Shown in pieces: positions 1 to 64,000 of a stretch of 64,000 nucleotides of DNA. The stretch covers positions 310,001 to 374,000 of the forward strand of contig NZ_CANDOB010000002.1 of NCBI RefSeq assembly GCF_947387515.1, written 5' to 3'. The translations under genes and the position numbers were made by a program. The DNA is from Alkalihalobacillus sp. CinArs1 (GTDB lineage Bacteria; Bacillota; Bacilli; Bacillales; Guptibacillaceae). Position 1 is the first letter of the stretch; every line of letters begins with the position of its first letter. The notes under the pieces are model-generated. The model saw nothing but the letters and a program-made list of their open reading frames with translations, made no database searches and was not told the origin of the DNA.

Positions 1-915
1 AGAAATGGGTATATCGTAGCTGAAAACTATGGTGGGGAGTTTGATCAAGATAAGCCGCATCCGATTTATTCAGTAACGAAAAGCTTAACATCTGCCCTTA
101 CAGGAGTGGCGATTCAAAAGGGCGCGCTCAACAGTGTCGAAGAAAAAGTGATGACGTACATACCGAAAGAAAACATCGAATCAATGAACCCTCATAAAGA
201 AAACGTGACGATCAAGCACTTTTTGACGATGAGCTCTGGACTCGATTTTACCGAGCAAACGCAAAAAGGTTTCTATGAATCGGAAACGTGGGAAGCGTTC
301 ATGAAAGGGAATGACCCTGCAATCTACATCTTGAATCGGCCTTTACGTGAAAACATAGACGAATGGAACTACAGCACAGGAGACGCAAGAGTTGTTTCAC
401 GTGTTCTGCAAGAAGCAACAGGGAAACCACTATCTGACTTTGCAGAAGAGAGTTTATTCGAGCCACTTGGAATCGAGAACGTTGAATGGCCGACGGATCG
501 TTCAGGCACGTCTTTCGGAGGCACTGGCGTCTTAATGACACCTCGCGACATGGCGAGACTAGGTTATCTGTACTTGAACGATGGGGAATGGGAAGGTGAG
601 CAGCTGTTTCCTAAAGGATGGGTAGAAGAAAGTACGAAAGCGCACGTTTCGACCGGAGGGAATTTTGATGGTGATGATTACGGTTATTACTTCTGGTTAA
701 AAGAAGTGAATGGCCATGACACCTTTAGAGGAATGGGCCTATATGGGCAGTACCTCGTAATGGTGCCAGACTTAAATCTCTTAGTTGTGCAAACCTCAAG
801 TGGGATGGACGTTGATCCACTTTTAGAAAACTACATTCTGCCTTCTGTAAAAGCGGATGGACCGATTGAAGCGAACGAAAGCTCTGCCAGTGAATTAAAG
901 GAAATGATGAAATGA
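1..915 (+). CDS. Serine hydrolase, beta-lactamase class C-like fold (5' end outside window)
   Basis: The reading frame is open from base 1, so the N-terminus lies upstream of the window. Near the visible start is SVTK, the catalytic SxxK motif of class C beta-lactamases, penicillin-binding proteins and esterases, followed about 80 residues later by NYSTGD, matching the YxN/YST element. A Gly-rich GMGLYGQ segment near the C-terminus sits where the KTG-like motif belongs. The family hydrolyses amide or ester bonds of peptides, lactams or esters; the substrate cannot be read from sequence. No membrane segment is visible in the part present. A hairpin follows the stop directly. The fold is secure, the substrate unknown. 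Confidence 0.85.
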   Translation, partial: RNGYIVAENYGGEFDQDKPHPIYSVTKSLTSALTGVAIQKGALNSVEEKVMTYIPKENIESMNPHKENVTIKHFLTMSSGLDFTEQTQKGFYESETWEAFMKGNDPAIYILNRPLRENIDEWNYSTGDARVVSRVLQEATGKPLSDFAEESLFEPLGIENVEWPTDRSGTSFGGTGVLMTPRDMARLGYLYLNDGEWEGEQLFPKGWVEESTKAHVSTGGNFDGDDYGYYFWLKEVNGHDTFRGMGLYGQYLVMVPDLNLLVVQTSSGMDVDPLLENYILPSVKADGPIEANESSASELKEMMK

Positions 916-916
916 G

Positions 917-948
917 AACAATCCCCAGGCCGGGGATTGTTTTATTAT
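917..948. terminator. Bidirectional terminator between convergent genes
   Basis: AACAATCCCC (917-926) pairs perfectly with GGGGATTGTT (932-941) around a 5-nt loop, followed by TTATTATT. It separates the serine hydrolase from the convergent VOC gene. Confidence 0.8.
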
Positions 949-1346
949 TGCCCAGGATGAAGAACGTTCGTAGCACTAAGTAAATTCCCGTCTGGATCTT
1001 TAAAACCGAACCCGCCAAATCCGTTATCAGGATTCACGTTGTATGGACCCACTTCGATTTCTTTCTCCTTCAACCAATGGTAAAAGCCTTCTAAGTCGTT
1101 TGTGTAAAAATCGAGGATGCTATGTACGACTTCGGTATGAAAGTTTTGAAAAGAGAGTTTTTCCGTTGATTCCGTTTCGACCAAAAAGATTGTCGGAACT
1201 CCTTGTTGATTGAACGTCAGCATGGCGTTTCGTTCTCCTTGAAAATGAATATGGACGCCTAGTATTTCTTGATAAAATGAAATAGACGATGGAAGGTTGC
1301 TGACGGGTATTTCAACAGTAGCAATATGAGAGATGAAACTAGACAT
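945..1346 (-). CDS. VOC-family (glyoxalase/bleomycin-resistance fold) protein
   Basis: A 133-residue single VOC module. The start ISHIATVEIPVSNL and FYQEILG helix, and the end FGFKDPDGNLLSATN, are the classic first and last elements of a beta-alpha-beta-beta-beta VOC unit, which normally dimerises around a metal or ligand. Members include glyoxalases, dioxygenases and antibiotic-binding proteins; nothing here singles one out. The ATG is preceded by a strong AAAGGAGG. It is monocistronic and convergent with the upstream hydrolase, sharing its terminator. A second, unrelated VOC protein lies at 33.2 kb. Confidence 0.8.
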   Translation of the reverse strand: MSSFISHIATVEIPVSNLPSSISFYQEILGVHIHFQGERNAMLTFNQQGVPTIFLVETESTEKLSFQNFHTEVVHSILDFYTNDLEGFYHWLKEKEIEVGPYNVNPDNGFGGFGFKDPDGNLLSATNVLHPGQ

Positions 1347-1527
1347 TAAACCGTACCTCCTTTCTCAATTATAATTGTGTTATTCAATTTTGTTTCAGTG
1401 GACTCCTTCTTAAATAAACATTATTTGAGGAAGTGAGGAAAGACCCGTCTATTTGGGTGAAGTGAAATGAAATATGGAATATTATGTTAAGATAAGTGTG
1501 CTAAAAAAAGTGGTTGGGGGAATTGTA

Positions 1528-1833
1528 ATGAAGAAACTGCTCGTCATTTCAGGAGTCGTCGTTGTATTGTTGGTTATAAATTTTCTAGGTCCTTACAACT
1601 TCTTTCTAGAGATTAATGAGAAAAACGCGTTAAAAGAAATCATCACGGAAGAGGGAACGTTTCAAGGAAACGACGTGATTACGATCGATTATCGAGGTTC
1701 TGATACATATTTTGTTTTGACGGAGAATGAAGACGGAAAACAAGTGAACTACATTGTGATGAGAGAGTACATCTCGATGATGAATGGACATTGGAAAGTG
1801 TTTGAAGAAACGTCTCGTAACCATTTCTTTTAG
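1528..1833 (+). CDS. Small membrane-anchored protein, function unknown
   Basis: About 101 residues from the ATG at 1528, chosen because GGGGGAA lies 6 nt upstream; the frame is open further upstream from 1474 without a good SD. Residues 1-22 form one hydrophobic segment (signal anchor) and the rest is a polar domain of about 75 residues ending in WKVFEETSRN. The topology suggests an extracellular domain tethered to the membrane, like many Bacillus YxeA/DUF-type small proteins. I do not recognise the family. A lipoprotein gene follows 55 bp downstream and may be co-transcribed. Confidence 0.65.
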   Translation: MKKLLVISGVVVVLLVINFLGPYNFFLEINEKNALKEIITEEGTFQGNDVITIDYRGSDTYFVLTENEDGKQVNYIVMREYISMMNGHWKVFEETSRNHFF

Positions 1834-1888
1834 CCTTAGTGAAACATTTCTTTTGTTTCTTTCGTCTGTCTAAGAGGAGGTTTTTACA

Positions 1889-2413
1889 ATGAAACTAAAA
1901 TTCGTCATGTTATTATCAGCTCTTTTAGTACTTGCTGCGTGTAATTCTGGCAGTTCGAGCTCAGAAAATCACCTCAACTCGCTTGTGGAGGCCAATCCAG
2001 AAGTGAAGAGTGAAGTTGAAAAGCTATCTAAAGAATTTCGAGATGAATTATCAGCACCAGACATGGAAAGCATTCCGTTCGAGGCTGAAGAAGTTACTGC
2101 GACTGCGCAGACAAAGTTAGAACCGAATGATGTAACGTTAATTTATTCGAAAGGAAATGAGCAGCTTTCTTTGATGCAGCGGGACGTAAAAGGGAAAGAA
2201 GTTAGCTTCGGAAAAACGGATGTGGAGCTTGAGAATGACATTCGTGCTTCCTTCAACGATTGGGAAAGTATCAGTGAATTAACGTGGATGAGCGAAAATG
2301 GTAACGTCATGTTTGGTCTCCGTTCAGTCGTTCCACGCAATGGTAATGATGAGCCGATGACAAAGGAAGAGCTTGTCAATGTTGCAAATTCAATCATTGA
2401 TCAACGAAAGTAA
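1889..2413 (+). CDS. Lipoprotein, function unknown
   Basis: 174 residues with a clear type II signal peptide: Lys-rich N-terminus, hydrophobic core and lipobox LAAC at about residues 15-18, so it should be lipidated on Cys18 and held on the outer face of the membrane. A Ser-rich linker (SGSSSSE) follows, then an acidic, mainly hydrophilic domain without recognisable motif. The SD AGAGGAGG sits 7 nt before the ATG. The preceding gene also encodes an extracytoplasmic protein, so the two may act together at the surface. Confidence 0.75.
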   Translation: MKLKFVMLLSALLVLAACNSGSSSSENHLNSLVEANPEVKSEVEKLSKEFRDELSAPDMESIPFEAEEVTATAQTKLEPNDVTLIYSKGNEQLSLMQRDVKGKEVSFGKTDVELENDIRASFNDWESISELTWMSENGNVMFGLRSVVPRNGNDEPMTKEELVNVANSIIDQRK

Positions 2414-2424
2414 ATAGTTAAGGG

Positions 2425-2463
2425 AAACGCGTAAAACTGGCTAACAGTTTTGCGCGTTTTTTA
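2425..2463 (+). terminator. Terminator after lipoprotein gene
   Basis: AAACGCGTAAAACTG (2425-2439) pairs with CAGTTTTGCGCGTTT (2445-2459) with one wobble, then TTTT. Confidence 0.85.
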
Positions 2464-2489
2464 TGCTATCGACAATTAATGATAAAAAA

Positions 2490-2509
2490 CGGGTAGTGAC
2501 AGGCACCGC
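2490..2509 (+). repeat. GTGACAGGCACC-family intergenic repeat
   Basis: CGGGTAGTGACAGGCACCGC in the gap before the GntP-type gene. It follows a degenerate TCGACAATTAATG start seen in other copies (12.1, 20.2, 23.6, 25.0, 52.3, 54.2 kb). Confidence 0.75.
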
Positions 2510-2560
2510 TGGACATAGTAAGAGCAAACAGTTGATCTTTAGGTAGGAGGACTTGACATC

Positions 2561-3850
2561 ATGATTAGTATTATTATTGGCCTTGCACTGTTGATGCTTC
2601 TAGCTTATCTTGGCTGGTCGATTATCTGGATCGCACCGCTCGTATCCGGAATCGTTGCATTACTAAGCGGGATGAATATACTCGATACGTACACATCTAC
2701 TTATATGGAAGGTTTCGTTGGGTTTGCGAAATCATATTTTCCAATCTTCTTATTCGGAGCCATCTTCGGAAAGTTGATGGAAGACACGGGTGCCGCACAG
2801 TCTGTCGCGTATAAGATCTCAAACCTTATCGGTGAAAAACGTGCGATTCTAGGAATGCTGTTATCAGCAGCAGTGCTAACATACGGCGGAGTAAGTCTAT
2901 TCGTTGTGGTATTTGCAGTTTATCCTCTTGCAGTCGCGATGTTTCGCCGCGCAAACGTATCGCGTAAGCTGATTCCATCAACGTTTGTTTTAGGGGCTTT
3001 CACCTTCACGATGACGGCGATCCCAGGAACACCACAGATTCAGAACATCATTCCGATCAATACGTTTAAAACGAATACGATGGCAGCACCGATCATGGGT
3101 ATCGTGGCTGGATTGATCATGGCAGTCGGAGGCTATTTCTATTTAAAATTCCGAGAGAAACAGCTCCTGAAAAAGGATGAAAAGTTTACAGAGCCTGAAG
3201 GCGATAATGAAGTGAATACGATCGATGAGGAAGATCTACCGAACTGGCTTCTTTCCATCATCCCTCTTATCGCAGTAGTCGTTACGCTAAATGCATTTGA
3301 GGATCTTAGTATCCTCGTTGCCCTATTAATCGGGATTCTTCTCATCATGGCGTTTAACTGGAAAGAATTCAAAAACTTCATCGGTTCCATCAACAAGGGT
3401 GCATCAGGATCGGTTATGGCGACGATCAATACGAGCGCAGCTGTTGGATTTGGGTCAGTTGTAACCGCGTCTCCAGGTTTCGAGGCTGTAAAAGACTTGA
3501 TCTTCTCGATTCCGCTCAGCCCATATTTTTCAGAAGCATTCGCAGTTCAGCTTCTCGCAATGATCACAGGATCAGCATCCGGAGGTATGGGAATCGCGCT
3601 TGAGGCGCTTGGAGAGGAGTATTACAATATCGCTGTTGAAAACGGACTGAGTCTTGAGGCGTTCCACAGAATTACATCCGTTGCTTCTGGTGCCTCGATC
3701 CTCCCACACAACGGTGCCCTTCTAACGCTATTTACAGTAACGGGTCTTACGCATAAAGATTCGTACAAAGACGTGTTCGTGGTCGGACTCATCATCCCGA
3801 TGATCGCCACGATCGCCATCATCTTCTTAGCGATGATGGGTATTATTTAA
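2561..3850 (+). CDS. GntP-family permease
   Basis: A 429-residue integral membrane protein with about 12 hydrophobic segments. GntP-type hallmarks are visible: the GAIFGKLMEDTGAA element near residue 65-80, TMTAIPGTPQIQN around 150-162, and near the C-terminus GSASGGMGIALEAL and ASILPHNGALLTLF. The family imports gluconate or related sugar acids and carboxylates with protons. No kinase or catabolic gene is adjacent, so the substrate is open; the PGTPQIQN and PHNGA motifs are also found in the citrate/hydroxyacid branch. SD TAGGAGG precedes the ATG, and a terminator follows. Monocistronic. Confidence 0.8.
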   Translation: MISIIIGLALLMLLAYLGWSIIWIAPLVSGIVALLSGMNILDTYTSTYMEGFVGFAKSYFPIFLFGAIFGKLMEDTGAAQSVAYKISNLIGEKRAILGMLLSAAVLTYGGVSLFVVVFAVYPLAVAMFRRANVSRKLIPSTFVLGAFTFTMTAIPGTPQIQNIIPINTFKTNTMAAPIMGIVAGLIMAVGGYFYLKFREKQLLKKDEKFTEPEGDNEVNTIDEEDLPNWLLSIIPLIAVVVTLNAFEDLSILVALLIGILLIMAFNWKEFKNFIGSINKGASGSVMATINTSAAVGFGSVVTASPGFEAVKDLIFSIPLSPYFSEAFAVQLLAMITGSASGGMGIALEALGEEYYNIAVENGLSLEAFHRITSVASGASILPHNGALLTLFTVTGLTHKDSYKDVFVVGLIIPMIATIAIIFLAMMGII

Positions 3851-3856
3851 GGTATG

Positions 3857-3892
3857 AAACTCAATCCTATACGGGTTGAGTTTTTGTTTTTC
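3857..3892 (+). terminator. Terminator after GntP-type permease
   Basis: AAACTCAATCC pairs with GGGTTGAGTTT (one wobble), followed by TTGTTTTTCTTTT. Confidence 0.85.
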
Positions 3893-3979
3893 TTTTAGAA
3901 AATTTTCACAAATAAGGATGATTTTTATCGTCGTTTTCGAGTATGATTAGGTTATACAACTTCTAAAGGAGATAGCTTA

Positions 3980-4897
3980 TTGAAAAAAACGACGATCCTT
4001 GGTGTTAGCCTTTTGTCTTTTAGTCTCATTCTTTCTGCATGTGGTCAAGCAAACGAAAGCGCTAGCTCAGAGCCAGAAAAGAAAGTTGAAGCGACCGCTG
4101 ATGAGAAGAGTGAAACGAACGATTCGGAAACACAATCAGATGAAACAAACGATAGCAATACGGAACCTAATGAAGCGAATAGCGACGACACAACCTCTGA
4201 GGAAGTTGGGGAGGAAGCCTCTAGTGAAGCTGAACCTGATGCATCGGAATTTTCTTACACACTTAAAGAAGAAGTGTATACGGAGAATGGTGTAACGATT
4301 TCGTATCCTCAGCTTACGAACGCATCAGATTCAGCAAAGCAGGATGAAGTAAATGACCTTCTTTTTAACGAAGCTTATAAAGTGATGAACTTTTACGACG
4401 GTACAGAAGGGTTAACCCTTGAAGTCGATTATGCTGTTTCGTATGAAAGTCCTTATTTCTTAAGTGTTCAGTATGCAGGCACTGGCTACGTAGAAGGAGC
4501 AGCGCATCCTAACAACCTTTTCTACACAACAAATATTGATCTTGAAAACATGCAACAAATTAGACTGAAAGATGTCATTAATGCAGATGAATCATTTATT
4601 GAATTGTTTAAAACAGATGCATTCAAGCCTGTTAATCCACACCATAAAGAGTTCGAAAAAGAGCTGAAAGAAAATGCTACTGTTACTGATCTTCAAAATG
4701 CGGATTCGCTTGATGGGATTGGAACCGATCAACATTCTGAAACGTTTACGTATTTTACCGAGAGTAGTATGGGAATTAATTTCGGCGCTAGTCACGCTGT
4801 TGGTGGGCATGCAGCTTTTGAAATCAATTATGAAGACGCCCCGAGTGAGATGTGGAATGGCGATAAAATATGGGATCTTCTAAAAAAGGATCAATAA
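3980..4897 (+). CDS. Lipoprotein with acidic linker and DUF3298/RsiV-like domain
   Basis: 305 residues from a TTG start (3980) placed 8 nt after AAAGGAG. A lipoprotein signal ends in LSAC (Cys21). Residues about 22-90 are a low-complexity linker rich in Glu, Asp, Ser, Thr and Asn, as expected for a spacer through the cell wall. The remaining 200 residues carry the pattern of the DUF4163/DUF3298 pair: paired beta strands with YFLSVQYAGTGYVEGAAHP, LKDVIN, and a terminal FGASHAVGGHAAFEINYED. That domain occurs in anti-sigma factor RsiV and lysozyme-binding proteins, but no sigma gene is adjacent. A role as surface sensor or inhibitor-binding protein is inference. Confidence 0.75.
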   Translation: MKKTTILGVSLLSFSLILSACGQANESASSEPEKKVEATADEKSETNDSETQSDETNDSNTEPNEANSDDTTSEEVGEEASSEAEPDASEFSYTLKEEVYTENGVTISYPQLTNASDSAKQDEVNDLLFNEAYKVMNFYDGTEGLTLEVDYAVSYESPYFLSVQYAGTGYVEGAAHPNNLFYTTNIDLENMQQIRLKDVINADESFIELFKTDAFKPVNPHHKEFEKELKENATVTDLQNADSLDGIGTDQHSETFTYFTESSMGINFGASHAVGGHAAFEINYEDAPSEMWNGDKIWDLLKKDQ

Positions 4898-4905
4898 ACT
4901 ATCAT

Positions 4906-4932
4906 GACTCTGTTTTTAGCAGAGTCTTTTTT
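4906..4932 (+). terminator. Terminator after lipoprotein gene
   Basis: GACTCTG (4906-4912) and CAGAGTC (4920-4926) pair around TTTTTAG, followed by TTTTTT. Confidence 0.85.
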
Positions 4933-5002
4933 GTGTCGGATCCTCAATTTTTATGATTTTTAAACTTTTCCAGCTATACTGATAGGAAAGGGGCTGATCG
5001 TT

Positions 5003-6757
5003 ATGAGTGAACAAATAGAATCCTCCGAAAAACGGATGAACTGGAGTGGCCTTGCCACCTTAATAAAAGAAACGAATCCTTCGAAATTACTCGTCACGAT
5101 CGCGGTAACGATGAGTTTGATCGGGACAGTTGCTGGCTTGATCGTACCGTTTTTTACGAAAAATTTAGTCGATCAGCTCTCGTCAGGGACATTATCGAAC
5201 GGAATCATCGGTCTCTTGATCGCAGCGTTTGTGCTTCAAGCAATCTTTTCAGGGCTATCGATGTATTTATTGCTTTACATAGGAGAATCCGTCGTCGCGC
5301 GTCTTCGCGAAAGACTGATGAAAAAAGTACTTTCCATGAAGGTGACGTTCTTTGACAGCAATAGGGTCGGTGATACAACGAGCCGGATCGTAAATGATAC
5401 AGGTGTGATCAAAGATCTCGTCTCGAATCATCTCATCAACTTGCTGACGAGTACATTGTCGATCGTAGGATCGATCGCGATACTGCTTTATCTTGATTGG
5501 CGATTGACGGTGATCCTGCTTACCGTCGTTCCGATCATGATGCTTGGGATTCGTTTTATCGGAAAACGAATGTACAAAGTGTCGAAGGGACTTCAAGAAG
5601 AAACGGCCAAATTCACGGCGACGATCACACAAGTACTCTCAGAAATACGTCTCGTGAAATTCTCTTTAGCTGAAAACATTGAAGAGAAGAATGGGGAAGA
5701 TGGCATTAAGAACGTTTTCTCTTATAGTATGAAGGAAGCGAAGATCTACGCGCTCCTCATGCCGATCATGACGTTACTATTGATGGGTGTGTTGGTCGTT
5801 ATCGTAGGGTATGGAGGCGTTCGTGTTTCAACAGGTGAACTTAGTGCAGGTGAGCTCGTTGCCTTTTTGCTATACCTCTTTCAGATCATCATTCCGTTCA
5901 GCTCGATGGCAAGATTTTTAACTGCGATCCAGAAGGCGATGGGAGCGACGGAACGGCTGCAGTTTCTGCTCGATCATGAAGGGGAAGAGCGCTTGATCGG
6001 AAAGGAAGTTACGAATCCATCTCAACCTTTAGCCTTTAACGATGTGGAGTTCTCATATGGAAAAGAAGTGATTTTAAAAGGAGCATCGTTCAGTGTTCCC
6101 CCAGGTAAAATCACGGCGATCGTCGGTCCGAGTGGAAGTGGTAAGACAACAACCTTTTCACTGATCGAACGATTCTACGTACCGCAAAAAGGGTCGATCA
6201 CACTTGGAGATACTGAAATCTCGGAATTCTCCCTCCAATCATGGCGAAATCAGATCGGTTATGTTTCCCAGGAGAGTCCACTTATCGCGGGAACGATCCG
6301 AGAAAATATTTTATATGGAATGGAACGTGAGATTTCAGACGACGTGTTAAAACAAGCAGCTGATCAGGCTTATGCACTTCCGTTTATCATGGAGCTTCCG
6401 AATGGGTTCGATACGGAAATCGGAGAGCGGGGCATCAAGCTATCAGGTGGTCAACGACAGCGGATCGCCATCGCGCGTGCAATCGTGAGAGATCCCTCGA
6501 TTCTCCTTTTAGATGAAGCAACGTCGAGTCTCGATAGTACGTCAGAAGTGCAGGTGCAGAAAGCGCTCAACAACTTAATGAAAGACCGAACGACCATCGT
6601 CATCGCCCACAGGCTTTCCACCGTCGTTCACGCTGACCAAATCCTAGTGATGGAAGAGGGCAAGGTGATCGAGACCGGAACGCATGACGAATTAATGCAG
6701 AACCATGCTCTTTATTTCAAGCTCGCGCAGCAGCAGTTTCAGTTGGAGAGTTCGTAG
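5003..6757 (+). CDS. BmrA-like half-size ABC multidrug exporter
   Basis: 584 residues, the usual length of homodimeric type IV exporters. The N-terminal 320 residues hold six membrane helices; the C-terminal ABC domain has Walker A GPSGSGKTT (about 376-384), Q-loop region, signature LSGGQ (about 483), Walker B ILLLDEAT and the H-loop IAHRLS. Fusion order and the start KETNPSKLL resemble B. subtilis BmrA (YvcC), which expels drugs using ATP. A TATACT -10 box ends 22 nt before the ATG. Monocistronic. Substrate is inferred only. Confidence 0.9.
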   Translation: MSEQIESSEKRMNWSGLATLIKETNPSKLLVTIAVTMSLIGTVAGLIVPFFTKNLVDQLSSGTLSNGIIGLLIAAFVLQAIFSGLSMYLLLYIGESVVARLRERLMKKVLSMKVTFFDSNRVGDTTSRIVNDTGVIKDLVSNHLINLLTSTLSIVGSIAILLYLDWRLTVILLTVVPIMMLGIRFIGKRMYKVSKGLQEETAKFTATITQVLSEIRLVKFSLAENIEEKNGEDGIKNVFSYSMKEAKIYALLMPIMTLLLMGVLVVIVGYGGVRVSTGELSAGELVAFLLYLFQIIIPFSSMARFLTAIQKAMGATERLQFLLDHEGEERLIGKEVTNPSQPLAFNDVEFSYGKEVILKGASFSVPPGKITAIVGPSGSGKTTTFSLIERFYVPQKGSITLGDTEISEFSLQSWRNQIGYVSQESPLIAGTIRENILYGMEREISDDVLKQAADQAYALPFIMELPNGFDTEIGERGIKLSGGQRQRIAIARAIVRDPSILLLDEATSSLDSTSEVQVQKALNNLMKDRTTIVIAHRLSTVVHADQILVMEEGKVIETGTHDELMQNHALYFKLAQQQFQLESS

Positions 6758-6860
6758 TGAATAGATTTGTCCTAACAACAATGGAAAGCATCAAATTTCA
6801 ATGACGATGGGGGCTCTCTGGTTAACACAGTTATAAACAGTACAATTCCCTGAAAAGCGG

Positions 6861-7133
6861 GTGACGATTATTTTTAAGGAAGAAGCGTTCTTGAATGAAT
6901 GGAGTGAGACTCGAAAGTTGGGTATGTGGAAATATATCCTTTTTTACGGAATCATTTTAGGCGGAATGGGTATTGCATTAGTGGAAGCGGGCATAGACCT
7001 TTACTTTCATGGAGGACTCAATCATTTCACAGATTATACAACAACTGGACTAATATTTGGGACTACTTATGGAACGGGCACCTGGTTTCATGGGGAGTAT
7101 AAATTTAGAAAGGTTACTAAAAAAACACCATAA
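6861..7133 (+). CDS. Small membrane protein, function unknown
   Basis: 90 residues from a GTG codon. Two hydrophobic stretches (about residues 24-43 and 60-75) separated by an aromatic/His-containing loop (LYFHGGLNHF) and a basic C-terminus ending RKVTKKTP. No clear SD lies before 6861, so the true start may be different; the reading frame and following terminator support a real gene. Family not recognised. Confidence 0.5.
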   Translation: MTIIFKEEAFLNEWSETRKLGMWKYILFYGIILGGMGIALVEAGIDLYFHGGLNHFTDYTTTGLIFGTTYGTGTWFHGEYKFRKVTKKTP

Positions 7134-7140
7134 AATAATA

Positions 7141-7172
7141 AACGGTCAGAGGCACTCGCCACTGACCGTTTT
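7141..7172. terminator. Bidirectional terminator between convergent small genes
   Basis: AACGGTCAG (7141-7149) pairs with CTGACCGTT (7162-7170), with an inner GGC/GCC pair; T-rich on both flanks, so it can serve 6861-7133 and the minus-strand gene at 7215-7340. Confidence 0.8.
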
Positions 7173-7214
7173 AATCGGAATGATGTTCAGTATAACGTTC
7201 ACTACGTTCAATTT

Positions 7215-7340
7215 TTACCTAATCCCTGTACGATCCTTCAGTCTATTTTCTAAAATCGCATCGTGTTCATTTATCTTCTTATAAACAACGATTATTGGAA
7301 CGATCAGTACTAGAAAAAGTGCTAGAATAGCTGGTTTCAT
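7215..7340 (-). CDS. 41-residue single-pass membrane protein
   Basis: Minus-strand ATG at 7340 to TAA at 7215. AGAGGAG lies 6 nt before the ATG. The peptide has one hydrophobic helix at residues about 4-20 (AILALFLVLIVPIIVVY) and a charged tail (KKINEHDAILENRLKDRTG). It is below common gene-length cut-offs but has a textbook SD and ends before a terminator. Function unknown; the composition suits a type I-toxin-like or regulatory micropeptide, which is only a guess. Confidence 0.65.
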   Translation of the reverse strand: MKPAILALFLVLIVPIIVVYKKINEHDAILENRLKDRTGIR

Positions 7341-7474
7341 GATTAACTCCTCTGGATGTGTTTTCGTTGTTTCATACCATTCGTTGTGATTGTACTATAA
7401 ATGGTTGTAGTAAGAAAGTTTGTGTTGGAAAGTAAAAAGAAAGGAAAGTTCCACGAGGAACTTTCCTTTCGATT

Positions 7475-8692
7475 TTAAGCACTTGCTTTGTAAAGTTGAC
7501 TTTGTGAGTTTTTTTCTAATCTACCAAGCCAAGCTGTTAATAGTACGGCTCCGGCTACCATGACGCCGCCGATCCATGCAGTGTGGATCAAGCCGATCGA
7601 ATCAACGATGAGTCCGCCTACGAAAGAGCCGATCGCGATACCGATATTAAATGCTGCGATGTTCATGGCTGAAGCCACATTCACTGCAGATGGCACATAT
7701 TTTTCTGACAGGTTTACAACGAGCAGCTGTAGGCCTGGTACGCTCATGAACGCGAATAGACCCATGAGAGCGATCGTGATAAGACCGATCACTTTGAACG
7801 GTGCAGTGAAGCTTAGTGCCACCAGTACGATCGCTTGAAGAATGAACATCCAGAAGAGTGCTTTGATCGGACTCTTGTTGGACGCCTTCCCGCCGACCAC
7901 GTTTCCGACCGCAACGGCTAGACCGTATACGAGTAAGATCACGCTGACCCATTTGGAACTAAAACCAGTCACGTTTTCTAATAGTGGTGTTAAATAGGTG
8001 AATGCAACGAACGTTCCTCCATAGCCTAACGCGGTGATCGCGAACGCAAGAAGCAAACGGCCAGAGCTTACGATTTTTAGTTGATCGACAAATGTTGAAG
8101 GTGGTGCTTCTTTTAAGTTCTTTGGTACCAGGATCGCGCTCGCGATGATGCCGATCACACCAAGCATCGCGACACCTAGGAACGTTGCGCGCCAGCCGAA
8201 CGTTTGCCCGATAAACGTACCGAGTGGAACACCCGTAACGGTTGCGACCGTTAACCCTGTGAACATAAATGCAATTGCGCTCGCACGCTTATCTTCAGGT
8301 ACTAAGTCCGCTGCGATCGTTGAGCCGATCGAGAAGAAGATTCCGTGTGAGAAAGCGGTGATGATTCGTGCGATTAATAAAAGTGTAAAAGAGGTTGCCA
8401 TACCAGCAACGACGTTTCCTAGAATAAAAATAACCATAAGTGACATGAGCAATGTTTTTCGATTCATCCGGTCTGTTAATGCGGTTAAAATAGGTGCACC
8501 GAAAGCAACCCCGAGCGCATAGCCGGAAATCAATAACCCTGCTAACGTGATCGAGATACCTAAGTCATCAGAGATCGTCGTCAGAAGGCCGACAGGAACG
8601 AACTCCGTCGTCCCGATTCCAAATGCAGAAATCGCGAGTGCGAGTAGCGCTGCGATTCCGCCTTTCTTCTTTTCTAATGTATGTGAACTCAT
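7475..8692 (-). CDS. MFS drug-type efflux transporter (DHA1, AraJ/YdhP-like)
   Basis: 405 residues from the ATG at 8692, which follows TTAGGAGG at 7 nt; the frame is open to 8788 but that extension is polar and lacks an SD. Twelve predicted helices. The first helix motif GIGTTEFVPVGLL and the loop LTDRMNRK are typical of the AraJ/YdhP/PbuE group of proton-driven exporters of drugs, sugars or nucleosides. The gene is divergent from an HxlR regulator, with two matching inverted repeats between them, which strongly suggests HxlR-controlled efflux. Substrate unknown. Confidence 0.88.
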   Translation of the reverse strand: MSSHTLEKKKGGIAALLALAISAFGIGTTEFVPVGLLTTISDDLGISITLAGLLISGYALGVAFGAPILTALTDRMNRKTLLMSLMVIFILGNVVAGMATSFTLLLIARIITAFSHGIFFSIGSTIAADLVPEDKRASAIAFMFTGLTVATVTGVPLGTFIGQTFGWRATFLGVAMLGVIGIIASAILVPKNLKEAPPSTFVDQLKIVSSGRLLLAFAITALGYGGTFVAFTYLTPLLENVTGFSSKWVSVILLVYGLAVAVGNVVGGKASNKSPIKALFWMFILQAIVLVALSFTAPFKVIGLITIALMGLFAFMSVPGLQLLVVNLSEKYVPSAVNVASAMNIAAFNIGIAIGSFVGGLIVDSIGLIHTAWIGGVMVAGAVLLTAWLGRLEKNSQSQLYKASA

Positions 8693-8845
8693 GGATCGTC
8701 CTCCTAAAAGCATAATTAGTTCTTGAGTGAACGTGGTTCGGCGCCGAAATGAAGCCACGCCCTCTCTGCAAAAACTATTATGCGACATACGCTTCTTGCC
8801 GTGAAGTACGCACTTTATTGTTATAAAGGAACCTCGAGGTGCTAT

Positions 8846-8863
8846 AGGTACCTGTAAGTACCT
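8846..8863. promoter_or_regulatory. Operator-like inverted repeat O1 (hxlR-type gene / MFS)
   Basis: AGGTAC-N6-GTACCT is a perfect inverted repeat in the divergent gap. It abuts a rightward promoter (TAGAAA, N17, TATACT at 8888-8893) and is overlapped on its left by a further AGGTGC half-site. The same motif recurs at 8951-8968. Confidence 0.65.
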
Positions 8864-8950
8864 GTAGAAACCATTTTGCTTTTCGGATATACTACCGGTA
8901 TGTTAGTTTAGTTAACGGTAATTAGACGTGTACAAACCTAAATAGATCAT

Positions 8951-8968
8951 AGGTGCAAAAAAGTACCT
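8951..8968. promoter_or_regulatory. Operator-like inverted repeat O2 before the HxlR gene
   Basis: AGGTGC-AAAAAA-GTACCT, the same half-sites and 6-bp spacing as at 8846, placed immediately before the SD of the HxlR gene. This position suits autorepression. Confidence 0.65.
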
Positions 8969-8982
8969 TAGGAGGAACCATC

Positions 8983-9309
8983 ATGCCATATAACAATTCG
9001 GTAGAAGCGACTCTCGATGTCATCGGAGGGAAGTGGAAAGTCGTTATTATGTGTCATTTGATCGAGAAAGAGCGACGTACGAGTGAATTGAAGAAACTTA
9101 TGCCAAAGATCACGCAGAAAATGCTCACACAGCAGCTGCGTGAACTAGAGGAAGACGGCGTTGTGAATCGCAAAGTTTTTGATCAAGTCCCGCCAAAAGT
9201 GATCTATTCGTTAACAGATTACGGCTGGTCTTTAAAACCGATCCTCGATGCGATGTGCGCATGGGGAGAGGGCTATATTAAGAAAAACGGCTGCGATGTT
9301 TTAGAATAG
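8983..9309 (+). CDS. HxlR-family winged-helix regulator
   Basis: 108 residues from the ATG at 8983 (SD TTAGGAGG). The sequence VIGGKWKVVIMCHL, RRTSELKKLMPKITQKMLTQQLRELEEDGVV and YSLTDYGWSL is the standard HxlR winged helix: recognition helix in the middle, wing at the end. These dimeric regulators often sense aldehydes, quinones or disulfide stress, and several repress a divergent neighbour. Cysteines are at about 23, 90 and 104; the N-terminal redox Cys of YodB/HypR is absent, so the sensing mode may differ. It likely controls the divergent MFS pump and itself through the AGGTRC-N6-GTACCT sites. Confidence 0.88.
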   Translation: MPYNNSVEATLDVIGGKWKVVIMCHLIEKERRTSELKKLMPKITQKMLTQQLRELEEDGVVNRKVFDQVPPKVIYSLTDYGWSLKPILDAMCAWGEGYIKKNGCDVLE

Positions 9310-9326
9310 AACGGGATATGCAAAAG

Positions 9327-9361
9327 AGGGGCACTTCCACTTAAGGAAGAGCCCCTTTTTT
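9327..9361. terminator. Bidirectional terminator
   Basis: AGGGGC/GCCCCT plus inner CTTCC/GGAAG stem, followed by TTTTT; the minus side reads into CTCTTTTG. Confidence 0.85.
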
Positions 9362-9362
9362 C

Positions 9363-9734
9363 TTATTTCGCGAATTTGGCGTGCCATCTTCGTTGAACAA
9401 CGCGATCGATGATAAAAAATACGATTGCAGAAATGAGGCTGGCTGCCCCGAGAACGGTACCTGCTAAAAAGTGAATGATGAACGAGAGAATCCACTCAGG
9501 CTTTTTTGTCGTATAAGCCATGGATCTTGCTAGGGAATCGCTAAGGATGGACGCCCACACACCATAAAGGAATATTCCCAAAAAGAAATATGGAAACCAG
9601 TTTTTAAAGTCAGAGGTGAACTCTCCTAACGAGAATGCGGATGGACTGAGTCCTGCAAAAAGTGCTGTTACGGTAATTGTCGTAATTATTCCGACCAATA
9701 ATTTTCGTAGTAGTAGAAATCCTTTTTTCTTCAT
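9363..9734 (-). CDS. Small multi-pass membrane protein, UPF0715-like
   Basis: 123 residues with four hydrophobic segments and a basic C-terminus (DRVVQRRWHAKFAK). The length, FAGLSP segment and WASILSD loop resemble the Bacillus UPF0715 (YwlA/YoqO-type) membrane proteins, an assignment from memory only. SD GAGGTGAGGAG precedes the ATG. It shares a terminator with the convergent HxlR gene. Function unknown. Confidence 0.6.
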   Translation of the reverse strand: MKKKGFLLLRKLLVGIITTITVTALFAGLSPSAFSLGEFTSDFKNWFPYFFLGIFLYGVWASILSDSLARSMAYTTKKPEWILSFIIHFLAGTVLGAASLISAIVFFIIDRVVQRRWHAKFAK

Positions 9735-9843
9735 AGCTCCTCACCTCAATCGTGTCCTACCCTGATTTTACCATATTGTATTTGATGAAACTTTATCTTC
9801 TTATATCCGTCCTTATTAGTAAGACGTGTTTGAGGAGGTTATG

Positions 9844-10087
9844 ATGAAACGAACAGTGTTGACTCTTTTACTGCTCGTAAACAGGGTTTGGATTTACCAT
9901 TCAGTTTTCATTCGCGATCGATGGACTTTTCGTCCTATCGTTTATCGTTGGAATCTTACTTTCTATTATCTATCTTTCTCAACCAAGAAGTCAGCACCCG
10001 CTTCTTTCACTTGCTGTCCTGTCCTTTAGTCTCGCTTCATTCGGATGTTTCACATTCTTTCAGTTTCTTTCGACTATAATGGGATAA
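9844..10087 (+). pseudogene. Small membrane protein gene broken by a +1 frameshift
   Basis: GAGGAGG and ATG (9844) open a frame coding KRTVLTLLLLV, after which it turns into implausible aromatic/basic sequence. The next frame, entered at 9881, reads TGFGFTIQFSFAIDGL, then two hydrophobic helices, to TAA at 10085-10087. In that frame a TAA at 9878 blocks reading through. Removing one A from the AAA at 9879-9881 restores one continuous protein of about 80 residues with three membrane segments. Either a recent inactivating insertion or a sequencing error. The gene just downstream (10116) has the same GAGGAGGTTATGATG start and similar size, so the two may be a pair. Confidence 0.65.
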
Positions 10088-10115
10088 GACAAGTGAACCT
10101 AAAGAGGAGGTTATG

Positions 10116-10376
10116 ATGGGAAGGATCACATGGTTTTTTAAATCTTTTATGAGAGAACCGCTTTGGTTTAAAGTGGTGATCATCGTGACGTTCCTTACGG
10201 CGATCGTATTCAGCAGTTCAGCTTTCTCTAGTACGTTGCAGAGCATCGCAAAGCTTGCTGCAGCAATTTTCTTTATGACGTATGGCATAAAGCTGAGGCA
10301 CAGTCGACTCGTGTCCACAATTATGTTCGCTGTGGCACTCATTTCTCTGTACCTCGCTTGGACCCTAATCATTTAA
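10116..10376 (+). CDS. Small membrane protein, function unknown
   Basis: About 86 residues with three hydrophobic segments. AGAGGAGG lies just before two consecutive ATG codons (10113 and 10116); the second has better spacing. The basic GRITWFFKSFMREPLWFK start should be cytoplasmic. The last 4 bases overlap the end of the convergent DUF6624-like gene. It follows the frameshifted small membrane gene by 28 bp and probably shares its transcript. Confidence 0.65.
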   Translation: MGRITWFFKSFMREPLWFKVVIIVTFLTAIVFSSSAFSSTLQSIAKLAAAIFFMTYGIKLRHSRLVSTIMFAVALISLYLAWTLII

Positions 10377-10966
10377 AGCCAACCCACTCGTTCGCGCCAT
10401 TCATGGACTTCTGCCATGCGCTTCTTCATGGAAGAAGGGGGTGACACGTTGTTTTCTTCAAGCTCATTCTGAATCCGTTCGAGCTCTTCTTGCATCGGAG
10501 GAAGGCCGATTTCCGCTCGCCTTTGTTCGATGCTTTCTTCATCCTCTATTTTCCATGGGCGCATGTTGCCTTCTTCATCCCAATCGAATTGTGTGCCATA
10601 GCGCTGAGGCTTTCCCTCGAAGAATAAAATCCGATCATAGAGATAAGCCCAGCGAAATGGTTCGATGTATCCTTCGTTCATTTCTTTTTCAAGAATGGGA
10701 AGTGCGTTTCGCTGCAGCTGAGGTAAGCTGATGGCGTGTTGAAGAATAAGCCACGCAGCATCAGCGGCTTCCTTTCCGACTTTCTCCTCGTTCGGCCAGC
10801 CGATTTCTTCCATGATGTTGGTTAATCGAAGGCCGTTTTCGATATGCACTTTCTCCATTTCAATATGGTATCCCTCGAAAAGAACTCCTTCTCGCAAGAG
10901 CTGCTCTCTTACTTCAAGGTCACGTTCTTTCATCTGTATAAGTTCATTCATAATGTTGCGCCGCAT
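10373..10966 (-). CDS. DUF6624-like cytosolic protein
   Basis: 197 residues, no membrane segment, strongly charged. The central block AAWLILQHAISLPQLQRNALPILEKEM..AYLYDRILFFEGKPQRYGTQF is the DUF6624 pattern (repeated in many bacteria as W-Q-H-A, then Y-DR and YGTQ). No biochemical role is known to me. SD AGGAGG precedes the ATG. The C-terminus is Glu-rich and ends in VHEWRERVGWL. Tail-to-tail overlap with the small membrane gene on the other strand. Confidence 0.65.
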   Translation of the reverse strand: MRRNIMNELIQMKERDLEVREQLLREGVLFEGYHIEMEKVHIENGLRLTNIMEEIGWPNEEKVGKEAADAAWLILQHAISLPQLQRNALPILEKEMNEGYIEPFRWAYLYDRILFFEGKPQRYGTQFDWDEEGNMRPWKIEDEESIEQRRAEIGLPPMQEELERIQNELEENNVSPPSSMKKRMAEVHEWRERVGWL

Positions 10967-11187
10967 GACTGTCCTCCTTGGGTAGAAAAGGTTATGAAAC
11001 GATACCCGTTTTTGAATCGTATAATGAATACAAGCTACTCTTTACTATACTAGTCTTCACTACCACTATAGTAGGAATTCGAATCGTTAGGAGTTTTTTT
11101 GTGTTAAAGAAGATAAAAAATGCAAGGGGAAATTTCTAGGAAGAACGAATAGGTTACATAATAGAATTGGTAGAAAGGAGTGCTGCC

Positions 11188-12030
11188 GTGAAGGAAATGA
11201 GAAGAATTGGTGATGTATGCCGTGTTGATGAAGAAGGAAGGATCATCAATACCTCATCACTAGCAAACGTCAGTCCAGCATTTAAGGAAGCGATATCCTA
11301 TTATCGAGAAGCTGTTTTAGCGAGTTTGAGTAGTGAGGTTCACAGCATCTATGTAAGAGGTTCAGTTCCAAGAGGCCTTGGAATCGAAGGGGTGTCAGAT
11401 CTTGATACGATCATCATTACCGTGTCAGATGGAGAGAAGCTCAGTTCGAGTCTAGTTAACAAAATTGAACAGGATGTAGTCGATCGTTTTCCATTTGTAA
11501 ACGGAGTGGAGATGAGCGTGTTTTCGTTAAATGATGTATTAGAAACGAGTCGATTCGCAATCATTCCGTTCATGATCAAAACGCATAGTATCTGCATCTA
11601 CGGAGAAAACCTCCAGAAGCAGTTACCGCGGTATAAAGCGGACAAAGCGCTGGCGAACGATCATATCTATCATATAAGGGCAATTATCCTCCAAGCGAAA
11701 GAAGAATTAGTCGGAAACGATGATCCTGAGGATGTAAAAGATTGCTGTGTGTGGGTTATGAAAATGATCATTCGCTGTGGGTTCGCTTTCGTCATCGAAC
11801 AGGAACGTACTTATTCAAGAGACTTGTACCCTGCATACGAACGGTTCTCGAAGCATTATCCAGAAAAAGAGCCTGAGATGAGAAAAGCGTTGCATCTCGC
11901 TGTGAACCCAACGGAAGAGATAGAAGCGATTCTTTCGTTTCTGAATACGTTCGGGGACTGGATGATAAATGAAGCGGAAGGTTGGCTGGTAGTGAATAAT
12001 CGTGATAGAGAAGAACATCTAATGTTGTGA
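11188..12030 (+). CDS. Nucleotidyltransferase-fold protein
   Basis: 280 residues from GTG 11188, which follows AAAGGAG at 7 nt. Around residues 53-75 lies IYVRGSVPRGLGIEGVSDLD: GS followed by D-x-D, the metal-binding signature of Pol-beta-type nucleotidyltransferases (aminoglycoside, kanamycin and minimal nucleotidyltransferases). The second half is alpha-helical with a CCVWVMKMIIRCGFAFV helix resembling HEPN-like or KNTase C-terminal bundles. It may transfer AMP to a small molecule or a protein. No partner gene is adjacent; it sits alone with its own terminator. Antibiotic modification is possible but not shown. Confidence 0.75.
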   Translation: MKEMRRIGDVCRVDEEGRIINTSSLANVSPAFKEAISYYREAVLASLSSEVHSIYVRGSVPRGLGIEGVSDLDTIIITVSDGEKLSSSLVNKIEQDVVDRFPFVNGVEMSVFSLNDVLETSRFAIIPFMIKTHSICIYGENLQKQLPRYKADKALANDHIYHIRAIILQAKEELVGNDDPEDVKDCCVWVMKMIIRCGFAFVIEQERTYSRDLYPAYERFSKHYPEKEPEMRKALHLAVNPTEEIEAILSFLNTFGDWMINEAEGWLVVNNRDREEHLML

Positions 12031-12031
12031 G

Positions 12032-12058
12032 GCTGTTCCCTTGTGGAACAGCTTTTTT
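12032..12058 (+). terminator. Terminator after nucleotidyltransferase gene
   Basis: GCTGTTCC/GGAACAGC 8-bp stem, then TTTTTT. Confidence 0.88.
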
Positions 12059-12085
12059 GCATCTTTCGACAATGGTCGAGCGAAA

Positions 12086-12134
12086 CCGGGTGGTGACAGG
12101 CACCGCAATCTGAATTCGGGTGGTGACAGGTACC
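12086..12134 (+). repeat. Two tandem GTGACAGG(C/T)ACC-family repeats
   Basis: CCGGGTGGTGACAGGCACCG (12086-12105) and CGGGTGGTGACAGGTACCA (12116-12134), 30 bp apart and in the same orientation. The only tandem copy in the window. Confidence 0.8.
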
Positions 12135-12143
12135 ACACGAATG

Positions 12144-12157
12144 GTGTAATATTACAC
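12144..12157. promoter_or_regulatory. Perfect 14-bp palindrome before XRE regulator gene
   Basis: GTGTAATATTACAC, 31 bp before the ATG of the XRE gene and just upstream of its SD. Position and symmetry fit an autoregulatory operator for the adjacent helix-turn-helix protein. Confidence 0.65.
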
Positions 12158-12188
12158 TAAAGGTGAAAAAAGGAACGAGGTGGTAAAG

Positions 12189-12641
12189 ATGACGAAAGAA
12201 GAAGTAATGAAGTTGGTTTCAGACAGGTTACGATTGATCAGGCAAGAGCAGGGGTACTCTCAAGACGTGATGGCAGAGGTTCTAGGAACGTCGAAGAAAA
12301 CGCTCGTTCAAATCGAGAAAAACCGGGCGCTAGCAAGCTGGACGGTGACGGTTGCCGTTTGCTCACTCTTTCATCAGAGTGAGGTACTGCAGCACGTGTT
12401 AGGAGATGAGCCTATTGAAGTCATCAAGCTCATCGCTCATAAGAAGATTGAGCATCCAGTAGACAAAACGATGGGCGGTAAGGTGTGGTGGAAAGATGTG
12501 GAGAGGAAAGGGAGATATGTTCTGCAGCAGAATCTAATCAGTAAGCACTTTCGAATTCTTGATGATGATCATTTTCGCTGGTTTAGCTCATTTGACCGTG
12601 AAGAAGGATTGAAGCGGTTAGAAGAACTTAGTAGCGGGTAG
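12189..12641 (+). CDS. XRE-family helix-turn-helix regulator with unknown C-terminal domain
   Basis: 150 residues from ATG 12189 (GAGGTGG SD). Residues 10-60 form a Cro/C1-type HTH: LRLIRQEQGYSQDVMAEVLGTSKKTLVQIEKNR. The last 75 residues, including KTMGGKVWWKDVERKGRYVLQQN and a DDDHFRWFSSFD segment, form a domain I do not recognise. A perfect palindrome lies in its leader. Two small membrane-protein genes follow within 30 bp each, suggesting an operon in which the regulator governs the membrane proteins. Confidence 0.8.
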   Translation: MTKEEVMKLVSDRLRLIRQEQGYSQDVMAEVLGTSKKTLVQIEKNRALASWTVTVAVCSLFHQSEVLQHVLGDEPIEVIKLIAHKKIEHPVDKTMGGKVWWKDVERKGRYVLQQNLISKHFRILDDDHFRWFSSFDREEGLKRLEELSSG

Positions 12642-12676
12642 TCCGGTGAGTCGTTCATACAAGGAGGTGGTCGATT

Positions 12677-12976
12677 ATGAGTGGGGAAACACTACCCGTC
12701 TGGTTCTGGATCATCTATTATTTAACGATGATTGGGACCATCGCAATGTCAGTGAGGATGATTTTTAAAAGGAGGTTAGTAGCACTTTCTTCAATTGCAA
12801 TCATACTGGTCGTGTTAGCGCTGCTGCTTTCGATCAATATGATCGCACGAATGGAAGGAACTGAATTAGAGTACTTGATTTACTCGTTACATAATGGCGC
12901 AGTATGGGCGTTTGTCCTTGTTTCGATCTATTGCTACATCTTGTTTTGGTGGCTATTTTATATGAAAAAAAGATGA
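12677..12976 (+). CDS. Small three-helix membrane protein
   Basis: 99 residues: a short polar start (SGETLPVW), three or four hydrophobic helices and a terminal KKR. SD AAGGAGGTGG precedes the ATG. It lies 35 bp after the XRE gene and 8-17 bp before the next membrane gene, so the three form a likely operon. Family not recognised. Confidence 0.7.
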   Translation: MSGETLPVWFWIIYYLTMIGTIAMSVRMIFKRRLVALSSIAIILVVLALLLSINMIARMEGTELEYLIYSLHNGAVWAFVLVSIYCYILFWWLFYMKKR

Positions 12977-12993
12977 ATGGGGGGATGGCTGTG

Positions 12994-13296
12994 ATGAGAA
13001 AGACATTTCATATTCTACTTTTGTTTCCGCTAGTAGTGATTTTCGGATATACTTTTTGGCTTTCATCATGGACGGCGAGTTACTTACCGTTTTCGGATCA
13101 ATGGCGGGAGGAAGTGGTGTTTACGCCTGACGCTGTTACGGACCATTCCGAAATCTACCTCATCGACTATTATCTTTACGCATTACGGTATTCACCGTTT
13201 TTAACGATCGTTTGCACCGTCTCATTTTTAGCGATACTGGTCGTTTTGTTTTTATTAGTAAAAGGTTTGCTAGGCAAAACGAAAGAACAAGCGTGA
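12994..13296 (+). CDS. Membrane protein, DUF4306 (YjdJ)-like
   Basis: About 100 residues. In-frame starts are ATG 12973, 12985 and 12994; 12994 was chosen because GGGGGG (12979-12984) lies 9 nt before it and MRKTFHILLLF makes a normal first helix. Two membrane helices flank an extracellular segment with FTPDAVTD and IDYYLYALRYSPF, which resembles the FT..I..iD.fiYA.kf.P pattern I associate with DUF4306. Third gene of the XRE operon. Function unknown. Confidence 0.6.
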   Translation: MRKTFHILLLFPLVVIFGYTFWLSSWTASYLPFSDQWREEVVFTPDAVTDHSEIYLIDYYLYALRYSPFLTIVCTVSFLAILVVLFLLVKGLLGKTKEQA

Positions 13297-13433
13297 CTTG
13301 GTAGGTATTGGAGTATTTTCCCCATTTCACGTACTATTCTTTACATTGGAAGGACTGGAAAGAATTAATAATGAAACGCGATCGCCTCCTGTGTTACTTT
13401 GGTACTAGACTGATTTTAGGAGGTAGATTTCGC

Positions 13434-14015
13434 ATGTTTAAGAAAATGTGGATCTCAGGAATCGCAGCAACTTGCGTTCTAGCATTCTCATTACCAACGC
13501 AAAGTTCTGCCGAAGAAAACACACACACCGTCCAAAAGGGCGAATCACTATATAAAATTGCAACAAATTACGGAGTACCTGCAAAGCAATTGCAGGCGAT
13601 GAACGATAAATCAACGCACGAGATTCATCCAGGAGAAGAGCTTGAGCTTCCAGTCGTGCCAAGTGACTACGAAACAGATCTTCTTGCTAGACTCGTAGAA
13701 GCAGAGGCTAAAGGAGAAAGCTACGCAGGGAAAGTGGCCGTAGCGACTGTCGTGTTGAACCGTGTTCAAAGCGATGAGTTCCCAGATACCCTTCATGGTG
13801 TCATCCATGATGGCATTCAGTTTTCACCGGTATTGAACGGTACGATCAAGCAATCAGCAGGCGATGAATCCAAGCGCGCAGTAAAAGAAGCGCTCGCTTA
13901 TCAAGGATATGATAGAGAATCACTTTTCTTTTATAACCCTGATAAAGCTCAGAGTAGCTATTTAGAAGGCAAAGAAGTTACGACAGTTATTGGGAACCAT
14001 GTGTTCTTAAGATAA
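13434..14015 (+). CDS. Secreted LysM plus SleB/CwlJ cell-wall hydrolase
   Basis: 193 residues from ATG 13434 (TTAGGAGG SD); the open frame upstream is not signal-like. Signal peptide of about 26 residues ending SSA. LysM module at about 29-73 (HTVQKGESLYKIATNYGVP...IHPGEELELP), which binds peptidoglycan. Then a Hydrolase_2 domain (about 78-193) starting LLARLVEAEAKGESYAGKVAVATVVLNRV, whose first Glu is the likely catalytic residue of the SleB/CwlJ lytic transglycosylase-like fold. Similar in layout to B. subtilis YkvT. The domain is classed with spore germination lytic enzymes, but a vegetative wall role is equally possible. Confidence 0.85.
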   Translation: MFKKMWISGIAATCVLAFSLPTQSSAEENTHTVQKGESLYKIATNYGVPAKQLQAMNDKSTHEIHPGEELELPVVPSDYETDLLARLVEAEAKGESYAGKVAVATVVLNRVQSDEFPDTLHGVIHDGIQFSPVLNGTIKQSAGDESKRAVKEALAYQGYDRESLFFYNPDKAQSSYLEGKEVTTVIGNHVFLR

Positions 14016-14024
14016 TTAAGGTAG

Positions 14025-14057
14025 AGCAAGTCCTCTTCATGGGGACTTGCTTTTTTA
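14025..14057 (+). terminator. Terminator after cell-wall hydrolase
   Basis: AGCAAGTCC (14025-14033) pairs with GGACTTGCT (14043-14051), then TTTTTA. Confidence 0.88.
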
Positions 14058-14085
14058 TGGTTGCTAAAGAAATGACGATCATATT

Positions 14086-14115
14086 AAAGAAAAAGGGTGC
14101 CAGACGATGGCACCC
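14086..14115 (-). terminator. Terminator of the subtilase gene
   Basis: On the minus strand GGGTGCC-N7-GGCACCC is followed by TTTTTCTTTAAT. The stem resembles the GGTGCC arms of the dispersed repeat family. Confidence 0.8.
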
Positions 14116-14130
14116 TCGAAGTTTTACCAA

Positions 14131-15309
14131 TTAGTAATTGACCGCACCTTCAGCATTAACGCGTCCGTTTTGGAATAATGTACCCGTTCCAGTCACGGTA
14201 TCAGCTGTTTCTTCAAGAGCAGTACGGATTTCTGAGGCGCTGCGTCCTTGAGATGCGAGGAGTCCAGCGACACCTGCCACGACTGGTGATGCCATCGACG
14301 TACCAGAAAGGTTGTCATAGCTATTGCCAGGCATAGTAGAGTAAACGCTAGAACCAGGTGCAGCGATATCCACCCATGTTCCGTAGTTTGAGTAGTATGC
14401 GATCATATCGTTTTGGTCGGTCGCTGCTACGGCGATTGCATTCGAGTAGTAAGCAGGGTAGCTTGGTTTCGGCGTACTTTCGTTACCAGCTGCTGCTACC
14501 ACGACAGAGCCCTTGTTCCAAGCGTAGTTCACTGCGTCCTTAAGCGTTTGAGATCCAAGGATTCCACCGAGGCTCAAGTTGATAACCTGTGCACCTTGAT
14601 CTGCTGAATAACGGATTCCCTGTGCAACGTCATCGAGAGATCCGCTTCCACTTTCATCTAAAACACGCACAGATAGGATAGAAGCTTTTGGAGCTAAACC
14701 AGCGATTCCGATGCCGTTATTTGTGTTTGCTGCGGCAATTCCGGATACGTGCGTTCCGTGGTAGTGCTCATCCATCGGGTCATTGTCGTTGTCTGCAAAG
14801 TCATATCCTTTGATGACTTTTCCTGATAGATCAGGGTGGTTGTAATCAACCCCAGTATCGATGACCGCAATTTTGACTGAAGATGAGCTTTGAGACACGT
14901 CCCATGCTGCGGGTGCTTTTACTTTTTGTGGTGCATATTGTTCTGAACTAAAGAATGGATCGTTAGGTGTATAGCTCACATGGAACATGGAGTTCTCTTC
15001 AGCATAGTCAACGTGAGGGTTCTTTTCTAGCGCTTTAATTGCTTGAGCTGCGTTTCCGTTCACTTTTACAACAAAGAAGTCATCGGTTGTTTCGATAACA
15101 TTTCCGCCCGCTTTTTTAACGATTTCCTTCGCATATGTAGAATTGACTGATTCATTAAAATGGACGATCAATTCTTGTGGCGCAACTTGTTGTTTGCTCG
15201 AATACGTAAACGGCTTTTCCTTTCCTTCCGTTTCCGCAGCTGATGCTGGTAGTGCTACTGAAAAGAGTAAAGTTGCAGATGTTGCGAGTGCAGCGACTTG
15301 CTTTAACAT
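14131..15309 (-). CDS. Secreted subtilisin-like serine protease (S8)
   Basis: 392 residues. Signal peptide ends PASA at about residue 24. An I9 propeptide (QELIVHFNES ... DYAEENSMF) covers about 44-108 and should act as intramolecular chaperone. The catalytic triad is complete: Asp151 in AVIDTGVDYNHPDL, His184 in HGTHVSGIA, Ser338 in SGTSMASPVVAG; oxyanion Asn in AAAGNES. Thermitase-like features (QYAPQKVKAPAAW start of the mature domain) suggest a Ca2+-stabilised extracellular protease for nutrient acquisition. Start has SD AGAGGAG. Two inverted repeats upstream (15405-15450) may be control sites. Confidence 0.93.
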   Translation of the reverse strand: MLKQVAALATSATLLFSVALPASAAETEGKEKPFTYSSKQQVAPQELIVHFNESVNSTYAKEIVKKAGGNVIETTDDFFVVKVNGNAAQAIKALEKNPHVDYAEENSMFHVSYTPNDPFFSSEQYAPQKVKAPAAWDVSQSSSSVKIAVIDTGVDYNHPDLSGKVIKGYDFADNDNDPMDEHYHGTHVSGIAAANTNNGIGIAGLAPKASILSVRVLDESGSGSLDDVAQGIRYSADQGAQVINLSLGGILGSQTLKDAVNYAWNKGSVVVAAAGNESTPKPSYPAYYSNAIAVAATDQNDMIAYYSNYGTWVDIAAPGSSVYSTMPGNSYDNLSGTSMASPVVAGVAGLLASQGRSASEIRTALEETADTVTGTGTLFQNGRVNAEGAVNY

Positions 15310-15404
15310 GTTTCGATCACTCCTCTAATTGATTCCCGGAAGGTTCACTCGGGTTAGGGAGAGGATTCAACAAATTTCTACAAAGCCCTTCCGTGTTCGA
15401 AGAA

Positions 15405-15450
15405 GATGATGATTAATAACTAGTTCATCATCAAAGTTATGGAAACTTTG
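15405..15450. promoter_or_regulatory. Two adjacent inverted repeats upstream of the subtilase gene
   Basis: The 328-bp gap 15310-15637 holds GATGATGA-N12-TCATCATC (15405-15432), directly overlapped at one base by CAAAGTT-N5-AACTTTG (15432-15450). Both are perfect. They lie about 100 bp before the protease ATG on the minus strand, where binding sites of transition-state regulators are usual. No other gene is visible in the gap. Confidence 0.45.
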
Positions 15451-15637
15451 TAGTTCAAAGTAATGAGGCTGTGGTTCGATATGGCTACAACTGTATCGTT
15501 TATGGGTGTGAGGTTTGGCGTAAGTGATTTATGGATGAAAATGGTAATGGAATTCAGAATTGAGCTGGTTTTCTTCAGGGAAATTTGGAACAATAGTGGA
15601 GTTGGAAAGAAAGGTTTTTGTTAAAGGAGGAAGTCAT

Positions 15638-15841
15638 ATGTTTGTAGGACAACTCTTATATTGTTTAGGGATCGTTGTTACCGTTGGATGTGCAATCATG
15701 CTGCTACTAAGCTTTTTTAGTGGAAGTGGTCTGATGGTTGCACCTTCGTTTGGCGTGTTGAATGGACTGATCGCGATGGGCGTAGGAGATCTAGTTATTC
15801 ACTCCAATCATCGAAGAAATCTTAGTATGGATCGTGAATAG
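15638..15841 (+). CDS. 67-residue two-helix membrane protein
   Basis: ATG 15638 follows TAAAGGAGG at 7 nt. Two hydrophobic helices (about 5-27 and 33-50) with a Gly-rich link, then a basic hydrophilic end (HSNHRRNLSMDRE). The open frame extends upstream to 15560 but lacks an SD. Function unknown. Confidence 0.65.
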   Translation: MFVGQLLYCLGIVVTVGCAIMLLLSFFSGSGLMVAPSFGVLNGLIAMGVGDLVIHSNHRRNLSMDRE

Positions 15842-15855
15842 ATACGTACATACTT

Positions 15856-15888
15856 AAAAGCCTGAGGATCATCTCCTCAGGCTTTTCT
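15856..15888. terminator. Bidirectional terminator
   Basis: AAAAGCCTGAGGA pairs perfectly with TCCTCAGGCTTTT; serves 15638-15841 and the convergent RND pump. Confidence 0.88.
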
Positions 15889-15900
15889 ATGATAATCAGT

Positions 15901-18900
15901 TTACATCTCTCGCGCCGTTTTCCTTCTTCTCAAACGATAGAAAACGAGGTAGAGCATCGGCACCATGATCAGCGTAAGGATAGCTGAGAACAGGATACCG
16001 GAAATGATGGTAACGGCAAGTGGTGTAAAGAGTGCGTCACCAGATACGGCAACTGGAATCAGTGCAACGATCGACGTGATCGCTGTAAGTAGGATCGGGC
16101 GTAAGCGAACGCGTCCGGATTCGATGACAGCTTCTTTTACATCCATGCCTTTCTTCAATGCTTGCTCGATAAATTCAATCAATACGACAGAATTTCGTAC
16201 AACGATTCCTGTGAGGGATACCATCCCCATGACACCGAGGAAACTGATCGGAGTCTGTGTAACAAATAGTCCTAGAATCGCACCTGCGATGGCAAGGTAT
16301 ACCGCAACAAGTACTAGGAATGGTAGTGAAAGTGAGTTGAATTGAAGAGCGATCAACAGATACACAAGGAATAGAACGATAATGAAGAGAACGGTAATTT
16401 CTGAGAAGAAATCACTTTGTGCTTCATTTTCTCCACCGAGTGTGATGCTGTAGTCAGCTCCTAGCCCATCACGCTGCTCCTCTACGATTTCCTTCACATT
16501 CGCTTCATAATTTTCTTCATTCTCCGGAAACGCTCGAAGCGTGATCGCGCGTTCTCCATCTTTATGAGGGATAACTTGAAGCTTTTCATTTCGTTCCGTT
16601 GTTACGAGTTCATCGAGTGCGATGAGTTCAGGTGGACCGCCTGTAGAAGCGGCTGGAACCTCTAACTGTGTTAGATCGATTTCGTCCCCTTCAAGGACGA
16701 TCGTCATATCTCGTTTTACAACCCCATTATCGAACGCTTTTAACGGAATACCTGCCGTTGAAAGTCGCAGCTGCTGACTGATCTGATTGACCGATATGCC
16801 GTTTTCTTCAAGAGCGTCACGATCTGGCACATAGTCGAGTGAAGGTTCGAATTCGCCGACATTGTCTACCACAAGATCAGTTTCAAGGTTCTCGATTTCG
16901 GTCGTTAATGTATCTCTAAGATCGATGAGCTTCTCAATTTCAGGACCTGAAACAGTGACGGTAACTGGCGCACCAACTGGTGGTCCTTGTTGAATCGTCT
17001 CCATGAAAATTTCAGCATCAGGGAACTCCTCTCGAAGGGTATCTGTCCAATCGTCGATTAGTCCCTGGGTCGTTTGATTTTCACGATCGACCCGCGCCAC
17101 GATCTGACCGGTGTTTTCTCCAGTGCTGCTTAGGGAGCTATTGAAAAGTCCCGGCGTTCCTGTCCCTGTGAAGACGCTCGTTTCATAAACGCCATCATCT
17201 GTTTTTAGGCGTTCCTCGATTTCCTGAAGTGTTTCATGCGTTTCTTCAATCGGTGTTCCGATTGGCAGCGTAATGTCGACCGTTACTTCTTCCTTATCTG
17301 CTGCAGGGAAGAATTCAAACGGTGTTAATACAACTAACCCGAAGATCGCTGTCGTGAACAAGAGCCCTAAGATCGAAACGAGAATCGGTTTTTTAGAAAA
17401 CTTCTTAAGTAATTTATCTGCATACACGTCTGCTAATTTGTTAAGTGGTTTCCCTAAAAGACCTGGTGCCTCTGACATCGGCTTCTTGGACCTGCGGCTT
17501 AAGAAGTACCTGAGGATCGGTACGAAAACAAGCGCGACGATTGTTGATGCGATAATTGTTGTAATTAGAACGGTCGGCAATGCGCGAATGAATGCACCGT
17601 TTCCGCCTGATAAGAAAATGAGTGGTAAAAACGTAAAGACGATCGCAAGGGAAGATGTGACGATCGATACCCAAATTTCTTTTACGCCGTTAACAGCACC
17701 CATCATCCCTTTATCGCCAAGCTTGTACCGTCGCTGAATGTTGTCGTTGATTACGATCGAGTCATCAACGATGATACCGAGTGCGATGATCAACCCGATC
17801 ACTGAGATCTGGTTAAGGTCAACTTCAGCAAATGGCAGCGGTATGAAGCCCATCAAGACAGAGATCGGAACAGCAAGTGCGACAACGAGTGCGCCTGATC
17901 CTGATAGTCCTAATGATGTCGCGACGATAACGGCGAGTACCGAAATCGCAAGTGATAGGAAGAGCCCATCAAAAATGTCGTTCACGATCGATGCCTGAGA
18001 ATAATAGGGTTCTAATTCAACATTAGAGGGTAACCCATTCGCAAGCTCGTCTACTTTTTCGCTCACGCGTTCATCGACAGTCGGGATGTCTTCGCCTTGC
18101 TCGACATACGCTGTGAACGAGACAGAAGGTTTTCCTTCATATGTGATGATATCTGTCAGTTCTTTTGGTTTCACTTCGACGCTCGCGATGTCTTTTAAAA
18201 AGACAGAGTCGCCAGCGGGATTTTTCCCTACAAAAAGTTCTTCCATTTGGTCAAGAGAATCGTAGTTTTCGACAGAAAGTTGAACGAGTTCATCGTCCAT
18301 TTCCTGTTTACCAAGAGGGGTAGGGTAGAATTCATTATTGATCGCGTTTTGAACATCGATGACAGTGAGTCCTGATTCTTTCAAATCCTCCTGTCTTAAT
18401 TCGATTTCGATTTGTTCTTCAGGCAGCCCTTTGATCGTTACGCCAGACACACCTGAAAGTTCACTTACTTCATCTTTCCAGCGGTTCAACTCTTCCTGCA
18501 TGGAAAGGAGGTTTTCTCGATTATCACTCGTTAGATGATAGGAAACGATCGGCATCTTCGCCGTTGATTCGTTTACTTCTGGCTCAAAAGCATCTTCAGG
18601 AAAAGAGGTGGATGCGTCTGAGACCGCTTGTCGAACATCGCTAAACACTTCTTTCTTGCTTTCACCCTCTGCCACTTCTACCACGATGGTAGAAAAACCT
18701 GCTGCTGATGATGAGGTGATTTCAGCGATGCCATCGATCGAACTGATCGATGATTCGATCGGGTTTGTAATCGAGCGTTCCACCGTATCGACTGTAGCAC
18801 CTGGGTAGATGGTGTTCACCGTGCCGATGTTGATGGTCGTTTCTGGGATTTCACGCTGGGGCAGTTGAATAAATGTAAATACACCAACGATAACGAATAA

Positions 18901-18951
18901 TAGGATGAATATGATGAATAGCTTTGATCGTTGTAGAATCCACTTTAGCAT
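15901..18951 (-). CDS. RND-family efflux pump, SwrC-like
   Basis: 1016 residues, the size and layout of HAE-type RND pumps: TM1, a large extracytoplasmic domain (about 35-330), TM2-6, a second large domain (about 550-840), TM8-12. TM4 carries IGLIIALGIIVDDSIVINDN, whose two Asp form the proton relay. Gram-positive SwrC works without an outer-membrane channel and no adaptor gene is adjacent here, so the closest parallel is B. subtilis SwrC (surfactin export and resistance). SD AGAGGAGG. Divergent from a TetR regulator, with TGACY-N4-RGTCA-type operators between, so likely repressed by it. Confidence 0.92.
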   Translation of the reverse strand: MLKWILQRSKLFIIFILLFVIVGVFTFIQLPQREIPETTINIGTVNTIYPGATVDTVERSITNPIESSISSIDGIAEITSSSAAGFSTIVVEVAEGESKKEVFSDVRQAVSDASTSFPEDAFEPEVNESTAKMPIVSYHLTSDNRENLLSMQEELNRWKDEVSELSGVSGVTIKGLPEEQIEIELRQEDLKESGLTVIDVQNAINNEFYPTPLGKQEMDDELVQLSVENYDSLDQMEELFVGKNPAGDSVFLKDIASVEVKPKELTDIITYEGKPSVSFTAYVEQGEDIPTVDERVSEKVDELANGLPSNVELEPYYSQASIVNDIFDGLFLSLAISVLAVIVATSLGLSGSGALVVALAVPISVLMGFIPLPFAEVDLNQISVIGLIIALGIIVDDSIVINDNIQRRYKLGDKGMMGAVNGVKEIWVSIVTSSLAIVFTFLPLIFLSGGNGAFIRALPTVLITTIIASTIVALVFVPILRYFLSRRSKKPMSEAPGLLGKPLNKLADVYADKLLKKFSKKPILVSILGLLFTTAIFGLVVLTPFEFFPAADKEEVTVDITLPIGTPIEETHETLQEIEERLKTDDGVYETSVFTGTGTPGLFNSSLSSTGENTGQIVARVDRENQTTQGLIDDWTDTLREEFPDAEIFMETIQQGPPVGAPVTVTVSGPEIEKLIDLRDTLTTEIENLETDLVVDNVGEFEPSLDYVPDRDALEENGISVNQISQQLRLSTAGIPLKAFDNGVVKRDMTIVLEGDEIDLTQLEVPAASTGGPPELIALDELVTTERNEKLQVIPHKDGERAITLRAFPENEENYEANVKEIVEEQRDGLGADYSITLGGENEAQSDFFSEITVLFIIVLFLVYLLIALQFNSLSLPFLVLVAVYLAIAGAILGLFVTQTPISFLGVMGMVSLTGIVVRNSVVLIEFIEQALKKGMDVKEAVIESGRVRLRPILLTAITSIVALIPVAVSGDALFTPLAVTIISGILFSAILTLIMVPMLYLVFYRLRRRKTAREM

Positions 18952-18974
18952 TTGGGGCCTCCTCTAATTTGTTC

Positions 18975-18988
18975 CGACCGATTGGTCA
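18975..18988. promoter_or_regulatory. TetR-type operator site near RND gene
   Basis: CGACCGATTGGTCA: GACC-N4-GGTC, between the RND promoter area and its SD on the minus strand. It matches the site at 19042-19055. Confidence 0.65.
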
Positions 18989-19040
18989 ATATGATGTTTT
19001 GTATACCCTTTCTATACCTACAAATAAACTTTTGAACTTC

Positions 19041-19070
19041 TTGACTCACTAGTCATTTTACTTAGATAAT
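19041..19070 (+). promoter_or_regulatory. Promoter of the TetR gene with overlapping operator
   Basis: TTGACT (19041-19046), 18-bp spacer, GATAAT (19065-19070). TGACT-N4-AGTCA (19042-19055) covers the -35 box, so a bound dimer would block initiation. A second TATAAT lies at 19148-19153 nearer the start codon. Confidence 0.65.
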
Positions 19071-19198
19071 AGGAGATGTCAAGAAATGAATGTGCTCCTC
19101 GAAAAGGGAATAACAGATTTGAATTCGCTCTTTCAGGGAAGAGACGTTATAATTTAGGTCAATGTCGTGGCGTGAAAGAGAACAACGAGGTGAAACAA

Positions 19199-20062
19199 TT
19201 GGATAAAAGGAAAGCGATTCTAGAAGCAGCCGTTGAGCTCATCGGAGCGAAGGGCTATACACATACATCCATGCAGCAAATTGCTGATAGCGTTGGAATT
19301 TCGAAAGGCTCACTGTATTCATTTTTTCCATCGAAGGAAGATTTGATCATTTCGATTTACGAGCATTATCAGCAACTTGTCTTCGAGCGAGCGTTTGTGA
19401 TTGGGCTTAATGATCTCCCTCCATATGAGCGGTTTGCGAAACAATTTCAAGTGCAGTTCGAAGGGATACTCGAATACAAGTCTTATATGAAAATGCACAT
19501 GCGAGGGGAAACCGCTCAGAGTAGTGAAAAGTTAGAGAGCATGGCGCACCGCATGAGAGGAAGGCTGTTCAGCTGGCTTGAGAGAAATTTGCTCGACTTA
19601 TATGGTGATCAGATTTCACCTTATAAATGGGACTTAATGTGGATGACGCAGTCGATCTATACCTCCTATACAGGATTAATGATTTCTACTGAAAGCACGA
19701 TCGGTCCAGAGGAGCTTGGGCAGCACATCGTCCGTCAGATCGATATTCTTGCGAACGATTTTCTTTCAGGAAACAGTCACCCTCTTCTTGATGATGAGAT
19801 GATGCGACCGTTCTCAGTCGGAATGGATCGTGAAGGTGCGTTCACATCGTTCGGGAAAAGAGAGGAAGCGTGGAAAGCGGTATACGATAAGGTCCATTCG
19901 TTGAACGGAGATTACTATCTAGATGTGATCGATCGGATCTCGGAGGAATCAAGAAAATCAAAACCGGATGAGCTTGTGATGAAAGGCTTGTTTCAACTGT
20001 TGAAAGAGGAAGTAGAATTAAAAGCTGAAGCCGAAGCATTAGAAGAACAGCTTCTACCATAG
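19199..20062 (+). CDS. TetR/AcrR-family regulator of the RND pump
   Basis: 287 residues from TTG 19199, set 7 nt after GAGGTG; a TATAAT box at 19148 lies inside the longer open frame, arguing against the upstream start. Residues 3-48 are the TetR HTH: AILEAAVELIGAKGYTHTSMQQIADSVGISKGSLYSFFPSKEDL. The remaining 240 residues are a helical ligand and dimer domain, longer than the 190-220 residues usual for the family, with an acidic C-terminal tail (EAEALEEQLL). Divergent from the SwrC-like pump and flanked by two matching operators, so probably its repressor, relieved by a pump substrate. Confidence 0.88.
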   Translation: MDKRKAILEAAVELIGAKGYTHTSMQQIADSVGISKGSLYSFFPSKEDLIISIYEHYQQLVFERAFVIGLNDLPPYERFAKQFQVQFEGILEYKSYMKMHMRGETAQSSEKLESMAHRMRGRLFSWLERNLLDLYGDQISPYKWDLMWMTQSIYTSYTGLMISTESTIGPEELGQHIVRQIDILANDFLSGNSHPLLDDEMMRPFSVGMDREGAFTSFGKREEAWKAVYDKVHSLNGDYYLDVIDRISEESRKSKPDELVMKGLFQLLKEEVELKAEAEALEEQLLP

Positions 20063-20091
20063 AAATAGGAATTCACATCAAGAATGGAACG

Positions 20092-20139
20092 AAAAAAGCC
20101 ATACCTCACTCTGTAAATGAGAGAAGGTGGCTTTTTTGT
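20092..20139 (+). terminator. Terminator after TetR gene
   Basis: AAAAAAGCCA (20092-20101) pairs with TGGCTTTTTT (20128-20137). Confidence 0.8.
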
Positions 20140-20172
20140 TTGGAGAAGGATGTGACAAATAGTGACAAAAGA

Positions 20173-20190
20173 CGGGGAGTGACAGGCACC
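20173..20190 (+). repeat. GTGACAGGCACC-family repeat
   Basis: CGGGGAGTGACAGGCACC, preceded by GTGACAAAAGA in the position where other copies have TTCGACARAAA. Confidence 0.7.
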
Positions 20191-20209
20191 ATGCAGGAAG
20201 AAATACTAG

Positions 20210-20239
20210 TTGTCAAAGGCTCTGTTCTTTCTTTACAAT
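20210..20239 (+). promoter_or_regulatory. Sigma-A-type promoter of the AraC gene
   Basis: TTGTCA, 18-bp spacer, TACAAT (20234-20239); about 43 nt before the SD. Confidence 0.55.
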
Positions 20240-20288
20240 GAATCTTAACTGAGAGAATTCTTCTGGCCAGAAGCGAAGAGAGGAGGGG

Positions 20289-20999
20289 ATGCAGGTGCTG
20301 AGAGCGAACAAGGTGGTCTGTGATAAACGGTCGTATTCTAGTGATAAGACATCTCACAAACATGACTTTGGTCAATTTCTATTTCCTTTGAGTGGCTCTT
20401 TAGACATCTCGACTAAGCACCACGGTTTACACCTCACTCCTGATCATTGCTTTTACCTTCCACCGTCGTATAATCATGAATTTCGTTCATCGGTGAGAAA
20501 TGAATTTTTAATTTTAGATATCCCGACGGACTTTTTACTGTGGGAGACAGAAAGCATGTATGTTCCAATGGATGAGCAGTGGACGTCGATTCGTTTCTTG
20601 TTATTAGAGGAGATCCGGAATAAACAAAACGATTCAGCAGCACTAAGAGATCTAACGAGATATGTTGCTAATAAATTGAAGAGCGCTACACCCCCTTCGG
20701 TCGACTATATTCATCGGCATTACAAAGAGTCCATCAGCTTAGAAACGTTAGCTGCAATCGAACGCTATCACCCTACTTATTATTCAGCGTGGTTCAAACA
20801 GAAAACGGGGAAGAGCCCGAAGCGCTATATAGCGGAGTTACGTTTGAAGGAAGCGAAGAAGCTATTAGGTAACACGTCCTGGACGATCACATATGTGAGC
20901 CAGGAGATCGGTTTTGAGAACACTTCTTCTTTTACACGATGGTTCGTAAAGCAAGAAGGCATTACGCCACAAACGTACAGAAGTATGAAGAATGGATAA
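20289..20999 (+). CDS. AraC-family regulator with N-terminal cupin
   Basis: 236 residues. The N-terminal 110 residues form a beta-rich cupin-like sensor (KHDFGQFLFPLSGSLDIS...LTPDHCFYLPPSYNHEF). The C-terminal 100 residues hold two HTH motifs of the AraC/XylS type: SLETLAAIERYHPTYYSAWFKQKTGKSPKRYIAELRLKEAKKLL and TITYVSQEIGFENTSSFTRWFVKQEGITPQTYR. SD AGGAGGG supports ATG 20289, though GTG 20295 has better spacing. It precedes an EamA transporter by 80 bp with a terminator between them, so the transporter is a plausible but unproven target. Confidence 0.85.
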   Translation: MQVLRANKVVCDKRSYSSDKTSHKHDFGQFLFPLSGSLDISTKHHGLHLTPDHCFYLPPSYNHEFRSSVRNEFLILDIPTDFLLWETESMYVPMDEQWTSIRFLLLEEIRNKQNDSAALRDLTRYVANKLKSATPPSVDYIHRHYKESISLETLAAIERYHPTYYSAWFKQKTGKSPKRYIAELRLKEAKKLLGNTSWTITYVSQEIGFENTSSFTRWFVKQEGITPQTYRSMKNG

Positions 21000-21003
21000 A
21001 AAG

Positions 21004-21066
21004 AACCTTAAACTCAGTAAAGATGAGCGAGACTGATTCATCTAAAATGGGTTTAAGGTCTTTTTA
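21004..21066 (+). terminator. Terminator after AraC gene
   Basis: ACCTTAAACTC pairs with GGGTTTAAGGT, with inner AGATGA/TCATCT stem, followed by CTTTTT. Confidence 0.75.
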
Positions 21067-21080
21067 TTGAGGTGATTGTT

Positions 21081-21989
21081 ATGGAAAAAAAGGTCGCACC
21101 TTTTTTAGTTTTATTAGCGGCTATCTTATGGGGAACAACGGGAACGGCACAGTCGTTTGCTCCTGAAACGGCGCATCCTGTCGTGATCGGTGCCGTCCGC
21201 TTAGCGTTAGGCGGACTCCCATTACTTTTGATCGTTCTTCTTTTAGGTAAGTTAAGAATAAAGAATTGGCCAATAAAAGAAACGGTGCTCGCATCCCTTT
21301 GTATGGCCTGCTATCAACCATTCTTTTTCTCCGCAGTAACGTTGACGGGTGTCGCGATCGGAACGGTCATTGCGATTGGGAGTGCGCCAATTTTGTCCGG
21401 GTTAATCGAGTGGCTCTTTTTTAAAAAAAGTCCCGCACGGGTATGGTGGTATTCGACGATCCTTTCGATCGTCGGGTGCTGTATGCTTTTTATCAACAAA
21501 GAAGCAGTCGTGGTCGACCCATACGGGATCGCGATGGCGTTGGTGGCAGGGCTTTCTTTTGCTAGTTATACGCATTTTAGCAGAAAACTAGTCGAAAACC
21601 AGTCGTCATTATCCATTGTCGCCGTAGTCTTTTCGCTTAGCGCGATCTTCCTATCACCACTATTGTTTCTCTATGACCTATCGTGGATCACAGAAGGAAA
21701 TGGGATGGCTGTTAGCCTTCACCTCGGAATCATCGCAACCGGTCTTGCTTATTTCTTGTTTGCAAGGGGAATGGTAAACGTCCCATCATCAACAGCCGTT
21801 ACCCTGGCATTGGGTGAACCCCTCACGGCTGCCTTGTTGGGCGTGTTCGTTCTTGGAGAAAGCCTTGCTCTAACGTCATGGCTGGGCATCTCTTTCTTAT
21901 TAGTAGGGATCGGGATATTAATTCTTTATTCCAAAGAATCCGGAGTGGAGAATCGTAAGCAACGCTTTAGTTCGGCTCTGAGTAAGTAG
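21081..21989 (+). CDS. EamA/DMT-superfamily transporter
   Basis: 302 residues from ATG 21081 (GAGGTG SD). Ten helices in two EamA repeats: first repeat begins LLAAILWGTTGTAQSFAP, second begins YGIAMALVAGLSFASYTHFSRKL and ends LGEPLTAALLGVFVLGESL, the family fingerprint. DMT carriers export amino acids, metabolites or drugs. It sits downstream of the AraC regulator. Residues VENRKQRFSSALSK form a short cytosolic tail. Substrate unknown. Confidence 0.85.
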   Translation: MEKKVAPFLVLLAAILWGTTGTAQSFAPETAHPVVIGAVRLALGGLPLLLIVLLLGKLRIKNWPIKETVLASLCMACYQPFFFSAVTLTGVAIGTVIAIGSAPILSGLIEWLFFKKSPARVWWYSTILSIVGCCMLFINKEAVVVDPYGIAMALVAGLSFASYTHFSRKLVENQSSLSIVAVVFSLSAIFLSPLLFLYDLSWITEGNGMAVSLHLGIIATGLAYFLFARGMVNVPSSTAVTLALGEPLTAALLGVFVLGESLALTSWLGISFLLVGIGILILYSKESGVENRKQRFSSALSK

Positions 21990-22084
21990 ACGTCTCAACG
22001 AACGAAGAAGATCCTTTCTGAAAAGTTGACGCTCTTTTTTATGGTAGACTTAGGTGGAAGTGGGGTTATAGGAGTTGAGACGGT

Positions 22085-22300
22085 GTGCCTTTATTGTTTT
22101 TATTAATCGCTTTGTTAACAATGTTTTCGTTTGGTTTTATGATTTCGCCAATCTTTTTTCTAGTGGCGATCGCGAGTGCGATTTATTATTCGAATAAAAG
22201 AAAGTATATGTTCGCTTCTGTTGTTACGTTTATCGTGAGTTTATTAGTGTTGATTACGATGGGACTTTTGTTTCTCGTGGTTACTTTCGGTCAAACGTAA
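22085..22300 (+). CDS. 71-residue membrane protein
   Basis: Starts at GTG 22085 (GTG 22083 is out of frame), with ATAGGAG upstream. Two long hydrophobic helices flanking a basic loop (YYSNKRKYM). No recognised family. Shares the bidirectional terminator with the next, convergent, EamA gene. Confidence 0.6.
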   Translation: MPLLFLLIALLTMFSFGFMISPIFFLVAIASAIYYSNKRKYMFASVVTFIVSLLVLITMGLLFLVVTFGQT

Positions 22301-22312
22301 ACGTATGATAGG

Positions 22313-22356
22313 AAAAGAGCTTGAAATGCGGCGATGCATTCAAGCTCTTTTTTTTA
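22313..22356. terminator. Bidirectional terminator
   Basis: AAAGAGCTTGAAATGC pairs with GCATTCAAGCTCTTT (one bulged A), then TTTTTT. Confidence 0.88.
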
Positions 22357-23262
22357 TTGAGCTGCGTTGTGATAGAGAGGTGCGCTTTGTTTCTTTGATT
22401 CCTGCACGATAATGACGGAGCTGATGACCATGATCATCCCAATATATTGCCACATCGAGAGTGTTTCGTTGAAGATAAAGAAGCCGACGAGCGAAGCGAC
22501 GACTGGTTCAACCGTCGCGATGATGGAAGCACGGCTCGATTCCACGTGCTGCAAGCCTTTCGTATAAAAGATGAACGGGAGCATGGTTGAGAGAAAGCCA
22601 AGCCCGATAATGAGGCCTAGTACGTTTAGATTGGTGAACATACCGATCTTTGATTCTAATCCGCTAAAAGGCACGATGGCGATCGTAGCAAAAAGAAACG
22701 TGTACACTGTTACGGTTAACGAGTCATATTTATTCAGAGCGAACTTACCGAATATGCTGTATAGGGCATAGAAGAAGCCTGAGCCAAGTCCAAGTATGAG
22801 TCCGTAGAGTGAGATGGATGAAGATGAACTTGAGAAGATTCCGATGACGAGTGAGCATCCGACAAGCGTAATCAAGAGTGCCGTCATCTTCCGAGGCGTC
22901 AGTGCTTCTTTGAATAGCAAGCGTGATAAAATCGTAACGAATGCTGGTGCAGTATAAAGTAAGATGAACGCGATCGAGATCGATGATTCTTCCATCGAAC
23001 TGAACAAGCACCAGTTGAAGAGCACGATGCTGATGATTCCGGTTCCGATGAAGTATCGACTATCCTTCAACCTTATGTTGAATAAGTTCCGATTTTTAAA
23101 TAAAACGTAAGAGGACATGAAGATGGCAGCTGTTAACACCCTGATCGCAACCACCTGAATTGGCGTAAAGCCAAGTTCATAAAGATATGTAACGAATACG
23201 CCAATAATCCCCCAAAGTGAAGCACCGATTGCGATCAATAACCAAGCTGATTTTTGTTCCAT
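22354..23262 (-). CDS. EamA/DMT-superfamily transporter
   Basis: 302 residues from the ATG at 23262; GGAGGG lies 7 nt upstream, whereas the ATG at 23268 is too close and the one at 23292 lacks an SD. Ten helices in two EamA repeats; the second ends LQHVESSRASIIATVEPVVASLVGFFIFNETL, a strong signature of this family. A run of serines (FSSSSSSIS) lies between the halves. Only distantly similar to the plus-strand EamA protein 400 bp away, so not a recent duplication. Substrate unknown. Confidence 0.85.
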   Translation of the reverse strand: MEQKSAWLLIAIGASLWGIIGVFVTYLYELGFTPIQVVAIRVLTAAIFMSSYVLFKNRNLFNIRLKDSRYFIGTGIISIVLFNWCLFSSMEESSISIAFILLYTAPAFVTILSRLLFKEALTPRKMTALLITLVGCSLVIGIFSSSSSSISLYGLILGLGSGFFYALYSIFGKFALNKYDSLTVTVYTFLFATIAIVPFSGLESKIGMFTNLNVLGLIIGLGFLSTMLPFIFYTKGLQHVESSRASIIATVEPVVASLVGFFIFNETLSMWQYIGMIMVISSVIIVQESKKQSAPLYHNAAQ

Positions 23263-23380
23263 CCACATCCCTCCAATCTTTAATCCATTCATTCTAACAT
23301 AGGAATCGCCTAGAAGCTTATATTATTGTGATAGCTTTTTTAGTTTATGGTATAGATCAATTTGAATTGATTTACATAGA

Positions 23381-23411
23381 AAAGGCATAGCCTTCGTTTG
23401 GCTATGCCTTT
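23381..23411 (-). terminator. Terminator of the small basic protein gene
   Basis: AAAGGCATAGCC (23381-23392) pairs perfectly with GGCTATGCCTTT (23400-23411); read on the minus strand it continues TTTCTATG. Confidence 0.8.
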
Positions 23412-23417
23412 CGTTTG

Positions 23418-23558
23418 TTAGTTGTTCTTTTTAGTGTTTGCAAGTCGACCTTCTTGGTTTTTTTGTTCATTGGTGTTGTCGACTAAGTCAACTTCGTTCG
23501 TGTAAGACTTTTTCATCGCACCTGGTTGATTTGCGTATTTTTTCTTATTCAATTTCAC
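23418..23558 (-). CDS. 46-residue hydrophilic protein, small spore-protein-like
   Basis: Minus-strand GTG at 23558 to TAA at 23418. The SD AGAGGTGATC is nearly a full complement of the 16S anti-SD. The peptide (KLNKKKYANQPGAMKKSYTN...EQKNQEGRLANTKKNN) is rich in Lys, Asn and Gln, lacks Trp and Cys, and has no hydrophobic core, resembling minor small acid-soluble spore proteins and other unstructured sporulation proteins. The exact family is not identified. A sigma-G type promoter would support the spore idea; I cannot point to one with confidence. Confidence 0.6.
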   Translation of the reverse strand: MKLNKKKYANQPGAMKKSYTNEVDLVDNTNEQKNQEGRLANTKKNN

Positions 23559-23623
23559 AAGGATCACCTCTAAAGATTAGGATGACCCAAGATAAAATGA
23601 ACATACGCAAATTGTGACAAAAA

Positions 23624-23643
23624 CCGGGTGGTGACAGGCACCG
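23624..23643 (+). repeat. GTGACAGGCACC-family repeat
   Basis: CCGGGTGGTGACAGGCACCG preceded by TTGTGACAAAAA. It lies between the small basic protein gene and the 3' end of the YeeE gene. Confidence 0.8.
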
Positions 23644-23648
23644 TGAGG

Positions 23649-24893
23649 TTAACAGATCGAATCTTTTGGACTTGGATTCGACAACCCAAACAACGGCCTT
23701 ATGAAGAGGGCAAGGTAAGTCCCGGCAAGTGCCATGATCATCCATACCCATCCGTGTAGGCTCATCGATGCGATACCTCCGAAGTAAGCTCCGATGTTAC
23801 AACCGAATGCAAGGCGAGCGCCATATCCCATCAAAACGCCACCGATCAATGCCGCCATCGTCACACCAGGGGTGAACGCTTTTAGCTTGAACGTTCCTTG
23901 CGACGTTGCTGCGATAAATGCGCCGAGGATGATACCGAAGTTCATCACGCTTGTAGAGTCGAATAGCACAGAATCCGTTAGCTGCTGCGTACGTCCAGCC
24001 CAGTATCCCCAGCTGCTTACGTCGACGCCAAAGAACATGAGTACTTTCGAGCCCCATAGAGCGAATGCTGATGTGATGCCCCATGGGTTTCCTCGAACTG
24101 CTAGTGTTAACGCATTTAGTACTGCTAACACGATCGCCGCAACAAGTAGTGGCCATGAGCCTCGGAAGAGCTTTTTGATACCTGTCGTCGTAGGAAGTGG
24201 CTTCATGCTAGGAGGGTTCTTCTTCCTTGCGATTTGAACAGTAATGCCGTAGAGACCTGCAAAGATTGCAAGTTGAAATAGCACACCTCCAACATAGCCA
24301 AATCCGGTAGTTTCAGCGAGTGAAATCGCACCGAGACTCGGCATCGCTTCACTCGTCCACCATGGAAAGTGTAGTGCGCCAATTGTTGAACCGACAATAA
24401 AACCGATTAGTGTTAGGAAGAGCGGTGCGTTTCCGCCGCCAACATTATAAAGGGTCCCCGAAGCACAACCATTTCCAAGCTGCATGCCGATTCCGAAAAT
24501 GAAAGAACCGAATACAACGCTGACACCAATAGGGAACACATACCCAGCTGGTGTGTTTCCTGAGAAGCTAAATCCTGTTGCAAGGATAATACCAAAAAGT
24601 ATCGTCGCAACGGCAAGCATCGATAGATGTGCCTGTAACCCTTGCACGTTTCCGACAGATGTTAATCTTCTAAATGCTGATGTGAAGCCGAACCGTGCGT
24701 GTAACAATGTTAGCCCTAACGCTAACCCAATGACAAAGAGCGCTCCTTGTGTCCAAGAAACAGTCATCACGATCACAGTGAACAGGATGATCGAAACTAG
24801 AATACCTAAAGAAACGAACGGCTTCTGTATAGGATTCAACGGTGTTACTACCGTTGTTGATAGTCTTTTCTTTACGTTTGCAGCTGCTTCCAT
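23649..24893 (-). CDS. YeeE/YedE-family sulfur-compound transporter (TsuA-like)
   Basis: 414 residues, about nine to eleven helices in two homologous halves. Each half bears the conserved Cys loop of TsuA/YeeE carriers: GMQLGNGCASGTLYNVGGG near residue 150 and GYGARLAFGCNIGAYFGGI near the C-terminus. TsuA imports thiosulfate through hydrogen bonds to these Cys. Usual partners (TusA/YeeD or a rhodanese) are not adjacent. SD GAGGTG. Two inverted repeats lie 50-80 bp upstream and may be the operator of a sulfur-responsive regulator located elsewhere. Confidence 0.85.
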   Translation of the reverse strand: MEAAANVKKRLSTTVVTPLNPIQKPFVSLGILVSIILFTVIVMTVSWTQGALFVIGLALGLTLLHARFGFTSAFRRLTSVGNVQGLQAHLSMLAVATILFGIILATGFSFSGNTPAGYVFPIGVSVVFGSFIFGIGMQLGNGCASGTLYNVGGGNAPLFLTLIGFIVGSTIGALHFPWWTSEAMPSLGAISLAETTGFGYVGGVLFQLAIFAGLYGITVQIARKKNPPSMKPLPTTTGIKKLFRGSWPLLVAAIVLAVLNALTLAVRGNPWGITSAFALWGSKVLMFFGVDVSSWGYWAGRTQQLTDSVLFDSTSVMNFGIILGAFIAATSQGTFKLKAFTPGVTMAALIGGVLMGYGARLAFGCNIGAYFGGIASMSLHGWVWMIMALAGTYLALFIRPLFGLSNPSPKDSIC

Positions 24894-24939
24894 TGAGTAA
24901 ACACCTCAATCCTTATAAGTTTAGTATGAATTAATCTTT

Positions 24940-24975
24940 ACGTATCATAATACGATTTACCAGATTTGTAAATCG
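24940..24975. promoter_or_regulatory. Inverted repeats upstream of YeeE-type gene
   Basis: CGTAT-CATA-ATACG (24941-24954) overlaps CGATTTAC-N7-GTAAATCG (24953-24975), an 8-bp perfect dyad. Located 47-82 bp before the ATG on the minus strand. Candidate operator. Confidence 0.5.
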
Positions 24976-25005
24976 TTTCGCTTATAACGAGGTGTTCGAC
25001 AAAAA

Positions 25006-25025
25006 GCGGGTGGTACCAGGCACTG
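25006..25025 (+). repeat. GTACCAGGCAC-variant repeat
   Basis: GCGGGTGGTACCAGGCACTG preceded by TTCGACAAAAA. On the minus strand it directly follows the K+ channel gene and reads GGTACCACCCGCTTTTTG, so it may double as that gene's terminator. Confidence 0.7.
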
Positions 25026-25035
25026 TCATGGCACC

Positions 25036-25431
25036 CTATTTCTTCGAGAGGTCTAGCGACTTCATGAAGTATGCGGTTGGTAATAGGATTCCAAGCATCG
25101 ATTCGAGAATAGCAAAGAAGCGTGCTGGCCCGACCGGTAGCATGTCACCGTAACCAACGGAAACGAGTGTTTCACCACTGAAATACAGCAAGTTCAGAAA
25201 GGTAATATCGATCGGCTTCATAGAAGATAAATTTTGCACTAAGATGACGCTTTGAAGCGAAAGAAGATAATAAATCAGCGCAAAACCTACCAGCATACTG
25301 AACATAACGAGTACGAGCTTAAGAAATAGAGCTGAACTGAATGTACTCTTACGGTAGGCTTTGTTTGTGAAGAAATAGTAGAGATTGATTGCAATAAAAA
25401 CGATTGTAGCTCCGATTAAAAATGTCGACAT
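25036..25431 (-). CDS. Two-helix potassium channel
   Basis: 131 residues: an N-terminal helix pair, then the pore loop TLVSVGYGDMLPVG with selectivity filter VGYGD, then the last helix (FFAILESMLGILLPTAYF). This is the Ion_trans_2 pore module, which must assemble as a tetramer. No RCK/TrkA-N ligand domain or voltage sensor is fused, so gating is not evident. The first 60 residues add one or two extra helices ahead of the 2-TM core. SD GGAGGTGA. Role: K+ permeation, probably osmotic or membrane-potential control. Confidence 0.88.
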   Translation of the reverse strand: MSTFLIGATIVFIAINLYYFFTNKAYRKSTFSSALFLKLVLVMFSMLVGFALIYYLLSLQSVILVQNLSSMKPIDITFLNLLYFSGETLVSVGYGDMLPVGPARFFAILESMLGILLPTAYFMKSLDLSKK

Positions 25432-25569
25432 GATTTCACCTCCGTTCTCTTTTTAATTATCTTTTTCGCAGTAACGTAAACTTCTTTTGTGTTATGGTAA
25501 ATAAGTGGAAGAACTATGTAAAATATTGCTATCTATGTAGGCGCCTGTAGTTAAAAGAGGAGGCTCGCG

Positions 25570-26070
25570 ATGATAAAACCTACTGTTCATTTAGTTGAAT
25601 ACGATGAAAATTGGCCGAAACAGTATGAGAAGGAAAAGCAGACTATCCTTCAGGCGGTGGATGTTTTCGCAATCGAACATATCGGAAGTACTTCGGTGGA
25701 GGGCCTTTCCGCAAAACCGATCATCGACATAGCGGTCGGCGTTCATGATTTGAAAGTGGTCGAGTCGCTGAAGGCTCCGCTAGAACGCGCTGGATTTGTG
25801 TACGTTCATAAACCTGAACTTGAAGACAGACGGTTTTTCCGGAAAGGTGAGTGGGGGAAAGGAACGGTACACGTGCACGTATGTGAATACGAAGGATCTC
25901 AATGGAAAGAAAAGCTAGCTTTTCGCGATTATTTGCGTGCTCACCCAGATGCGGCACAGGAATACGAAGCATTGAAACAGCATCTGGCATCTAAATATAA
26001 AGATGATCGGCCTACATATACAAAAGAAAAAGAACCATTTATCAATAGAATACTTGTGAAGGGCATTTAA
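25570..26070 (+). CDS. GrpB-family (UPF0157) protein
   Basis: 166 residues, typical length. The family signature is complete: VHLVEYDENWPKQYEKEKQTI at the start, AIEHIGSTSVEGLSAKPIIDIAVGV, then HVHVCEYEGSQWKEKLAFRDYLRAHPDAAQEYEALKQ. The IGSTSV...DI element resembles the nucleotidyltransferase core (GS-x-D), so a nucleotide-transfer role is suspected; some fused forms act with dephospho-CoA kinase. Cytosolic. SD AGAGGAGG. The next gene follows after 19 bp and may be co-transcribed. Confidence 0.88.
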   Translation: MIKPTVHLVEYDENWPKQYEKEKQTILQAVDVFAIEHIGSTSVEGLSAKPIIDIAVGVHDLKVVESLKAPLERAGFVYVHKPELEDRRFFRKGEWGKGTVHVHVCEYEGSQWKEKLAFRDYLRAHPDAAQEYEALKQHLASKYKDDRPTYTKEKEPFINRILVKGI

Positions 26071-26089
26071 GGGGGAAGGGTCAAAAAGA

Positions 26090-27259
26090 ATGATCGAATT
26101 GTTGTTAGTTATCATGACGATCGTAGGGATGATCGTATTTTATCGTAAAGCGGAGGAGCCTGAGCCATATTTATTGCCAAAGATCGTCGGTCTCGTGTTA
26201 TTAGGTGAATTCAGGTTAGAAATCGGAAGTGTTATCCTTCCGATCGGTTTTATTATTTTCTTGTTGTTTATGAGAACGTTAAAAACAAATGCTAAAGCAA
26301 AAAGAGGAGCTGCGTTCTTTGGACTCCTCGTTTTTTGTTTATCGCTTCTCCTGCCGTTTCTTCAAACAACCTACTATGAATGGCCGCGGAACATAGCCGT
26401 ACAGGATACGAATTTTTATAGTGGTAGTTTGGTAGACGAATTGAAGAACATTCAAAAGGAACTAGATGACGGCCAGTTTAACGGGAAGATCACAGGTTTT
26501 GATATGACGATTAGTAGTGAAGGTGGTTTTGAAGACTTCGACATGCAAATGATAGATGGGTATGGTCCTGAAGAGGTCCACTACGATGTTTCGCTATCTG
26601 AAGATGATGAAGAATTTATTGTGAAACGGAAACGATTTGAACAAGAAGCATACGTCGTATCAAATGCTGGGACGTTGACGGAAGCGGAGTTCTTTCTTGC
26701 TCAACTCGACCTGGTCGAGAAGGGAATGCTGGAAGAAGATACTGATTCCTACACCTTCCATTCATCAGGACAGCGCGAAGGCTACGCAGTCGAAAACACG
26801 GAGAAATACATCATCGATACGGCTGGAAAACATAAGGTGGAGAACGATGATTTACCTTTTGAAGCGATACTCGTTGAAGTGTGTGATGGAGATTGCGACG
26901 TTTATGAACATTACCTTTTTGACGTGTTAGAAAGATACCACGATGTCACGGAAGAAACAGTCCTTGGCGTCGCGAGAGAAACGTCCTCTGATGTTCATGA
27001 ATGGTTGAACGCGCATCGTGGATTTCAGATCGCCCACGAAACGAACGGGGAGTACTTTTTAAAAAGAGACGGTGAAACAATAGAGGTGTCAGAAAGGGAA
27101 TATGTTGAAGCGTTAAAAGAAAATCCGAGGGTCGAGATTGAAAGAGATGATTCCATTTGGCATGTAACGGTTGAGCATACGTATGGAGAGGCGCCTCACA
27201 CGATGGAATTCACGTTAAATGTTGAGACGAAAGAAGTAATTGAGGTAAGGATGCGTTAG
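26090..27259 (+). CDS. Membrane-anchored protein with large extracytoplasmic domain, unknown
   Basis: 389 residues. Three helices within the first 100 residues are followed by about 280 residues predicted outside the membrane, acidic and beta-rich, with pairs of repeated layouts: LTEAEFFLAQLDLVEKG and VSEREYVEALKENPRVEIERDDSIWHVTVEHTYGE. A CDGDC pair of cysteines near residue 265 could form a disulfide. No known motif. It follows the GrpB-family gene by 19 bp (SD GGGGGAAGG). Confidence 0.65.
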   Translation: MIELLLVIMTIVGMIVFYRKAEEPEPYLLPKIVGLVLLGEFRLEIGSVILPIGFIIFLLFMRTLKTNAKAKRGAAFFGLLVFCLSLLLPFLQTTYYEWPRNIAVQDTNFYSGSLVDELKNIQKELDDGQFNGKITGFDMTISSEGGFEDFDMQMIDGYGPEEVHYDVSLSEDDEEFIVKRKRFEQEAYVVSNAGTLTEAEFFLAQLDLVEKGMLEEDTDSYTFHSSGQREGYAVENTEKYIIDTAGKHKVENDDLPFEAILVEVCDGDCDVYEHYLFDVLERYHDVTEETVLGVARETSSDVHEWLNAHRGFQIAHETNGEYFLKRDGETIEVSEREYVEALKENPRVEIERDDSIWHVTVEHTYGEAPHTMEFTLNVETKEVIEVRMR

Positions 27260-27283
27260 TCCAATTACCGAGGGGGAATAACC

Positions 27284-27562
27284 ATTCTAGTATTAAAAAC
27301 TGTTAATCTCATTCTCGCAATCGTTGCAATGAGTGCTGGGATGTATGATTTGTTTATTGATAGACTAAACATAAGTATGACCATTAAGACGCTGTTGTTA
27401 GCCTCTTTGTTTACGATGTTTGGGATCGAACATGCCTTGAAAAGGGAAGAAGGGAAGAGGGCGTTCAACATCTTTCTTTTTGGAGGCGTTATTCTTTTCT
27501 TAAGGCTTGGGATTCAGTTCGTTTGGCATGTGGCAGAGGTTTACTTCCTCTCGTCAAATTGA
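27284..27562 (+). CDS. DUF3953-like small membrane protein with probable ATT start
   Basis: The first in-frame ATG is at 27329, inside a hydrophobic helix and without an SD. An excellent GAGGGGG (27270-27276) lies 7 nt before an in-frame ATT at 27284. Starting there gives about 92 residues beginning (I/M)LVLKTVNLILAIVAM, which matches the usual DUF3953 opening (basic residue, then LILAI helix), followed by FGIEHALKREEGKRA and a last helix. ATT is a rare bacterial initiator, best known from infC. Alternatively the original ATG has mutated. The gene lies 24 bp after the previous one. Confidence 0.6.
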   Translation: MLVLKTVNLILAIVAMSAGMYDLFIDRLNISMTIKTLLLASLFTMFGIEHALKREEGKRAFNIFLFGGVILFLRLGIQFVWHVAEVYFLSSN

Positions 27563-27587
27563 CAAACGAACTGGTGTCGCATATGAT
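27559..27587 (+). promoter_or_regulatory. Strong sigma-A promoter of the MutS2-like leader
   Basis: Perfect TTGACA (27559-27564), 17-bp spacer, TATGAT (27582-27587). It overlaps the stop codon of the preceding gene. Predicted transcription start is near 27594, which places the whole structured leader on this transcript. Confidence 0.75.
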
Positions 27588-27785
27588 TGTCAGTAACAGA
27601 ACTTTTTACCGCCTAAACAAGAATAGGAGAATGATGTATGAGTGTGGTTGTTCTTAACTAATCCACAAATTGGATAGCACCTGTTGTAATGAAGAAAAAA
27701 CGTGCCTGAGGGACGTTTACTTCGTTATGGAATCAACAGGGCAGTTAAGAACAAGCATAAGCATAGCTGAACTTCATCATAGAAC

Positions 27786-27818
27786 GCTATGACTGGCTTA
27801 TTCAGTCATAGCTTTTTT
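27786..27818 (+). terminator. Leader terminator 1
   Basis: GCTATGACTG (27786-27795) pairs perfectly with CAGTCATAGC (27803-27812), then TTTTTT. Its 5' arm can instead pair with CATAGC at 27762. Confidence 0.88.
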
Positions 27819-27870
27819 GATGTCTCGGGCGGTAAAAAGGGGATTCGTATGGAATCCATCTGTTTATCAT

Positions 27871-27909
27871 AAGCCACGATGAGCTAACAAGCTTGTCGTG
27901 GCTTTTTTT
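27871..27909 (+). terminator. Leader terminator 2, 14 nt before the MutS2-like start codon
   Basis: AAGCCACGA (27871-27879) pairs with TCGTGGCTT (27896-27904), inner AGC/GCT, then seven T. A small GGATTC/GAATCC hairpin (27841-27857) precedes it. Its place between promoter and gene marks it as an attenuator. Confidence 0.85.
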
Positions 27910-27922
27910 ATAGGAGGAGAAC

Positions 27923-29839
27923 ATGAATACACAAACATTTGAAACATTAGAATTCAACGAAATCATCGAAGCGATCAGCACATTCGCCTTAACGAATAGA
28001 GGAAAAGAATCGATCCGTCACTTGAAGCCATCAATTAACCAGAGCATCATCGAAAGATGGCTAGAAGAGGTTGAAGAAGGCGTCGCGATTTTAAACGTGA
28101 GTGGAAGTGTGCCGCTTCATAGCTTGAACGACATAGGGCTCTTGATCGAGCAGGGGAAAAAAGGACTTTTCATTCGAGCGATTCAATTCACAGAAGTCGT
28201 TTCATTTCTAGAGCACTGTACGAAGCTGAAGAGGTTCATGAAGGATAAAGGTACAGTCGCACCTACGATTAGCTTGTATGCTGATTCAATCGAGGATCTA
28301 AGTTCTCTAGAAGAACAAATTCATGCGGTGATCAAGCATGGCCAAGTCGATGATCATGCATCTAAAAATTTGCTGAAAATCAGGAAGCAGCATAGTGTGA
28401 AGAAAGAGAAGCTGAAGGAACGGCTTGAAACGCTTGCGAAAAAATATGCAAAGTGGATGCAAGAAGCACGTCCTGTTGAGAAAAACGGTCGCCAGACGTT
28501 ACCGATCAAACGAGAGTATCGTAAGAAGGTAGCCGGCACTGTAATCGATCAATCGTCATCAGGTGCAACGCTTTTCATCGAGCCGAATGAGCTTTCTGCG
28601 ATCCATGATGAACTGCAGCTCTTAGCTCTCCAGGAGGAGCAGGAAGTCGAGCAGATCCTTTACGGATTGACTGGTGAAGTGCTCGCTTATGAGCGTGAGA
28701 TCAACATCGCATTAGAAACGATGCATCAGTACGACATCATTTTTGCAAAAGCGAAGTATAGCCGGAGAATCGATGGAAAGACACCAGTATTCTCAAGTGA
28801 TTTCACAATCGATATCAAAGCAGCAAAACATCCACTTTTAGGTGAAAAAGCTGTTCCACTATCGCTAAAAATGACTGAAGGTGAACAAGCGCTTCTCATT
28901 ACAGGACCAAATACGGGTGGAAAGACGGTCACGTTGAAAACGGTCGGCCTGCTCTGCATGATGGCACAGTGCGGAATTCCGATTCCGACGAAAGAACCGT
29001 CTGCGCTGCCGATCTACCAGCAGATCTTCGTTGATATTGGAGATGGTCAGAGTCTTGAAGAGAACTTGAGCACGTTCAGTTCGCGCATGGTGAACCTGAT
29101 CGATATCTTACGAAAAGCAAATGACCACTCGCTTCTATTACTAGACGAAATCGGCTCTGGTACGGACCCTGGTGAAGGAATGGGACTCGCAACTGCAATC
29201 CTTGATCAGCTCGCAGCCAAAGGTGCAACGATTTTTGCGACGACGCACTATAGTGAGATGAAGCAGTATGCGAAAGAGAAGGAAGGGTTTATCAACGGTG
29301 CAATGGAATTCGATCTCCAAACCTTGAAGCCGACGTATCAATTACTCCTCGACACGACTGGAAAGAGCCAGGCCTTTGCGATCGCGCATAAGCTCGGGCT
29401 TCATCCTGATATCTTAAAGCATGCGAGCAAGATCACGTATAACGAAGAACAGGATTTTACAGTAGAAAAAGATGTGCTTTCGACGAGTGATTACAAGCAG
29501 CAGGTAACGGTGAATCGGTATGGCAGGAAAACGGCGAAAAAAGAAGAAAAAGCGGAAGTGACGTTGTTTGAGCAAGGAGACAACGTGATTGTTCAAGCAA
29601 GTGATGAAATGGGAATCGTGTATAAAGGTCCCGATGATCTTGGCAACTACATCGTACAGGTTCAGGGGGAGAAAAAAACGTATAATCATAAACGGCTTCG
29701 TCTGCACATCTCGGCAAACGATCTTTACCCAGAGGATTATGACTTTGATATCATCTTTAAGTCCAAGGAATATCGAAAAACGAAGAAGGTGATGAATCGT
29801 AAGTTTGTTGAGGGACTGACGCTTGAAGACGAGGATTAA
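27923..29839 (+). CDS. MutS2-like ATPase lacking the Smr nuclease domain
   Basis: 638 residues against about 785 for full MutS2. Core/lever and clamp helices (about 1-320), then the ABC-type MutS ATPase: Walker A GPNTGGKTVTLKT (about 327-339), signature STFSSRM, Walker B LLLLDEIGSGTDPGEG (about 402-417), His switch ATTHYSEMK. After a long helical segment comes a KOW-like stretch (GDNVIVQASDEMGIVYKG, about 550-600). No Smr domain follows; the protein ends acidic (EGLTLEDED). MutS2 ATPases bind collided ribosomes or recombination intermediates. A Smr-less form with KOW would fit a ribosome-splitting rather than cutting role (inference). SD AGGAGGAG; preceded by the attenuator-like leader. Confidence 0.88.
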   Translation: MNTQTFETLEFNEIIEAISTFALTNRGKESIRHLKPSINQSIIERWLEEVEEGVAILNVSGSVPLHSLNDIGLLIEQGKKGLFIRAIQFTEVVSFLEHCTKLKRFMKDKGTVAPTISLYADSIEDLSSLEEQIHAVIKHGQVDDHASKNLLKIRKQHSVKKEKLKERLETLAKKYAKWMQEARPVEKNGRQTLPIKREYRKKVAGTVIDQSSSGATLFIEPNELSAIHDELQLLALQEEQEVEQILYGLTGEVLAYEREINIALETMHQYDIIFAKAKYSRRIDGKTPVFSSDFTIDIKAAKHPLLGEKAVPLSLKMTEGEQALLITGPNTGGKTVTLKTVGLLCMMAQCGIPIPTKEPSALPIYQQIFVDIGDGQSLEENLSTFSSRMVNLIDILRKANDHSLLLLDEIGSGTDPGEGMGLATAILDQLAAKGATIFATTHYSEMKQYAKEKEGFINGAMEFDLQTLKPTYQLLLDTTGKSQAFAIAHKLGLHPDILKHASKITYNEEQDFTVEKDVLSTSDYKQQVTVNRYGRKTAKKEEKAEVTLFEQGDNVIVQASDEMGIVYKGPDDLGNYIVQVQGEKKTYNHKRLRLHISANDLYPEDYDFDIIFKSKEYRKTKKVMNRKFVEGLTLEDED

Positions 29840-29939
29840 AAAAGTTCGTTTTCGCCCGATAGAGTTGGGTAAAAGTGCCCATCTTTTTCCCAAAATCTCC
29901 TGATATAATTAGCTCAATTAAGGTGAGGGAGATAGCGGA

Positions 29940-31823
29940 ATGACGAATGTGGAATTTGAAAAGCTCGTTAAAGAGAAGGAGATCGAAGCGAAACAAAATC
30001 CGAGTGCATACAGGAGGAAGGTAGCAGCATTTTCATTGATTGGGTACGGTTACCTCCTTTTGGTGTTTGGAATCATCCTTAGTTTGTTTTCGATTGCGAT
30101 CGTGAATTTTATTAGCGGCTCTTTTACGTTTGGCGGAATAAAAGTTGGCATCATCACATTGGTTGTAGGTATCATCATGGCCCGAGCGCTGTGGGTTCGA
30201 TTCGATCATCCTGAAGGCGTCACGCTATCAGAGGAAGATGCGCCTGAACTATTTAAGACGATTAATGAGATTCAATACAAATACAAAACGAAACAGGTTC
30301 ATGAAGTGCTGTTGACCAATCACTATAACGCAAGCGTTGTGCAGCATCCGCGTCTCGGTATTTTCGGCTGGTACAAGAATTATCTCGTCCTCGGACTACC
30401 GCTCATGCAAGCACTGTCACGCGAACATCTCGATGCCATCATCGCTCATGAGATGGGCCATCTGGCGAATAAGGATGGACAGTTCGGAACATGGTTGTAT
30501 CGGGTGCGTGAAACGTGGATCACCCTTTTGGATAAGTTCGAAGAATCCGAAGTGTGGGGCGGTTTTTTATTCAGATGGTTCTTTCGCTGGTTTGTCCCAC
30601 GGTTCGATGCTTACTCTCATGCATTAGCGAAACAAGAAGAGCATGAAGCTGACTGCTTTTCGAGTCACTATACGGATCCACATGCCGTTGCTGAAGCGTT
30701 AGTGATCACAGAAATCAAAGCAGAGCGATACGATGAGTTCTGGGAGACGTTATATGACAAAGGCTTAGAAGAAAAAGAGTGTCCACGTCCGTTCGCTCGG
30801 GTGCAAGACGTGTTGGATCATCACGATCCGGTTCGGCAAGAGAGTGTGTTGATGAAGGCGATGAAGCGTGTGGCCTCGATCAATGATACGCATCCATCCC
30901 TTTCTGAGCGGCTCAACAAGTTAGAAGTCGTGGTGAGTCAGGTTCCGATCGTCACCTATCCGGCAGCTGAGCTTTATTTAGAAGGTAAGGACCATTTTAT
31001 TGAGTACTTTGATGATGTTTTTGTTCGAGTGGAGAAAGAAGATTGGAAAGAGCGTAAGTATGAGAAACAGCAGCTCAAGCTTGAGTTAGAAGAGTTAGGG
31101 TCTAACCCGACACTCTCAGTAGACGACGCGATCAAACGAGCGACGCTTTTTGAAGATGTGTATGGAACGAAAAAGGCTGTGCCGATCTATGAACAATTGT
31201 TGGAAACGTACCCTGAGACGAAGTCGAACGTATCGGTTTTGATGGGGTTAGGGAACGCTTACTGCGAAGATGAAAACGTGAAATGCTTAGAATGGTTAGA
31301 GGAAGCGATCAAACGAGACTATCGTGTCGGCTTTGATGCGCTTTCCCTCATGGCTAGGTACTATGAATCGAAAGGGCTTTATAGTGAGATCGAATCACTT
31401 GATCAACGTGCAGCGGAATGGAGCGACCTCGTCGAGAAAGCGGACGAGGAACGGAGCGAAGTGAGACCTGATGATGCGTATCGTCTGCCAGTTGTGAAAA
31501 GTGAGGTCATCCGAATGCTCTCACAGTACCTTCGAATGTTTCCACAGGTAAAAGTCGCTCACTTACTTGAAAAAGTAGTCACGCACTTCCCTGATCAAAA
31601 AGTGTACGTGTTAACGATTGAGCTAGAAGAATCTTATCTCACGAATAGAAAACGAAGCGCGTTTATCGAACGGGTTTGTGAAGAGCTCGAAGCGGACGAA
31701 GAGATCCTCGTACAAGTAACGAACGGAAACAAACCGATGAAGCGGGCGGTCTCCGAACACCCTAAGAGTGTTATCTATGAAAAAGGGAAGAAATTCATTG
31801 AGCCTATGCCTTCTGTTGGGTAA
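29940..31823 (+). CDS. M48-family zinc metalloprotease with TPR-like C-terminal half
   Basis: 627 residues. Two N-terminal helices (about 27-85), then the M48 catalytic domain with zinc motif AIIAHEMGHLANKDG (HEMGH near 170-174) and the third ligand in EEHEADCFSSHY about 65 residues later, ending near 320 with THPSLSERLNKLE. The remaining 300 residues are helical and TPR-like (KAVPIYEQLLETYPETKSNVSVLMGLGNAY; LEWLEEAIKRDYRVGFDALSLMARYYESKG), presumably a cytosolic platform for substrates. It resembles HtpX-type membrane quality-control proteases but with an unusually long C-terminus. A TATAAT box lies at 29904-29909. Confidence 0.88.
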   Translation: MTNVEFEKLVKEKEIEAKQNPSAYRRKVAAFSLIGYGYLLLVFGIILSLFSIAIVNFISGSFTFGGIKVGIITLVVGIIMARALWVRFDHPEGVTLSEEDAPELFKTINEIQYKYKTKQVHEVLLTNHYNASVVQHPRLGIFGWYKNYLVLGLPLMQALSREHLDAIIAHEMGHLANKDGQFGTWLYRVRETWITLLDKFEESEVWGGFLFRWFFRWFVPRFDAYSHALAKQEEHEADCFSSHYTDPHAVAEALVITEIKAERYDEFWETLYDKGLEEKECPRPFARVQDVLDHHDPVRQESVLMKAMKRVASINDTHPSLSERLNKLEVVVSQVPIVTYPAAELYLEGKDHFIEYFDDVFVRVEKEDWKERKYEKQQLKLELEELGSNPTLSVDDAIKRATLFEDVYGTKKAVPIYEQLLETYPETKSNVSVLMGLGNAYCEDENVKCLEWLEEAIKRDYRVGFDALSLMARYYESKGLYSEIESLDQRAAEWSDLVEKADEERSEVRPDDAYRLPVVKSEVIRMLSQYLRMFPQVKVAHLLEKVVTHFPDQKVYVLTIELEESYLTNRKRSAFIERVCEELEADEEILVQVTNGNKPMKRAVSEHPKSVIYEKGKKFIEPMPSVG

Positions 31824-31827
31824 GGTC

Positions 31828-31867
31828 AAAGAGCTTTGAAGCAGTGTGCTTCGAAGCTCTTTTTATT
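31828..31867 (+). terminator. Terminator after M48 protease
   Basis: AAAGAGCTTTGAAGC pairs with GCTTCGAAGCTCTTT (one wobble), then TTATTTTT. Confidence 0.88.
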
Positions 31868-31967
31868 TTTTACTACTTTTAATAGTCTAAAAGTTTGGTA
31901 AACTACAATTATCAACTTTTTCCAGTGGAGAGACCGCAAGATTTGAAGAAGTAGAAAGAAGGTTAAG

Positions 31968-33221
31968 ATGAGGTTTAGAGATTTTCATAAGAACATTAAG
32001 ATTCGGATCATCGAATCGTTTATTAGTCGTTTTATCGGCAGTATGATCTTTCCGTTTATGTCGATCTATTTGGCATTTCACTTCGGTGCGAAGATTGCGG
32101 GAATGCTGCTATTAATCAACGTGTTCGTCGGAATTGGCATCACGTTTGTAGGGGGCTACTTCGGCGATCAATTCGGTCGGAAGAGGATCATGCTCATTGC
32201 GGAAACGCTCAGGTTCTTTGCGTTTACAACGATGATGGTTTGTAATTCACCATGGTTTGAGTCACCTACGATCACGTTTGCGATGATGACGGTAAACAGC
32301 ATCAGCTGGGGACTAGCAGGTCCTGCTAACCAGGCGATGTTGATCGATGTGAGTACGCCGCCGCAACGAAAATTAATGTATTCCATCACGTACTGGGCAA
32401 ACAACTTGTCCATCGCGATCGGCGGGATTATTGGAGCGTTCCTTTTCAAAGATTACTTGTTTCAGTTATTCATGGGACTGAGCGTTTCAGCGGCGATCGT
32501 CGTCATCATGATCGCATTTTTCATCGATGAAAGTTATGTCCCGACGGCTTCTAACGTGAAGCCGCATCAGCATATCCTTCAGCTGTTCGCTACTTATAAA
32601 AGTGTACTGAGCGATAAGTTGTTCGTCCTCTTCACGATTGCAGGAGTTTTAATCCTCTCGCTAGAATTTCAACTTACGAACTATATCGGCATTCGACTCA
32701 GTGAAGAAATGGAGACGCAGCAGTTTCTTCTATGGGAAGTTGACGGTGTAAAAACGATGGGGTTTCTTCGGAGTGAAAATACGATCCTCGTCGTCGTGTT
32801 GATGTTGTTCGTCACGCGTATCCCTCACAAACTTCAAGACAAATCCGTTCTCGTATTGAGCTGCTTGATGTTTACGGCGGGGTACGGTGCACTCGCTTAT
32901 TCAAACAACCTCGTAATCTTGTTTGTGATGATGGCGATTTTGACAATTGGGGAAGTATTTCGAGTGCCTGTGGAACAGTCGTATATGGCTTCCATCCCAC
33001 CAGACGATGCGAGGAGCTCATACATGTCGTTCAACGGGTTGAAATTTAACCTATCGATGTTGATCGCTTCATTGACCGTGACACTCGGGGCAATCCTCCC
33101 ATCCGTTGTGATGGCTTGGACCATACTTGGTATCGGATTACTAGGAACACTAATCTATCATCTCATTACCCCAGCTCTCGATAAGCGTAGGGAGATAGCC
33201 GAGGTGAAGCAGGCTGTATAA
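31968..33221 (+). CDS. MFS transporter
   Basis: 417 residues with 12 helices. The loop GYFGDQFGRKRIM between helices 2 and 3 is the MFS motif A. The start MRFRDFHKNIKIRIIESFISRFIGSMIFPFMSIY is like Bacillus YqjV-type proteins. An unusual polar insert (EMETQQFLLWEVDGVKTMGFLRSENT) falls in the loop between helices 7 and 8. Probably a proton-linked exporter; substrate unknown. A VOC and a GNAT gene follow on the same strand without an intervening terminator. Confidence 0.85.
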   Translation: MRFRDFHKNIKIRIIESFISRFIGSMIFPFMSIYLAFHFGAKIAGMLLLINVFVGIGITFVGGYFGDQFGRKRIMLIAETLRFFAFTTMMVCNSPWFESPTITFAMMTVNSISWGLAGPANQAMLIDVSTPPQRKLMYSITYWANNLSIAIGGIIGAFLFKDYLFQLFMGLSVSAAIVVIMIAFFIDESYVPTASNVKPHQHILQLFATYKSVLSDKLFVLFTIAGVLILSLEFQLTNYIGIRLSEEMETQQFLLWEVDGVKTMGFLRSENTILVVVLMLFVTRIPHKLQDKSVLVLSCLMFTAGYGALAYSNNLVILFVMMAILTIGEVFRVPVEQSYMASIPPDDARSSYMSFNGLKFNLSMLIASLTVTLGAILPSVVMAWTILGIGLLGTLIYHLITPALDKRREIAEVKQAV

Positions 33222-33247
33222 AAAATTGGTAGAAAGGATGATTCAAT

Positions 33248-33604
33248 ATGATCACACCGATCTTTCGAATTTTTGATAGTGAAAAAGCGTATGCCTTCTA
33301 TGTAGACTTTCTAGGTTTTCAAGTGGACTGGGAGCATCGATTTGCGGACAATATGCCTCTATACGTGCAGGTGTCGATGGACGACGCGGCGATTCATTTA
33401 TCCGAGCATTACGGAGACGCTTCGCCGGGTGGAGCGGTCCGGGTGAAAAAGAGTGATCTTGAAAGCTATCATGCGCTACTCCACAGCAAGGACTATCCTT
33501 TCTCTAACCCAAAGGTAGAGAAGAAACCGTGGGGCACAATCGAGATGACAGTCGTCGATCCATTTTCAAACCGGATTATTTTCTATGAAGGTGTAGAAGA
33601 GTAA
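33248..33604 (+). CDS. VOC-family bleomycin-resistance-like protein
   Basis: 118 residues: IFRIFDSEKAYAFYVDFLGFQVDWEHRF, IHLSEHYGDASPGGAV and PWGTIEMTVVDPFSNRIIFYE form a single VOC unit. The HLSEH..D.SPG stretch is typical of the glyoxalase-like bleomycin-resistance group that binds drugs without catalysis. SD AGAAAGGA. Its TAA overlaps the ATG of the next GNAT gene by one base (TAATG), so the two are translationally coupled. Part of a run MFS - VOC - GNAT - winged helix - MFS that looks like a resistance cluster. Confidence 0.8.
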   Translation: MITPIFRIFDSEKAYAFYVDFLGFQVDWEHRFADNMPLYVQVSMDDAAIHLSEHYGDASPGGAVRVKKSDLESYHALLHSKDYPFSNPKVEKKPWGTIEMTVVDPFSNRIIFYEGVEE

Positions 33605-34110
33605 TGGAAATTGCTCTAACGAAATTGACCGAAAGAGATGCAGAGGATTTGTTTCGCTTTGAAATAGAAAACCGAGCTTATTTTGAAGAAATGGTCCCGA
33701 CTCGAGGAGAGGATTATTACAAGTTTGATGGTTTTCTAACAAGGCATGAAGCGCTCCTATCGGAACAAAGTAGAGGGGATGCTACTTTTTACTTAGTAAG
33801 AAATCAAGAAGGACACATTGTAGGGCGAATGAACATCTCGGTCGATGAAAAGATGCATGGCGATCTTGGATACCGAATTGGTCGTGATTACGCTAAGGGA
33901 GTAGCAAAACAAGCGTTGAAAGCATTGATGGAAGAAGTGAAAGGGACGGGGGTAAAACGAATTCATGCGAAAACGACGTCAAACAACATTGCATCACAAA
34001 AAGTGTTAGAGAAGAATGGATTCAGATGTGTTGGTTTCGACGATGAAAGCTTTAGCATGAACGGAGAAAAGATGAATTTTGTTTATTATATGTGGAGTGA
34101 AAACAACTAA
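33604..34110 (+). CDS. GNAT-family N-acetyltransferase
   Basis: 168 residues. The fold is visible as LTERDAEDLFRFEIENRAYFEE (first helices), GHIVGRMNISVDEKMHGDLGYRIGRDYAKGVAKQALKALM (strand 4 and the acetyl-CoA-binding motif A, here GRDYAKGVA) and IASQKVLEKNGF. This resembles RimJ/RimL-type enzymes that acetylate protein N-termini or small amines. Coupled to the VOC gene by a one-base overlap and followed 14 bp later by the winged-helix gene. Confidence 0.83.
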   Translation: MEIALTKLTERDAEDLFRFEIENRAYFEEMVPTRGEDYYKFDGFLTRHEALLSEQSRGDATFYLVRNQEGHIVGRMNISVDEKMHGDLGYRIGRDYAKGVAKQALKALMEEVKGTGVKRIHAKTTSNNIASQKVLEKNGFRCVGFDDESFSMNGEKMNFVYYMWSENN

Positions 34111-34124
34111 GCGAAGGTGAGAGG

Positions 34125-35261
34125 ATGGGAAACATACAGTTACAAAAAGGTGATCTGAAAGTGAGGTATGGGTCTGAAGAGGTTACCCTGCTGCCAAAAG
34201 AGTATCAGCTATTCCGCTACTTATACGAACGTGAGAACCGAGTGTTTAGTAGAGACGAACTCCTTGATGCGGTGTGGGCGATGGAAGCACCAACAGACCG
34301 GACCGTCGATGATCACGTGTATCGGTTGAGAAAAAAACTTACTCCGCTGTCCTCCGTTTTCACCATCGAAACGGTTAGGGGACAGGGATACCGGTTGAAG
34401 GTTCATAAAGAAATGCATAGCCCTTTGCTTAAGGATGAAGAAGTGTCTTCGAATGTGAAGACGCTTTTTCATAAGTACCATCTTTATGGACAGGGAGATG
34501 CGCTGAAGCTGCTTGAGGAAAATCAGGCGGTGTTTGGCTTCGAACTCGATCTTCAAAGCAAGCTGTATCTGCGGTTTATGAAGGGGGAGTTTCAGTCGTT
34601 CCAAACGCAGGAAGATCCATTCTGGGAAAAATGTTATTACCTTCTACATATTTATTCTTACACGACGCGTGACAAGAAGAAGAGCCTCGAGTTCTTTACA
34701 AAAGCGTTGAAGGCAAAAGCCTTACCTGAGCATCACCGTTTAGAAATTCGACTCTTGAACCGTCTGTCACTCCTTCTTTTTACAGGACAACATGATGAAG
34801 CCGAAGAACTGCTCATCACATCGAAAAAAGAAGTGCATGAAAAGAAGCTAGAAGGGTTCATTCCGTTGATTGCGTTAACGGAAAGCTATCTCGCTCTTGT
34901 AAAAAAGCAAGAACGTTCAGTAATACAGAAGAAGATCCATGAGATGGAGGAGCTCCTTCTTAGGTATCCTTTTTCAAGAGAACGAGCGAGCTTTTCGATC
35001 TTAAAAGGGGTTCATTGTCTTGCTTTTGGTGAGGAAGCAGAAAGTCATTTTCTTGAGGGTATTCAGCTTTTTAAAGAGGCGAAATATGTGCCTGGAATCT
35101 TTATCAGCTTAATGACAATTCGGTATTTTAGAGATGTTTTTCAAGTTGAAGCGTTAGAGCAATTCGAGAACATGTGGGAAGCGTATGCGGATGAATACAA
35201 GCTTTCTGATCTTGAACCGAAAATCAGAAAGCTGTTGGATGATCATCTTTCGTCCCTCTGA
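34125..35261 (+). CDS. OmpR-type winged-helix regulator with TPR-like domain
   Basis: 378 residues. Residues 8-92 form a Trans_reg_C winged helix (LLPKEYQLFRYLYERENRVFSRDELLDAVW, DRTVDDHVYRLRKKL, IETVRGQGYRL) without a receiver domain. The rest is a helical TPR-like region of about 280 residues, giving a layout reminiscent of SARP-type activators. It sits just before an MFS pump gene whose promoter has a good -10, no -35, and two direct CCTCTGATA repeats 11 bp apart, the first covering this gene's stop codon. It is therefore probably the activator of that pump. SD GAAGGTGAG. Confidence 0.85.
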   Translation: MGNIQLQKGDLKVRYGSEEVTLLPKEYQLFRYLYERENRVFSRDELLDAVWAMEAPTDRTVDDHVYRLRKKLTPLSSVFTIETVRGQGYRLKVHKEMHSPLLKDEEVSSNVKTLFHKYHLYGQGDALKLLEENQAVFGFELDLQSKLYLRFMKGEFQSFQTQEDPFWEKCYYLLHIYSYTTRDKKKSLEFFTKALKAKALPEHHRLEIRLLNRLSLLLFTGQHDEAEELLITSKKEVHEKKLEGFIPLIALTESYLALVKKQERSVIQKKIHEMEELLLRYPFSRERASFSILKGVHCLAFGEEAESHFLEGIQLFKEAKYVPGIFISLMTIRYFRDVFQVEALEQFENMWEAYADEYKLSDLEPKIRKLLDDHLSSL

Positions 35262-35289
35262 TATTCCTCTGATAATCACTCGTTATACT
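35255..35289 (+). promoter_or_regulatory. Activator-type promoter of the MFS pump
   Basis: CCTCTGATA at 35255-35263 and again at 35266-35274 (11-bp period, one helical turn), then TATACT at 35284-35289. No -35 hexamer at the right distance. This is the layout bound by OmpR/SARP-type winged helices as head-to-tail dimers. Confidence 0.65.
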
Positions 35290-35313
35290 CCTAAGTGAAC
35301 GTTACTTAGGAGG
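35290..35313 (+). promoter_or_regulatory. Leader hairpin overlapping the SD of the MFS pump
   Basis: CCTAAGT (35290-35296) pairs with ACTTAGG (35304-35310); the 3' arm contains the first half of the SD AGGAGG. It could lower translation until opened. Confidence 0.5.
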
Positions 35314-35320
35314 TTTTCAT

Positions 35321-36586
35321 ATGAAGAAATCGCTATGGAAAGACGGAAATTTTGTAAGGTTTTTTACTGCGAATATGCTTTCGAACTTTGGGAACTGGTT
35401 TGATTTTGTCGCAGTCCTTATTTTGTTTCGGTATACGTGGAAGGCGGATCCAATCGTGATCGCCCTCATTCCTGTGATGTACGCGATTCCTAGTATTCTG
35501 TTAGGACAGTTCGCTGGGGTGTTTGTCGACAGGAGAGACAAAGTGAAGGTGCTCATCTATTCAGATTGGATTCGGGCGATCTTGACGATTGCGCTGATTT
35601 TGACGACATCTCCACTCTTTGCATTGCCGGTCCTGTTACTCCGGAACACGGTAGGAGTCGTCAGCTTACCGGCGCAGCAAGGGTTGATGAGAAGGATCGT
35701 TGATGAAGAAGATATCATGAAGGCGGTCACGATCAACGGAAGTTTGTTTCAGCTCGTGAAGGTGGTCGGTCCGCTTCTAGGTGGAGCGGTCGCAGGATTG
35801 TTATCTGCAAATGCGTCGATTGCTCTCAATGCTTTTTCCTTTGTGCTATCAGGGGTTATTTTGATGAAAATCACGGTAAAAAAAGAGGAGCATTTGATCG
35901 AAGAGGAATTTCGTTCGATGAAAGGTGCAGGGTTTTTCGAGTCGTGGAAAGAAGGGTGGTACATCGTTTTTCAAAGTAGGATCCTCACGGCGAGTATCCT
36001 GTTTGGAGTTGTGAGCACGCTCGTGATTCAAATGATCGATGCTCAGTTTGTGACGCTCTTTAGCGAGGTGTTTCCAAATGATGAAGAGATTACGGGCTTC
36101 GTCATTGCAGCGATCGGAGGCGGCTCCTTACTTGTCGTGCTCCTTCTGAATAAAATGGATGGAATCAAAAGGTATGGCTGGTATTTTGGTGTGGGGAGCT
36201 TCTTGATCGGGCTGATGACGTTCGGGATGGGCTTTCTCGGAGAGTATCAGGTGCTCGTCCTAGCGATTTCACTTGCGCTAGTTGGAGGAATCGGGAACGG
36301 AATCATCTTCACCGCAGTTCATTATCTCATTCAAAAGGAACCACCGAAGGAAGCGATCGGAAGAGTTTCAGGGATCGTGGATTCAACGCTGAGTATTCTG
36401 TTTATCGCTGGACCGTTACTTGGCGGTGTGTTGATTGAGCAAGTTGGTGTGTTGGCTGCATTTAAAGTGATCGGCATAAGTTTGAGCGTCATTGGGTTAA
36501 CAGGGATCCTTTTTCAAAGAGGGTTGTGGAAACAAAAAGAGAAAGAAACGTTTCAACAGAAAACGAAGCAATCTGTTAACGCTTAG
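35321..36586 (+). CDS. MFS efflux transporter, macrolide-efflux (MefA)-like branch
   Basis: 421 residues, 12 helices. The start FVRFFTANMLSNFGNWFDFVAVLILFRY and motif AGVFVDRRDKVKVLIYSDWIRA are typical of the MFS_3/MefA group that exports macrolides and other hydrophobic drugs. A basic and Gln-rich tail follows helix 12. It lies behind an activator-type promoter next to its presumed regulator, consistent with induction by a drug or stress. Ends with a perfect 15-bp terminator hairpin. Confidence 0.85.
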   Translation: MKKSLWKDGNFVRFFTANMLSNFGNWFDFVAVLILFRYTWKADPIVIALIPVMYAIPSILLGQFAGVFVDRRDKVKVLIYSDWIRAILTIALILTTSPLFALPVLLLRNTVGVVSLPAQQGLMRRIVDEEDIMKAVTINGSLFQLVKVVGPLLGGAVAGLLSANASIALNAFSFVLSGVILMKITVKKEEHLIEEEFRSMKGAGFFESWKEGWYIVFQSRILTASILFGVVSTLVIQMIDAQFVTLFSEVFPNDEEITGFVIAAIGGGSLLVVLLLNKMDGIKRYGWYFGVGSFLIGLMTFGMGFLGEYQVLVLAISLALVGGIGNGIIFTAVHYLIQKEPPKEAIGRVSGIVDSTLSILFIAGPLLGGVLIEQVGVLAAFKVIGISLSVIGLTGILFQRGLWKQKEKETFQQKTKQSVNA

Positions 36587-36595
36587 TCGACTAAC

Positions 36596-36635
36596 GAAAC
36601 AGAGCTTGGATGAGCGTCCAAGCTCTGTTTCAATC
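36596..36635. terminator. Terminator between convergent genes
   Basis: GAAACAGAGCTTGGA (36596-36610) pairs perfectly with TCCAAGCTCTGTTTC (36617-36631); weak T-tails both sides. Confidence 0.8.
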
Positions 36636-36660
36636 TGTGCTCTAATGCTTATTCAGCCTG

Positions 36661-37425
36661 TCACCTGTCATGATCAAAAAAGAGAAATCCACTTTGTTTA
36701 AACGCATCGGATTGTGGATCATAGCCAACTTGTTTTTTCGTTTCATCCAGATTGAGGCGCTTGAAACGGTTGTTTGAGACAGCATGCAGCAACGTGTATG
36801 GAGGTAAGTTTTCAGTGTTCAATGTTTTTAGCAGAAGGTCATTAAAGTCCTGGGGGCTAACATACGCACTCATATCCCTAGCCGAAAGAGCGGGACCATC
36901 TGGTTGATAGTCGTCGTACGCACCTATTCGAATTGCAACACTTTGCACATCTTCTTCATAAGCGTAGTAGCAAGCTACCGCTTCAACAAAGCATTTACAG
37001 ACGCCGTACATATTTTTAGGTCGTGGCGGTGTGGACTCGTGTACTTGATAATCTAGTGGATAGCCTTCGATCGTTTGAGCACTGGAAGCTACGATCACTT
37101 TTGAAACGTTGTTTTCTTTTGAAGCCTGAAACATATTATACGTTCCTTTAATATGGCCATCTAGTAAAGCGTCATAAAAACTAGCATCTGGAGAAGGGTT
37201 TCCTGCAAGGTGAATCACAACATCAATTCCCTCACAAACGTTCTGACATTCCTCTAAATTTGAAACATCACATCGTATTACATCGTATCCCAATTCTTGA
37301 AACGCCTTTAACCCATCCTCGTTAATATCCGCTAATCGTAACTTATACGTATTCTCTTTCCCTAAGGCTTCTACAACATTGCGTCCAATTTTCCCTGCTG
37401 CCCCTGTGATTAATACAGTTTGCAA
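36661..37425 (-). CDS. NAD-dependent epimerase/dehydratase (extended SDR), uronate dehydrogenase-like
   Basis: 254 residues from TTG 37425. Rossmann motif TGAAGKIG at residues 7-14, then D33-type acidic residue in LADIN, HLAGNPSPDA, and catalytic YGVCK (Tyr-x3-Lys) near 135. Length and the HLAGNPSP/YGVCKCFVEA pattern resemble uronate dehydrogenases and related sugar oxidoreductases. Acts in the cytosol with NAD(P). It is divergent from a LysR gene 130 bp away, which likely regulates it. Confidence 0.82.
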   Translation of the reverse strand: MQTVLITGAAGKIGRNVVEALGKENTYKLRLADINEDGLKAFQELGYDVIRCDVSNLEECQNVCEGIDVVIHLAGNPSPDASFYDALLDGHIKGTYNMFQASKENNVSKVIVASSAQTIEGYPLDYQVHESTPPRPKNMYGVCKCFVEAVACYYAYEEDVQSVAIRIGAYDDYQPDGPALSARDMSAYVSPQDFNDLLLKTLNTENLPPYTLLHAVSNNRFKRLNLDETKKQVGYDPQSDAFKQSGFLFFDHDR

Positions 37426-37555
37426 GTTTCATCGTCCTTTCTTTACCGAAAGTATCTGGTAGGTTTGTCATTAGTATAGGGTGAGGATTGTTATTAAGAA
37501 AGCGAAAAAATATAATGGATGAGATGAATTATTTTCATGAGAGAAGGTTGATGTG

Positions 37556-38434
37556 ATGACGTTAGTGAAGTATGAAATCTTCAGTAAAGTAGCAGAGTTG
37601 AATAGTTTTACTAAAACCGCAATAGCGTTAAATGTCACGCAATCAGCAGTTAGTCATGCCATAACGAGCCTTGAAAAAGAATTTTCCTTTCCACTATTTA
37701 TTCGTCACCATTCTTCCATAAAACTAACGGATAACGCGGAAAAACTACTGGTTCCCATTCGACAAATGCTCCAGCAGCAAAATCTTTTACAAGAAGAAGT
37801 GCATGCCATCAATGGGTTAACGAAAGGAAATGTGAGGATAGGGGTGTTTAGTAGTATTACAACAACGTGGATGCCGGCCATTTTAAAAAAGATGGAAGAG
37901 CACTATCCGAATATTACGATCGAACTTCGTGAAGGAAACTACGATGAAGTGGTTTCTTGGCTGATTAGAGGGGAGCTCGATTGTGGATTCGTAACGAACT
38001 GTGAACAGTTAGATGGATTTCACCTAACGAAACTGAAAAAAGATCGCCTTTTATGCGTAGTATCCTCACAGTCGTCATTGGGAAATGAAGAAGTCCTAAC
38101 GAACGAGCAGATTGAAGAAGCCCCTTTTATCATGCCAGCGTTTCAATGCTACAAGGATATACAGGCTATATTCAAAGAAAACAAGATTACACCTACCATT
38201 CGATATGAAAATATGAGTGAGAATTCGGTTGTTTCCATGGTTGAACAAAACCTAGGAATCAGCATCATGCCAGAAATGATCGTACCTAAGAATAACAGCG
38301 CCATAACCGTTATCCCACTCGAATGCGATCCCTATCGCTCGATATCATTAGCAACAAGAAAAACGGGTTCGCCAGCTTCAAAAAAATTAGTAGAGGTGAT
38401 TGAATCATTCGTATTAAGTAGAGGTATTGAATGA
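37556..38434 (+). CDS. LysR-family regulator
   Basis: 292 residues from ATG 37556 (GTG 37553 is adjacent; AGAAGG upstream). HTH at about 4-62: YEIFSKVAELNSFTKTAIALNVTQSAVSHAITSLEKEFSFPLFIRHHSSIKLT. The remaining 200 residues are the periplasmic-binding-like inducer domain (GNVRIGVFSSITTTWMPAILKKMEEHYPNI). Divergent from the SDR gene, the normal LysR arrangement. A TATAAT box lies at 37511-37516. Confidence 0.9.
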   Translation: MTLVKYEIFSKVAELNSFTKTAIALNVTQSAVSHAITSLEKEFSFPLFIRHHSSIKLTDNAEKLLVPIRQMLQQQNLLQEEVHAINGLTKGNVRIGVFSSITTTWMPAILKKMEEHYPNITIELREGNYDEVVSWLIRGELDCGFVTNCEQLDGFHLTKLKKDRLLCVVSSQSSLGNEEVLTNEQIEEAPFIMPAFQCYKDIQAIFKENKITPTIRYENMSENSVVSMVEQNLGISIMPEMIVPKNNSAITVIPLECDPYRSISLATRKTGSPASKKLVEVIESFVLSRGIE

Positions 38435-38533
38435 TTTTCGGGGAGTACTTATTACTGTAAGAAAAGAAGGAAATAGCAGGAGCGAATGGAATAAGGGTGA
38501 TGGAAACAAAATACCGCAAAAGGAGGAAGTCCG

Positions 38534-38734
38534 ATGCCAGTCGTTCACGTACATATCACGAAAGGTGCGACTCGTGGACAGAAAGAGCAAATTGTCCGAG
38601 AGTTCACAGGCACTCTGAACTCGGTTCTTGGGAAAGAACCTGAGTATACGCACGTGGTTATTCATGAAACAGAAGAGGAAAGCTGGGGATTTAGCGGCAT
38701 GCTCACGGATGATTTTAGGAAGAAACAAGGGTAG
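38534..38734 (+). CDS. 4-oxalocrotonate tautomerase-family protein
   Basis: 66 residues. After Met removal the chain starts with Pro1 (PVVHVHITKGATRGQKEQIVREFTGTL), the catalytic base of the 4-OT family. Length is typical. Residues after the first helix (HVVIHETEEESWGFSGM) match the second beta-alpha unit. It may isomerise enol/keto acids in an aromatic or sugar-acid route; the neighbouring SDR and LysR genes hint at a small-molecule degradation cluster. SD AAAAGGAGG. Confidence 0.85.
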   Translation: MPVVHVHITKGATRGQKEQIVREFTGTLNSVLGKEPEYTHVVIHETEEESWGFSGMLTDDFRKKQG

Positions 38735-38885
38735 GGAATATGAGGAGTACCCATTGCAGGCTATAAGAAAAAGTCTAGGATATTCGGGATTAATAGCAAT
38801 AAGATGGAACCAATCGCACACGTAAGTATGACTTTGAGTAAGGCTTTCTTCTCTTTATTGTTTTGAACCATTCATACACCGCCTT

Positions 38886-39020
38886 TTGTATGCTATTACA
38901 TTTATTGGTATAAGACTACCATTTTCGTGAATGGGTGTCTCTGTTGTAAGGAGGATTTGAGAAACACAGCCATATGAAAAACATGGTTAGAGGCATTAGG
39001 CTCTCACCATGTTTTTTTGT
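38886..39020 (+). ncRNA. Candidate small RNA of about 100 nt
   Basis: In the 343-bp gap 38735-39077, promoter TTGTAT-N17-TATAAG (38886-38914) is followed by hairpin CCATT/AATGG (38919-38934), an arm GTGTCTC...GAGAAACAC whose loop exposes AAGGAGG, and a strong terminator (AAAAACATGGT 38977-38987 with ACCATGTTTTT 39006-39016). No credible ORF lies between; TTGAGAAACACAGCCATATGA would encode only six residues. A standalone transcript is the simplest reading, but a decayed gene is possible. Confidence 0.4.
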
Positions 39021-39077
39021 GTTTTATATATAGTTGGGATACAGAATGAGGTGTGCTCCTGTAAACGTGTTATTTTT

Positions 39078-39860
39078 TTACTGTGCTGTATATCCGCCGT
39101 CGATAACAGCGGCTTGTCCAGTGATACTCTTTGCTTTATCACTACAGAGAAAGATTGAGTAATCTGCTACTTCTTGTACTTGGATGAGGCGTTTTTGTGG
39201 AACGTTCGATAAGATCGCTTCGTCTAGTGCCTTGTCTTTTTCGATATTTCTTGTTTTTGCAATGTCTTCAAGCTGGTTTTGAACAAGAGGTGTGTCCACA
39301 TACCCCGGGCAGATCGCGTTCACGTTAACGCCTGAGTCAGCACCTTCTAGAGCCGCAACCTTTGTTAGACCGATGACGCCATGTTTAGCACTGTTGTAGC
39401 CCGCTTTTCCAGCGAACCCGATGAGTCCATTGATGGAAGCCATGTTTAAGATGCGTCCGTACCCTTGTTCCTTCATAATCGGGAAAGCGTACTTGATTCC
39501 GTAGAAAGGACCTTTCAACATGATGTCGAGAATAAGGTCAAACTTCTCGCTTGGGAATTCTTCGACGGGTGCAACGTGTTGGATACCAGCGTTGTTAACA
39601 AGAATGTCGAGGCGTCCGAATTTCTCGACCGTCTTTTCGATCGCATTCTTCACGTCTTCTTCCTTCGCAACGTTCGCTATCACTCCATCCACGGTAAGAC
39701 CTTCATCTGTTAATGCTTTGATCGACTCGTTTAACGCATCCTCGTTGATGTCGTTTAACATTACTTTCGCGCCAGCTTTTGCGAATTCCGTTGCAATTTC
39801 AAGTCCAATTCCCTGACCTGACCCTGTGATCAATGCTACTTTACCGTCTAACATTGTCAT
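39078..39860 (-). CDS. 3-hydroxybutyrate dehydrogenase (SDR)
   Basis: 260 residues (258 from the second Met). Classical SDR: TGSGQGIGLEIA (NAD+ binding, residues about 12-23), NNAGIQHVAPVEEF (NAGIQH is characteristic of 3-hydroxybutyrate dehydrogenase), catalytic Ser in NMASINGLIGFAGKAGYNSAKHG with Tyr and Lys in YNSAK, and a terminal TGQAAVIDGGYTAQ. It interconverts (R)-3-hydroxybutyrate and acetoacetate in polyhydroxybutyrate or ketone-body use. SD AAAGGAGG. Monocistronic. Confidence 0.9.
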   Translation of the reverse strand: MTMLDGKVALITGSGQGIGLEIATEFAKAGAKVMLNDINEDALNESIKALTDEGLTVDGVIANVAKEEDVKNAIEKTVEKFGRLDILVNNAGIQHVAPVEEFPSEKFDLILDIMLKGPFYGIKYAFPIMKEQGYGRILNMASINGLIGFAGKAGYNSAKHGVIGLTKVAALEGADSGVNVNAICPGYVDTPLVQNQLEDIAKTRNIEKDKALDEAILSNVPQKRLIQVQEVADYSIFLCSDKAKSITGQAAVIDGGYTAQ

Positions 39861-39969
39861 GAACCTCCTTTATTTCAGATATACTTTCTTATATTACCCA
39901 ATCGCATTGATTTCACTAAAGTAGGCTGGAATTTTTTCGAGCATCATTCTACATTCTTCGAGCTTGTTC

Positions 39970-39987
39970 GAGGGGTGACAGGCACCA
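39970..39987 (+). repeat. GGTGACAGGCACC-family repeat before sulfatase gene
   Basis: CGAGGGGTGACAGGCACCAT, 24 bp before the sulfatase start codon and thus inside its probable leader. The closest of all copies to a start codon. Confidence 0.7.
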
Positions 39988-40010
39988 TCAAAAGAAGGGG
40001 GAGCTACATC

Positions 40011-41819
40011 ATGGGAAGTGAGGGGAAACGGTTTTCTTCTTTGATCGAGAACGGGAAGAAACCGAACTTTCTCATCTTGATGGTCGATGAGGAGCGGTAT
40101 CCATCGGTATATGAGGATGAGGAGCTTCGAGAGTGGCGGAGAAAGAATCTAATTACGCAGGAACTTTTGAAGGAAAACGGCTTTGAATTCAACAAGCACT
40201 ATGTTGGCAGTACTGCATGTAGTCCGAGCCGAACGACGCTATATACTGGGCAGTATCCATCTCTTCACGGTGTTTCACAAACAAGTGGTGCAGCCAAAGG
40301 AGCTTTTGATCCTGATATGTTTTGGCTTGACCGGAATACGGTACCAACGATTGGCGATTACCTTAGAACGGCGGGATACCGAACGTTTTGGAAAGGGAAG
40401 TGGCATGCGTCGGACGAGGACATCCTCATACCTGGTACGAAGAATGCTTTACCGAGCTATACGAATACAGGGCTGCCAGATCCAGAGAACGTGAATGAAT
40501 ACCTTAACGCAAACCGGTTGAATGACTTTGGCTTCAATGGCTGGGTAGGACCGGAACCTCATGGAACCGCTCCTCGGAATTCCGGTTCTTCTGCTGGAAT
40601 CGGTATCAGTGGCCGTGACGTCATCTATGCTGAAGAGGCGGTACATCTTATTAGGTCGCTCGAGCGAAATTCAGCTTGCGAAACCTCTCCTTGGATGATC
40701 ATGACATCCTTTATCAATCCACATGACATCGCACTGTTCGGGGCGTTTACAAGAAACAATCCGATGTATAATTTTGAAGTCGATCCATCCCTCCCTGATA
40801 TCCCGCCAGCTCCTACTGCAAACGAATCGCTAGCTACGAAGCCGAGAGCGCAAGAAAGCTATCGACTCACCTATCCAAAAGCGATACAACCGCTCGCAGA
40901 CACGCTATTTTATCGTCAGCTTTATTATTCTCTTCAGAAGCAAGTCGACAATGAAATGTTCAAGGTTTTCGAGGCGCTTCAGAACTCCTCTTTTTATGAC
41001 GATACGATCGTGTTGTTTTTCTCAGATCATGGGGATATGCTGGGGGCGCACGGTGGACTGTTTCAAAAATGGTACAACACGTATGAGGAATCGATTCATG
41101 TGCCCTTCATCATCCATAGTCCGAAGCTGTTCTCAGGACGAGCGAGTACAGAGATGTTGACGAGTCATGTGGATATTCTTCCAACTATGCTCGGGCTTGC
41201 AGGCATCGATGCAGGAGAAGCTCAGGAAAAGCTAAACAAAAGTCATAACGAAGTTCATCCTCTCGTTGGGCGTGATCTCACCCCATTGTTAGAAGGAAAA
41301 AAAGCCTTTTATCGAGCCGACGAACCGCTTTATTTTATGACGGATGATGATGTGACGAGAGGGTTGAACCAGGTTACGGTAACCGGCGAGCCGTATGAAT
41401 CGGTCATTCAGCCGAACCACATCGAAGCGATCATCACGAGGCTTCCGACTGGAGCCAACCGAGCTAAAGAGCTATGGAAGTTTTCAAGGTACTATGACAA
41501 CCCTCAGTTCTGGAGTAACCCTGGTGTATCGGATGTCGTCGTGCATGAGCAAAAATCAGTTCCTACCTCTGAGAACGTCGAAGTCTCTCTCTGTATCACG
41601 ACAACAAAAGTAAATCCCCTGCCAGACGAGTTTGAGCTATATAATTTGACGACAGATCCTCTTGAAGAAAAGAACTTAGCGGATCCTGCGTTTCAAACGC
41701 CTGAGTCGATCGAGGTTATGAACCTTTTGATGATCGCACTCGAGGAACAGTGTAAACAGAAGAGGCTGGAGCCGTCGAGCGGACCTGTGCCAGGTATGCC
41801 TTCGTGTGAACAGGGATAG
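40011..41819 (+). CDS. Cytosolic sulfatase-family hydrolase (type I sulfatase)
   Basis: 602 residues from ATG 40011 (SD GGGGGAG). The alkaline-phosphatase-superfamily metal site starts NFLILMVDEERYPS; the sulfatase signature is STACSPSRTTLYTGQYP, whose Cys is the formylglycine precursor (C-x-P-S-R). Later FFSDHGDMLGAHGG provides the second metal ligands. No signal peptide, so cytosolic. An anaerobic or FGE-type maturase is not in the window. Similar proteins are annotated as arylsulfatases or choline-sulfatases; substrate unproven. The C-terminal 150 residues are an extra domain. Confidence 0.85.
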   Translation: MGSEGKRFSSLIENGKKPNFLILMVDEERYPSVYEDEELREWRRKNLITQELLKENGFEFNKHYVGSTACSPSRTTLYTGQYPSLHGVSQTSGAAKGAFDPDMFWLDRNTVPTIGDYLRTAGYRTFWKGKWHASDEDILIPGTKNALPSYTNTGLPDPENVNEYLNANRLNDFGFNGWVGPEPHGTAPRNSGSSAGIGISGRDVIYAEEAVHLIRSLERNSACETSPWMIMTSFINPHDIALFGAFTRNNPMYNFEVDPSLPDIPPAPTANESLATKPRAQESYRLTYPKAIQPLADTLFYRQLYYSLQKQVDNEMFKVFEALQNSSFYDDTIVLFFSDHGDMLGAHGGLFQKWYNTYEESIHVPFIIHSPKLFSGRASTEMLTSHVDILPTMLGLAGIDAGEAQEKLNKSHNEVHPLVGRDLTPLLEGKKAFYRADEPLYFMTDDDVTRGLNQVTVTGEPYESVIQPNHIEAIITRLPTGANRAKELWKFSRYYDNPQFWSNPGVSDVVVHEQKSVPTSENVEVSLCITTTKVNPLPDEFELYNLTTDPLEEKNLADPAFQTPESIEVMNLLMIALEEQCKQKRLEPSSGPVPGMPSCEQG

Positions 41820-41876
41820 AACGCTTCGAATAAGGGCTAGGTACGAATTTTTTTTATTCATGAGGAGATAGTAAGA

Positions 41877-42416
41877 GTGATTGAAATAATTACTATCGAG
41901 GTCGATGCCCTTATGACATCAAAACGGCACGTTGTATTCAATTTTGCGATGATCCTGATCCCGTGGTTCTCTTTACGATTTATCGGAAAGCGACATATCA
42001 AGCGGTTTTTCTTTGCGAGCTTTATCATTTTCCTATTCGAAGTGATCAATCATTTGTACGGCCGAAAGCGGAAATGGTGGAAATTTTATGATAAACCGAA
42101 GTCGTTCTTAAGAGACGAATTTCCTTTCGACATTGGTCCATATATGCCCATATCGATGTGGATCTTAAAGCATTCTTACGGTAATTTTAAAAAGTTCGTG
42201 GGATTAAATGTTCTTGCGAATGCACTATTCGCTTTTCTGTTCCTTCCCTTTTTGAAGAAGATAAAGATCGCTCGGTTGCATAAGTTAACGTACTTTCAGT
42301 TCTTTCTCTATATCCACTATAAGGCGTACTTGCTGTACGGATTGCAGGTTTTGTATGAAAAGTTTCGCTTAAGAAAACGAGGAGGAGAGAAAACGCAGCT
42401 TGCAGAAGAAGGCTGA
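41877..42416 (+). CDS. Multi-pass membrane protein, unknown
   Basis: 179 residues from GTG 41877 (SD GAGGAG). Three or four hydrophobic segments with many aromatic and basic residues; conserved-looking stretch FEVINHLYGRKRKWWKFYDKPKSFLRDEFPFDIGPYMP between helices 2 and 3. Basic C-terminal tail. Layout is similar to Bacillus CBO0543-type membrane proteins, but I cannot confirm this. Function unknown. Confidence 0.65.
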   Translation: MIEIITIEVDALMTSKRHVVFNFAMILIPWFSLRFIGKRHIKRFFFASFIIFLFEVINHLYGRKRKWWKFYDKPKSFLRDEFPFDIGPYMPISMWILKHSYGNFKKFVGLNVLANALFAFLFLPFLKKIKIARLHKLTYFQFFLYIHYKAYLLYGLQVLYEKFRLRKRGGEKTQLAEEG

Positions 42417-42430
42417 GAATGTTCTTCGTG

Positions 42431-42481
42431 AGAAGCATTTCGCTAGTTTTACGCATAGGCGTAGCGAAATGCTTCTTTTTA
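42431..42481 (+). terminator. Terminator after membrane protein gene
   Basis: AGAAGCATTTCGCTA pairs perfectly with TAGCGAAATGCTTCT, with inner ACGC/GCGT, then TTTT. Confidence 0.88.
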
Positions 42482-42569
42482 TTGGAAACAGAAAACCATT
42501 TTATCAGGAGTATTGTCCTGTTGTTCGATAAAAGAACGGGGACTTTTGGATTAACTATAAAAGGTTTTA

Positions 42570-42598
42570 TTGACGAACTATTCTACAGTCGTTATTTT
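42570..42598 (+). promoter_or_regulatory. Promoter of the DoxX gene
   Basis: TTGACG (42570-42575), 17-bp spacer, TATTTT; about 70 nt before the start codon. Confidence 0.5.
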
Positions 42599-42666
42599 AA
42601 AGATAAGAAATGTTTCCTTAGGTCAACTTTTTGTCTTGAGGTAAAAAAGAGAGGAGTAGATAAGCT

Positions 42667-43170
42667 TTGATAATGAACTGGTTTCGAAATAACGTTGTTG
42701 CCGCCTCATTACTAACAGTGATTCGCGTTTATGTCGGATATACGTTTTTGATGGCAGGGTGGGGAAAAGTTTCAGGTGAGGAGAGATTTGATGCTTCAGG
42801 ATTCCTACAAGGAGGAATCGAGAAATCGACAGGAGAGCATCCAGCAGTGCAAGGATGGTATGCGAACTTCCTTGAGAACGTTGCTTTGCCGAACGTATCG
42901 ATCTTTAACGTATTGGTTCCCTGGGGAGAGTTGTTAGTAGGAATTGCATTAATCCTAGGGTTATTAACAACTTTTTCAGCATTTATGGGATTAATCATGA
43001 ACGTCAACTTTTTACTTGCAGGTGCGATCAGCACGAATCCAAACCTTATGATCATGGAGTTTTTACTATTAGTTGGAGGATGGAATGCAGGAAAGATAGG
43101 ACTCGATTACTTTCTACTTAAACTGAAAAAGAAACGCTTTGAAGGTGAAGAAAGAGGAGTTGCAGCGTAA
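42667..43170 (+). CDS. DoxX-family membrane protein
   Basis: 167 residues from TTG 42667 (AGGAG 10 nt upstream; ATG 42673 is further away). Four helices; ASLLTVIRVYVGYTFLMAGWGKVSG opens the first, and FNVLVPWGELLVGIALILGLLTTFSAFMGLIMNVNFLLAGA gives the DoxX core. Members work in thiosulfate:quinone oxidation or, in Firmicutes, in oxidative stress (DoxX with SodA and a thiol system). No such partner is adjacent here. Ends at a bidirectional terminator. Confidence 0.82.
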   Translation: MIMNWFRNNVVAASLLTVIRVYVGYTFLMAGWGKVSGEERFDASGFLQGGIEKSTGEHPAVQGWYANFLENVALPNVSIFNVLVPWGELLVGIALILGLLTTFSAFMGLIMNVNFLLAGAISTNPNLMIMEFLLLVGGWNAGKIGLDYFLLKLKKKRFEGEERGVAA

Positions 43171-43178
43171 TAAAAAAT

Positions 43179-43212
43179 GAGCAAGGAGACTACTAGCTCC
43201 TTGCTCGTTTTT
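43179..43212. terminator. Bidirectional terminator DoxX/BCCT
   Basis: GAGCAAGGAG pairs with CTCCTTGCTC (43197-43206), followed by GTTTTTATT. Confidence 0.85.
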
Positions 43213-43213
43213 A

Positions 43214-44737
43214 TTATTTATTGATCCCTTGTTCCTTCGCCATCTTTCGAGCGACTCTCGGTGCGAGCCAGACCATCGGAAGGAGAAGGAGTGAAACCGG
43301 AACAGCTGTTACAACGATAAAGTTCTGAAGCTGCGTGATGCCACTGTCACCCGTGATCAATAGGATGACGGCAATAGCGCCGAGAAGCACTGCCCAGAAT
43401 ATACGTAACCAGCTCTTCGGATTTCCTTCACCTGTAACGGCCATCGCGATCGTGTAGGACATCGAGTCCGTCGTTGTCACTACGAATAGGATCGTGAGGA
43501 TCAAGAACAGTGGTGAAACGATCGCTGCGAGCGGGAACTGCTCGGTGATCGCAAACATTGCGGCTGGATTACCAGCAGCGTTCAACGCTTCAGAGATCGA
43601 GCCAGGGTTTGTCAGTTCAAAGTGAATGCCTGACCCACCAAGAACGGTGAACCAGAACGTTGAGATAACAGGCGCAAAGATCGATACTGCGACGATGATG
43701 TCACGGATCGTACGACCGCGAGAAATACGAGAAACGAGTATCGCCATCATTGGACCGTATCCGATGAACCAGCCCCAGAAGAACACTGTCCAGAACGAGA
43801 GCCAACCCGTGTCGCCACGGAACGTTGACATCGTAATAAACTGATCAACATAGTAACCGAATCCTGAGATGAAGTGGTCGATAATAAAGCCACCTGGTCC
43901 GAGGATCACGATGAAGACCATCAATACGATCGCGAGCTGTACGTTGAAGCTACTTAGAATTTGGATTCCTTTGTATAGCCCCGTTACCGCAGAAATCGTC
44001 GCGATCACGACAACTGCTAAAATGATCGAGAACTGTGTGCTGAACTGATTCGGAATGCCGAAGATCTCCTGCAGGCCATAGCTTGCTTGAAGACCTAAGA
44101 ATCCGATCGGTCCGATCGTTCCAGCTGCAACAGCGATAACTGAAAACGCGTCGATCACCGTTCCGATCCAGCTGTGTCGAAGTCGTTCGCCGAAGATCGG
44201 ATAAAGAAGCGTACGAGGCTTCATCGGCATGCCTTTATGATAGTGACCGTACATCATCACGACAGCACTGATCGTACCTAGGATTGCCCATGCGAGAAAA
44301 CCCCAGTGCATAAAGCTTTGTGCAAGTGCTGGGTCGATGGCAGCGTTCGTGCCTGCTTCGATCCCAGATTGAGAAGGTGGAACGGTTAAGAAGTGGTACA
44401 TCGGCTCGGCCGCTGCCCAGAATACACCGCCACCTGCGAGAAGTGTCGCCATGATGATGGAGAGCCACTTGTATAAACTTAGTTCGGGTTTGTCTAAATT
44501 CCCCATTTTGATTTTACCGTATCGGGAGAAAGCGAGTCCGATTCCAACGAAGAACGTCGCTAACATAAGGACTTGCCAGAAAGCCCCAAAGTAGGTTGCT
44601 GACCATGAGAAACTATTACTAACGATTGCTTCTACAAGACTGATATCGAATAGTGCGAGAACAACGAAGAGAACGAGAATTCCTCCGCTTATACCAAATA
44701 CCGGCCAGTCGATCCGGCCTGATTCTTTATTTTCCAT
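43214..44737 (-). CDS. BCCT-family carrier with atypical tryptophan signature
   Basis: 507 residues from ATG 44737 (AAAGGAG SD; the longer frame to 44776 lacks one). Twelve helices. The helix 8 signature of this family, normally W-rich ahead of ARISRGRTIRE, reads FWGWFIGYGPMMAILVSRISRGRTIRD: several Trp of the quaternary-ammonium-binding box are replaced by Phe, Tyr and Gly. The first Trp/Gly stretch GGGVFWAAAEPMYHFL is normal. A carrier of a betaine-like or other compound is likely, but a classic glycine betaine substrate is doubtful. Osmoprotection is inference. Confidence 0.85.
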   Translation of the reverse strand: MENKESGRIDWPVFGISGGILVLFVVLALFDISLVEAIVSNSFSWSATYFGAFWQVLMLATFFVGIGLAFSRYGKIKMGNLDKPELSLYKWLSIIMATLLAGGGVFWAAAEPMYHFLTVPPSQSGIEAGTNAAIDPALAQSFMHWGFLAWAILGTISAVVMMYGHYHKGMPMKPRTLLYPIFGERLRHSWIGTVIDAFSVIAVAAGTIGPIGFLGLQASYGLQEIFGIPNQFSTQFSIILAVVVIATISAVTGLYKGIQILSSFNVQLAIVLMVFIVILGPGGFIIDHFISGFGYYVDQFITMSTFRGDTGWLSFWTVFFWGWFIGYGPMMAILVSRISRGRTIRDIIVAVSIFAPVISTFWFTVLGGSGIHFELTNPGSISEALNAAGNPAAMFAITEQFPLAAIVSPLFLILTILFVVTTTDSMSYTIAMAVTGEGNPKSWLRIFWAVLLGAIAVILLITGDSGITQLQNFIVVTAVPVSLLLLPMVWLAPRVARKMAKEQGINK

Positions 44738-44887
44738 ATCGTACTCCTTTAAATTTTCTAGAAATGCTTTAGGCACAAAGATTTACTCTACCACCTGAAT
44801 ATTGCGGATGCAAGAATTTTGTCGTATTGTGATGTATTTTGTCCAGCTTTCTTCCAAATCATGAGTGAATTGGTAGAGAAATACGGT

Positions 44888-44998
44888 TTCGCTGATATAT
44901 GTTGGAATTCGCTGATAAAAGAGTGATTTTCGCTGATATATAGGTTGAAATCGCTGATAAAAATGATATTTCGCCGATAAAATGAAATTTTCGCTGAT
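44888..44998. repeat. Six helically phased TTCGCTGAT repeats
   Basis: In the 361-bp gap 44738-45098: TTCGCTGAT at 44888, 44908, 44929, ATCGCTGAT at 44950, TTCGCCGAT at 44970, TTCGCTGAT at 44990, each followed by ATA or AAA. Spacings are 20, 21, 21, 20, 20 bp, close to two helical turns. The spacers differ in sequence, so the repeated part is just the 9-12-bp core. No ORF or hairpin. Shared binding site for a DNA-bending or multimeric protein is the simplest idea. Confidence 0.75.
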
Positions 44999-45098
44999 AT
45001 GAGGAGGGAAGAGCGTCTTTTTCCTAAAAAAGAAACTTTTGGTAGGGGATATACGTAGTAACTAGTAGAAGATGGATAAGATATAGAGGTGAATCACG

Positions 45099-45296
45099 AT
45101 GAAAGGGAAATTCTTTTTACTTTATGTGTCGGTTACGATCATTACTATTTTTGGCGGCGGGTTCGCGATCAGGTATTTTAGGGATGGCGATTTGTATGTT
45201 GATCATCTTATAGCCGCGATAGTCGGGGTAATCGGTGTACTGGTGTTTTTCATCTTGAAGATGAAAGAAAAGTCTAATGCGACGGAGGAAATGTGA
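45099..45296 (+). CDS. 65-residue membrane protein
   Basis: ATG after AGAGGTGA (8 nt). Two hydrophobic helices with a polar RYFRDGDLYVDH hairpin between and a charged tail KMKEKSNATEEM. The stop is fused to a terminator hairpin. Function unknown. Confidence 0.65.
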   Translation: MKGKFFLLYVSVTIITIFGGGFAIRYFRDGDLYVDHLIAAIVGVIGVLVFFILKMKEKSNATEEM

Positions 45297-45325
45297 AAGA
45301 GGGGGCTCGCTGCCCCCTCTTTACG
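45296..45325. terminator. Terminator overlapping the stop codon
   Basis: AAAGAGGGGGC pairs perfectly with GCCCCCTCTTT around TCGCT, then TA. T-tract is short. Confidence 0.8.
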
Positions 45326-45395
45326 TGTGTATATGGTCTTTTTTTCTCCATTTACCGTTCTTCAACTCATAGCCCAGGTCTCGAAAACGGATGTA
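45321..45395 (-). pseudogene. C-terminal remnant of a paralogue of the 45516 gene
   Basis: Minus-strand frame ending at 45321 reads FRDLGYELKNGKWRKKD, aligning with FRKMKKLGYHLNNGKWDKEG at the C-terminus of the gene at 45516-45965. A stop (TAA) lies just upstream of residue 1 of the fragment, and no start is visible. This is a degraded partial duplicate, about 25 codons long, trapped behind the terminator. Upstream sequence (45396-45490) shows no further similarity that I can see; an SD-like AAGGAGAGGAG at 45429-45439 may be another relic. Confidence 0.55.
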
Positions 45396-45486
45396 TTACT
45401 ATAAGAGTTAAATGACTAGCCAAAAAGAAGGAGAGGAGTGTGTCTTTGTTCAAACCTAATGAAAGAACCAGATTGTGTAGATAGAA

Positions 45487-45517
45487 TCACAAAAAAGAAG
45501 GCTCTAATTTGAGCCTT
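45487..45517 (-). terminator. Terminator of the 45516 gene
   Basis: AAGGCTC/GAGCCTT stem around 6 nt (45498-45517), then CTTTTTT on the minus strand. Confidence 0.8.
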
Positions 45518-45965
45518 ACGCATCTGTTTCTACTCCTTCTTTGTCCCATTTTCCGTTATTCAGGTGATAGCCGAGTTTCTTCATTTTGCGGAAGTGAAGC
45601 CCTGTTGGTATTCCGAGCAATATGGTGGCCCGAATCAACCCTAAAATGGCGCCAAGTATGACACTCGATCCGATCGTGAATGTATCCCATAGTACGATAA
45701 AGATAAAAAGAGGGATAACGAAAAACCAAAAAAGTATTGTTATGTTCAACTTCCGGTCTAGAGGTGCAAGGTAATGTTCATTCGTGACGTCAAAGTATCG
45801 TCTGCCGATCAAACCGATGATGACGATCATAATGAGAAACGTGGGAAAGCCAACTGAAAGTCCAAAAAAATAAAAGGCAGTCGTAACGCTGCCTATTAAT
45901 AATAAAACAAGCCCGATTAATAGAAGTAGCTGTTGCCCAAACGATAAGCCGCTTTTTTTCGACAT
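45516..45965 (-). CDS. Four-helix membrane protein, unknown
   Basis: 149 residues with hydrophobic segments near 10-32, 36-52, 70-90 and 100-120, and a hydrophilic C-terminal end LHFRKMKKLGYHLNNGKWDKEG. SD TGGAGG. A 60-residue membrane gene lies just upstream on the same strand, so the two may form an operon. A remnant of a second copy lies downstream. Family not recognised. Confidence 0.65.
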   Translation of the reverse strand: MSKKSGLSFGQQLLLLIGLVLLLIGSVTTAFYFFGLSVGFPTFLIMIVIIGLIGRRYFDVTNEHYLAPLDRKLNITILFWFFVIPLFIFIVLWDTFTIGSSVILGAILGLIRATILLGIPTGLHFRKMKKLGYHLNNGKWDKEGVETDA

Positions 45966-45982
45966 CTACTAGCCTCCAGATT

Positions 45983-46165
45983 TCATCGTTTTTTAGGTGT
46001 ACGTCTGTTCATATTTAGCAGCATGTATCCAACTGCGATGGCGATTGAAATCGAAACGAATGGTGACATCGGTACGTTCCCATGTTGAAGGGAATCCACG
46101 TAAACGATGATGGCTGCAGGAAATAAGAAGAGAAATAAAACAAGGTTCAGCACAATTTCTTTCAT
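45983..46165 (-). CDS. 60-residue membrane protein
   Basis: ATG follows AGAGGAG. Two helices (about 5-22 and 34-50) with a YVDSLQHGNVPMSPF loop and a basic end (NMNRRTPKKR). First gene of a minus-strand pair with 45516-45965, 17 bp apart. Function unknown. Confidence 0.65.
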   Translation of the reverse strand: MKEIVLNLVLFLFLFPAAIIVYVDSLQHGNVPMSPFVSISIAIAVGYMLLNMNRRTPKKR

Positions 46166-46385
46166 GATCGTAACTCCTCTCTACCCTCTAAAGTGATAAA
46201 AACAGCCGAGAAACTGGTCACCAAAAAGAACAAAAAGGTTCTCTATCTTGTTACTATCTTCTTACCTTTTATTTATGAAAGATAAACCAAAAAATGTAAG
46301 TGTTTTTATTGAAATAACATAATATGGGAACTTTTTCTCGTTTCATTCGTCTTTCCTTTTGTGGAGAATGTTTGGAGGAGATTAT

Positions 46386-47243
46386 ATGAGAACGGGAATG
46401 AAGTTTGTCTCGATTATAGTGAGTATATTACTGATCGGAAGCTTTGCTGGCATGTTCCAAAATGGAATTGAGATGAGTCTCAAGGAATTTTGGAATCAGT
46501 TCGTCCAATTAATAAGAGCAATTCTTAATCCAGGGGAACTAACTTATGAACCATTGTTCGGAAGCACGACGGTATATCCAGTTTTCCCAGGGATATTTGA
46601 ATACTATGGCTATTCCCTTTTTATCTTGGTTGCAGGATTTTGTATAGCGTTGATCGGAAGCTTAGGGTTAACCTATATCACGTTTTTTCTTCCATATCGA
46701 TTGAGGAAGATGTTTATTAGAGTAACGGGCATCCTTGAGGCCATACCTGATCTTTTTATCATCGTAATGTTTCAGATTGCGATCGTTTCATTGTACAAAG
46801 AGACGGGATTATTAATCTTTGAAGTCGTTGGGGGATTCGAACGTCCAGTCGTTCTTCCGCTTATTACGTACGCGGTCTTGCCGGCTATTCTTCTTTACCG
46901 AGTCATGCTGCTCACGTTCGAGGATGAATTAGCTTCGCCTTACGTAGAACTTGCGAGTGGAAAGGGACTTTCAAAGAGTAGAATCTTGTGGAAGCACGTG
47001 TTACGAAACGCGCTTTTTACCGTTGTAAATCACTCGCGAACCATCATTGTTCTCATGCTTTCGAACCTGGTGATGCTTGAAATTCTCTTTAATTTATATG
47101 GACTAGTGTGGTTTATGGTGAACAACTTAAGAGTTGAAATCGTAATAATCGGCATACTGATGATTTTCGTACCGCTCTTTCTTATTGAAGCTTGCTCGAG
47201 ATTTTTCATTCAGCGTATAACCGGAAAGGAGTTGGCTGATTGA
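46386..47243 (+). CDS. ABC transporter permease, Opp/DppB-like
   Basis: 285 residues from ATG 46386 (TTTGGAGG SD). Six or so helices; cytosolic coupling loop ELASGKGLSKSRILWKHVLRNAL matches the EAA motif of binding-protein-dependent permeases. Layout (TM1, extracellular segment, TM2-6) is that of DppB/OppB, but the N-terminus deviates from the usual GLLL(F/V)I...pG(D/E)P. Its stop overlaps the start of the next permease by one base. No ATPase or binding-protein gene is near, so it must borrow them or work with distant genes. Confidence 0.75.
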   Translation: MRTGMKFVSIIVSILLIGSFAGMFQNGIEMSLKEFWNQFVQLIRAILNPGELTYEPLFGSTTVYPVFPGIFEYYGYSLFILVAGFCIALIGSLGLTYITFFLPYRLRKMFIRVTGILEAIPDLFIIVMFQIAIVSLYKETGLLIFEVVGGFERPVVLPLITYAVLPAILLYRVMLLTFEDELASPYVELASGKGLSKSRILWKHVLRNALFTVVNHSRTIIVLMLSNLVMLEILFNLYGLVWFMVNNLRVEIVIIGILMIFVPLFLIEACSRFFIQRITGKELAD

Positions 47244-48352
47244 TGGGAAAGGCACTGATAAAAAACGCACAATTTATGATCGGCTCGACTTTCTTTTTCA
47301 GTGTACTGGCGGCAAGCTTTTTTTACACGATTTTCTTTCAAGATCATATTCCCGTTGCAGAGCTAACGTATGATCAAAACGGAGATATCCTTGCGAGGCC
47401 TCCTTATTCGCCAGTTGAGCACCCTCCTTTTGGAACAGATAATGTTTCTCAAGATTTGTTTTTCTTGTTGCTAGTTGGAGCAAAATACACGCTCGGCATT
47501 GCTCTAGTGATCGCTTTAGCGAGATTTGTACTATCCTTTCTGCTTGGGGTTGGGATGCAGCTGTATGCTGCGCCGATTTTGAAAAAAGTCAAACCGTTAC
47601 TAGAAGGGTTCTTTTATTTTCCTGCACCGCTTCTTGCTTATTTGATTTTAAGTTATGTTCTAATGAGAGATTTGTTTATGGATAGCGATTTTTCGACGAC
47701 ATTTACAGAGCGAATGGTGTTCGAAGTCATTGTCTTGATCATGATCGGGGTGCCGATTACGATGACCACGATTGCAAGAGAAGTAGAGCTTTTACAAGAA
47801 AAGGAGTTTATTACGAGTGCAAAGGTTTTAGGTGGAAGTCGCTTCCATATGTTGATGAAGCATCTCATGCCATACTTCAAACCACAGCTTTTCATCATTT
47901 TTATTAGAGAAATCATCCTCGTCCTGTTGTTGTTAGCACACCTTGGGATTTTAAACATATTGTTCGGAGGTGCTGCGATCGAAGAAGATATTTTTGGGAA
48001 CAGTGTGTTTGTTTCGCTTTCCAACGAATGGTCCGGTCTGATTGGAAATAACCTTAAGTTCTTGTTCACAACCTATTATTGGATTCCACTCGTTCCGATC
48101 ATTTGTTTTACGGTAACGATTCTCGCTTTAAAAATGATGGTCCAAGGCTTTCAAGAAGCTTCAGCACATGCTTCGAAAAAGGGTATGGTTGTTCGGAAAG
48201 AGAAAAAGAGTCTAGAGGAGTATGATCAGAAAAAAATTGATGATCGTTCGTTCAAGGCTAGAAAGAAGGGAGATTTTTCGTTGGTACGAGAATTTAAAAT
48301 GGAAGACGTAGATGAAGTAAAAGGAGTTCACATATGGAACAAGAACAACTGA
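47243..48352 (+). CDS. ABC transporter permease, DppC-like, with long charged tail
   Basis: 369 residues from ATG 47243 (TTG 47240 alternative). A single N-terminal helix, then FGTDNVSQDLFFLLLVGAKYTLGIALVIALARF, which is the FGTD..GrD.. opening of the DppC/OppC family, and the EAA loop REVELLQEKEFITSAKVLGGSRFHMLMKHLMPYFKPQ. Residues 310-369 are a highly charged extension (EKKSLEEYDQKKIDDRSFKARKKGD), not usual for these permeases. The end overlaps the NUDIX gene by 19 bp. Forms a heterodimer with the preceding protein. Confidence 0.75.
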   Translation: MGKALIKNAQFMIGSTFFFSVLAASFFYTIFFQDHIPVAELTYDQNGDILARPPYSPVEHPPFGTDNVSQDLFFLLLVGAKYTLGIALVIALARFVLSFLLGVGMQLYAAPILKKVKPLLEGFFYFPAPLLAYLILSYVLMRDLFMDSDFSTTFTERMVFEVIVLIMIGVPITMTTIAREVELLQEKEFITSAKVLGGSRFHMLMKHLMPYFKPQLFIIFIREIILVLLLLAHLGILNILFGGAAIEEDIFGNSVFVSLSNEWSGLIGNNLKFLFTTYYWIPLVPIICFTVTILALKMMVQGFQEASAHASKKGMVVRKEKKSLEEYDQKKIDDRSFKARKKGDFSLVREFKMEDVDEVKGVHIWNKNN

Positions 48353-48954
48353 ACATTTTCGACGAAAAATATAACCATATCGGTGTGGCATCACGAAAAG
48401 AAGTGCATGAAAAAGGCTATTGGCATGAGGCGTTTCATTGCTGGATTGTGAGTATGGAAGATGGGTGTCCGTTCGTTTATTTACAGCTTCGTAGTCAAGA
48501 AAAGAAAGACTACCCTTATTTGCTAGATATTACGGCTGCGGGTCACCTTTTATCGAATGAAACGGTGAAAGATGGCGTGAGAGAGGTGAAGGAAGAAATC
48601 GGGATCGATGTGGCGTTTCAGTCGCTCTTACCGCTTGGTGTCCTGAATTATTCCGTTCATCGGGGCGATTTCATAGATAAGGAGATTGCTCATGTGTTTC
48701 TCCACCTCGCGTCGCTTAGGTTCGAAGACCTTACGCTTCAAAAGGAAGAAGTGGCCGGAATGGTGAAGGTGGAACTCGATGAGTTTGAGGCGCTTTGGGA
48801 TGACACTGCTGAGACAATTCAGGTGGAAGGATTTGAAATCGATCAAGAGGGATGTAAACGGTTGATCAATGAAAGAGTTGGGAAAGAAAAGTTCGTGCCA
48901 CACGAGGTTTCTTTTTATAAAGCGGTGATCGAGCGGATAAAGAATGAATGGTAG
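48334..48954 (+). CDS. NUDIX hydrolase (isopentenyl-diphosphate isomerase-like branch)
   Basis: 206 residues. Nudix box G-x5-E-x7-REVKEEIG at about residues 69-91 (AGHLLSNETVKDGVREVKEEIG), complete. Sequence start ...FDEKYNHIGVASRKEVHEKGYWHEAFHCW and the C-terminal helical part resemble the YfcD/IPP-isomerase-like Nudix group rather than ADP-ribose pyrophosphatases. It hydrolyses nucleoside-diphosphate-linked or similar substrates; which is unknown. Overlap with the permease gene suggests co-expression. SD AAAGGAG inside the permease end. Confidence 0.85.
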   Translation: MEQEQLNIFDEKYNHIGVASRKEVHEKGYWHEAFHCWIVSMEDGCPFVYLQLRSQEKKDYPYLLDITAAGHLLSNETVKDGVREVKEEIGIDVAFQSLLPLGVLNYSVHRGDFIDKEIAHVFLHLASLRFEDLTLQKEEVAGMVKVELDEFEALWDDTAETIQVEGFEIDQEGCKRLINERVGKEKFVPHEVSFYKAVIERIKNEW

Positions 48955-48969
48955 AGCGGAGGTGAAGTG

Positions 48970-49533
48970 ATGAACAACGAGTTTCCAACACACGAAACGA
49001 AACGGTTGTTGCTGAGAGAAGTGAGAACGGAGGATGCTGAAGCGATGTTGGGCTATTTGTCTGACTCAGATGTGGTGAAGCACATGGGGCTAGAGCCGTT
49101 TCGGTCGATCGACGATGCGTTAGATGAGATTAACTGGTACAAATCCATACATAAAGAAGGTTCCGGAATGCGGTGGGGACTGATACTGAAGGAATCGGAT
49201 GAAATGATTGGTAGCTGTGGGTTTTTAAATCGTAGTCCGAGACACAGGCGGGCAGAGATAGGTTTTGAGCTAAATAAGAGTTACTGGGGAAAAGGGTTAG
49301 CAAGTGAAGCGCTTCATGCCGTTATTGCGTTCGGCTTTCGAGAGCTCGAATTGGAACGGGTCGAAGCGTTGATTGAGCTTGAGAATCGTTCATCTCAAAA
49401 GTTAGTTGAGAAGCAAGGCTTTATGAGAGAAGGGTTATTGAGACACTATGAATATACGTGTGGAAAATTTGATGATCTCTATATGTATTCAATGCTGCGT
49501 GAGGAGTATGAGAATGGTGAAGGTGATGTTTAG
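48970..49533 (+). CDS. GNAT acetyltransferase, RimJ/RimL-like
   Basis: 187 residues from ATG 48970, set after GGAGGTGA. TKRLLLREVRTEDAEAMLGYLSD opens the RimJ-type fold; acetyl-CoA site AEIGFELNKSYWGKGLASEALHAVIAFGF carries the R/Q-x-x-G-x-G/A element as NKSYWGKGLA; RVEALIELENRSSQKLVEKQGFMREGLLRHYEY completes it. Acts on protein N-termini or amino groups in the cytosol. Last of an operon with the permeases and NUDIX gene. Confidence 0.85.
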   Translation: MNNEFPTHETKRLLLREVRTEDAEAMLGYLSDSDVVKHMGLEPFRSIDDALDEINWYKSIHKEGSGMRWGLILKESDEMIGSCGFLNRSPRHRRAEIGFELNKSYWGKGLASEALHAVIAFGFRELELERVEALIELENRSSQKLVEKQGFMREGLLRHYEYTCGKFDDLYMYSMLREEYENGEGDV

Positions 49534-49647
49534 CGACCGATGGGCACGACTTTTCAATGTGCGACTCTCGTAATGAGCAATTTTTACTGTTTCGTTTTGA
49601 AATAATTGGGAATTAGACAGTAAGAACTCATTTATAGGAGGGTGCAC

Positions 49648-49770
49648 GTGAAAATAATAAAAGCGTTCGCGGAAGGAAAAAAGTTTTTTCGATCTGTTAT
49701 CATGGCAGGAATCGTCTGTTTTTTTCTAGTTGCTTTGATCGTAGCGTTTGTTCAGTTCCTTTTTAAATGA
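49648..49770 (+). CDS. 40-residue single-pass membrane protein
   Basis: GTG 49648 to TGA 49770, with ATAGGAGGG 6 nt ahead. A basic N-terminus (KIIKAFAEGKKFFRS) precedes one helix (residues 18-37, VIMAGIVCFFLVALIVAFVQF) and a terminal LFK. A terminator begins 8 bp after the stop. Too short for usual gene calls. Its SD, stop-terminator spacing and composition support it. Function unknown. Confidence 0.68.
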   Translation: MKIIKAFAEGKKFFRSVIMAGIVCFFLVALIVAFVQFLFK

Positions 49771-49777
49771 ACTGGTG

Positions 49778-49811
49778 AAGCCGTATTCGGGAGTCGAATA
49801 CGGCTTTTTTA
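49778..49811 (+). terminator. Terminator after the 40-residue gene
   Basis: AAGCCGTATTCG (49778-49789) pairs perfectly with CGAATACGGCTT, then TTTT. Confidence 0.9.
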
Positions 49812-49849
49812 TGTTTTTTACTAATAGGAGAATATAGTGATAAAACCCA

Positions 49850-49880
49850 TTGACCCTCACGTTACGTTATACCCTATAGT
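49850..49880 (+). promoter_or_regulatory. MerR-type promoter with 19-bp spacer
   Basis: TTGACC (49850-49855), 19-bp spacer, TATAGT (49875-49880). The spacer holds the imperfect dyad CTCACGT-T-ACGTTAT. The over-long spacer with a dyad is the hallmark of promoters untwisted by MerR-family activators such as Mta. Confidence 0.75.
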
Positions 49881-49905
49881 GATGAGTAAGGAGGTGCTGG
49901 TCGAA

Positions 49906-50640
49906 ATGAAAGTGAAAGAGGTAGCGGACCTTGTAGGAATCAGTGTTCGTACGCTTCATCATTATGATGAAATAGGGTTGTTAACGCCAGAGACGACTGA
50001 AGCAGGCTACCGGATTTATTCTGAAAATGATTTAGAGACGCTGCAGCAGATTTTGTTTTTTAAAGAGCTTGGGTTTTCTCTGAAGGAAGTTCAGCGAATT
50101 CTTGAAGACCCTGCCTTTGATCGGAAGGAGGCGCTGGAGTTACAGCGGAGGATGCTTGTTGAAAAGCGCAGTCATGTGGATCGGATGATTAAGACAATCG
50201 ATAAAACGATAAAACAAATGATGGGAGAGGTCGAAATGACAAATGAGGAAAAGTTTGAGGGGATGAACTTTGATCATAACCCGTATGAAGAGGAGGCGCG
50301 CAGGCGCTGGGGTGATAAGAAGATCGATGAAACGAATAAGAAGGTGCGAGGAATGTCTAAGGAAGAGCAGCAGAATCTATCAGAGGGCTGGGATCGGATT
50401 TATACGAGACTTGCGAAGCTGCGTGACGGTGCTCCTGATTTGGCTGAGGCGCAGGAAGCGATTCATGAATGGTATGAGTTCTTGAAGAATTTTGGAGATT
50501 ATTCTTATGAAGCGTTCCGCGGGCTAGGGCAAATGTACGTGGATGATAAGCGGTTCACGAAGAATATCGATAAATACGGTGAAGGGTTAGCGGTGTTTAT
50601 GTGCGATGCGATGGCCGTTTATGCGGATCGAAAAGCCTGA
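49906..50640 (+). CDS. mta: MerR-family regulator with TipAS effector domain, Mta-like
   Basis: 244 residues from ATG 49906 (AAGGAGGTG upstream). N-terminal MerR HTH: VKEVADLVGISVRTLHHYDEIGLLTPETTEAGYRIYSENDLETLQQILFFKELGFSLKEVQRIL; coiled-coil linker (residues 72-115); C-terminal TipAS antibiotic-sensing domain from about 125 (MNFDHNPYEEEARRRWGDKKIDETNKKVRGMS, ending EGLAVFMCDAMAVYA). Same architecture and near length as Mta of B. subtilis (257 residues), a self-activator that also turns on drug exporters. It lies behind its own MerR-type promoter. Confidence 0.85.
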   Translation: MKVKEVADLVGISVRTLHHYDEIGLLTPETTEAGYRIYSENDLETLQQILFFKELGFSLKEVQRILEDPAFDRKEALELQRRMLVEKRSHVDRMIKTIDKTIKQMMGEVEMTNEEKFEGMNFDHNPYEEEARRRWGDKKIDETNKKVRGMSKEEQQNLSEGWDRIYTRLAKLRDGAPDLAEAQEAIHEWYEFLKNFGDYSYEAFRGLGQMYVDDKRFTKNIDKYGEGLAVFMCDAMAVYADRKA

Positions 50641-50644
50641 ATGA

Positions 50645-50677
50645 GAGGGGTGCTTGTCGTAGTGACAGGCACCCCTC
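50645..50677. repeat. GTGACAGGCACC repeat as a 14-bp hairpin
   Basis: GAGGGGTGCTTGTC (50645-50658) pairs with GACAGGCACCCCTC (50664-50677) with one wobble. The right arm is the dispersed repeat; the left arm is its complement. No T-tail follows, so terminator action is uncertain. TTCGTCGAAAA, like the TTCGACARAAA flank of other copies, follows it. Confidence 0.75.
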
Positions 50678-50697
50678 ACAATTCGTCGAAAAATGTA

Positions 50698-50725
50698 TTG
50701 CATTCCCCGGAATTACTTGTATAAT
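50698..50725 (+). promoter_or_regulatory. Promoter of AGCS carrier
   Basis: TTGCAT, 16-bp spacer, TATAAT (50720-50725). Confidence 0.6.
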
Positions 50726-50784
50726 AAAAATATACAAATTTCTGAAAATTTAAAAAGAATTAACAAAAAGGGGCGAATGTGTAA

Positions 50785-52206
50785 ATGGAAGGGTTTTTGA
50801 ATGGGATTATCGATGCATCAAATGGCATTCTTTGGGGTTACGTACTTATTGCAGGATTACTCGGTATAGGCATTTACTTTACAGTGGCTTCTCGTTTTGT
50901 GCAATTTCGTTTCTTCGGAGAAATGATCCGGGTGATGTCTGAGAAACCGGAATACAAAGATGGATCGAAAAATATCTCACCATTTAAATCTTTCTGTGTT
51001 GGAGCAGCGACTCGTATCGGTACTGGTAACTTAGCGGGGGTAGCAGTAGCGATCACGCTTGGTGGACCAGGTGCAATCTTTTGGATGTGGATCGTCGCTT
51101 TACTGGGAGGAGCAACAGCGTTTATTGAAAGTACATTAGCTCAGGTTTATAAGATCAAAGATACAAAAGCGTTCCGAGGAGGACCAGCATATTACATAGA
51201 AAAAGGGTTAAAGAAAAGATGGTTAGGAATCATATTCGCAGTCTTAATCGCGATTACGTTCGGACTCATTTTTAACTCCGTTCAAAGTAATACGATCGCA
51301 TTAGCGTTTGAGAATGCGTTCGGCATGAACCGTATTATGGTTGGGGTAGTGATTACGGTTGTGACAGGTCTCGTTATTTTCGGTGGGGTACACCGTATCG
51401 CGAACTTATCGAGTATCATCGTTCCAGTAATGGCAGTGCTTTATCTTACGATTGCGATCATTGTGATGTTGATCAACATTACTGAACTTCCTGCCGTCAT
51501 CGGATTAATCGTACAAAGTGCATTTGGATTTGAGCAAGCTGTCGGTGGTGCGATCGGTGCAGCGATCATGAACGGTGTAAAACGTGGTTTGTTCTCGAAC
51601 GAAGCTGGTATGGGTAGTGCGCCAAACGCTGCAGCTACTGCAACAACGTCACACCCGGCGAAGCAAGGACTTATCCAGTCTCTAGGTGTATTCGTCGATA
51701 CGATTCTTGTGTGTTCCGCAACAGCTTTCATCATCTTACTTGCTCCTCAGTTCCGTACAGGAGAAGTATCTGGAATCGAGTTGCTGCAAAACTCACTAAG
51801 CTCTCATATCGGTGGATGGGCAGCAATCTTCATCTCAGTCGCAATCTTCCTTTTTGCATTCAGCTCGATCATCGGTTCTTACTACTACGGCGAAACGAAC
51901 ATCGAGTTTATTAAAGAAAGTAAGCCAGCGATTCTTGGCTACCGTATCCTTACGATGGCATTCGTGATGATCGGATCGATTTCAAGTCTATCTCTTGTAT
52001 GGAAGATGGCAGACTTGTTCATGGCACTGATGACGATCATCAACCTGATCGCGATCGGCATGCTGGCAAAAGTAGCGATGAAGGTACTGAAAGATTACGA
52101 GGTACAGCGTAAAGCAGGAAAGAATCCAGTGTTTAACCCTACAGCGCTCGGTATTAAAGATACTGAGGCATGGGAGACGAAGCAGGAAGAAAAGAAGGTT
52201 GGTTAA
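50785..52206 (+). CDS. AGCS-family sodium:alanine/glycine symporter
   Basis: 473 residues, about 10-11 helices. Family landmarks: ATRIGTGNLAGVAVAITLGGPGAIFWMWIVALLGGATAFIESTLAQVYK (residues 72-118) and GVKRGLFSNEAGMGSAPNAAATATTSHPAKQGLIQSLGVFVDTI (about 268-310). These carriers bring in alanine, glycine or glutamine with Na+. The Bacillus homologue AlsT is a glutamine/alanine carrier. Ends in a cytosolic tail rich in Lys and Glu. SD AAAGGGG. Confidence 0.92.
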   Translation: MEGFLNGIIDASNGILWGYVLIAGLLGIGIYFTVASRFVQFRFFGEMIRVMSEKPEYKDGSKNISPFKSFCVGAATRIGTGNLAGVAVAITLGGPGAIFWMWIVALLGGATAFIESTLAQVYKIKDTKAFRGGPAYYIEKGLKKRWLGIIFAVLIAITFGLIFNSVQSNTIALAFENAFGMNRIMVGVVITVVTGLVIFGGVHRIANLSSIIVPVMAVLYLTIAIIVMLINITELPAVIGLIVQSAFGFEQAVGGAIGAAIMNGVKRGLFSNEAGMGSAPNAAATATTSHPAKQGLIQSLGVFVDTILVCSATAFIILLAPQFRTGEVSGIELLQNSLSSHIGGWAAIFISVAIFLFAFSSIIGSYYYGETNIEFIKESKPAILGYRILTMAFVMIGSISSLSLVWKMADLFMALMTIINLIAIGMLAKVAMKVLKDYEVQRKAGKNPVFNPTALGIKDTEAWETKQEEKKVG

Positions 52207-52221
52207 TTCGATAGCTTAGCG

Positions 52222-52252
52222 AAAGAGCCTGTTGTATCAGGCTCTTTTTTTG
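52222..52252 (+). terminator. Terminator after AGCS carrier
   Basis: AAAGAGCCTG (52222-52231) pairs with CAGGCTCTTT, then TTTT. Confidence 0.88.
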
Positions 52253-52283
52253 TTTCGACAGAAACCGGGTGGTACCAGGCACC
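52250..52283 (+). repeat. 34-bp repeat, copy A
   Basis: Identical over 34 bp to 54242-54275 (begins TTGTTTCGACAGAAA, ends GTACCAGGCACC). The two copies flank the YthPQ-like genes as direct repeats about 1.96 kb apart. Confidence 0.85.
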
Positions 52284-52353
52284 AGAATAGAAACGGAACC
52301 AGAAACGCGAAACCTTCAGCTGCCACAGTCGTACTAGTAAGTGAGGTGATACC

Positions 52354-53052
52354 ATGCTGAACGTAGCGATTGAGAGTGCAGGATATCAGGATAATCGGAA
52401 GGCGGTTCGAAACATTGCATTTGACGTAGGTGCAGGAGAGCTCGTCGGTCTTCTTGGTGGTAACGGAGCAGGGAAAAGTACAACGATAAAGGCATTACTT
52501 GGTCTATTGAAAGGGTGGAAAGGTAATGTTGAGATAAAAGACGGCGCTCGCTATGCATACATACCAGAACAACCAGTTCTATATGATTACTTAACATTTT
52601 ATGAGCATCTTGAACTTGCTGCTGCTTCCTCTCAAGGAGGGGAAGAGTGGGAAAGAAGGGCGAAAGAGCTGATCGCGTATTTCCGTATGGAGAAGGTGGT
52701 GGATGACTATCCGTCGAGTTTTTCAAAAGGGATGAAGCAAAAAGTCATGTTGATCACAGCGTTTATGTTAAAGGCAGATCTCTATATTATCGATGAGCCT
52801 TTTCTTGGACTTGATCCTCGTGCGACGAAAGATTTTCTAACGCTTATCGAGATTGAAAGAGAGAGGGGCGCAGGTATTTTAATGTGTACCCACGTCTTGG
52901 ATACGGCTGAGCGAATCTGCGATCGGTTCATCCTTTTGAACGATGGAACGCTGTTGGCGCAAGGATCGCTGCATGATTTTCAGTTAACGTCTGGAGAAGA
53001 AACGGGCTCGTTGCTTGACTGCGTAGATACCTTGCTGGAGCAAGAGCGATGA
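52354..53052 (+). CDS. ABC transporter ATPase, YthP/EcsA-like
   Basis: 232 residues. Walker A LLGGNGAGKSTT (residues 33-44), a Q-loop EQP, signature FSKGMKQK in place of LSGGQ (as in EcsA/YthP-type subunits), Walker B LYIIDEP, D-loop LDPRA, H-loop in CTHVLD. The next gene starts inside this one's stop (ATGA), so both are translationally coupled. Probably drives an exporter or a cell-envelope process such as EcsAB does. Start SD AAGTGAGGTG. Confidence 0.85.
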   Translation: MLNVAIESAGYQDNRKAVRNIAFDVGAGELVGLLGGNGAGKSTTIKALLGLLKGWKGNVEIKDGARYAYIPEQPVLYDYLTFYEHLELAAASSQGGEEWERRAKELIAYFRMEKVVDDYPSSFSKGMKQKVMLITAFMLKADLYIIDEPFLGLDPRATKDFLTLIEIERERGAGILMCTHVLDTAERICDRFILLNDGTLLAQGSLHDFQLTSGEETGSLLDCVDTLLEQER

Positions 53053-54194
53053 AAGCTCTTTCGCTGTTAAGGAAACGAATCAAAAGCGATTTTGACTATA
53101 AATATCGAGATCTTCGTACAGCGATCGATTGGACGGTCCTTCTGTATATCCTTATCCCAGCAACCGTGATCTTCATCGCGATGTATCGATCATGGTGGAT
53201 TGAAGCACCCGAGTGGACAGCGAGTGTGCCAGAGGAAGTCGCTTTGATCGGGTTATTTTTCTTTGCAACGACACTTTCCTTCAGAACATATGTAGAAGAG
53301 GCAGATCAAGTGTTCATTATGGGCAATACTGAGCTGATGGTCACTTACCAAAAGTGGTATACGCTGTTTTCAGTAGTAAGGACTGTCGGATGGGGAATCA
53401 TTGGGTTAGGAGTTCTCCTCCCATTACTCATCGTAGGATGGGGATGGTCAGTTTCTGAGGTTGCGAGTCTTGCTTCCTATATTCTTTTGATGAGTGTCAT
53501 CGTGACGTTAGGAAAGCATCTTCTTCAAGTCACCATCTCAATCGTTTGGGTAAAGTGGGTGATGATTGGGTTACTAACCACCCTTGGTGTTGGAACGGTT
53601 CTCGTCTTACATACCGTAATCGATCGTGAAGGTATTCTAGTATTCGTATGTGCTGTTCTCGCCGTTATCCTCTCTCTCCTCATTCGTGTGCGCCTTACAT
53701 TGAAGGGAACGTTTTTTCAAGATGTCATTCTTGAGAGAGGCTATAAACAGCACTTTACAAAGCTATTCCTAGGACCGAGCGGAAGTGTTTCTAAGCCGCT
53801 TATCGAGAGAAGAAGACCGTTACTTGTTAAGGGAAAATGGATTAAAAAAAATGATCCGGTCTCACGTATTCTCGATCTCTACTTGAAGTGGCTAGTTCGA
53901 TCGTTTGATAAACTTCAGTTCTACCTGCAGGTTGTAGGGTGGAGCAACGTAGCGATCTATCTATTGCCACTCGTGGTCAAATTCATCGTACTTGGTTTTG
54001 CTCTGTACGCGCTTACGAGTTTATCTCGTTCAGATTGGAAAGAGTTCAGTGATCATCAATACGGAAAATTGTTTCAGTGGGATGAAGGTGTTCGAAGGGA
54101 TGCGGAGGGGAAAGTAGTGAAGCTCATCAGTATGCCAGCCTTCTTCTTACTCTGTATCGTAACGGTTGGTGTGGTATGGATGCAGGTCATGTGA
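53049..54194 (+). CDS. ABC transporter permease, YthQ/EcsB-like
   Basis: 381 residues starting at the ATGA overlap with the ATPase gene. Eight or so hydrophobic segments, a Trp-rich beginning (YRSWWIEAPEWTAS) and a cytosolic region (HFTKLFLGPSGSVSKPLIERRRPLLVKGKWIKKNDP) near the middle. Shape and neighbour match EcsB/YthQ permeases. No TMD-NBD fusion and no binding protein. Substrate unknown. Ends before a perfect 17-bp palindrome at 54210. Confidence 0.82.
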   Translation: MKALSLLRKRIKSDFDYKYRDLRTAIDWTVLLYILIPATVIFIAMYRSWWIEAPEWTASVPEEVALIGLFFFATTLSFRTYVEEADQVFIMGNTELMVTYQKWYTLFSVVRTVGWGIIGLGVLLPLLIVGWGWSVSEVASLASYILLMSVIVTLGKHLLQVTISIVWVKWVMIGLLTTLGVGTVLVLHTVIDREGILVFVCAVLAVILSLLIRVRLTLKGTFFQDVILERGYKQHFTKLFLGPSGSVSKPLIERRRPLLVKGKWIKKNDPVSRILDLYLKWLVRSFDKLQFYLQVVGWSNVAIYLLPLVVKFIVLGFALYALTSLSRSDWKEFSDHQYGKLFQWDEGVRRDAEGKVVKLISMPAFFLLCIVTVGVVWMQVM

Positions 54195-54209
54195 GTAAGG
54201 AAGTAAGCA

Positions 54210-54243
54210 AAGGGTTCCGAGTCAGCGCTGACTCGGAACCCTT
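54210..54243. terminator. Perfect 34-bp palindrome, terminator-like
   Basis: AAGGGTTCCGAGTCAGC is followed directly by its exact complement; the four central bases form the loop. TTG then runs straight into copy B of the 34-bp repeat (54242-54275). Confidence 0.75.
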
Positions 54244-54275
54244 GTTTCGACAGAAACCGGGTGGTACCAGGCACC
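54242..54275 (+). repeat. 34-bp repeat, copy B
   Basis: Exact 34-bp direct repeat of 52250-52283, next to the palindrome at 54210. Confidence 0.85.
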
Positions 54276-54283
54276 GTAAGGCT

Positions 54284-55759
54284 TCAACAGCTGTTATTCA
54301 CTTCATACGCTGCTCTTACCCCGGATTGGATGGCGCCCTCCATCCAGCCGTGGAAGGAGGAGGTGTGCTCGCCGGCAAAGTGAAGCTTTCCTTCTGGCTG
54401 TCTGATGATTTGCCCTAAATTGGCTTCCTGTCCTGGGACAAAGAGTGTAAAGCAACCGGCGGAGTATGGGTTCTCGCTCCAATTGAACGTAACCGAATTC
54501 TTATATTCTGTGTAGACTTTGCTTCCATAAATCTTCGCTAAGTCTTTTAGTACCATCTGAATGCGTTCTTCTTCGGATAAACTGCCCCAAAGGACAGCGT
54601 CATTTCCCCAGCTATAGCTCGCCAACAACACACCAGAACCAGGCGAACCGATGGCATGGCTTGGGACATAGGTGAATCGGGTTGGCAAATCACTGAGCGC
54701 ATTTCCGACTCCGTCATCCTCCCAGAACCTCCTCCCGAATTCGATTCCGATCTTTACAGCTGGTACGTTGACCAGTTCTCGGATTGCCTGCCATTTTTTG
54801 AACGAAATCGAATCGTATGGATATACATCGATGAATTGAATTAGAGGAAACGGTAACGTAATGATAGCCGCATCACCTATATAGCTGAACCGTTGCCCAG
54901 TTAGTGGGTTCTCCGCTTGAACGCGTACCCCCTTATCGTTCTGGACAATCTTCTCAACTTTACGATTGAAATAAATATCTGATCGCAGTTCATTGAAGAA
55001 GGCATACGGCAAACGATCATTCCCGCCTTTTATCTCATAAAACTTTATGTCATTACTGAAGATTGGATAGATGATGTCAGTTAAAATGTCAGTAAAAGCA
55101 AAATTAGGGAATCCTTCGATACCGAGCATTACAGCAATGCTTCTTATCGCATTGAGAGAAAGAGGGCGTCCGAAGGGGTTGCTCCGTAAAAACCTTCCCA
55201 TTGAGTAGGACCCATATTCCTTGATCAAGTTCTCCTTTTCTTCGTCTGAGCTGTTTTGATAAAGGTCGATAAAAGGCTGTGTGGCCTCTAGAAAAAGCTC
55301 TGTTGCCGTTTTTCCTTTTTCATCTTCATCCACTGGGAACCTTAATATATCTGGGTTTTCCTCGTATTCTTTTCGTGTCGTGAGGACATTGTTCACATAG
55401 ATCAAGTCATTTAGAGAAGCGTTCTTAAACGGATTAACAGGTAGCTTGAACCGCTTGATGTATTCAAATACGAGGGCATGATTATCAGGGATTCTCATCG
55501 CCCCAGCATCCATGTATTTGTTCTCTGAAAAAGGCTCTCGAATCGTGTACACTCTTCCACCGATTCTGTTGTTTGCTTCAAGAATCGTGACGCGATGACC
55601 AGCCCTTTTTAATAATGAAGCCGAGACTAATCCTGACAAACCCGCCCCGATAATGATGATGTGTCGAGGAGGACAGGAATTCGGCAAACCGTTTCGAATA
55701 ATGGATAGTAAATCATCAGGGTACTTTAATGAAGAAAACGATTCTGTCACCACACCCAC
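54284..55759 (-). CDS. Flavin amine oxidase (L-amino-acid or monoamine oxidase-like, YobN-like)
   Basis: 491 residues. FAD-binding IIIIGAGLSGLVSASLLKRAGHRVTILEANNRIGGR (residues 35-70) with the GxGxxG and Arg-Gly-Gly-Arg-type region; DAGAMRIP follows. C-terminal FAD motif LHFAGEHTSSFHGWMEGAIQSGVRAA is characteristic of flavin amine oxidases; a substrate-binding insert lies in between. The length and overall pattern resemble B. subtilis YobN. It oxidises amino acids or amines with release of H2O2 and ammonia. GTG start uncertain among 55759, 55753 and 55750. Confidence 0.85.
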   Translation of the reverse strand: MGVVTESFSSLKYPDDLLSIIRNGLPNSCPPRHIIIIGAGLSGLVSASLLKRAGHRVTILEANNRIGGRVYTIREPFSENKYMDAGAMRIPDNHALVFEYIKRFKLPVNPFKNASLNDLIYVNNVLTTRKEYEENPDILRFPVDEDEKGKTATELFLEATQPFIDLYQNSSDEEKENLIKEYGSYSMGRFLRSNPFGRPLSLNAIRSIAVMLGIEGFPNFAFTDILTDIIYPIFSNDIKFYEIKGGNDRLPYAFFNELRSDIYFNRKVEKIVQNDKGVRVQAENPLTGQRFSYIGDAAIITLPFPLIQFIDVYPYDSISFKKWQAIRELVNVPAVKIGIEFGRRFWEDDGVGNALSDLPTRFTYVPSHAIGSPGSGVLLASYSWGNDAVLWGSLSEEERIQMVLKDLAKIYGSKVYTEYKNSVTFNWSENPYSAGCFTLFVPGQEANLGQIIRQPEGKLHFAGEHTSSFHGWMEGAIQSGVRAAYEVNNSC

Positions 55760-55976
55760 CTACCTTCCCACCTATACATATGAATAAAGTAAGACGGTTA
55801 TGAGATATTGGCTTTGTAAGAACCATATAAGTTGGTTGGCATAGGGCTATAGGGTACGATGAGGAGAGGTTGGTTCAAGTATGCATTCCAAAATAAGGTA
55901 GAAAAAAGTTTTCTTCCCACCCATATCTTTTAGTAAGGTTCATCCGTTATAGAAGTGAGAGGATAAAGGAGTGATG

Positions 55977-56606
55977 ATGGTGGAAAAGACATTCCCTTCA
56001 ATGAAGAACGGTAAGGAAAAGCAGCTAGAGACCCTGCTGCCGAAGCTGTATGCGTACTGCACCTTTCTCACAAAAGACAAATGGCTTGGAGAGGACCTCG
56101 CTCACGATGCAGTAGTGAAGGCTTTTAAGACGTATGGAGGCGAGATTACACCAGCCCTTTTGAAGAAAATTGCCTACCATGGGTGGATCGATCACATGAG
56201 AAAGGCAGAAAAGGAAACCCTTGTTTCAGACGAAGGGTTTGAGGGGCAGGCAACTGAAAAAAGCGATGTTGATCCTGAAATACTTGAGAAACTGTTAACG
56301 TTAACCGCAAAACAGCTCGTGACGTTCGTTTTAAAAGAAGCGTTTCAGTATAAAATTTCTGAAATCGCGGAGCTGTTAGAGATGTCAGAAACAGGTGTGA
56401 AGGCATTGTTGAACCGAGCCCGATCGAGGGTTCAAAAGGTAGCGGACGCTGATGAACAAAACGCTTATGACGAGGTGCTGTACCGGTCATTAGTGAAAGC
56501 GATCGCGATTCAAGACCCTGCCACATTCATCAAGCTGATCCCAACCCTCATTCCAAGGGCGTCACGCCTGTCGTCACCTTCCATGATCCTCTCATTAGCA
56601 GCATAG
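55977..56606 (+). CDS. ECF-type sigma-70 family factor
   Basis: 209 residues from ATG 55977 (AAAGGAG 5 nt before; GTG 55980 is possible). Region 2: [34 protein letters not shown] and [19 protein letters not shown]; region 4: [47 protein letters not shown]-terminal extension of about 60 residues ([25 protein letters not shown]...) goes beyond the normal ECF core. No anti-sigma gene is beside it; instead a ClpP gene starts 16 bp later. Regulation by proteolysis is a tempting inference. Confidence 0.85.
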
Positions 56607-56622
56607 CGAAGGAGGCAATAAC

Positions 56623-57204
56623 GTGAATGCGATACCTTACGTAGTGGAACAGACGAATCGAGGTGAGCGGTCGTACGACATTTACTCACGTTTGTTAAAA
56701 GACCGCATCATCATGGTGAGTGAAGAAATCAACGATCATATGGCGAACAGCATTGTAGCTCAACTCTTATTTTTAGCTGCAGAAGATCCTGATAAAGACA
56801 TCTCGCTCTACATCAACAGTCCAGGCGGCTCGACATCAGCGGGCTTCTCGATCTTAGATACGATGCAATACATCAAACCAGACGTCCAAACGATCTGTAC
56901 GGGTTTGGCAGCTTCATTCGGAGCGATGCTGCTCCTGTCTGGAACAAAAGGGAAGCGGTTCGCTCTCCCGAATAGTGAAGTCATGATCCATCAGCCGCTC
57001 GGAGGCGCGAGGGGGCAAGCGACGGACCTTGAGATATCCGCGAAACGAATCATCAAGCTTCGTAAGCACATCAACGAAATCATCGCTGATCGAACAGGTC
57101 AGCCGATTAAAAAGGTTTCAGAAGACACGGATCGTGATTATTTCATGAGTGCACAAGAAGCGAAAGAGTATGGTATCGTCGATGACATTTTGAAAAGGAA
57201 GTAA
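56623..57204 (+). CDS. clpP: ClpP-family protease paralogue
   Basis: 193 residues from GTG 56623 (AGGAGG SD). Catalytic triad Ser98 (GLAASFGA), His123 (MIHQPLGG) and Asp172 (TDRDYF) agrees with the classic ClpP numbering. Substitutions such as ASFGAMLL instead of ASMGAFLL and a divergent N-terminus ([29 protein letters not shown]) show it is a paralogue rather than the housekeeping gene, which is normally found elsewhere in Bacillus chromosomes. Lies 16 bp after the ECF sigma gene, so co-transcribed. Forms barrel complexes with Clp ATPases in the cytosol. Confidence 0.9.
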
Positions 57205-57208
57205 CAGG

Positions 57209-57236
57209 AAGACAACAGTCCGCTGTTGTCTTTTTC
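57209..57236 (+). terminator. Terminator after ClpP gene
   Basis: AAGACAACAG (57209-57218) pairs with CTGTTGTCTT, then TTT. Confidence 0.85.
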
Positions 57237-57269
57237 ATTGTTATAAAAATGACATGATTCTCCGGATCG

Positions 57270-57626
57270 ATGAATAAGATAGGTACATCATCCAATAAGT
57301 TAAAGGGGTTGAGTACGATTTATTGGGTCTTATACGTCATCGTTTTTTTGATGCTTTTGTTTTTTACCCGGATCGAGTTTGCGCTCACTTTTATGATTGG
57401 AGCTTTCTTTGCGATTCGGCATCTACCACGTCGGGTTCGTGTAGCATCAGGCATGCCGAGTGAAGAGGTCACTTCACCCATCCGAAAAGTATCGAACGTT
57501 GAATATGAGGATGAGTTTGATTATTATGAGAACCACCTAGAGGAAGACCGAATCTATGAAGAACAAGGTTACGTACACGAGTCAATGCAGGAGGAAGTCG
57601 TTGAAGTAGGAAGTGATGAGCGGTGA
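57270..57626 (+). CDS. Membrane protein with acidic cytosolic tail, unknown
   Basis: 118 residues if started at ATG 57270, which has no real SD. A good AAAGGGG (57302-57308) lies before in-frame TTG 57309 and ATT 57318, so a shorter product from one of these is possible. Two helices (about 17-47), then PRRVRVASGMPSEEV and an acidic, Tyr/Glu-rich tail (EYEDEFDYYENHLEEDRIYEEQGY). Function unknown. Its end shares a terminator with the convergent exchanger gene. Confidence 0.6.
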   Translation: MNKIGTSSNKLKGLSTIYWVLYVIVFLMLLFFTRIEFALTFMIGAFFAIRHLPRRVRVASGMPSEEVTSPIRKVSNVEYEDEFDYYENHLEEDRIYEEQGYVHESMQEEVVEVGSDER

Positions 57627-57662
57627 AAAGCGTGCTGCCCACATGGACAGCACGCTTTTTAT
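57626..57662. terminator. Bidirectional terminator
   Basis: AAAAGCGTGCTG (57626-57637) pairs with CAGCACGCTTTT, then TATT. Confidence 0.88.
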
Positions 57663-58621
57663 TAGAACAATACATATGAAATAACAACGTACATCAGAGC
57701 CATCACGAGTGACGGGGCGGCATATCGCCACTGACTTAGGGTACGAGCTGGACGCACGAGTAGGTAGATGATCACGAGCGTCATGACGAGGCCGAGCCCT
57801 GCAATGAACATGTTCGACGTATCGACCGCTGCGAGGATCGGTCCTTTTCGGTAAAGGATGTCCGTTAATGCAAGAAGTTGGATGTTGAAAAGGTTGCTTC
57901 CTAGAATCGAACCGATCGCCATGTTGTAGTTTGCTAGTTTAAAAGCAGCGAGTACTGTCACGAGCTCTGGTAGTGAAGTAGAAGCAGCGATGAGAAAGCT
58001 TCCGACGAAGCTCGCGTTCATGCCGGTTGCTTGCGCAAGACGGTCACCTGTGATCGATAGAAGACTACCTGAAGCAAAAACAACAACCGCTGCGATGATG
58101 AAGCCGATCACCGCTGTTCGAAGGGAGACATCCTTCGCAGGAATCTCTTCTTGCTTCTCATCATCACTTGAAATGAATTTCATACATAGGACGTAAGCGA
58201 GAACGACGATGATCATTTCGATTCCAACTCCAAAGATTGAAATGGAACCGGGAATTAGGAACGATGCGATAATGATCACGAAAAAGAGTAAACCGATGAG
58301 CGCTGATGGGACGTTGGCCTTCGTATCGATTTGTTGAAACAATCTTCTTCTTCGATAGATCAAGTCGACAACAGCGAGAATTAGTAGGTTAAACCCGTTA
58401 CTTCCTAGCATGTTTCCGACCGCGATATCCGGATTATCGATGTACACTGCGGTTAAGCTCGTTGTTAACTCTGGAAGTGACGTTGCTCCTGCAATCAAGA
58501 ACGTACCGACGACTGCACCGCTCAATGAAGATTTTTTACTGATGACGTCACCGAACTGGTTCAGATAAATAGCGGCAATGACAACAACTGCTGCTGCGAG
58601 TATAAAGGATAGGATTAGCAT
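57662..58621 (-). CDS. Na+/Ca2+ exchanger-family (CaCA, YrbG-like) cation exporter
   Basis: 319 residues, ten helices in two inverted halves. Both alpha repeats are visible: GTFLIAGATSLPELTTSLTA...NMLGSNGFNLLIL (about 40-80) and GSFLIAASTSLPELVTVLAA...SILGSNLFNIQLL (about 205-250). SLPE and GSN residues bind the divalent ion. The family swaps Na+ or H+ for Ca2+, and some members move Mn2+. A yybP-ykoY riboswitch precedes it, which senses Mn2+, so Mn2+ export is a plausible role here. SD AGAGAGGAG. Confidence 0.88.
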   Translation of the reverse strand: MLILSFILAAAVVVIAAIYLNQFGDVISKKSSLSGAVVGTFLIAGATSLPELTTSLTAVYIDNPDIAVGNMLGSNGFNLLILAVVDLIYRRRRLFQQIDTKANVPSALIGLLFFVIIIASFLIPGSISIFGVGIEMIIVVLAYVLCMKFISSDDEKQEEIPAKDVSLRTAVIGFIIAAVVVFASGSLLSITGDRLAQATGMNASFVGSFLIAASTSLPELVTVLAAFKLANYNMAIGSILGSNLFNIQLLALTDILYRKGPILAAVDTSNMFIAGLGLVMTLVIIYLLVRPARTLSQWRYAAPSLVMALMYVVISYVLF

Positions 58622-58645
58622 GGTGAACTCCTCTCTGCCAGTGCA

Positions 58646-58773
58646 TACAAAAAGACCCTGGCACGTTTTGTACCAAGGTCTTGCGTACTAAAAGTTTAGC
58701 GTGATGGACCAGGTATCGAAATACCGTAATGGTGATCCACCAACCGTATCGGCCGCTACTCCCCTTGTTACTT
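58646..58773 (-). promoter_or_regulatory. yybP-ykoY Mn2+ riboswitch upstream of the exchanger gene
   Basis: On the minus strand the leader begins AACAAGGGGAGTAGCGG (from about 58770), the conserved 5' signature, and ends ...GCAAGACC (58686-58679), the conserved 3' signature. P1 (GTAACAAGG with CCTTGGTAC) is exclusive with a terminator: GACCTTGGTAC pairs with GTGCCAGGGTC (58654-58664), then TTTTTG. Family knowledge: Mn2+ stabilises the aptamer and allows transcription of Mn2+ exporters. Reads out the same way here: ligand on, gene on. Confidence 0.85.
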
Positions 58774-58892
58774 TAACTATAGCTCGAACACATTTCTAAG
58801 TCAATTTATAAGGGACAAAATGTACGTACGCCCTGCCGCAAAACACTTTCATCCCCTCTCCATCCGTAGTAGACTAGTAGTGAACTGGAAAA

Positions 58893-59043
58893 CTGCAGCT
58901 AGGGTTCCGCTATTCGATAGGACTGTGACCGAGGGCTGCATCTTTTACGAAAGTAGAAGGCACCTATTGACATAAAAGGTCCGAGGGGAAAGGTTCAGCG
59001 TATTTCGCATGCGCTGAAAACTTTCTCTTCGGGCCTTTTTTTA
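58893..59043 (+). promoter_or_regulatory. ykkC-family riboswitch (probable nucleoside-diphosphate subtype) before a NUDIX gene
   Basis: The leader contains GCAGCTAGGGTTCCGC (58895-58910) and GACTGTGACCGAGGGCTGC (58921-58939), conserved blocks of ykkC aptamers, then GACATAAAAGGTCCGAGGGG (58969-58988), corresponding to the 3' block. The last block is also the 5' arm of a terminator: GGTCCGAGGGGAAAG pairs with CTTTCTCTTCGGGCC (59021-59035), inner TTCAGCG/CGCTGAA, then seven T. Ligand binding would prevent termination. ykkC subtype 2c binds ADP/dADP and usually precedes NUDIX genes, as here; guanidine, ppGpp and PRPP subtypes precede other genes. Confidence 0.8.
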
Positions 59044-59063
59044 TTTTTAAGGAGGTTATTGAG

Positions 59064-59501
59064 ATGAAAATCGATGCGTTAAAAGCAGGTGTAGCGGTGA
59101 TTATTCTGAATGAGAACAATGACGTGCTGCTTCAAAAAAGGAAGGATGTAGGACTTTGGGGTATTCCTTCTGGGCATGTCGAGATTGGAGAAACGGTTAC
59201 TGAGGCAGCGGTAAGAGAAGTGAAAGAAGAAACGAATTTAGATGTTGCGGTTAAAAAGCTGATCGGCGTTTATTCGGAGCCGTCCTCACAAGTATTTCAC
59301 TACCCAGATGGAAAAGTCGTTCATTTTATTACAACGTGCTTTCTCGCTGAAATCATAGGTGGAGATCTCAGGTCCAATTCAGACGAATCACTTGACGTGA
59401 AGTTCTTTCAGGCATCTAAGCTTCCGGAAAACTTATTAACGATGCATCCGAGATGGTTAGAAGATGCACTTGAACAGAGAGAGGGAGCTTTTATCCGGTA
59501 A
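59064..59501 (+). CDS. NUDIX hydrolase under riboswitch control
   Basis: 145 residues. Complete Nudix box GHVEIGETVTEAAVREVKEETNL at residues 37-59, metal-binding Glu in REVKEE. Upstream ILNENNDVLLQKRKDVGLWGIPSG is typical of MutT/ADP-ribose pyrophosphatase-type members. The preceding ykkC-family leader makes a nucleoside-diphosphate or nucleotide-sugar substrate likely: gene product would hydrolyse what the RNA senses or a related compound. SD AAGGAGG. Confidence 0.88.
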   Translation: MKIDALKAGVAVIILNENNDVLLQKRKDVGLWGIPSGHVEIGETVTEAAVREVKEETNLDVAVKKLIGVYSEPSSQVFHYPDGKVVHFITTCFLAEIIGGDLRSNSDESLDVKFFQASKLPENLLTMHPRWLEDALEQREGAFIR

Positions 59502-59522
59502 AGCAGGTTTTCCTTTTCAAAA

Positions 59523-60497
59523 TCAATGTGCTTTCGACGCTCTCGGTACCGCAACCGTACTCATCTTTTTCATATTAAACGTGTGAACAATGATTCCTAA
59601 GATGATGAACAGAACGCCTACTAAAGCGAGTCCAGTTGGGAGTGGACTTGTTAACAGGAGCGTCTCACCCATGATTACAAATAGAATCTGGGTCGACTGC
59701 GTGGCTTCCACTGTTGCGAGCTTTCCTTGGTGATGCTTCACGCGATTCGTTGCGATGAAGAATAGCGTTGTCGCGATGACGCCTGAACAAATCGCGACGA
59801 TAAACGATTGTGTCACTTGACTCGTGCTCGGTAAGCCAACTTTGGCGACTGCAACCCCGCTAATAATCAACCAAAATGGCAAACTAGCGATCGTCATCCC
59901 CAGTATTCTCTGAAACGTATCGAGCTTTCCTTCACATAACTCCATCATCTTGCGGTTTCCGAGTGGGTATGCGAATGCTGCTAAAATAACAGGACCGATG
60001 CCGATCATGATCTGAACGATCGTGAGCTCACTCGCTTTTTGCTGTTGAATCAAAAGGACTCCGATCAAGATAATTAGCGAAATGGCGAGTGATTTTGTTT
60101 GGATGCGGTGTCGTCGTTTCACGATGCCAGTGGAGGTTCGTTCTACTTTGAAAAAGAAAGGAGCGACGAGGATCCCACCGATAATCGTGAATTGCCATGT
60201 GCCAGCGACTAACCATCCTGGTCCATACGTAGCTGCGTATGTTAAAGGGGCGTAGAAAAGGACGAAACCTACAAAACTCCACGTCAGCCATTTCCACGGT
60301 TCTTTTTTTAGTTCGATGAAAACTTGTTTTCGATTGCTTCTCATCAGTACAATGAGGAGTAGAAAGGGAACCATGAAGAGGAAACGGAGGGAAGAACTCC
60401 ACATCCAGCTTCCACCTTCAAGTTCCATCGAGCGGTTCAAGATAAATGTAACGGCAAAAAACATCGACGAAAGAATACCGAGGGCTATCTCTTTCAA
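59523..60497 (-). CDS. DMT-superfamily multidrug exporter (EmrE-like, PF13536-type)
   Basis: 324 residues with about ten helices, first MKEIALGILSSMFFAVTFILNRSMELEGGSWMWSSSLRFLF. This long form of the family is annotated as multidrug-resistance efflux transporter; GPGWLVAGTWQFTIIGGILVAPFFF and the GETLLLTSPLPTGLALVGVLFIILG end are characteristic. Divergent from an XRE-cupin regulator with AT-rich palindromic sites between. Unrelated in detail to the EamA proteins near 21-23 kb. Confidence 0.8.
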   Translation of the reverse strand: MKEIALGILSSMFFAVTFILNRSMELEGGSWMWSSSLRFLFMVPFLLLIVLMRSNRKQVFIELKKEPWKWLTWSFVGFVLFYAPLTYAATYGPGWLVAGTWQFTIIGGILVAPFFFKVERTSTGIVKRRHRIQTKSLAISLIILIGVLLIQQQKASELTIVQIMIGIGPVILAAFAYPLGNRKMMELCEGKLDTFQRILGMTIASLPFWLIISGVAVAKVGLPSTSQVTQSFIVAICSGVIATTLFFIATNRVKHHQGKLATVEATQSTQILFVIMGETLLLTSPLPTGLALVGVLFIILGIIVHTFNMKKMSTVAVPRASKAH

Positions 60498-60515
60498 TAA
60501 AATCGCTCTTTTCTG

Positions 60516-60550
60516 TATAGTATAGTTAATAATATGTATATTATAGTATA
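60516..60550. promoter_or_regulatory. Palindrome and direct repeats between DMT and XRE-cupin genes
   Basis: Perfect dyad ATAATAT-GT-ATATTAT (60529-60544) lies between two copies of TATAGTATA (60516-60524 and 60542-60550, 26 bp apart). It falls among both start sites in the 93-bp divergent gap; good candidate operator for the XRE-cupin protein. Confidence 0.6.
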
Positions 60551-60590
60551 TGTAGTAGTTTGTAAAATCAAATCATTGTGAGGTTATCGT

Positions 60591-61172
60591 ATGAGTGAAA
60601 AAAATAACTGGGGAGACCCTGAGAAATTATCGAAGCAAGTCGGGGCAACGCTACGATCGATTAGGAAGGAACGAAATCTTTCGTTATCAGAGCTAGCAGA
60701 ACGAACGGATGTTAGCAATTTAACGTTAGGGAAAATTGAAAGAGGGGAAGCGAATCCATCGTTAACGATCATCTGGAAGATTGCGAATGGACTCGCGATT
60801 CCGATTTCATCGCTGCTCGCAGAAAAACAAGACGTGGTGATATCGAAGAAACATGAAGGGCAGAAAGTGCTTAGCGCAGATGAATCTTTAGTCCTTGAAC
60901 CGATGTTCAACATGAAGGGGTACGGTTCATTGGAAACGCATCGAGCGTTTCTGGAGCCGAACAGTGAGTACAGCGCAGATGCCCATCAGCAAGGTGTAAT
61001 CGAGTATATCACTGTGATGGAAGGCCGTGTGAACGTGAGGGTGCAAAATGAGATCTATGAGCTAGAACGGTATGATTCGATCAAGTTTCAGGCTGATCAA
61101 GAGCATGCTTACATCAATCCAGACTCAGCTCGGGCCGTTCTACATTTCGTGATGATCTATACGCAGGCATAG
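60591..61172 (+). CDS. XRE-family regulator with C-terminal cupin
   Basis: 193 residues. HTH at about 18-70: VGATLRSIRKERNLSLSELAERTDVSNLTLGKIERGEANPSLTIIWKIANGL. Cupin domain about 105-190 (SLETHRAFLEPNSEYSADAHQQGVIEYITVMEGRVNVRVQNEIYELERYDSIKFQADQEHAYINP) with the two cupin boxes. Such proteins bind a small molecule or amino acid. Divergent from the DMT exporter, so likely its regulator. The cupin suggests sensing of an exported metabolite. Confidence 0.88.
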   Translation: MSEKNNWGDPEKLSKQVGATLRSIRKERNLSLSELAERTDVSNLTLGKIERGEANPSLTIIWKIANGLAIPISSLLAEKQDVVISKKHEGQKVLSADESLVLEPMFNMKGYGSLETHRAFLEPNSEYSADAHQQGVIEYITVMEGRVNVRVQNEIYELERYDSIKFQADQEHAYINPDSARAVLHFVMIYTQA

Positions 61173-61174
61173 AA

Positions 61175-61200
61175 AAAGCTGCCGATTCGGCAGCTTTATT
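61175..61200. terminator. Bidirectional terminator XRE/nsrR
   Basis: AAAGCTGCCG (61175-61184) pairs with CGGCAGCTTT around ATT; T-tails on both sides. Confidence 0.85.
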
Positions 61201-61642
61201 CTCCCTTATTGAGATCGAACAATTGTCGCAGGGTGTCATCATTCACGATAAGATCATCGAGCGTATAGCCATCTAGAACCTTAAAATAAGCTTGCAGTGC
61301 GTCGTTGAGCACATGCTTCAATTGACACGCGGGTGTGATGATGCACGTGTTCGTTTCTCGGTCAAAGCATTCGACTAGATGAAAATCTTCTTCCATGCTT
61401 CGTACGATCTCCCCAACGTTTATGTCTTTAGGGTGTTTTGCGAGTCGTAGTCCGCCGTACCTTCCTCGGATCGTTTCGATATACTTCTTCTTTCCGAGCT
61501 CATGAGCGACTTTCATCAAATGGTTTTTCGAGATATTGTAAGCATCTGCGATTTCCTGGATGCTCGCTAATTTATCATTCTTCATACTCCCAAGATAGAT
61601 CAACATTCTTAATGAGTAATCCGTATAATTTCTTAAACGCAC
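61196..61642 (-). CDS. nsrR: NsrR, Rrf2-family nitric-oxide-sensing repressor
   Basis: 148 residues. Rrf2 winged helix (residues 1-80: MRLRNYTDYSLRMLIYLGS, SIQEIADAYNISKNHLMKVAHELGKKKYIETIRGRYGGLRLA). Three conserved cysteines (about Cys92, Cys100, Cys106) in ECFDRETNTCIITPACQL ligate the iron-sulfur cluster destroyed by NO. Divergent from hmp with two matching dyads between, the standard NsrR target. SD for the start is weak (AAATGAGGATGAACG ahead). Confidence 0.93.
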   Translation of the reverse strand: MRLRNYTDYSLRMLIYLGSMKNDKLASIQEIADAYNISKNHLMKVAHELGKKKYIETIRGRYGGLRLAKHPKDINVGEIVRSMEEDFHLVECFDRETNTCIITPACQLKHVLNDALQAYFKVLDGYTLDDLIVNDDTLRQLFDLNKGE

Positions 61643-61743
61643 GATCGTTCATCCTCATTTCAGTCCACTTTCCCTTTATTTTAGCACATCTGCCATTATG
61701 AAAACTTCTGTAAGGTTTTAAACGAAATGTGAACACTTTCGTA

Positions 61744-61813
61744 AAGATGTATTTTTTATATTGCTTTAAAAAGAGATCCCCTTTACCATAAAGATGTAAA
61801 CAAAATACTTCTT
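61744..61813. promoter_or_regulatory. Two tandem NsrR-like operators and the hmp promoter
   Basis: Site 1: AAGATGTA-N7-TATTGCTT (61744-61766); site 2: AAGATGTA-N7-TACTTCTT (61791-61813). Both share 8-7-8 geometry; the second is 7/8 symmetric. hmp promoter TTGCTT (61761-61766), 17 bp, TACCAT (61784-61789) lies such that site 1 covers the -35 box and site 2 follows the -10, so bound NsrR would block transcription from both sides. Confidence 0.7.
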
Positions 61814-61834
61814 TAAAATTATGGAGGTTTTCTT

Positions 61835-63049
61835 ATGCTATCACCTAAAACGATTGCTACCATCAAATCGACTGTGCCTGTGTTGGAAGTCCACGGAAAT
61901 GCCATCACGACACGTTTCTATGACATGCTTTTCACAAACCATCCTGAACTGTTAAACATCTTTAACCATGCGAACCAAAAGCAAGGACGTCAACAGCAAG
62001 CGTTAGCGAATGCCGTTTACGCAGCAGCGAAGCACATTGATCAGTTGGAATCGATCCTTCCTGTCGTGAAACAAGTTGCGCATAAGCATCGAAGTCTTGG
62101 TGTGAAACCAGAACATTATCCAATCGTCGGGGAGTATTTATTAAAAGCGATTAAAGAAGTGCTCGGGGATGCGGCGACAGATGAGATTTTGAGCGCATGG
62201 GAAGAAGCGTACGGCGTCATCGCAAGTGTGTTCATCGACGTTGAGGAAGAAATGTATAAAGAAGCAGAGGCACAGGTAGGTGGCTGGCGTAACGATCGCA
62301 CCTTCGTAGTGGAGCGTAAAGAGCAAGAGAGTGACGTGATCACCTCATTTTATTTAAAACCTGTTGACGGTAGACCGCTCGCACCGTTCAAACCAGGGCA
62401 ATACATCAGTGTCAAAGTAAACATACCGGGAGATACTTACACGCACATCCGTCAATATAGTCTTTCAGATGTTCAGGGTAAACCGTACTACCGCATTTCT
62501 GTGAAAAAGGAAGAAAACCCTACGAAGCCTGATGGCATCGTTTCAAACTTTTTGCATGAAGGGGTAAAAGAAGGCGATACGCTGAGCGTTACTGCACCAG
62601 CAGGAGACTTTTATTTAGAAGAAGGTACGAATCCAATCGTTCTATTGAGTGGTGGAGTAGGGATCACGCCACTAATGAGTATGGTGAAGGCTAGTGCAAC
62701 ACAGAACAGAAACACGACGTTCATTCATGCGGCGATCAATGGAAATGTTCATGCATTCGATAAGGAAGTGAGGGCACTGGATCACTCTGCTCTTGATTAT
62801 TATACGTGCTATGAATCGCCTACGAGTGAAGATCGAAGGATGGGATTGTTTAATAAAGAAGGCTATGTAACAGGTGAATGGCTAAAAGAAATTCTTACGT
62901 TTGATCAGGAAACACATTATTATTTCTGCGGCCCATTAGCTTTTATGAAAGCGGTGAGGGAAGCCCTTGAATCGCTCGGTGTGAAAGAAGAACAAATGCA
63001 TTATGAATTCTTTGGACCAGCAGTCGCACTCGAGCCATCGATTCATTAA
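61835..63049 (+). CDS. hmp: Flavohemoglobin, nitric-oxide dioxygenase
   Basis: 404 residues, the normal length. Globin domain (1-140) with proximal His85 in QVAHKHRSLGV and distal Tyr29/Gln region; then FAD-binding domain with RQYSLSD (about 206-212) and a NAD-binding domain with GGVGITPLMSM and YFCGPLAFMKA. Converts NO with O2 and NAD(P)H to nitrate, protecting respiration. Controlled by the divergent nsrR through two dyads. SD TGGAGG. Confidence 0.96.
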   Translation: MLSPKTIATIKSTVPVLEVHGNAITTRFYDMLFTNHPELLNIFNHANQKQGRQQQALANAVYAAAKHIDQLESILPVVKQVAHKHRSLGVKPEHYPIVGEYLLKAIKEVLGDAATDEILSAWEEAYGVIASVFIDVEEEMYKEAEAQVGGWRNDRTFVVERKEQESDVITSFYLKPVDGRPLAPFKPGQYISVKVNIPGDTYTHIRQYSLSDVQGKPYYRISVKKEENPTKPDGIVSNFLHEGVKEGDTLSVTAPAGDFYLEEGTNPIVLLSGGVGITPLMSMVKASATQNRNTTFIHAAINGNVHAFDKEVRALDHSALDYYTCYESPTSEDRRMGLFNKEGYVTGEWLKEILTFDQETHYYFCGPLAFMKAVREALESLGVKEEQMHYEFFGPAVALEPSIH

Positions 63050-63058
63050 AATGCTGTT

Positions 63059-63092
63059 AAGACATTTCCGTTAATGTGGAAATGTCTTTTTT
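63059..63092 (+). terminator. Terminator after hmp
   Basis: AAGACATTTCC pairs with GGAAATGTCTT (63078-63088), then TTTT. Confidence 0.88.
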
Positions 63093-63142
63093 TCAATTGT
63101 TGAGGGTTGGTTGCCGGTTTGAAATAATTGTTAGAAGGCGGA

Positions 63143-63160
63143 GTCAGGTACGTACCTGAC
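63143..63160. promoter_or_regulatory. Perfect 18-bp palindrome before the split-barrel gene
   Basis: GTCAGGTACGTACCTGAC, 20 bp before the ATG. Contains the half-sites AGGTAC and GTACCT also seen, 6 bp apart, between the HxlR gene and its pump (8846). Either an operator or a member of a palindromic repeat class related to the GGTGCC elements. Confidence 0.5.
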
Positions 63161-63180
63161 CCCATAGATAGGAGGGTATC

Positions 63181-63627
63181 ATGAGAATTGTCAACGGAAA
63201 GCGAACGTTCGAGCTGCGTATGTTGTTAGACAAACCTTTATTCGCTCATCTTTCAACATCATCTGAAAATGGACCAAGAGAATCACCGGTGTGGTTTCAC
63301 TGGGAAGACGAGTGTTTATGGATGATCGGCAACCCCGGAAACACCTTCCCGTTACGGCTTAAGGAAGAACCGAAGTGTGCCATTGGAATCGTTGATTTTG
63401 ATCACAACAAGGGGAAAGTATGGCACGCCGGTTTTAGAGGAAAAGCGACGGTCGAACCGTTCGATCAAGCACTAGCAGAGCGCTTACTGTCAAAATACTT
63501 AGGTGAAAATAAAGAGGTTTGGGACCAAAGGTTTCAGCACCAGGATGAAGAGAATGTTTTGATTCGCTTCGTACCTGAAACAGTTGTAGTGAGAGATCAA
63601 TCGTATGGCCCGAGTATTTCCAAATGA
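63181..63627 (+). CDS. Pyridoxamine 5'-phosphate oxidase-like flavin-binding protein
   Basis: 148 residues of a split beta-barrel: LLDKPLFAHLSTSSENGPRESPVWFHWEDECLWMIGNPGNTFPLRLKEEPKCAIGIVDFD, the FMN-binding barrel of the PNPOx-like family. ATG follows AGGAGGG. Some members reduce F420 or bilins, others bind heme or flavin with unknown roles. No partner gene; preceded by a perfect palindrome. Confidence 0.78.
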   Translation: MRIVNGKRTFELRMLLDKPLFAHLSTSSENGPRESPVWFHWEDECLWMIGNPGNTFPLRLKEEPKCAIGIVDFDHNKGKVWHAGFRGKATVEPFDQALAERLLSKYLGENKEVWDQRFQHQDEENVLIRFVPETVVVRDQSYGPSISK

Positions 63628-63678
63628 ATCCATCTACTATATACTGAACAACAATAGCTTAGAGGGGAGAAAATACAT

Positions 63679-64000
63679 ATGGATAGTATAATTTTTGATC
63701 TAGACGGAACGATATGGGATCCGATCGATACGGTGATCGATGCTTGGAATGAGAGTATCAGTCAAAGTCCTCACACGGACAAACAGCTAACGCGTGAAGA
63801 TTTCGAACGGTCGATGGGATTGCAGATGGATCAGATCAGTAAAATGTTTTTTCCAGATGTTCGTGAAGAAGAAAGAAAACAACTCATCGATGCATGCGGG
63901 AAGAATGAACTAGGTACGATTGCCGAAAAAGGTGGATCTCTTTATGAGAACGTTCCTGAGGTTCTCAAGGTTCTTGCTCAGTCGTACAAGCTTTATATCG
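63679..64000 (+). CDS. HAD-family phosphatase, 3' end beyond window
   Basis: Starts at ATG 63679 with AGAGGGGAG upstream and remains open to the window edge (at least 107 residues). First line MDSIIFDLDGTIWDP is HAD motif I (DLDGT, nucleophile Asp). Helical cap follows (ERSMGLQMDQISKMFF). Probably a phosphoglycolate-phosphatase-like or beta-phosphoglucomutase-like enzyme. Motifs II to IV fall outside the window. Confidence 0.88.
   Translation, partial: MDSIIFDLDGTIWDPIDTVIDAWNESISQSPHTDKQLTREDFERSMGLQMDQISKMFFPDVREEERKQLIDACGKNELGTIAEKGGSLYENVPEVLKVLAQSYKLYI

Follow-up and report, generated by a model that had tools for sequence, protein, structure and literature searches.

Experiments on the vmlR gene of Bacillus subtilis have established ribosome-mediated attenuation there (Takada et al. 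2022, PMC9226507); its TTATTT sequence acts as a NusG pause motif, and expression becomes leaky when this motif is mutated. A published table includes tet(M) among attenuators, with tetracycline as the drug (PMC5418344), and hflXr (lmo0762) of Listeria is an antibiotic-attenuated gene that encodes a homologue of a ribosome-splitting factor and gives resistance (PMC6310831). MutS2 of B. subtilis splits stalled ribosomes with its ATPase and is recruited through its Smr and KOW domains (PMC10897456). The leader analysed here lies in a window of 64,000 nucleotides of Alkalihalobacillus sp. CinArs1, upstream of a gene for a MutS2 paralogue. The proposed mechanism is of a known kind; its MutS2-paralogue target, its spread through the Bacilli and its tie to tet(M) were all absent from the open-licence literature searched, in which no report was found of MutS2 with attenuation, of SMR with paralogues, or of the uORF peptides.

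The predicted layout of the leader resembles that of vmlR in having a uORF within the anti-antiterminator, a putative pause hairpin followed by a TTATTT-like sequence (TTACTT in the window), an antiterminator and an intrinsic terminator, an arrangement in which stalling would favour read-through. It differs in that the vmlR uORF has three codons (MIN) and precedes an ABC-F gene, whereas the window leader has seven codons, a MutS2 paralogue as its gene, a second strong terminator and a long-range helix involving its 5' end. The likeness to vmlR rests on layout, and no sequence kinship to vmlR is claimed. The tet(M) leader shares a 7-codon uORF (MRQGILK-stop), a P1 helix on the last codons, P2, P3 and a terminator, but has a different P1 sequence (GGTATTCTTAAA/TTTAAGAATACC). 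The locus is like hflXr in that a probably attenuated gene encodes a relative of a factor that splits ribosomes, and the role proposed below for the MutS2 paralogue is similar; the hflXr product is instead an HflX homologue, and its leader peptide has 14 residues with an RLR motif.

The features of the locus are collected in Table 1. The promoter was the top-scoring of 10 promoter-like sites between 26500 and 31500. No other plus-strand site reached the scan threshold between it and the gene start, the next being at 27939, within the gene; a separate promoter just upstream of 27923, which would have refuted the preliminary description, was therefore not seen by the consensus scan. The numbers of promoter-like sites (10 versus 7.6 expected) and terminator-like sites (7 versus 4.0 expected) in the region were not unusual, and what goes beyond chance is the recurrence of the leader in distant homologues rather than the bare number of consensus sites. 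At least 10/12 promoter matches were found upstream of 85 of 116 homologous leaders compared with 32 of 580 shuffles. The segment from 27593 to 27925 folds at −132 kcal/mol, and P1, P2, P3 and the long-range helix P0 are all present in its minimum-energy fold. The preliminary description had proposed this promoter, a uORF, a 12-bp P1, a three-way junction, CATAGC, two U-tailed terminators and a long-range helix, all of which held. It had given the uORF seven to eight codons, which held only in part, since there are seven; a longer reading would have to start at one of the earlier ATGs, which are closely spaced and in a different frame. That the leader controls the MutS2-like gene, as also claimed, is inferred only, there being no expression data. 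An ATG at 27849, seen by eye in the hairpin that follows T1, was considered as the start of a further uORF and dropped, since loci L004 and L005 have no such ATG. Downstream of the MutS2 paralogue is a gene for an M48-type, HtpX-like protease (window positions 29940-31823).

Table 1. Features of the leader and of the gene behind it (window coordinates)
Feature	Position	Strand	Basis
Sigma-A-type promoter TTGACA-17-TATGAT	27559..27587	+	11/12 matches; at least 10/12 there in 85/116 leaders
P0 5' strand (long-range helix)	27602..27613	+	pairs with 27828-27839
Shine-Dalgarno AGGAG of uORF	27625..27629	+	sequence; aligned in homologues
7-codon uORF MSVVVLN-stop	27638..27661	+	ATG AGT GTG GTT GTT CTT AAC TAA, ATG at 27638, TAA to 27661; seven codons in 116/116 leaders checked
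P1 5' strand (uORF codons 4-7 and first stop base)	27648..27659	+	fold, alignment
P2 hairpin	27661..27675	+	fold
P3a/P3b with internal loop	27680..27740	+	P3a 27680-27686 with 27734-27740
TTACTT, one mismatch to TTNTTT NusG pause motif, after hairpin P3b	27717..27722	+	TTNTTT in 84/116 leaders
P1 3' strand	27743..27754	+	fold, pair counts
CATAGC, antiterminator 5' strand	27762..27767	+	hidden by start-codon end of extended P1 (predicted)
Terminator T1 with U6	27786..27818	+	hairpin 27786-27812, then U6
P0 3' strand	27828..27839	+	fold, swapped-partner test
Terminator T2 with T run	27871..27909	+	hairpin 27871-27904; seven T at 27903-27909
Smr-less MutS2 paralogue, 638 aa	27923..29839	+	TIGR01069, MutS_V, structure, tree

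The 638-aa product matched TIGR01069 (mutS2) with 585.9 bits against a cut-off of 400, which shows the MutS2 core and ATPase to be present, and also matched Pfam MutS_V. The TIGR01069 match covers only positions 2-520 of 790, no family match to an Smr domain was found in the product by profile scan, and a conserved tail with LYP, YDFDI and RK stands in place of Smr. An AlphaFold2 model built from an alignment of 26 sequences (mean pLDDT 80.6, pTM 0.66) placed five strands at residues 554-596 that fit a KOW-like barrel (block pLDDT 80-84). Alignment to the canonical C-terminus with hhalign matched GD-V and the residues that follow, covering the start of KOW, but this match was weak, with a probability of 9%. 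The absence of Smr noted in the preliminary description thus held, while the KOW-like part that it described as retained is modelled, with weak profile support. The best Foldseek matches were MutS2 structures, with 37% identity to 7qv3_w, and the paralogue is 38% identical to canonical relatives over 511 columns. The same genome also encodes a full-length MutS2, an 802-codon frame with 37% identity over residues 2-544, and contains a further, weaker match of MutS type. In a quick tree, 65 leader-bearing paralogues with long frames separated from 15 canonical proteins with an SH-aLRT of 100; the divergent group described below was left out, and the tool gave a long-branch warning. The paralogue thus shares the MutS2 core and ATPase fold of B. 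subtilis MutS2 (PMC10897456), whereas canonical MutS2 carries the Smr domain that it lacks. By homology, and without biochemistry, the product probably splits or otherwise frees stalled ribosomes. However, deletion of Smr strongly reduced the binding of MutS2 to collided ribosomes (PMC10897456), which counts against this explanation. Since in B. subtilis MutS2 the KOW contact may be enough for some activity even when Smr is absent (PMC10897456), the Smr-less form may act on single stalled ribosomes.

A match to the MutS2 paralogue at E ≤ 1e-120 was present in 173 of 397 sampled genomes of the order (both paralogue groups, not each checked). Upstream DNA was fetched for 140 paralogue genes, 40 from search loci and 100 from the list of 173 genomes, which was not exhausted. 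A regular expression for the uORF/P1 motif matched 125 of the 140 upstream regions. At one of these loci (L143) it first met a chance site, the true leader scoring 77.2 bits with the leader covariance model. Two further leaders, in which codons or the stop were altered, were matched by the model (L057, 91 bits; L083, 79.4 bits), and L145 gave only a weak match (22.7 bits, E 0.009). The leader was therefore found upstream of 127 of 128 fetched main-group Smr-less paralogues (125 by regular expression and 2 by the model), and before none of 15 canonical MutS2 genes, which were checked in the window's family only. The 116-leader set used below comprises regular-expression leaders with GTT-C/T-TT codons and excludes nine of the 125 (L006-L013, L015), in which the uORF ends in VILN-stop. 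A divergent group of 12 genes, whose products share 39-42% identity with the window protein, carries a 7-codon uORF of its own in 12/12 cases, reading MS[AG][VI] plus three residues ending in K or N. Some leaders of this group (L155, L158 and further loci within L154-L165) contain, close to the start of the gene, a stretch complementary to the P1 3' region; the stretches in L155 are GGTAGGTATCTTC and GAAGATACCTACC, and the layout, judged by eye, is different. The window's version of the gene (L001, with L004 and L005) nests among genes of family f7. Among 14 genomes of the window's genus, nine (those of L006-L013 and L015) have a different version, behind a leader of the same type, and two have neither, so that horizontal transfer of the gene together with its leader is likely.

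Every one of the 116 leaders had a uORF of exactly seven codons, as did the nine left out, and in 115 the uORF ended in V-L-N-stop. The combination of a short uORF with a Shine-Dalgarno sequence that characterizes attenuators of the vmlR/tlrB kind is thus present by sequence, its translation being inferred. P1 is a perfect 12-bp helix whose 5' strand is made of the last uORF codons. In alignment A1, which took in 61 of 72 representatives, the P1 core was paired in 549/549 cells; a single double change was seen, three pairs together had five wobble changes on one side only, and five pairs were invariant. The observed covariation score was reached by 8 of 500 shuffles, and the covariation of P1 itself is thin. 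Across kin leaders the P1 sequences differ yet still pair, as seen by eye for TATTGCTAA/TTGGCAATA before ABC-F and GGTATTCTTAAA/TTTAAGAATACC before Tet(M). MAFFT failed to align P3, so that RNAalifold recovered only P1, and P3 was therefore tested by folding and with swapped partners. Among 72 leaders there were 67 distinct P3a 5' strands, and in 40 of the 72 the strand's own partner scored above the 95th percentile of those swapped in from other leaders. The P2 strands read TCCA/TGGA in some clades and CCGTA/TACGG in others. Absence of covariation in P1 and P3, which would have refuted the preliminary description, was accordingly not seen: P3a holds with different sequences, though support from P1 is thin. 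For P0, a duplex-energy test was weaker (13/64 below the 5th percentile) and was redone with uninterrupted helices. The leader's own pairing then exceeded the 95th percentile of swapped partners in 22 of 64 leaders and the 99th in 18, and was unremarkable in the other 42. The helices lie in similar places with different sequences, and the long-range pairing previously proposed is thus kept with different sequences in some clades.

Within the internal loop, the best-fitting site was TTATTT in 74 leaders and another TTNTTT in 10 (of 116), a best-fit count that has no control, and a hairpin lay just upstream of the T-rich site in 99/116. An exact TTNTTT followed by TATG occurred in 46/116 leaders compared with 5/580 shuffles. 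Between the uORF and the gene, at least one terminator was found in 116/116 leaders and at least two in 96/116; among 20 shuffled control regions, seven had one and none had two. These counts replaced those of a first terminator counter that was too strict (0-3 per leader, none in 19/116).

The predicted switch was examined by folding transcripts that end in the T1 loop, with the uORF region blocked or not, in the 62 of 116 leaders that have CATAG upstream of an early T1. With the uORF blocked, the median number of antiterminator pairs rose from 0.04 to 5.88, the value going up in 58 leaders, down in 3 and remaining unchanged in 1. This modelled rise follows in part by construction from blocking P1, and the low ribosome-free value is the telling part of the prediction. 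The start codon lay in a complementary run of at least 5 bp no more than 30 nt after P1 in 48 of 72 representatives. When the Shine-Dalgarno/start-codon segment alone was shuffled in 38 representatives, the antiterminator value without a ribosome went up in 33 and down in 3; in the model, then, the antiterminator strand is hidden by P1 at its start-codon end. An anti-antiterminator, an antiterminator and a terminator that exclude one another are thus predicted for the window and for 58 of the 62 testable leaders. Not every clade fits the antiterminator as drawn, because only these 62 leaders have the CATAG in place; leaders with MEG or MEK uORFs were seen by eye to be without CATAGC. Partners of the T1 arm beat swapped controls in 0/54 leaders, a null result attributed to the near invariance of CATAGC and GCTATG. 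T2 is the stronger of the two terminators, and among possible upstream partners of its 5' arm none was conspicuous (3/64 leaders above the 95th percentile). The present explanation leaves the strong T2, and how the gene is reached past it, unexplained. In some clades (L122, L133, L141) the uORF sequence CGTTCTT is a potential pairing partner of the 5' arm of T2.

When 397 genomes of the order and 398 of the class were searched with the leader covariance model R1, 136 and 77 of them, respectively, gave hits (per-genome E ≤ 0.01); the two samples overlap in part, and a few further hits were the same site on the other strand. Fourteen order hits were fetched, these being second hits in a genome or hits where the gene was missing, partial or weak in the paralogue search. 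They preceded four MutS2 paralogues with interrupted frames, one divergent-group paralogue, three ABC-F proteins, two methyltransferases, two acetyltransferases, one alpha/beta hydrolase and one unassigned region. The 40 hits fetched outside the order, not all of those found, preceded 27 MutS2 paralogues, 8 BpsA, 2 Tet(M), one acetyltransferase, one LmrB-like exporter and one unassigned region. Most downstream genes were named by reading translations. Family scans covered one ABC-F (L208), both methyltransferases, both acetyltransferases, the hydrolase and L202 within the order, and L233, L242, L267, L244, L251, L256, L257 and L245 outside it. The scanned ABC-F matched NF000355 with 466.3 bits (cut-off 380), a ribosomal-protection type, and Tet(M) scored 1507.6 bits (cut-off 1420). 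R1 detected the tet(M) leader itself at 40.9 bits (per-genome E 2.3e-5 and 3.7e-5). The likeness to antibiotic-inducible ABC-F leaders put forward in the preliminary description thus held and is now direct, the model finding leaders of both ABC-F and Tet(M). The uORFs of these kin leaders read MRQGILK-stop before Tet(M), MMPSYC-stop before ABC-F (by eye), and MSAVGSK-stop and similar in the divergent MutS2 group.

Several observations were made beside these hits. Copies of the Tet(M) leader region occur in 877 plasmid records, from near-identical to below 80%. In the tet(M) leader (L257, L259 and positions 457-480 of L268), the 7-codon uORF lies upstream of the annotated leader peptide, which in L268, the one record opened, is another ORF downstream (572-688 versus 457-480). 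A BpsA-like branched-polyamine synthase is directly behind the leader at L233, L235, L236, L238, L239, L242, L243 and L267, three of the eight being named by scan and the rest by eye, and right behind a MutS2 paralogue at L231, L232 and L237. Loci L198-L201 are the MutS2 paralogues with interrupted frames behind such leaders. The hydrolase at L207 is not claimed as an EstT macrolide hydrolase (32 bits against a cut-off of 450), nor the exporter at L256 as a member of LmrB (466 against 800).

From this anatomy, the kin genes and the vmlR precedent, we conclude that the leader is very likely a ribosome-mediated transcription attenuator of the vmlR/tet(M) kind. The anatomy, conservation, covariation, predicted switch and kinship to resistance-gene leaders are shown, while pausing, stalling, induction, the inducing drug and ribosome splitting are all inferred in the absence of expression data. 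In the proposed mechanism, the polymerase would make the uORF, P2 and P3 and then pause after P3b at the NusG-type T-rich signal, long enough for a ribosome to translate the seven codons. Once the ribosome finishes and leaves, P1 would close and its extension would pair the uORF start codon with the CATA of CATAGC; with CATAGC not free, T1 would fold and transcription would stop. A drug that holds the ribosome on the uORF would keep P1 from closing, and the freed CATAGC would pair with the T1 5' arm (GCTATG or GCTGTG), allowing the polymerase to read on. That the leader senses drugs is inferred from its company, namely the kin leaders before resistance genes. The joint reading, an attenuator opened by a drug-stalled ribosome whose product is probably a ribosome-splitting MutS2 paralogue, is likely. 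The earlier proposal that ribosome stress induces a ribosome-splitting ATPase is to this extent supported as an interpretation, with drug induction and splitting remaining inferred.

Two other classes of regulator were set aside as very improbable. In an amino-acid attenuator, scarcity of Val, Leu or Asn would stall the ribosome at the VLN codons, in keeping with the near-universal V-L-N-stop. Against this, the uORF has only single Leu and Asn codons, the kin uORFs encode quite other peptides, the scanned downstream genes are not biosynthetic for Val, Leu or Asn, and the invariant VLN bases also form P1. A riboswitch, with a small molecule or even the drug as the ligand of the junction, would suit a three-way junction with a conserved internal-loop motif, but what is conserved in the loop matches the TTNTTT pause motif, and the fixed-length uORF overlaps P1. 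Moreover, no Rfam family matched the window at gathering scores, and at E up to 5 the best match, at 0.11, was to an unrelated family.

A rival that remains possible keeps the attenuator as described but has it sense general translation stress (slow initiation, ribosome defects, collisions), with MutS2 acting in quality control. In its favour, vmlR is also induced by ribosome-assembly defects (PMC9226507), and the paralogue is common in the order. On the other hand, kin leaders precede drug-resistance genes, 224 of the 397 genomes are without the gene at E ≤ 1e-120, and the window copy looks horizontally moved. The drug-responsive attenuator is preferred.

A bolder reading, to which we give an even chance, is that one leader RNA family across the class Bacilli constitutes a ribosome-stress regulon in which the paralogues are a large and uncharacterised family of inducible ribosome-splitting resistance factors and the other targets, in other genomes, are Tet(M), ABC-F, an efflux pump, acetyltransferases and BpsA. 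The leader ties the MutS2 paralogue to the tet(M) leader by sequence, and if this reading is true, the switch would be old and chromosomal, with the leader of tet(M) as one of its branches that became mobile. The attenuator explanation itself predicts an inducible rescue factor for drug-stalled ribosomes, the Smr-bearing member being the one described in the literature consulted. With a covariance model of the leader, further stall-regulated genes may be found by their leaders. It also poses a testable question, whether MutS2 needs Smr, which recognises collided ribosomes, when its expression is itself gated by stalling.
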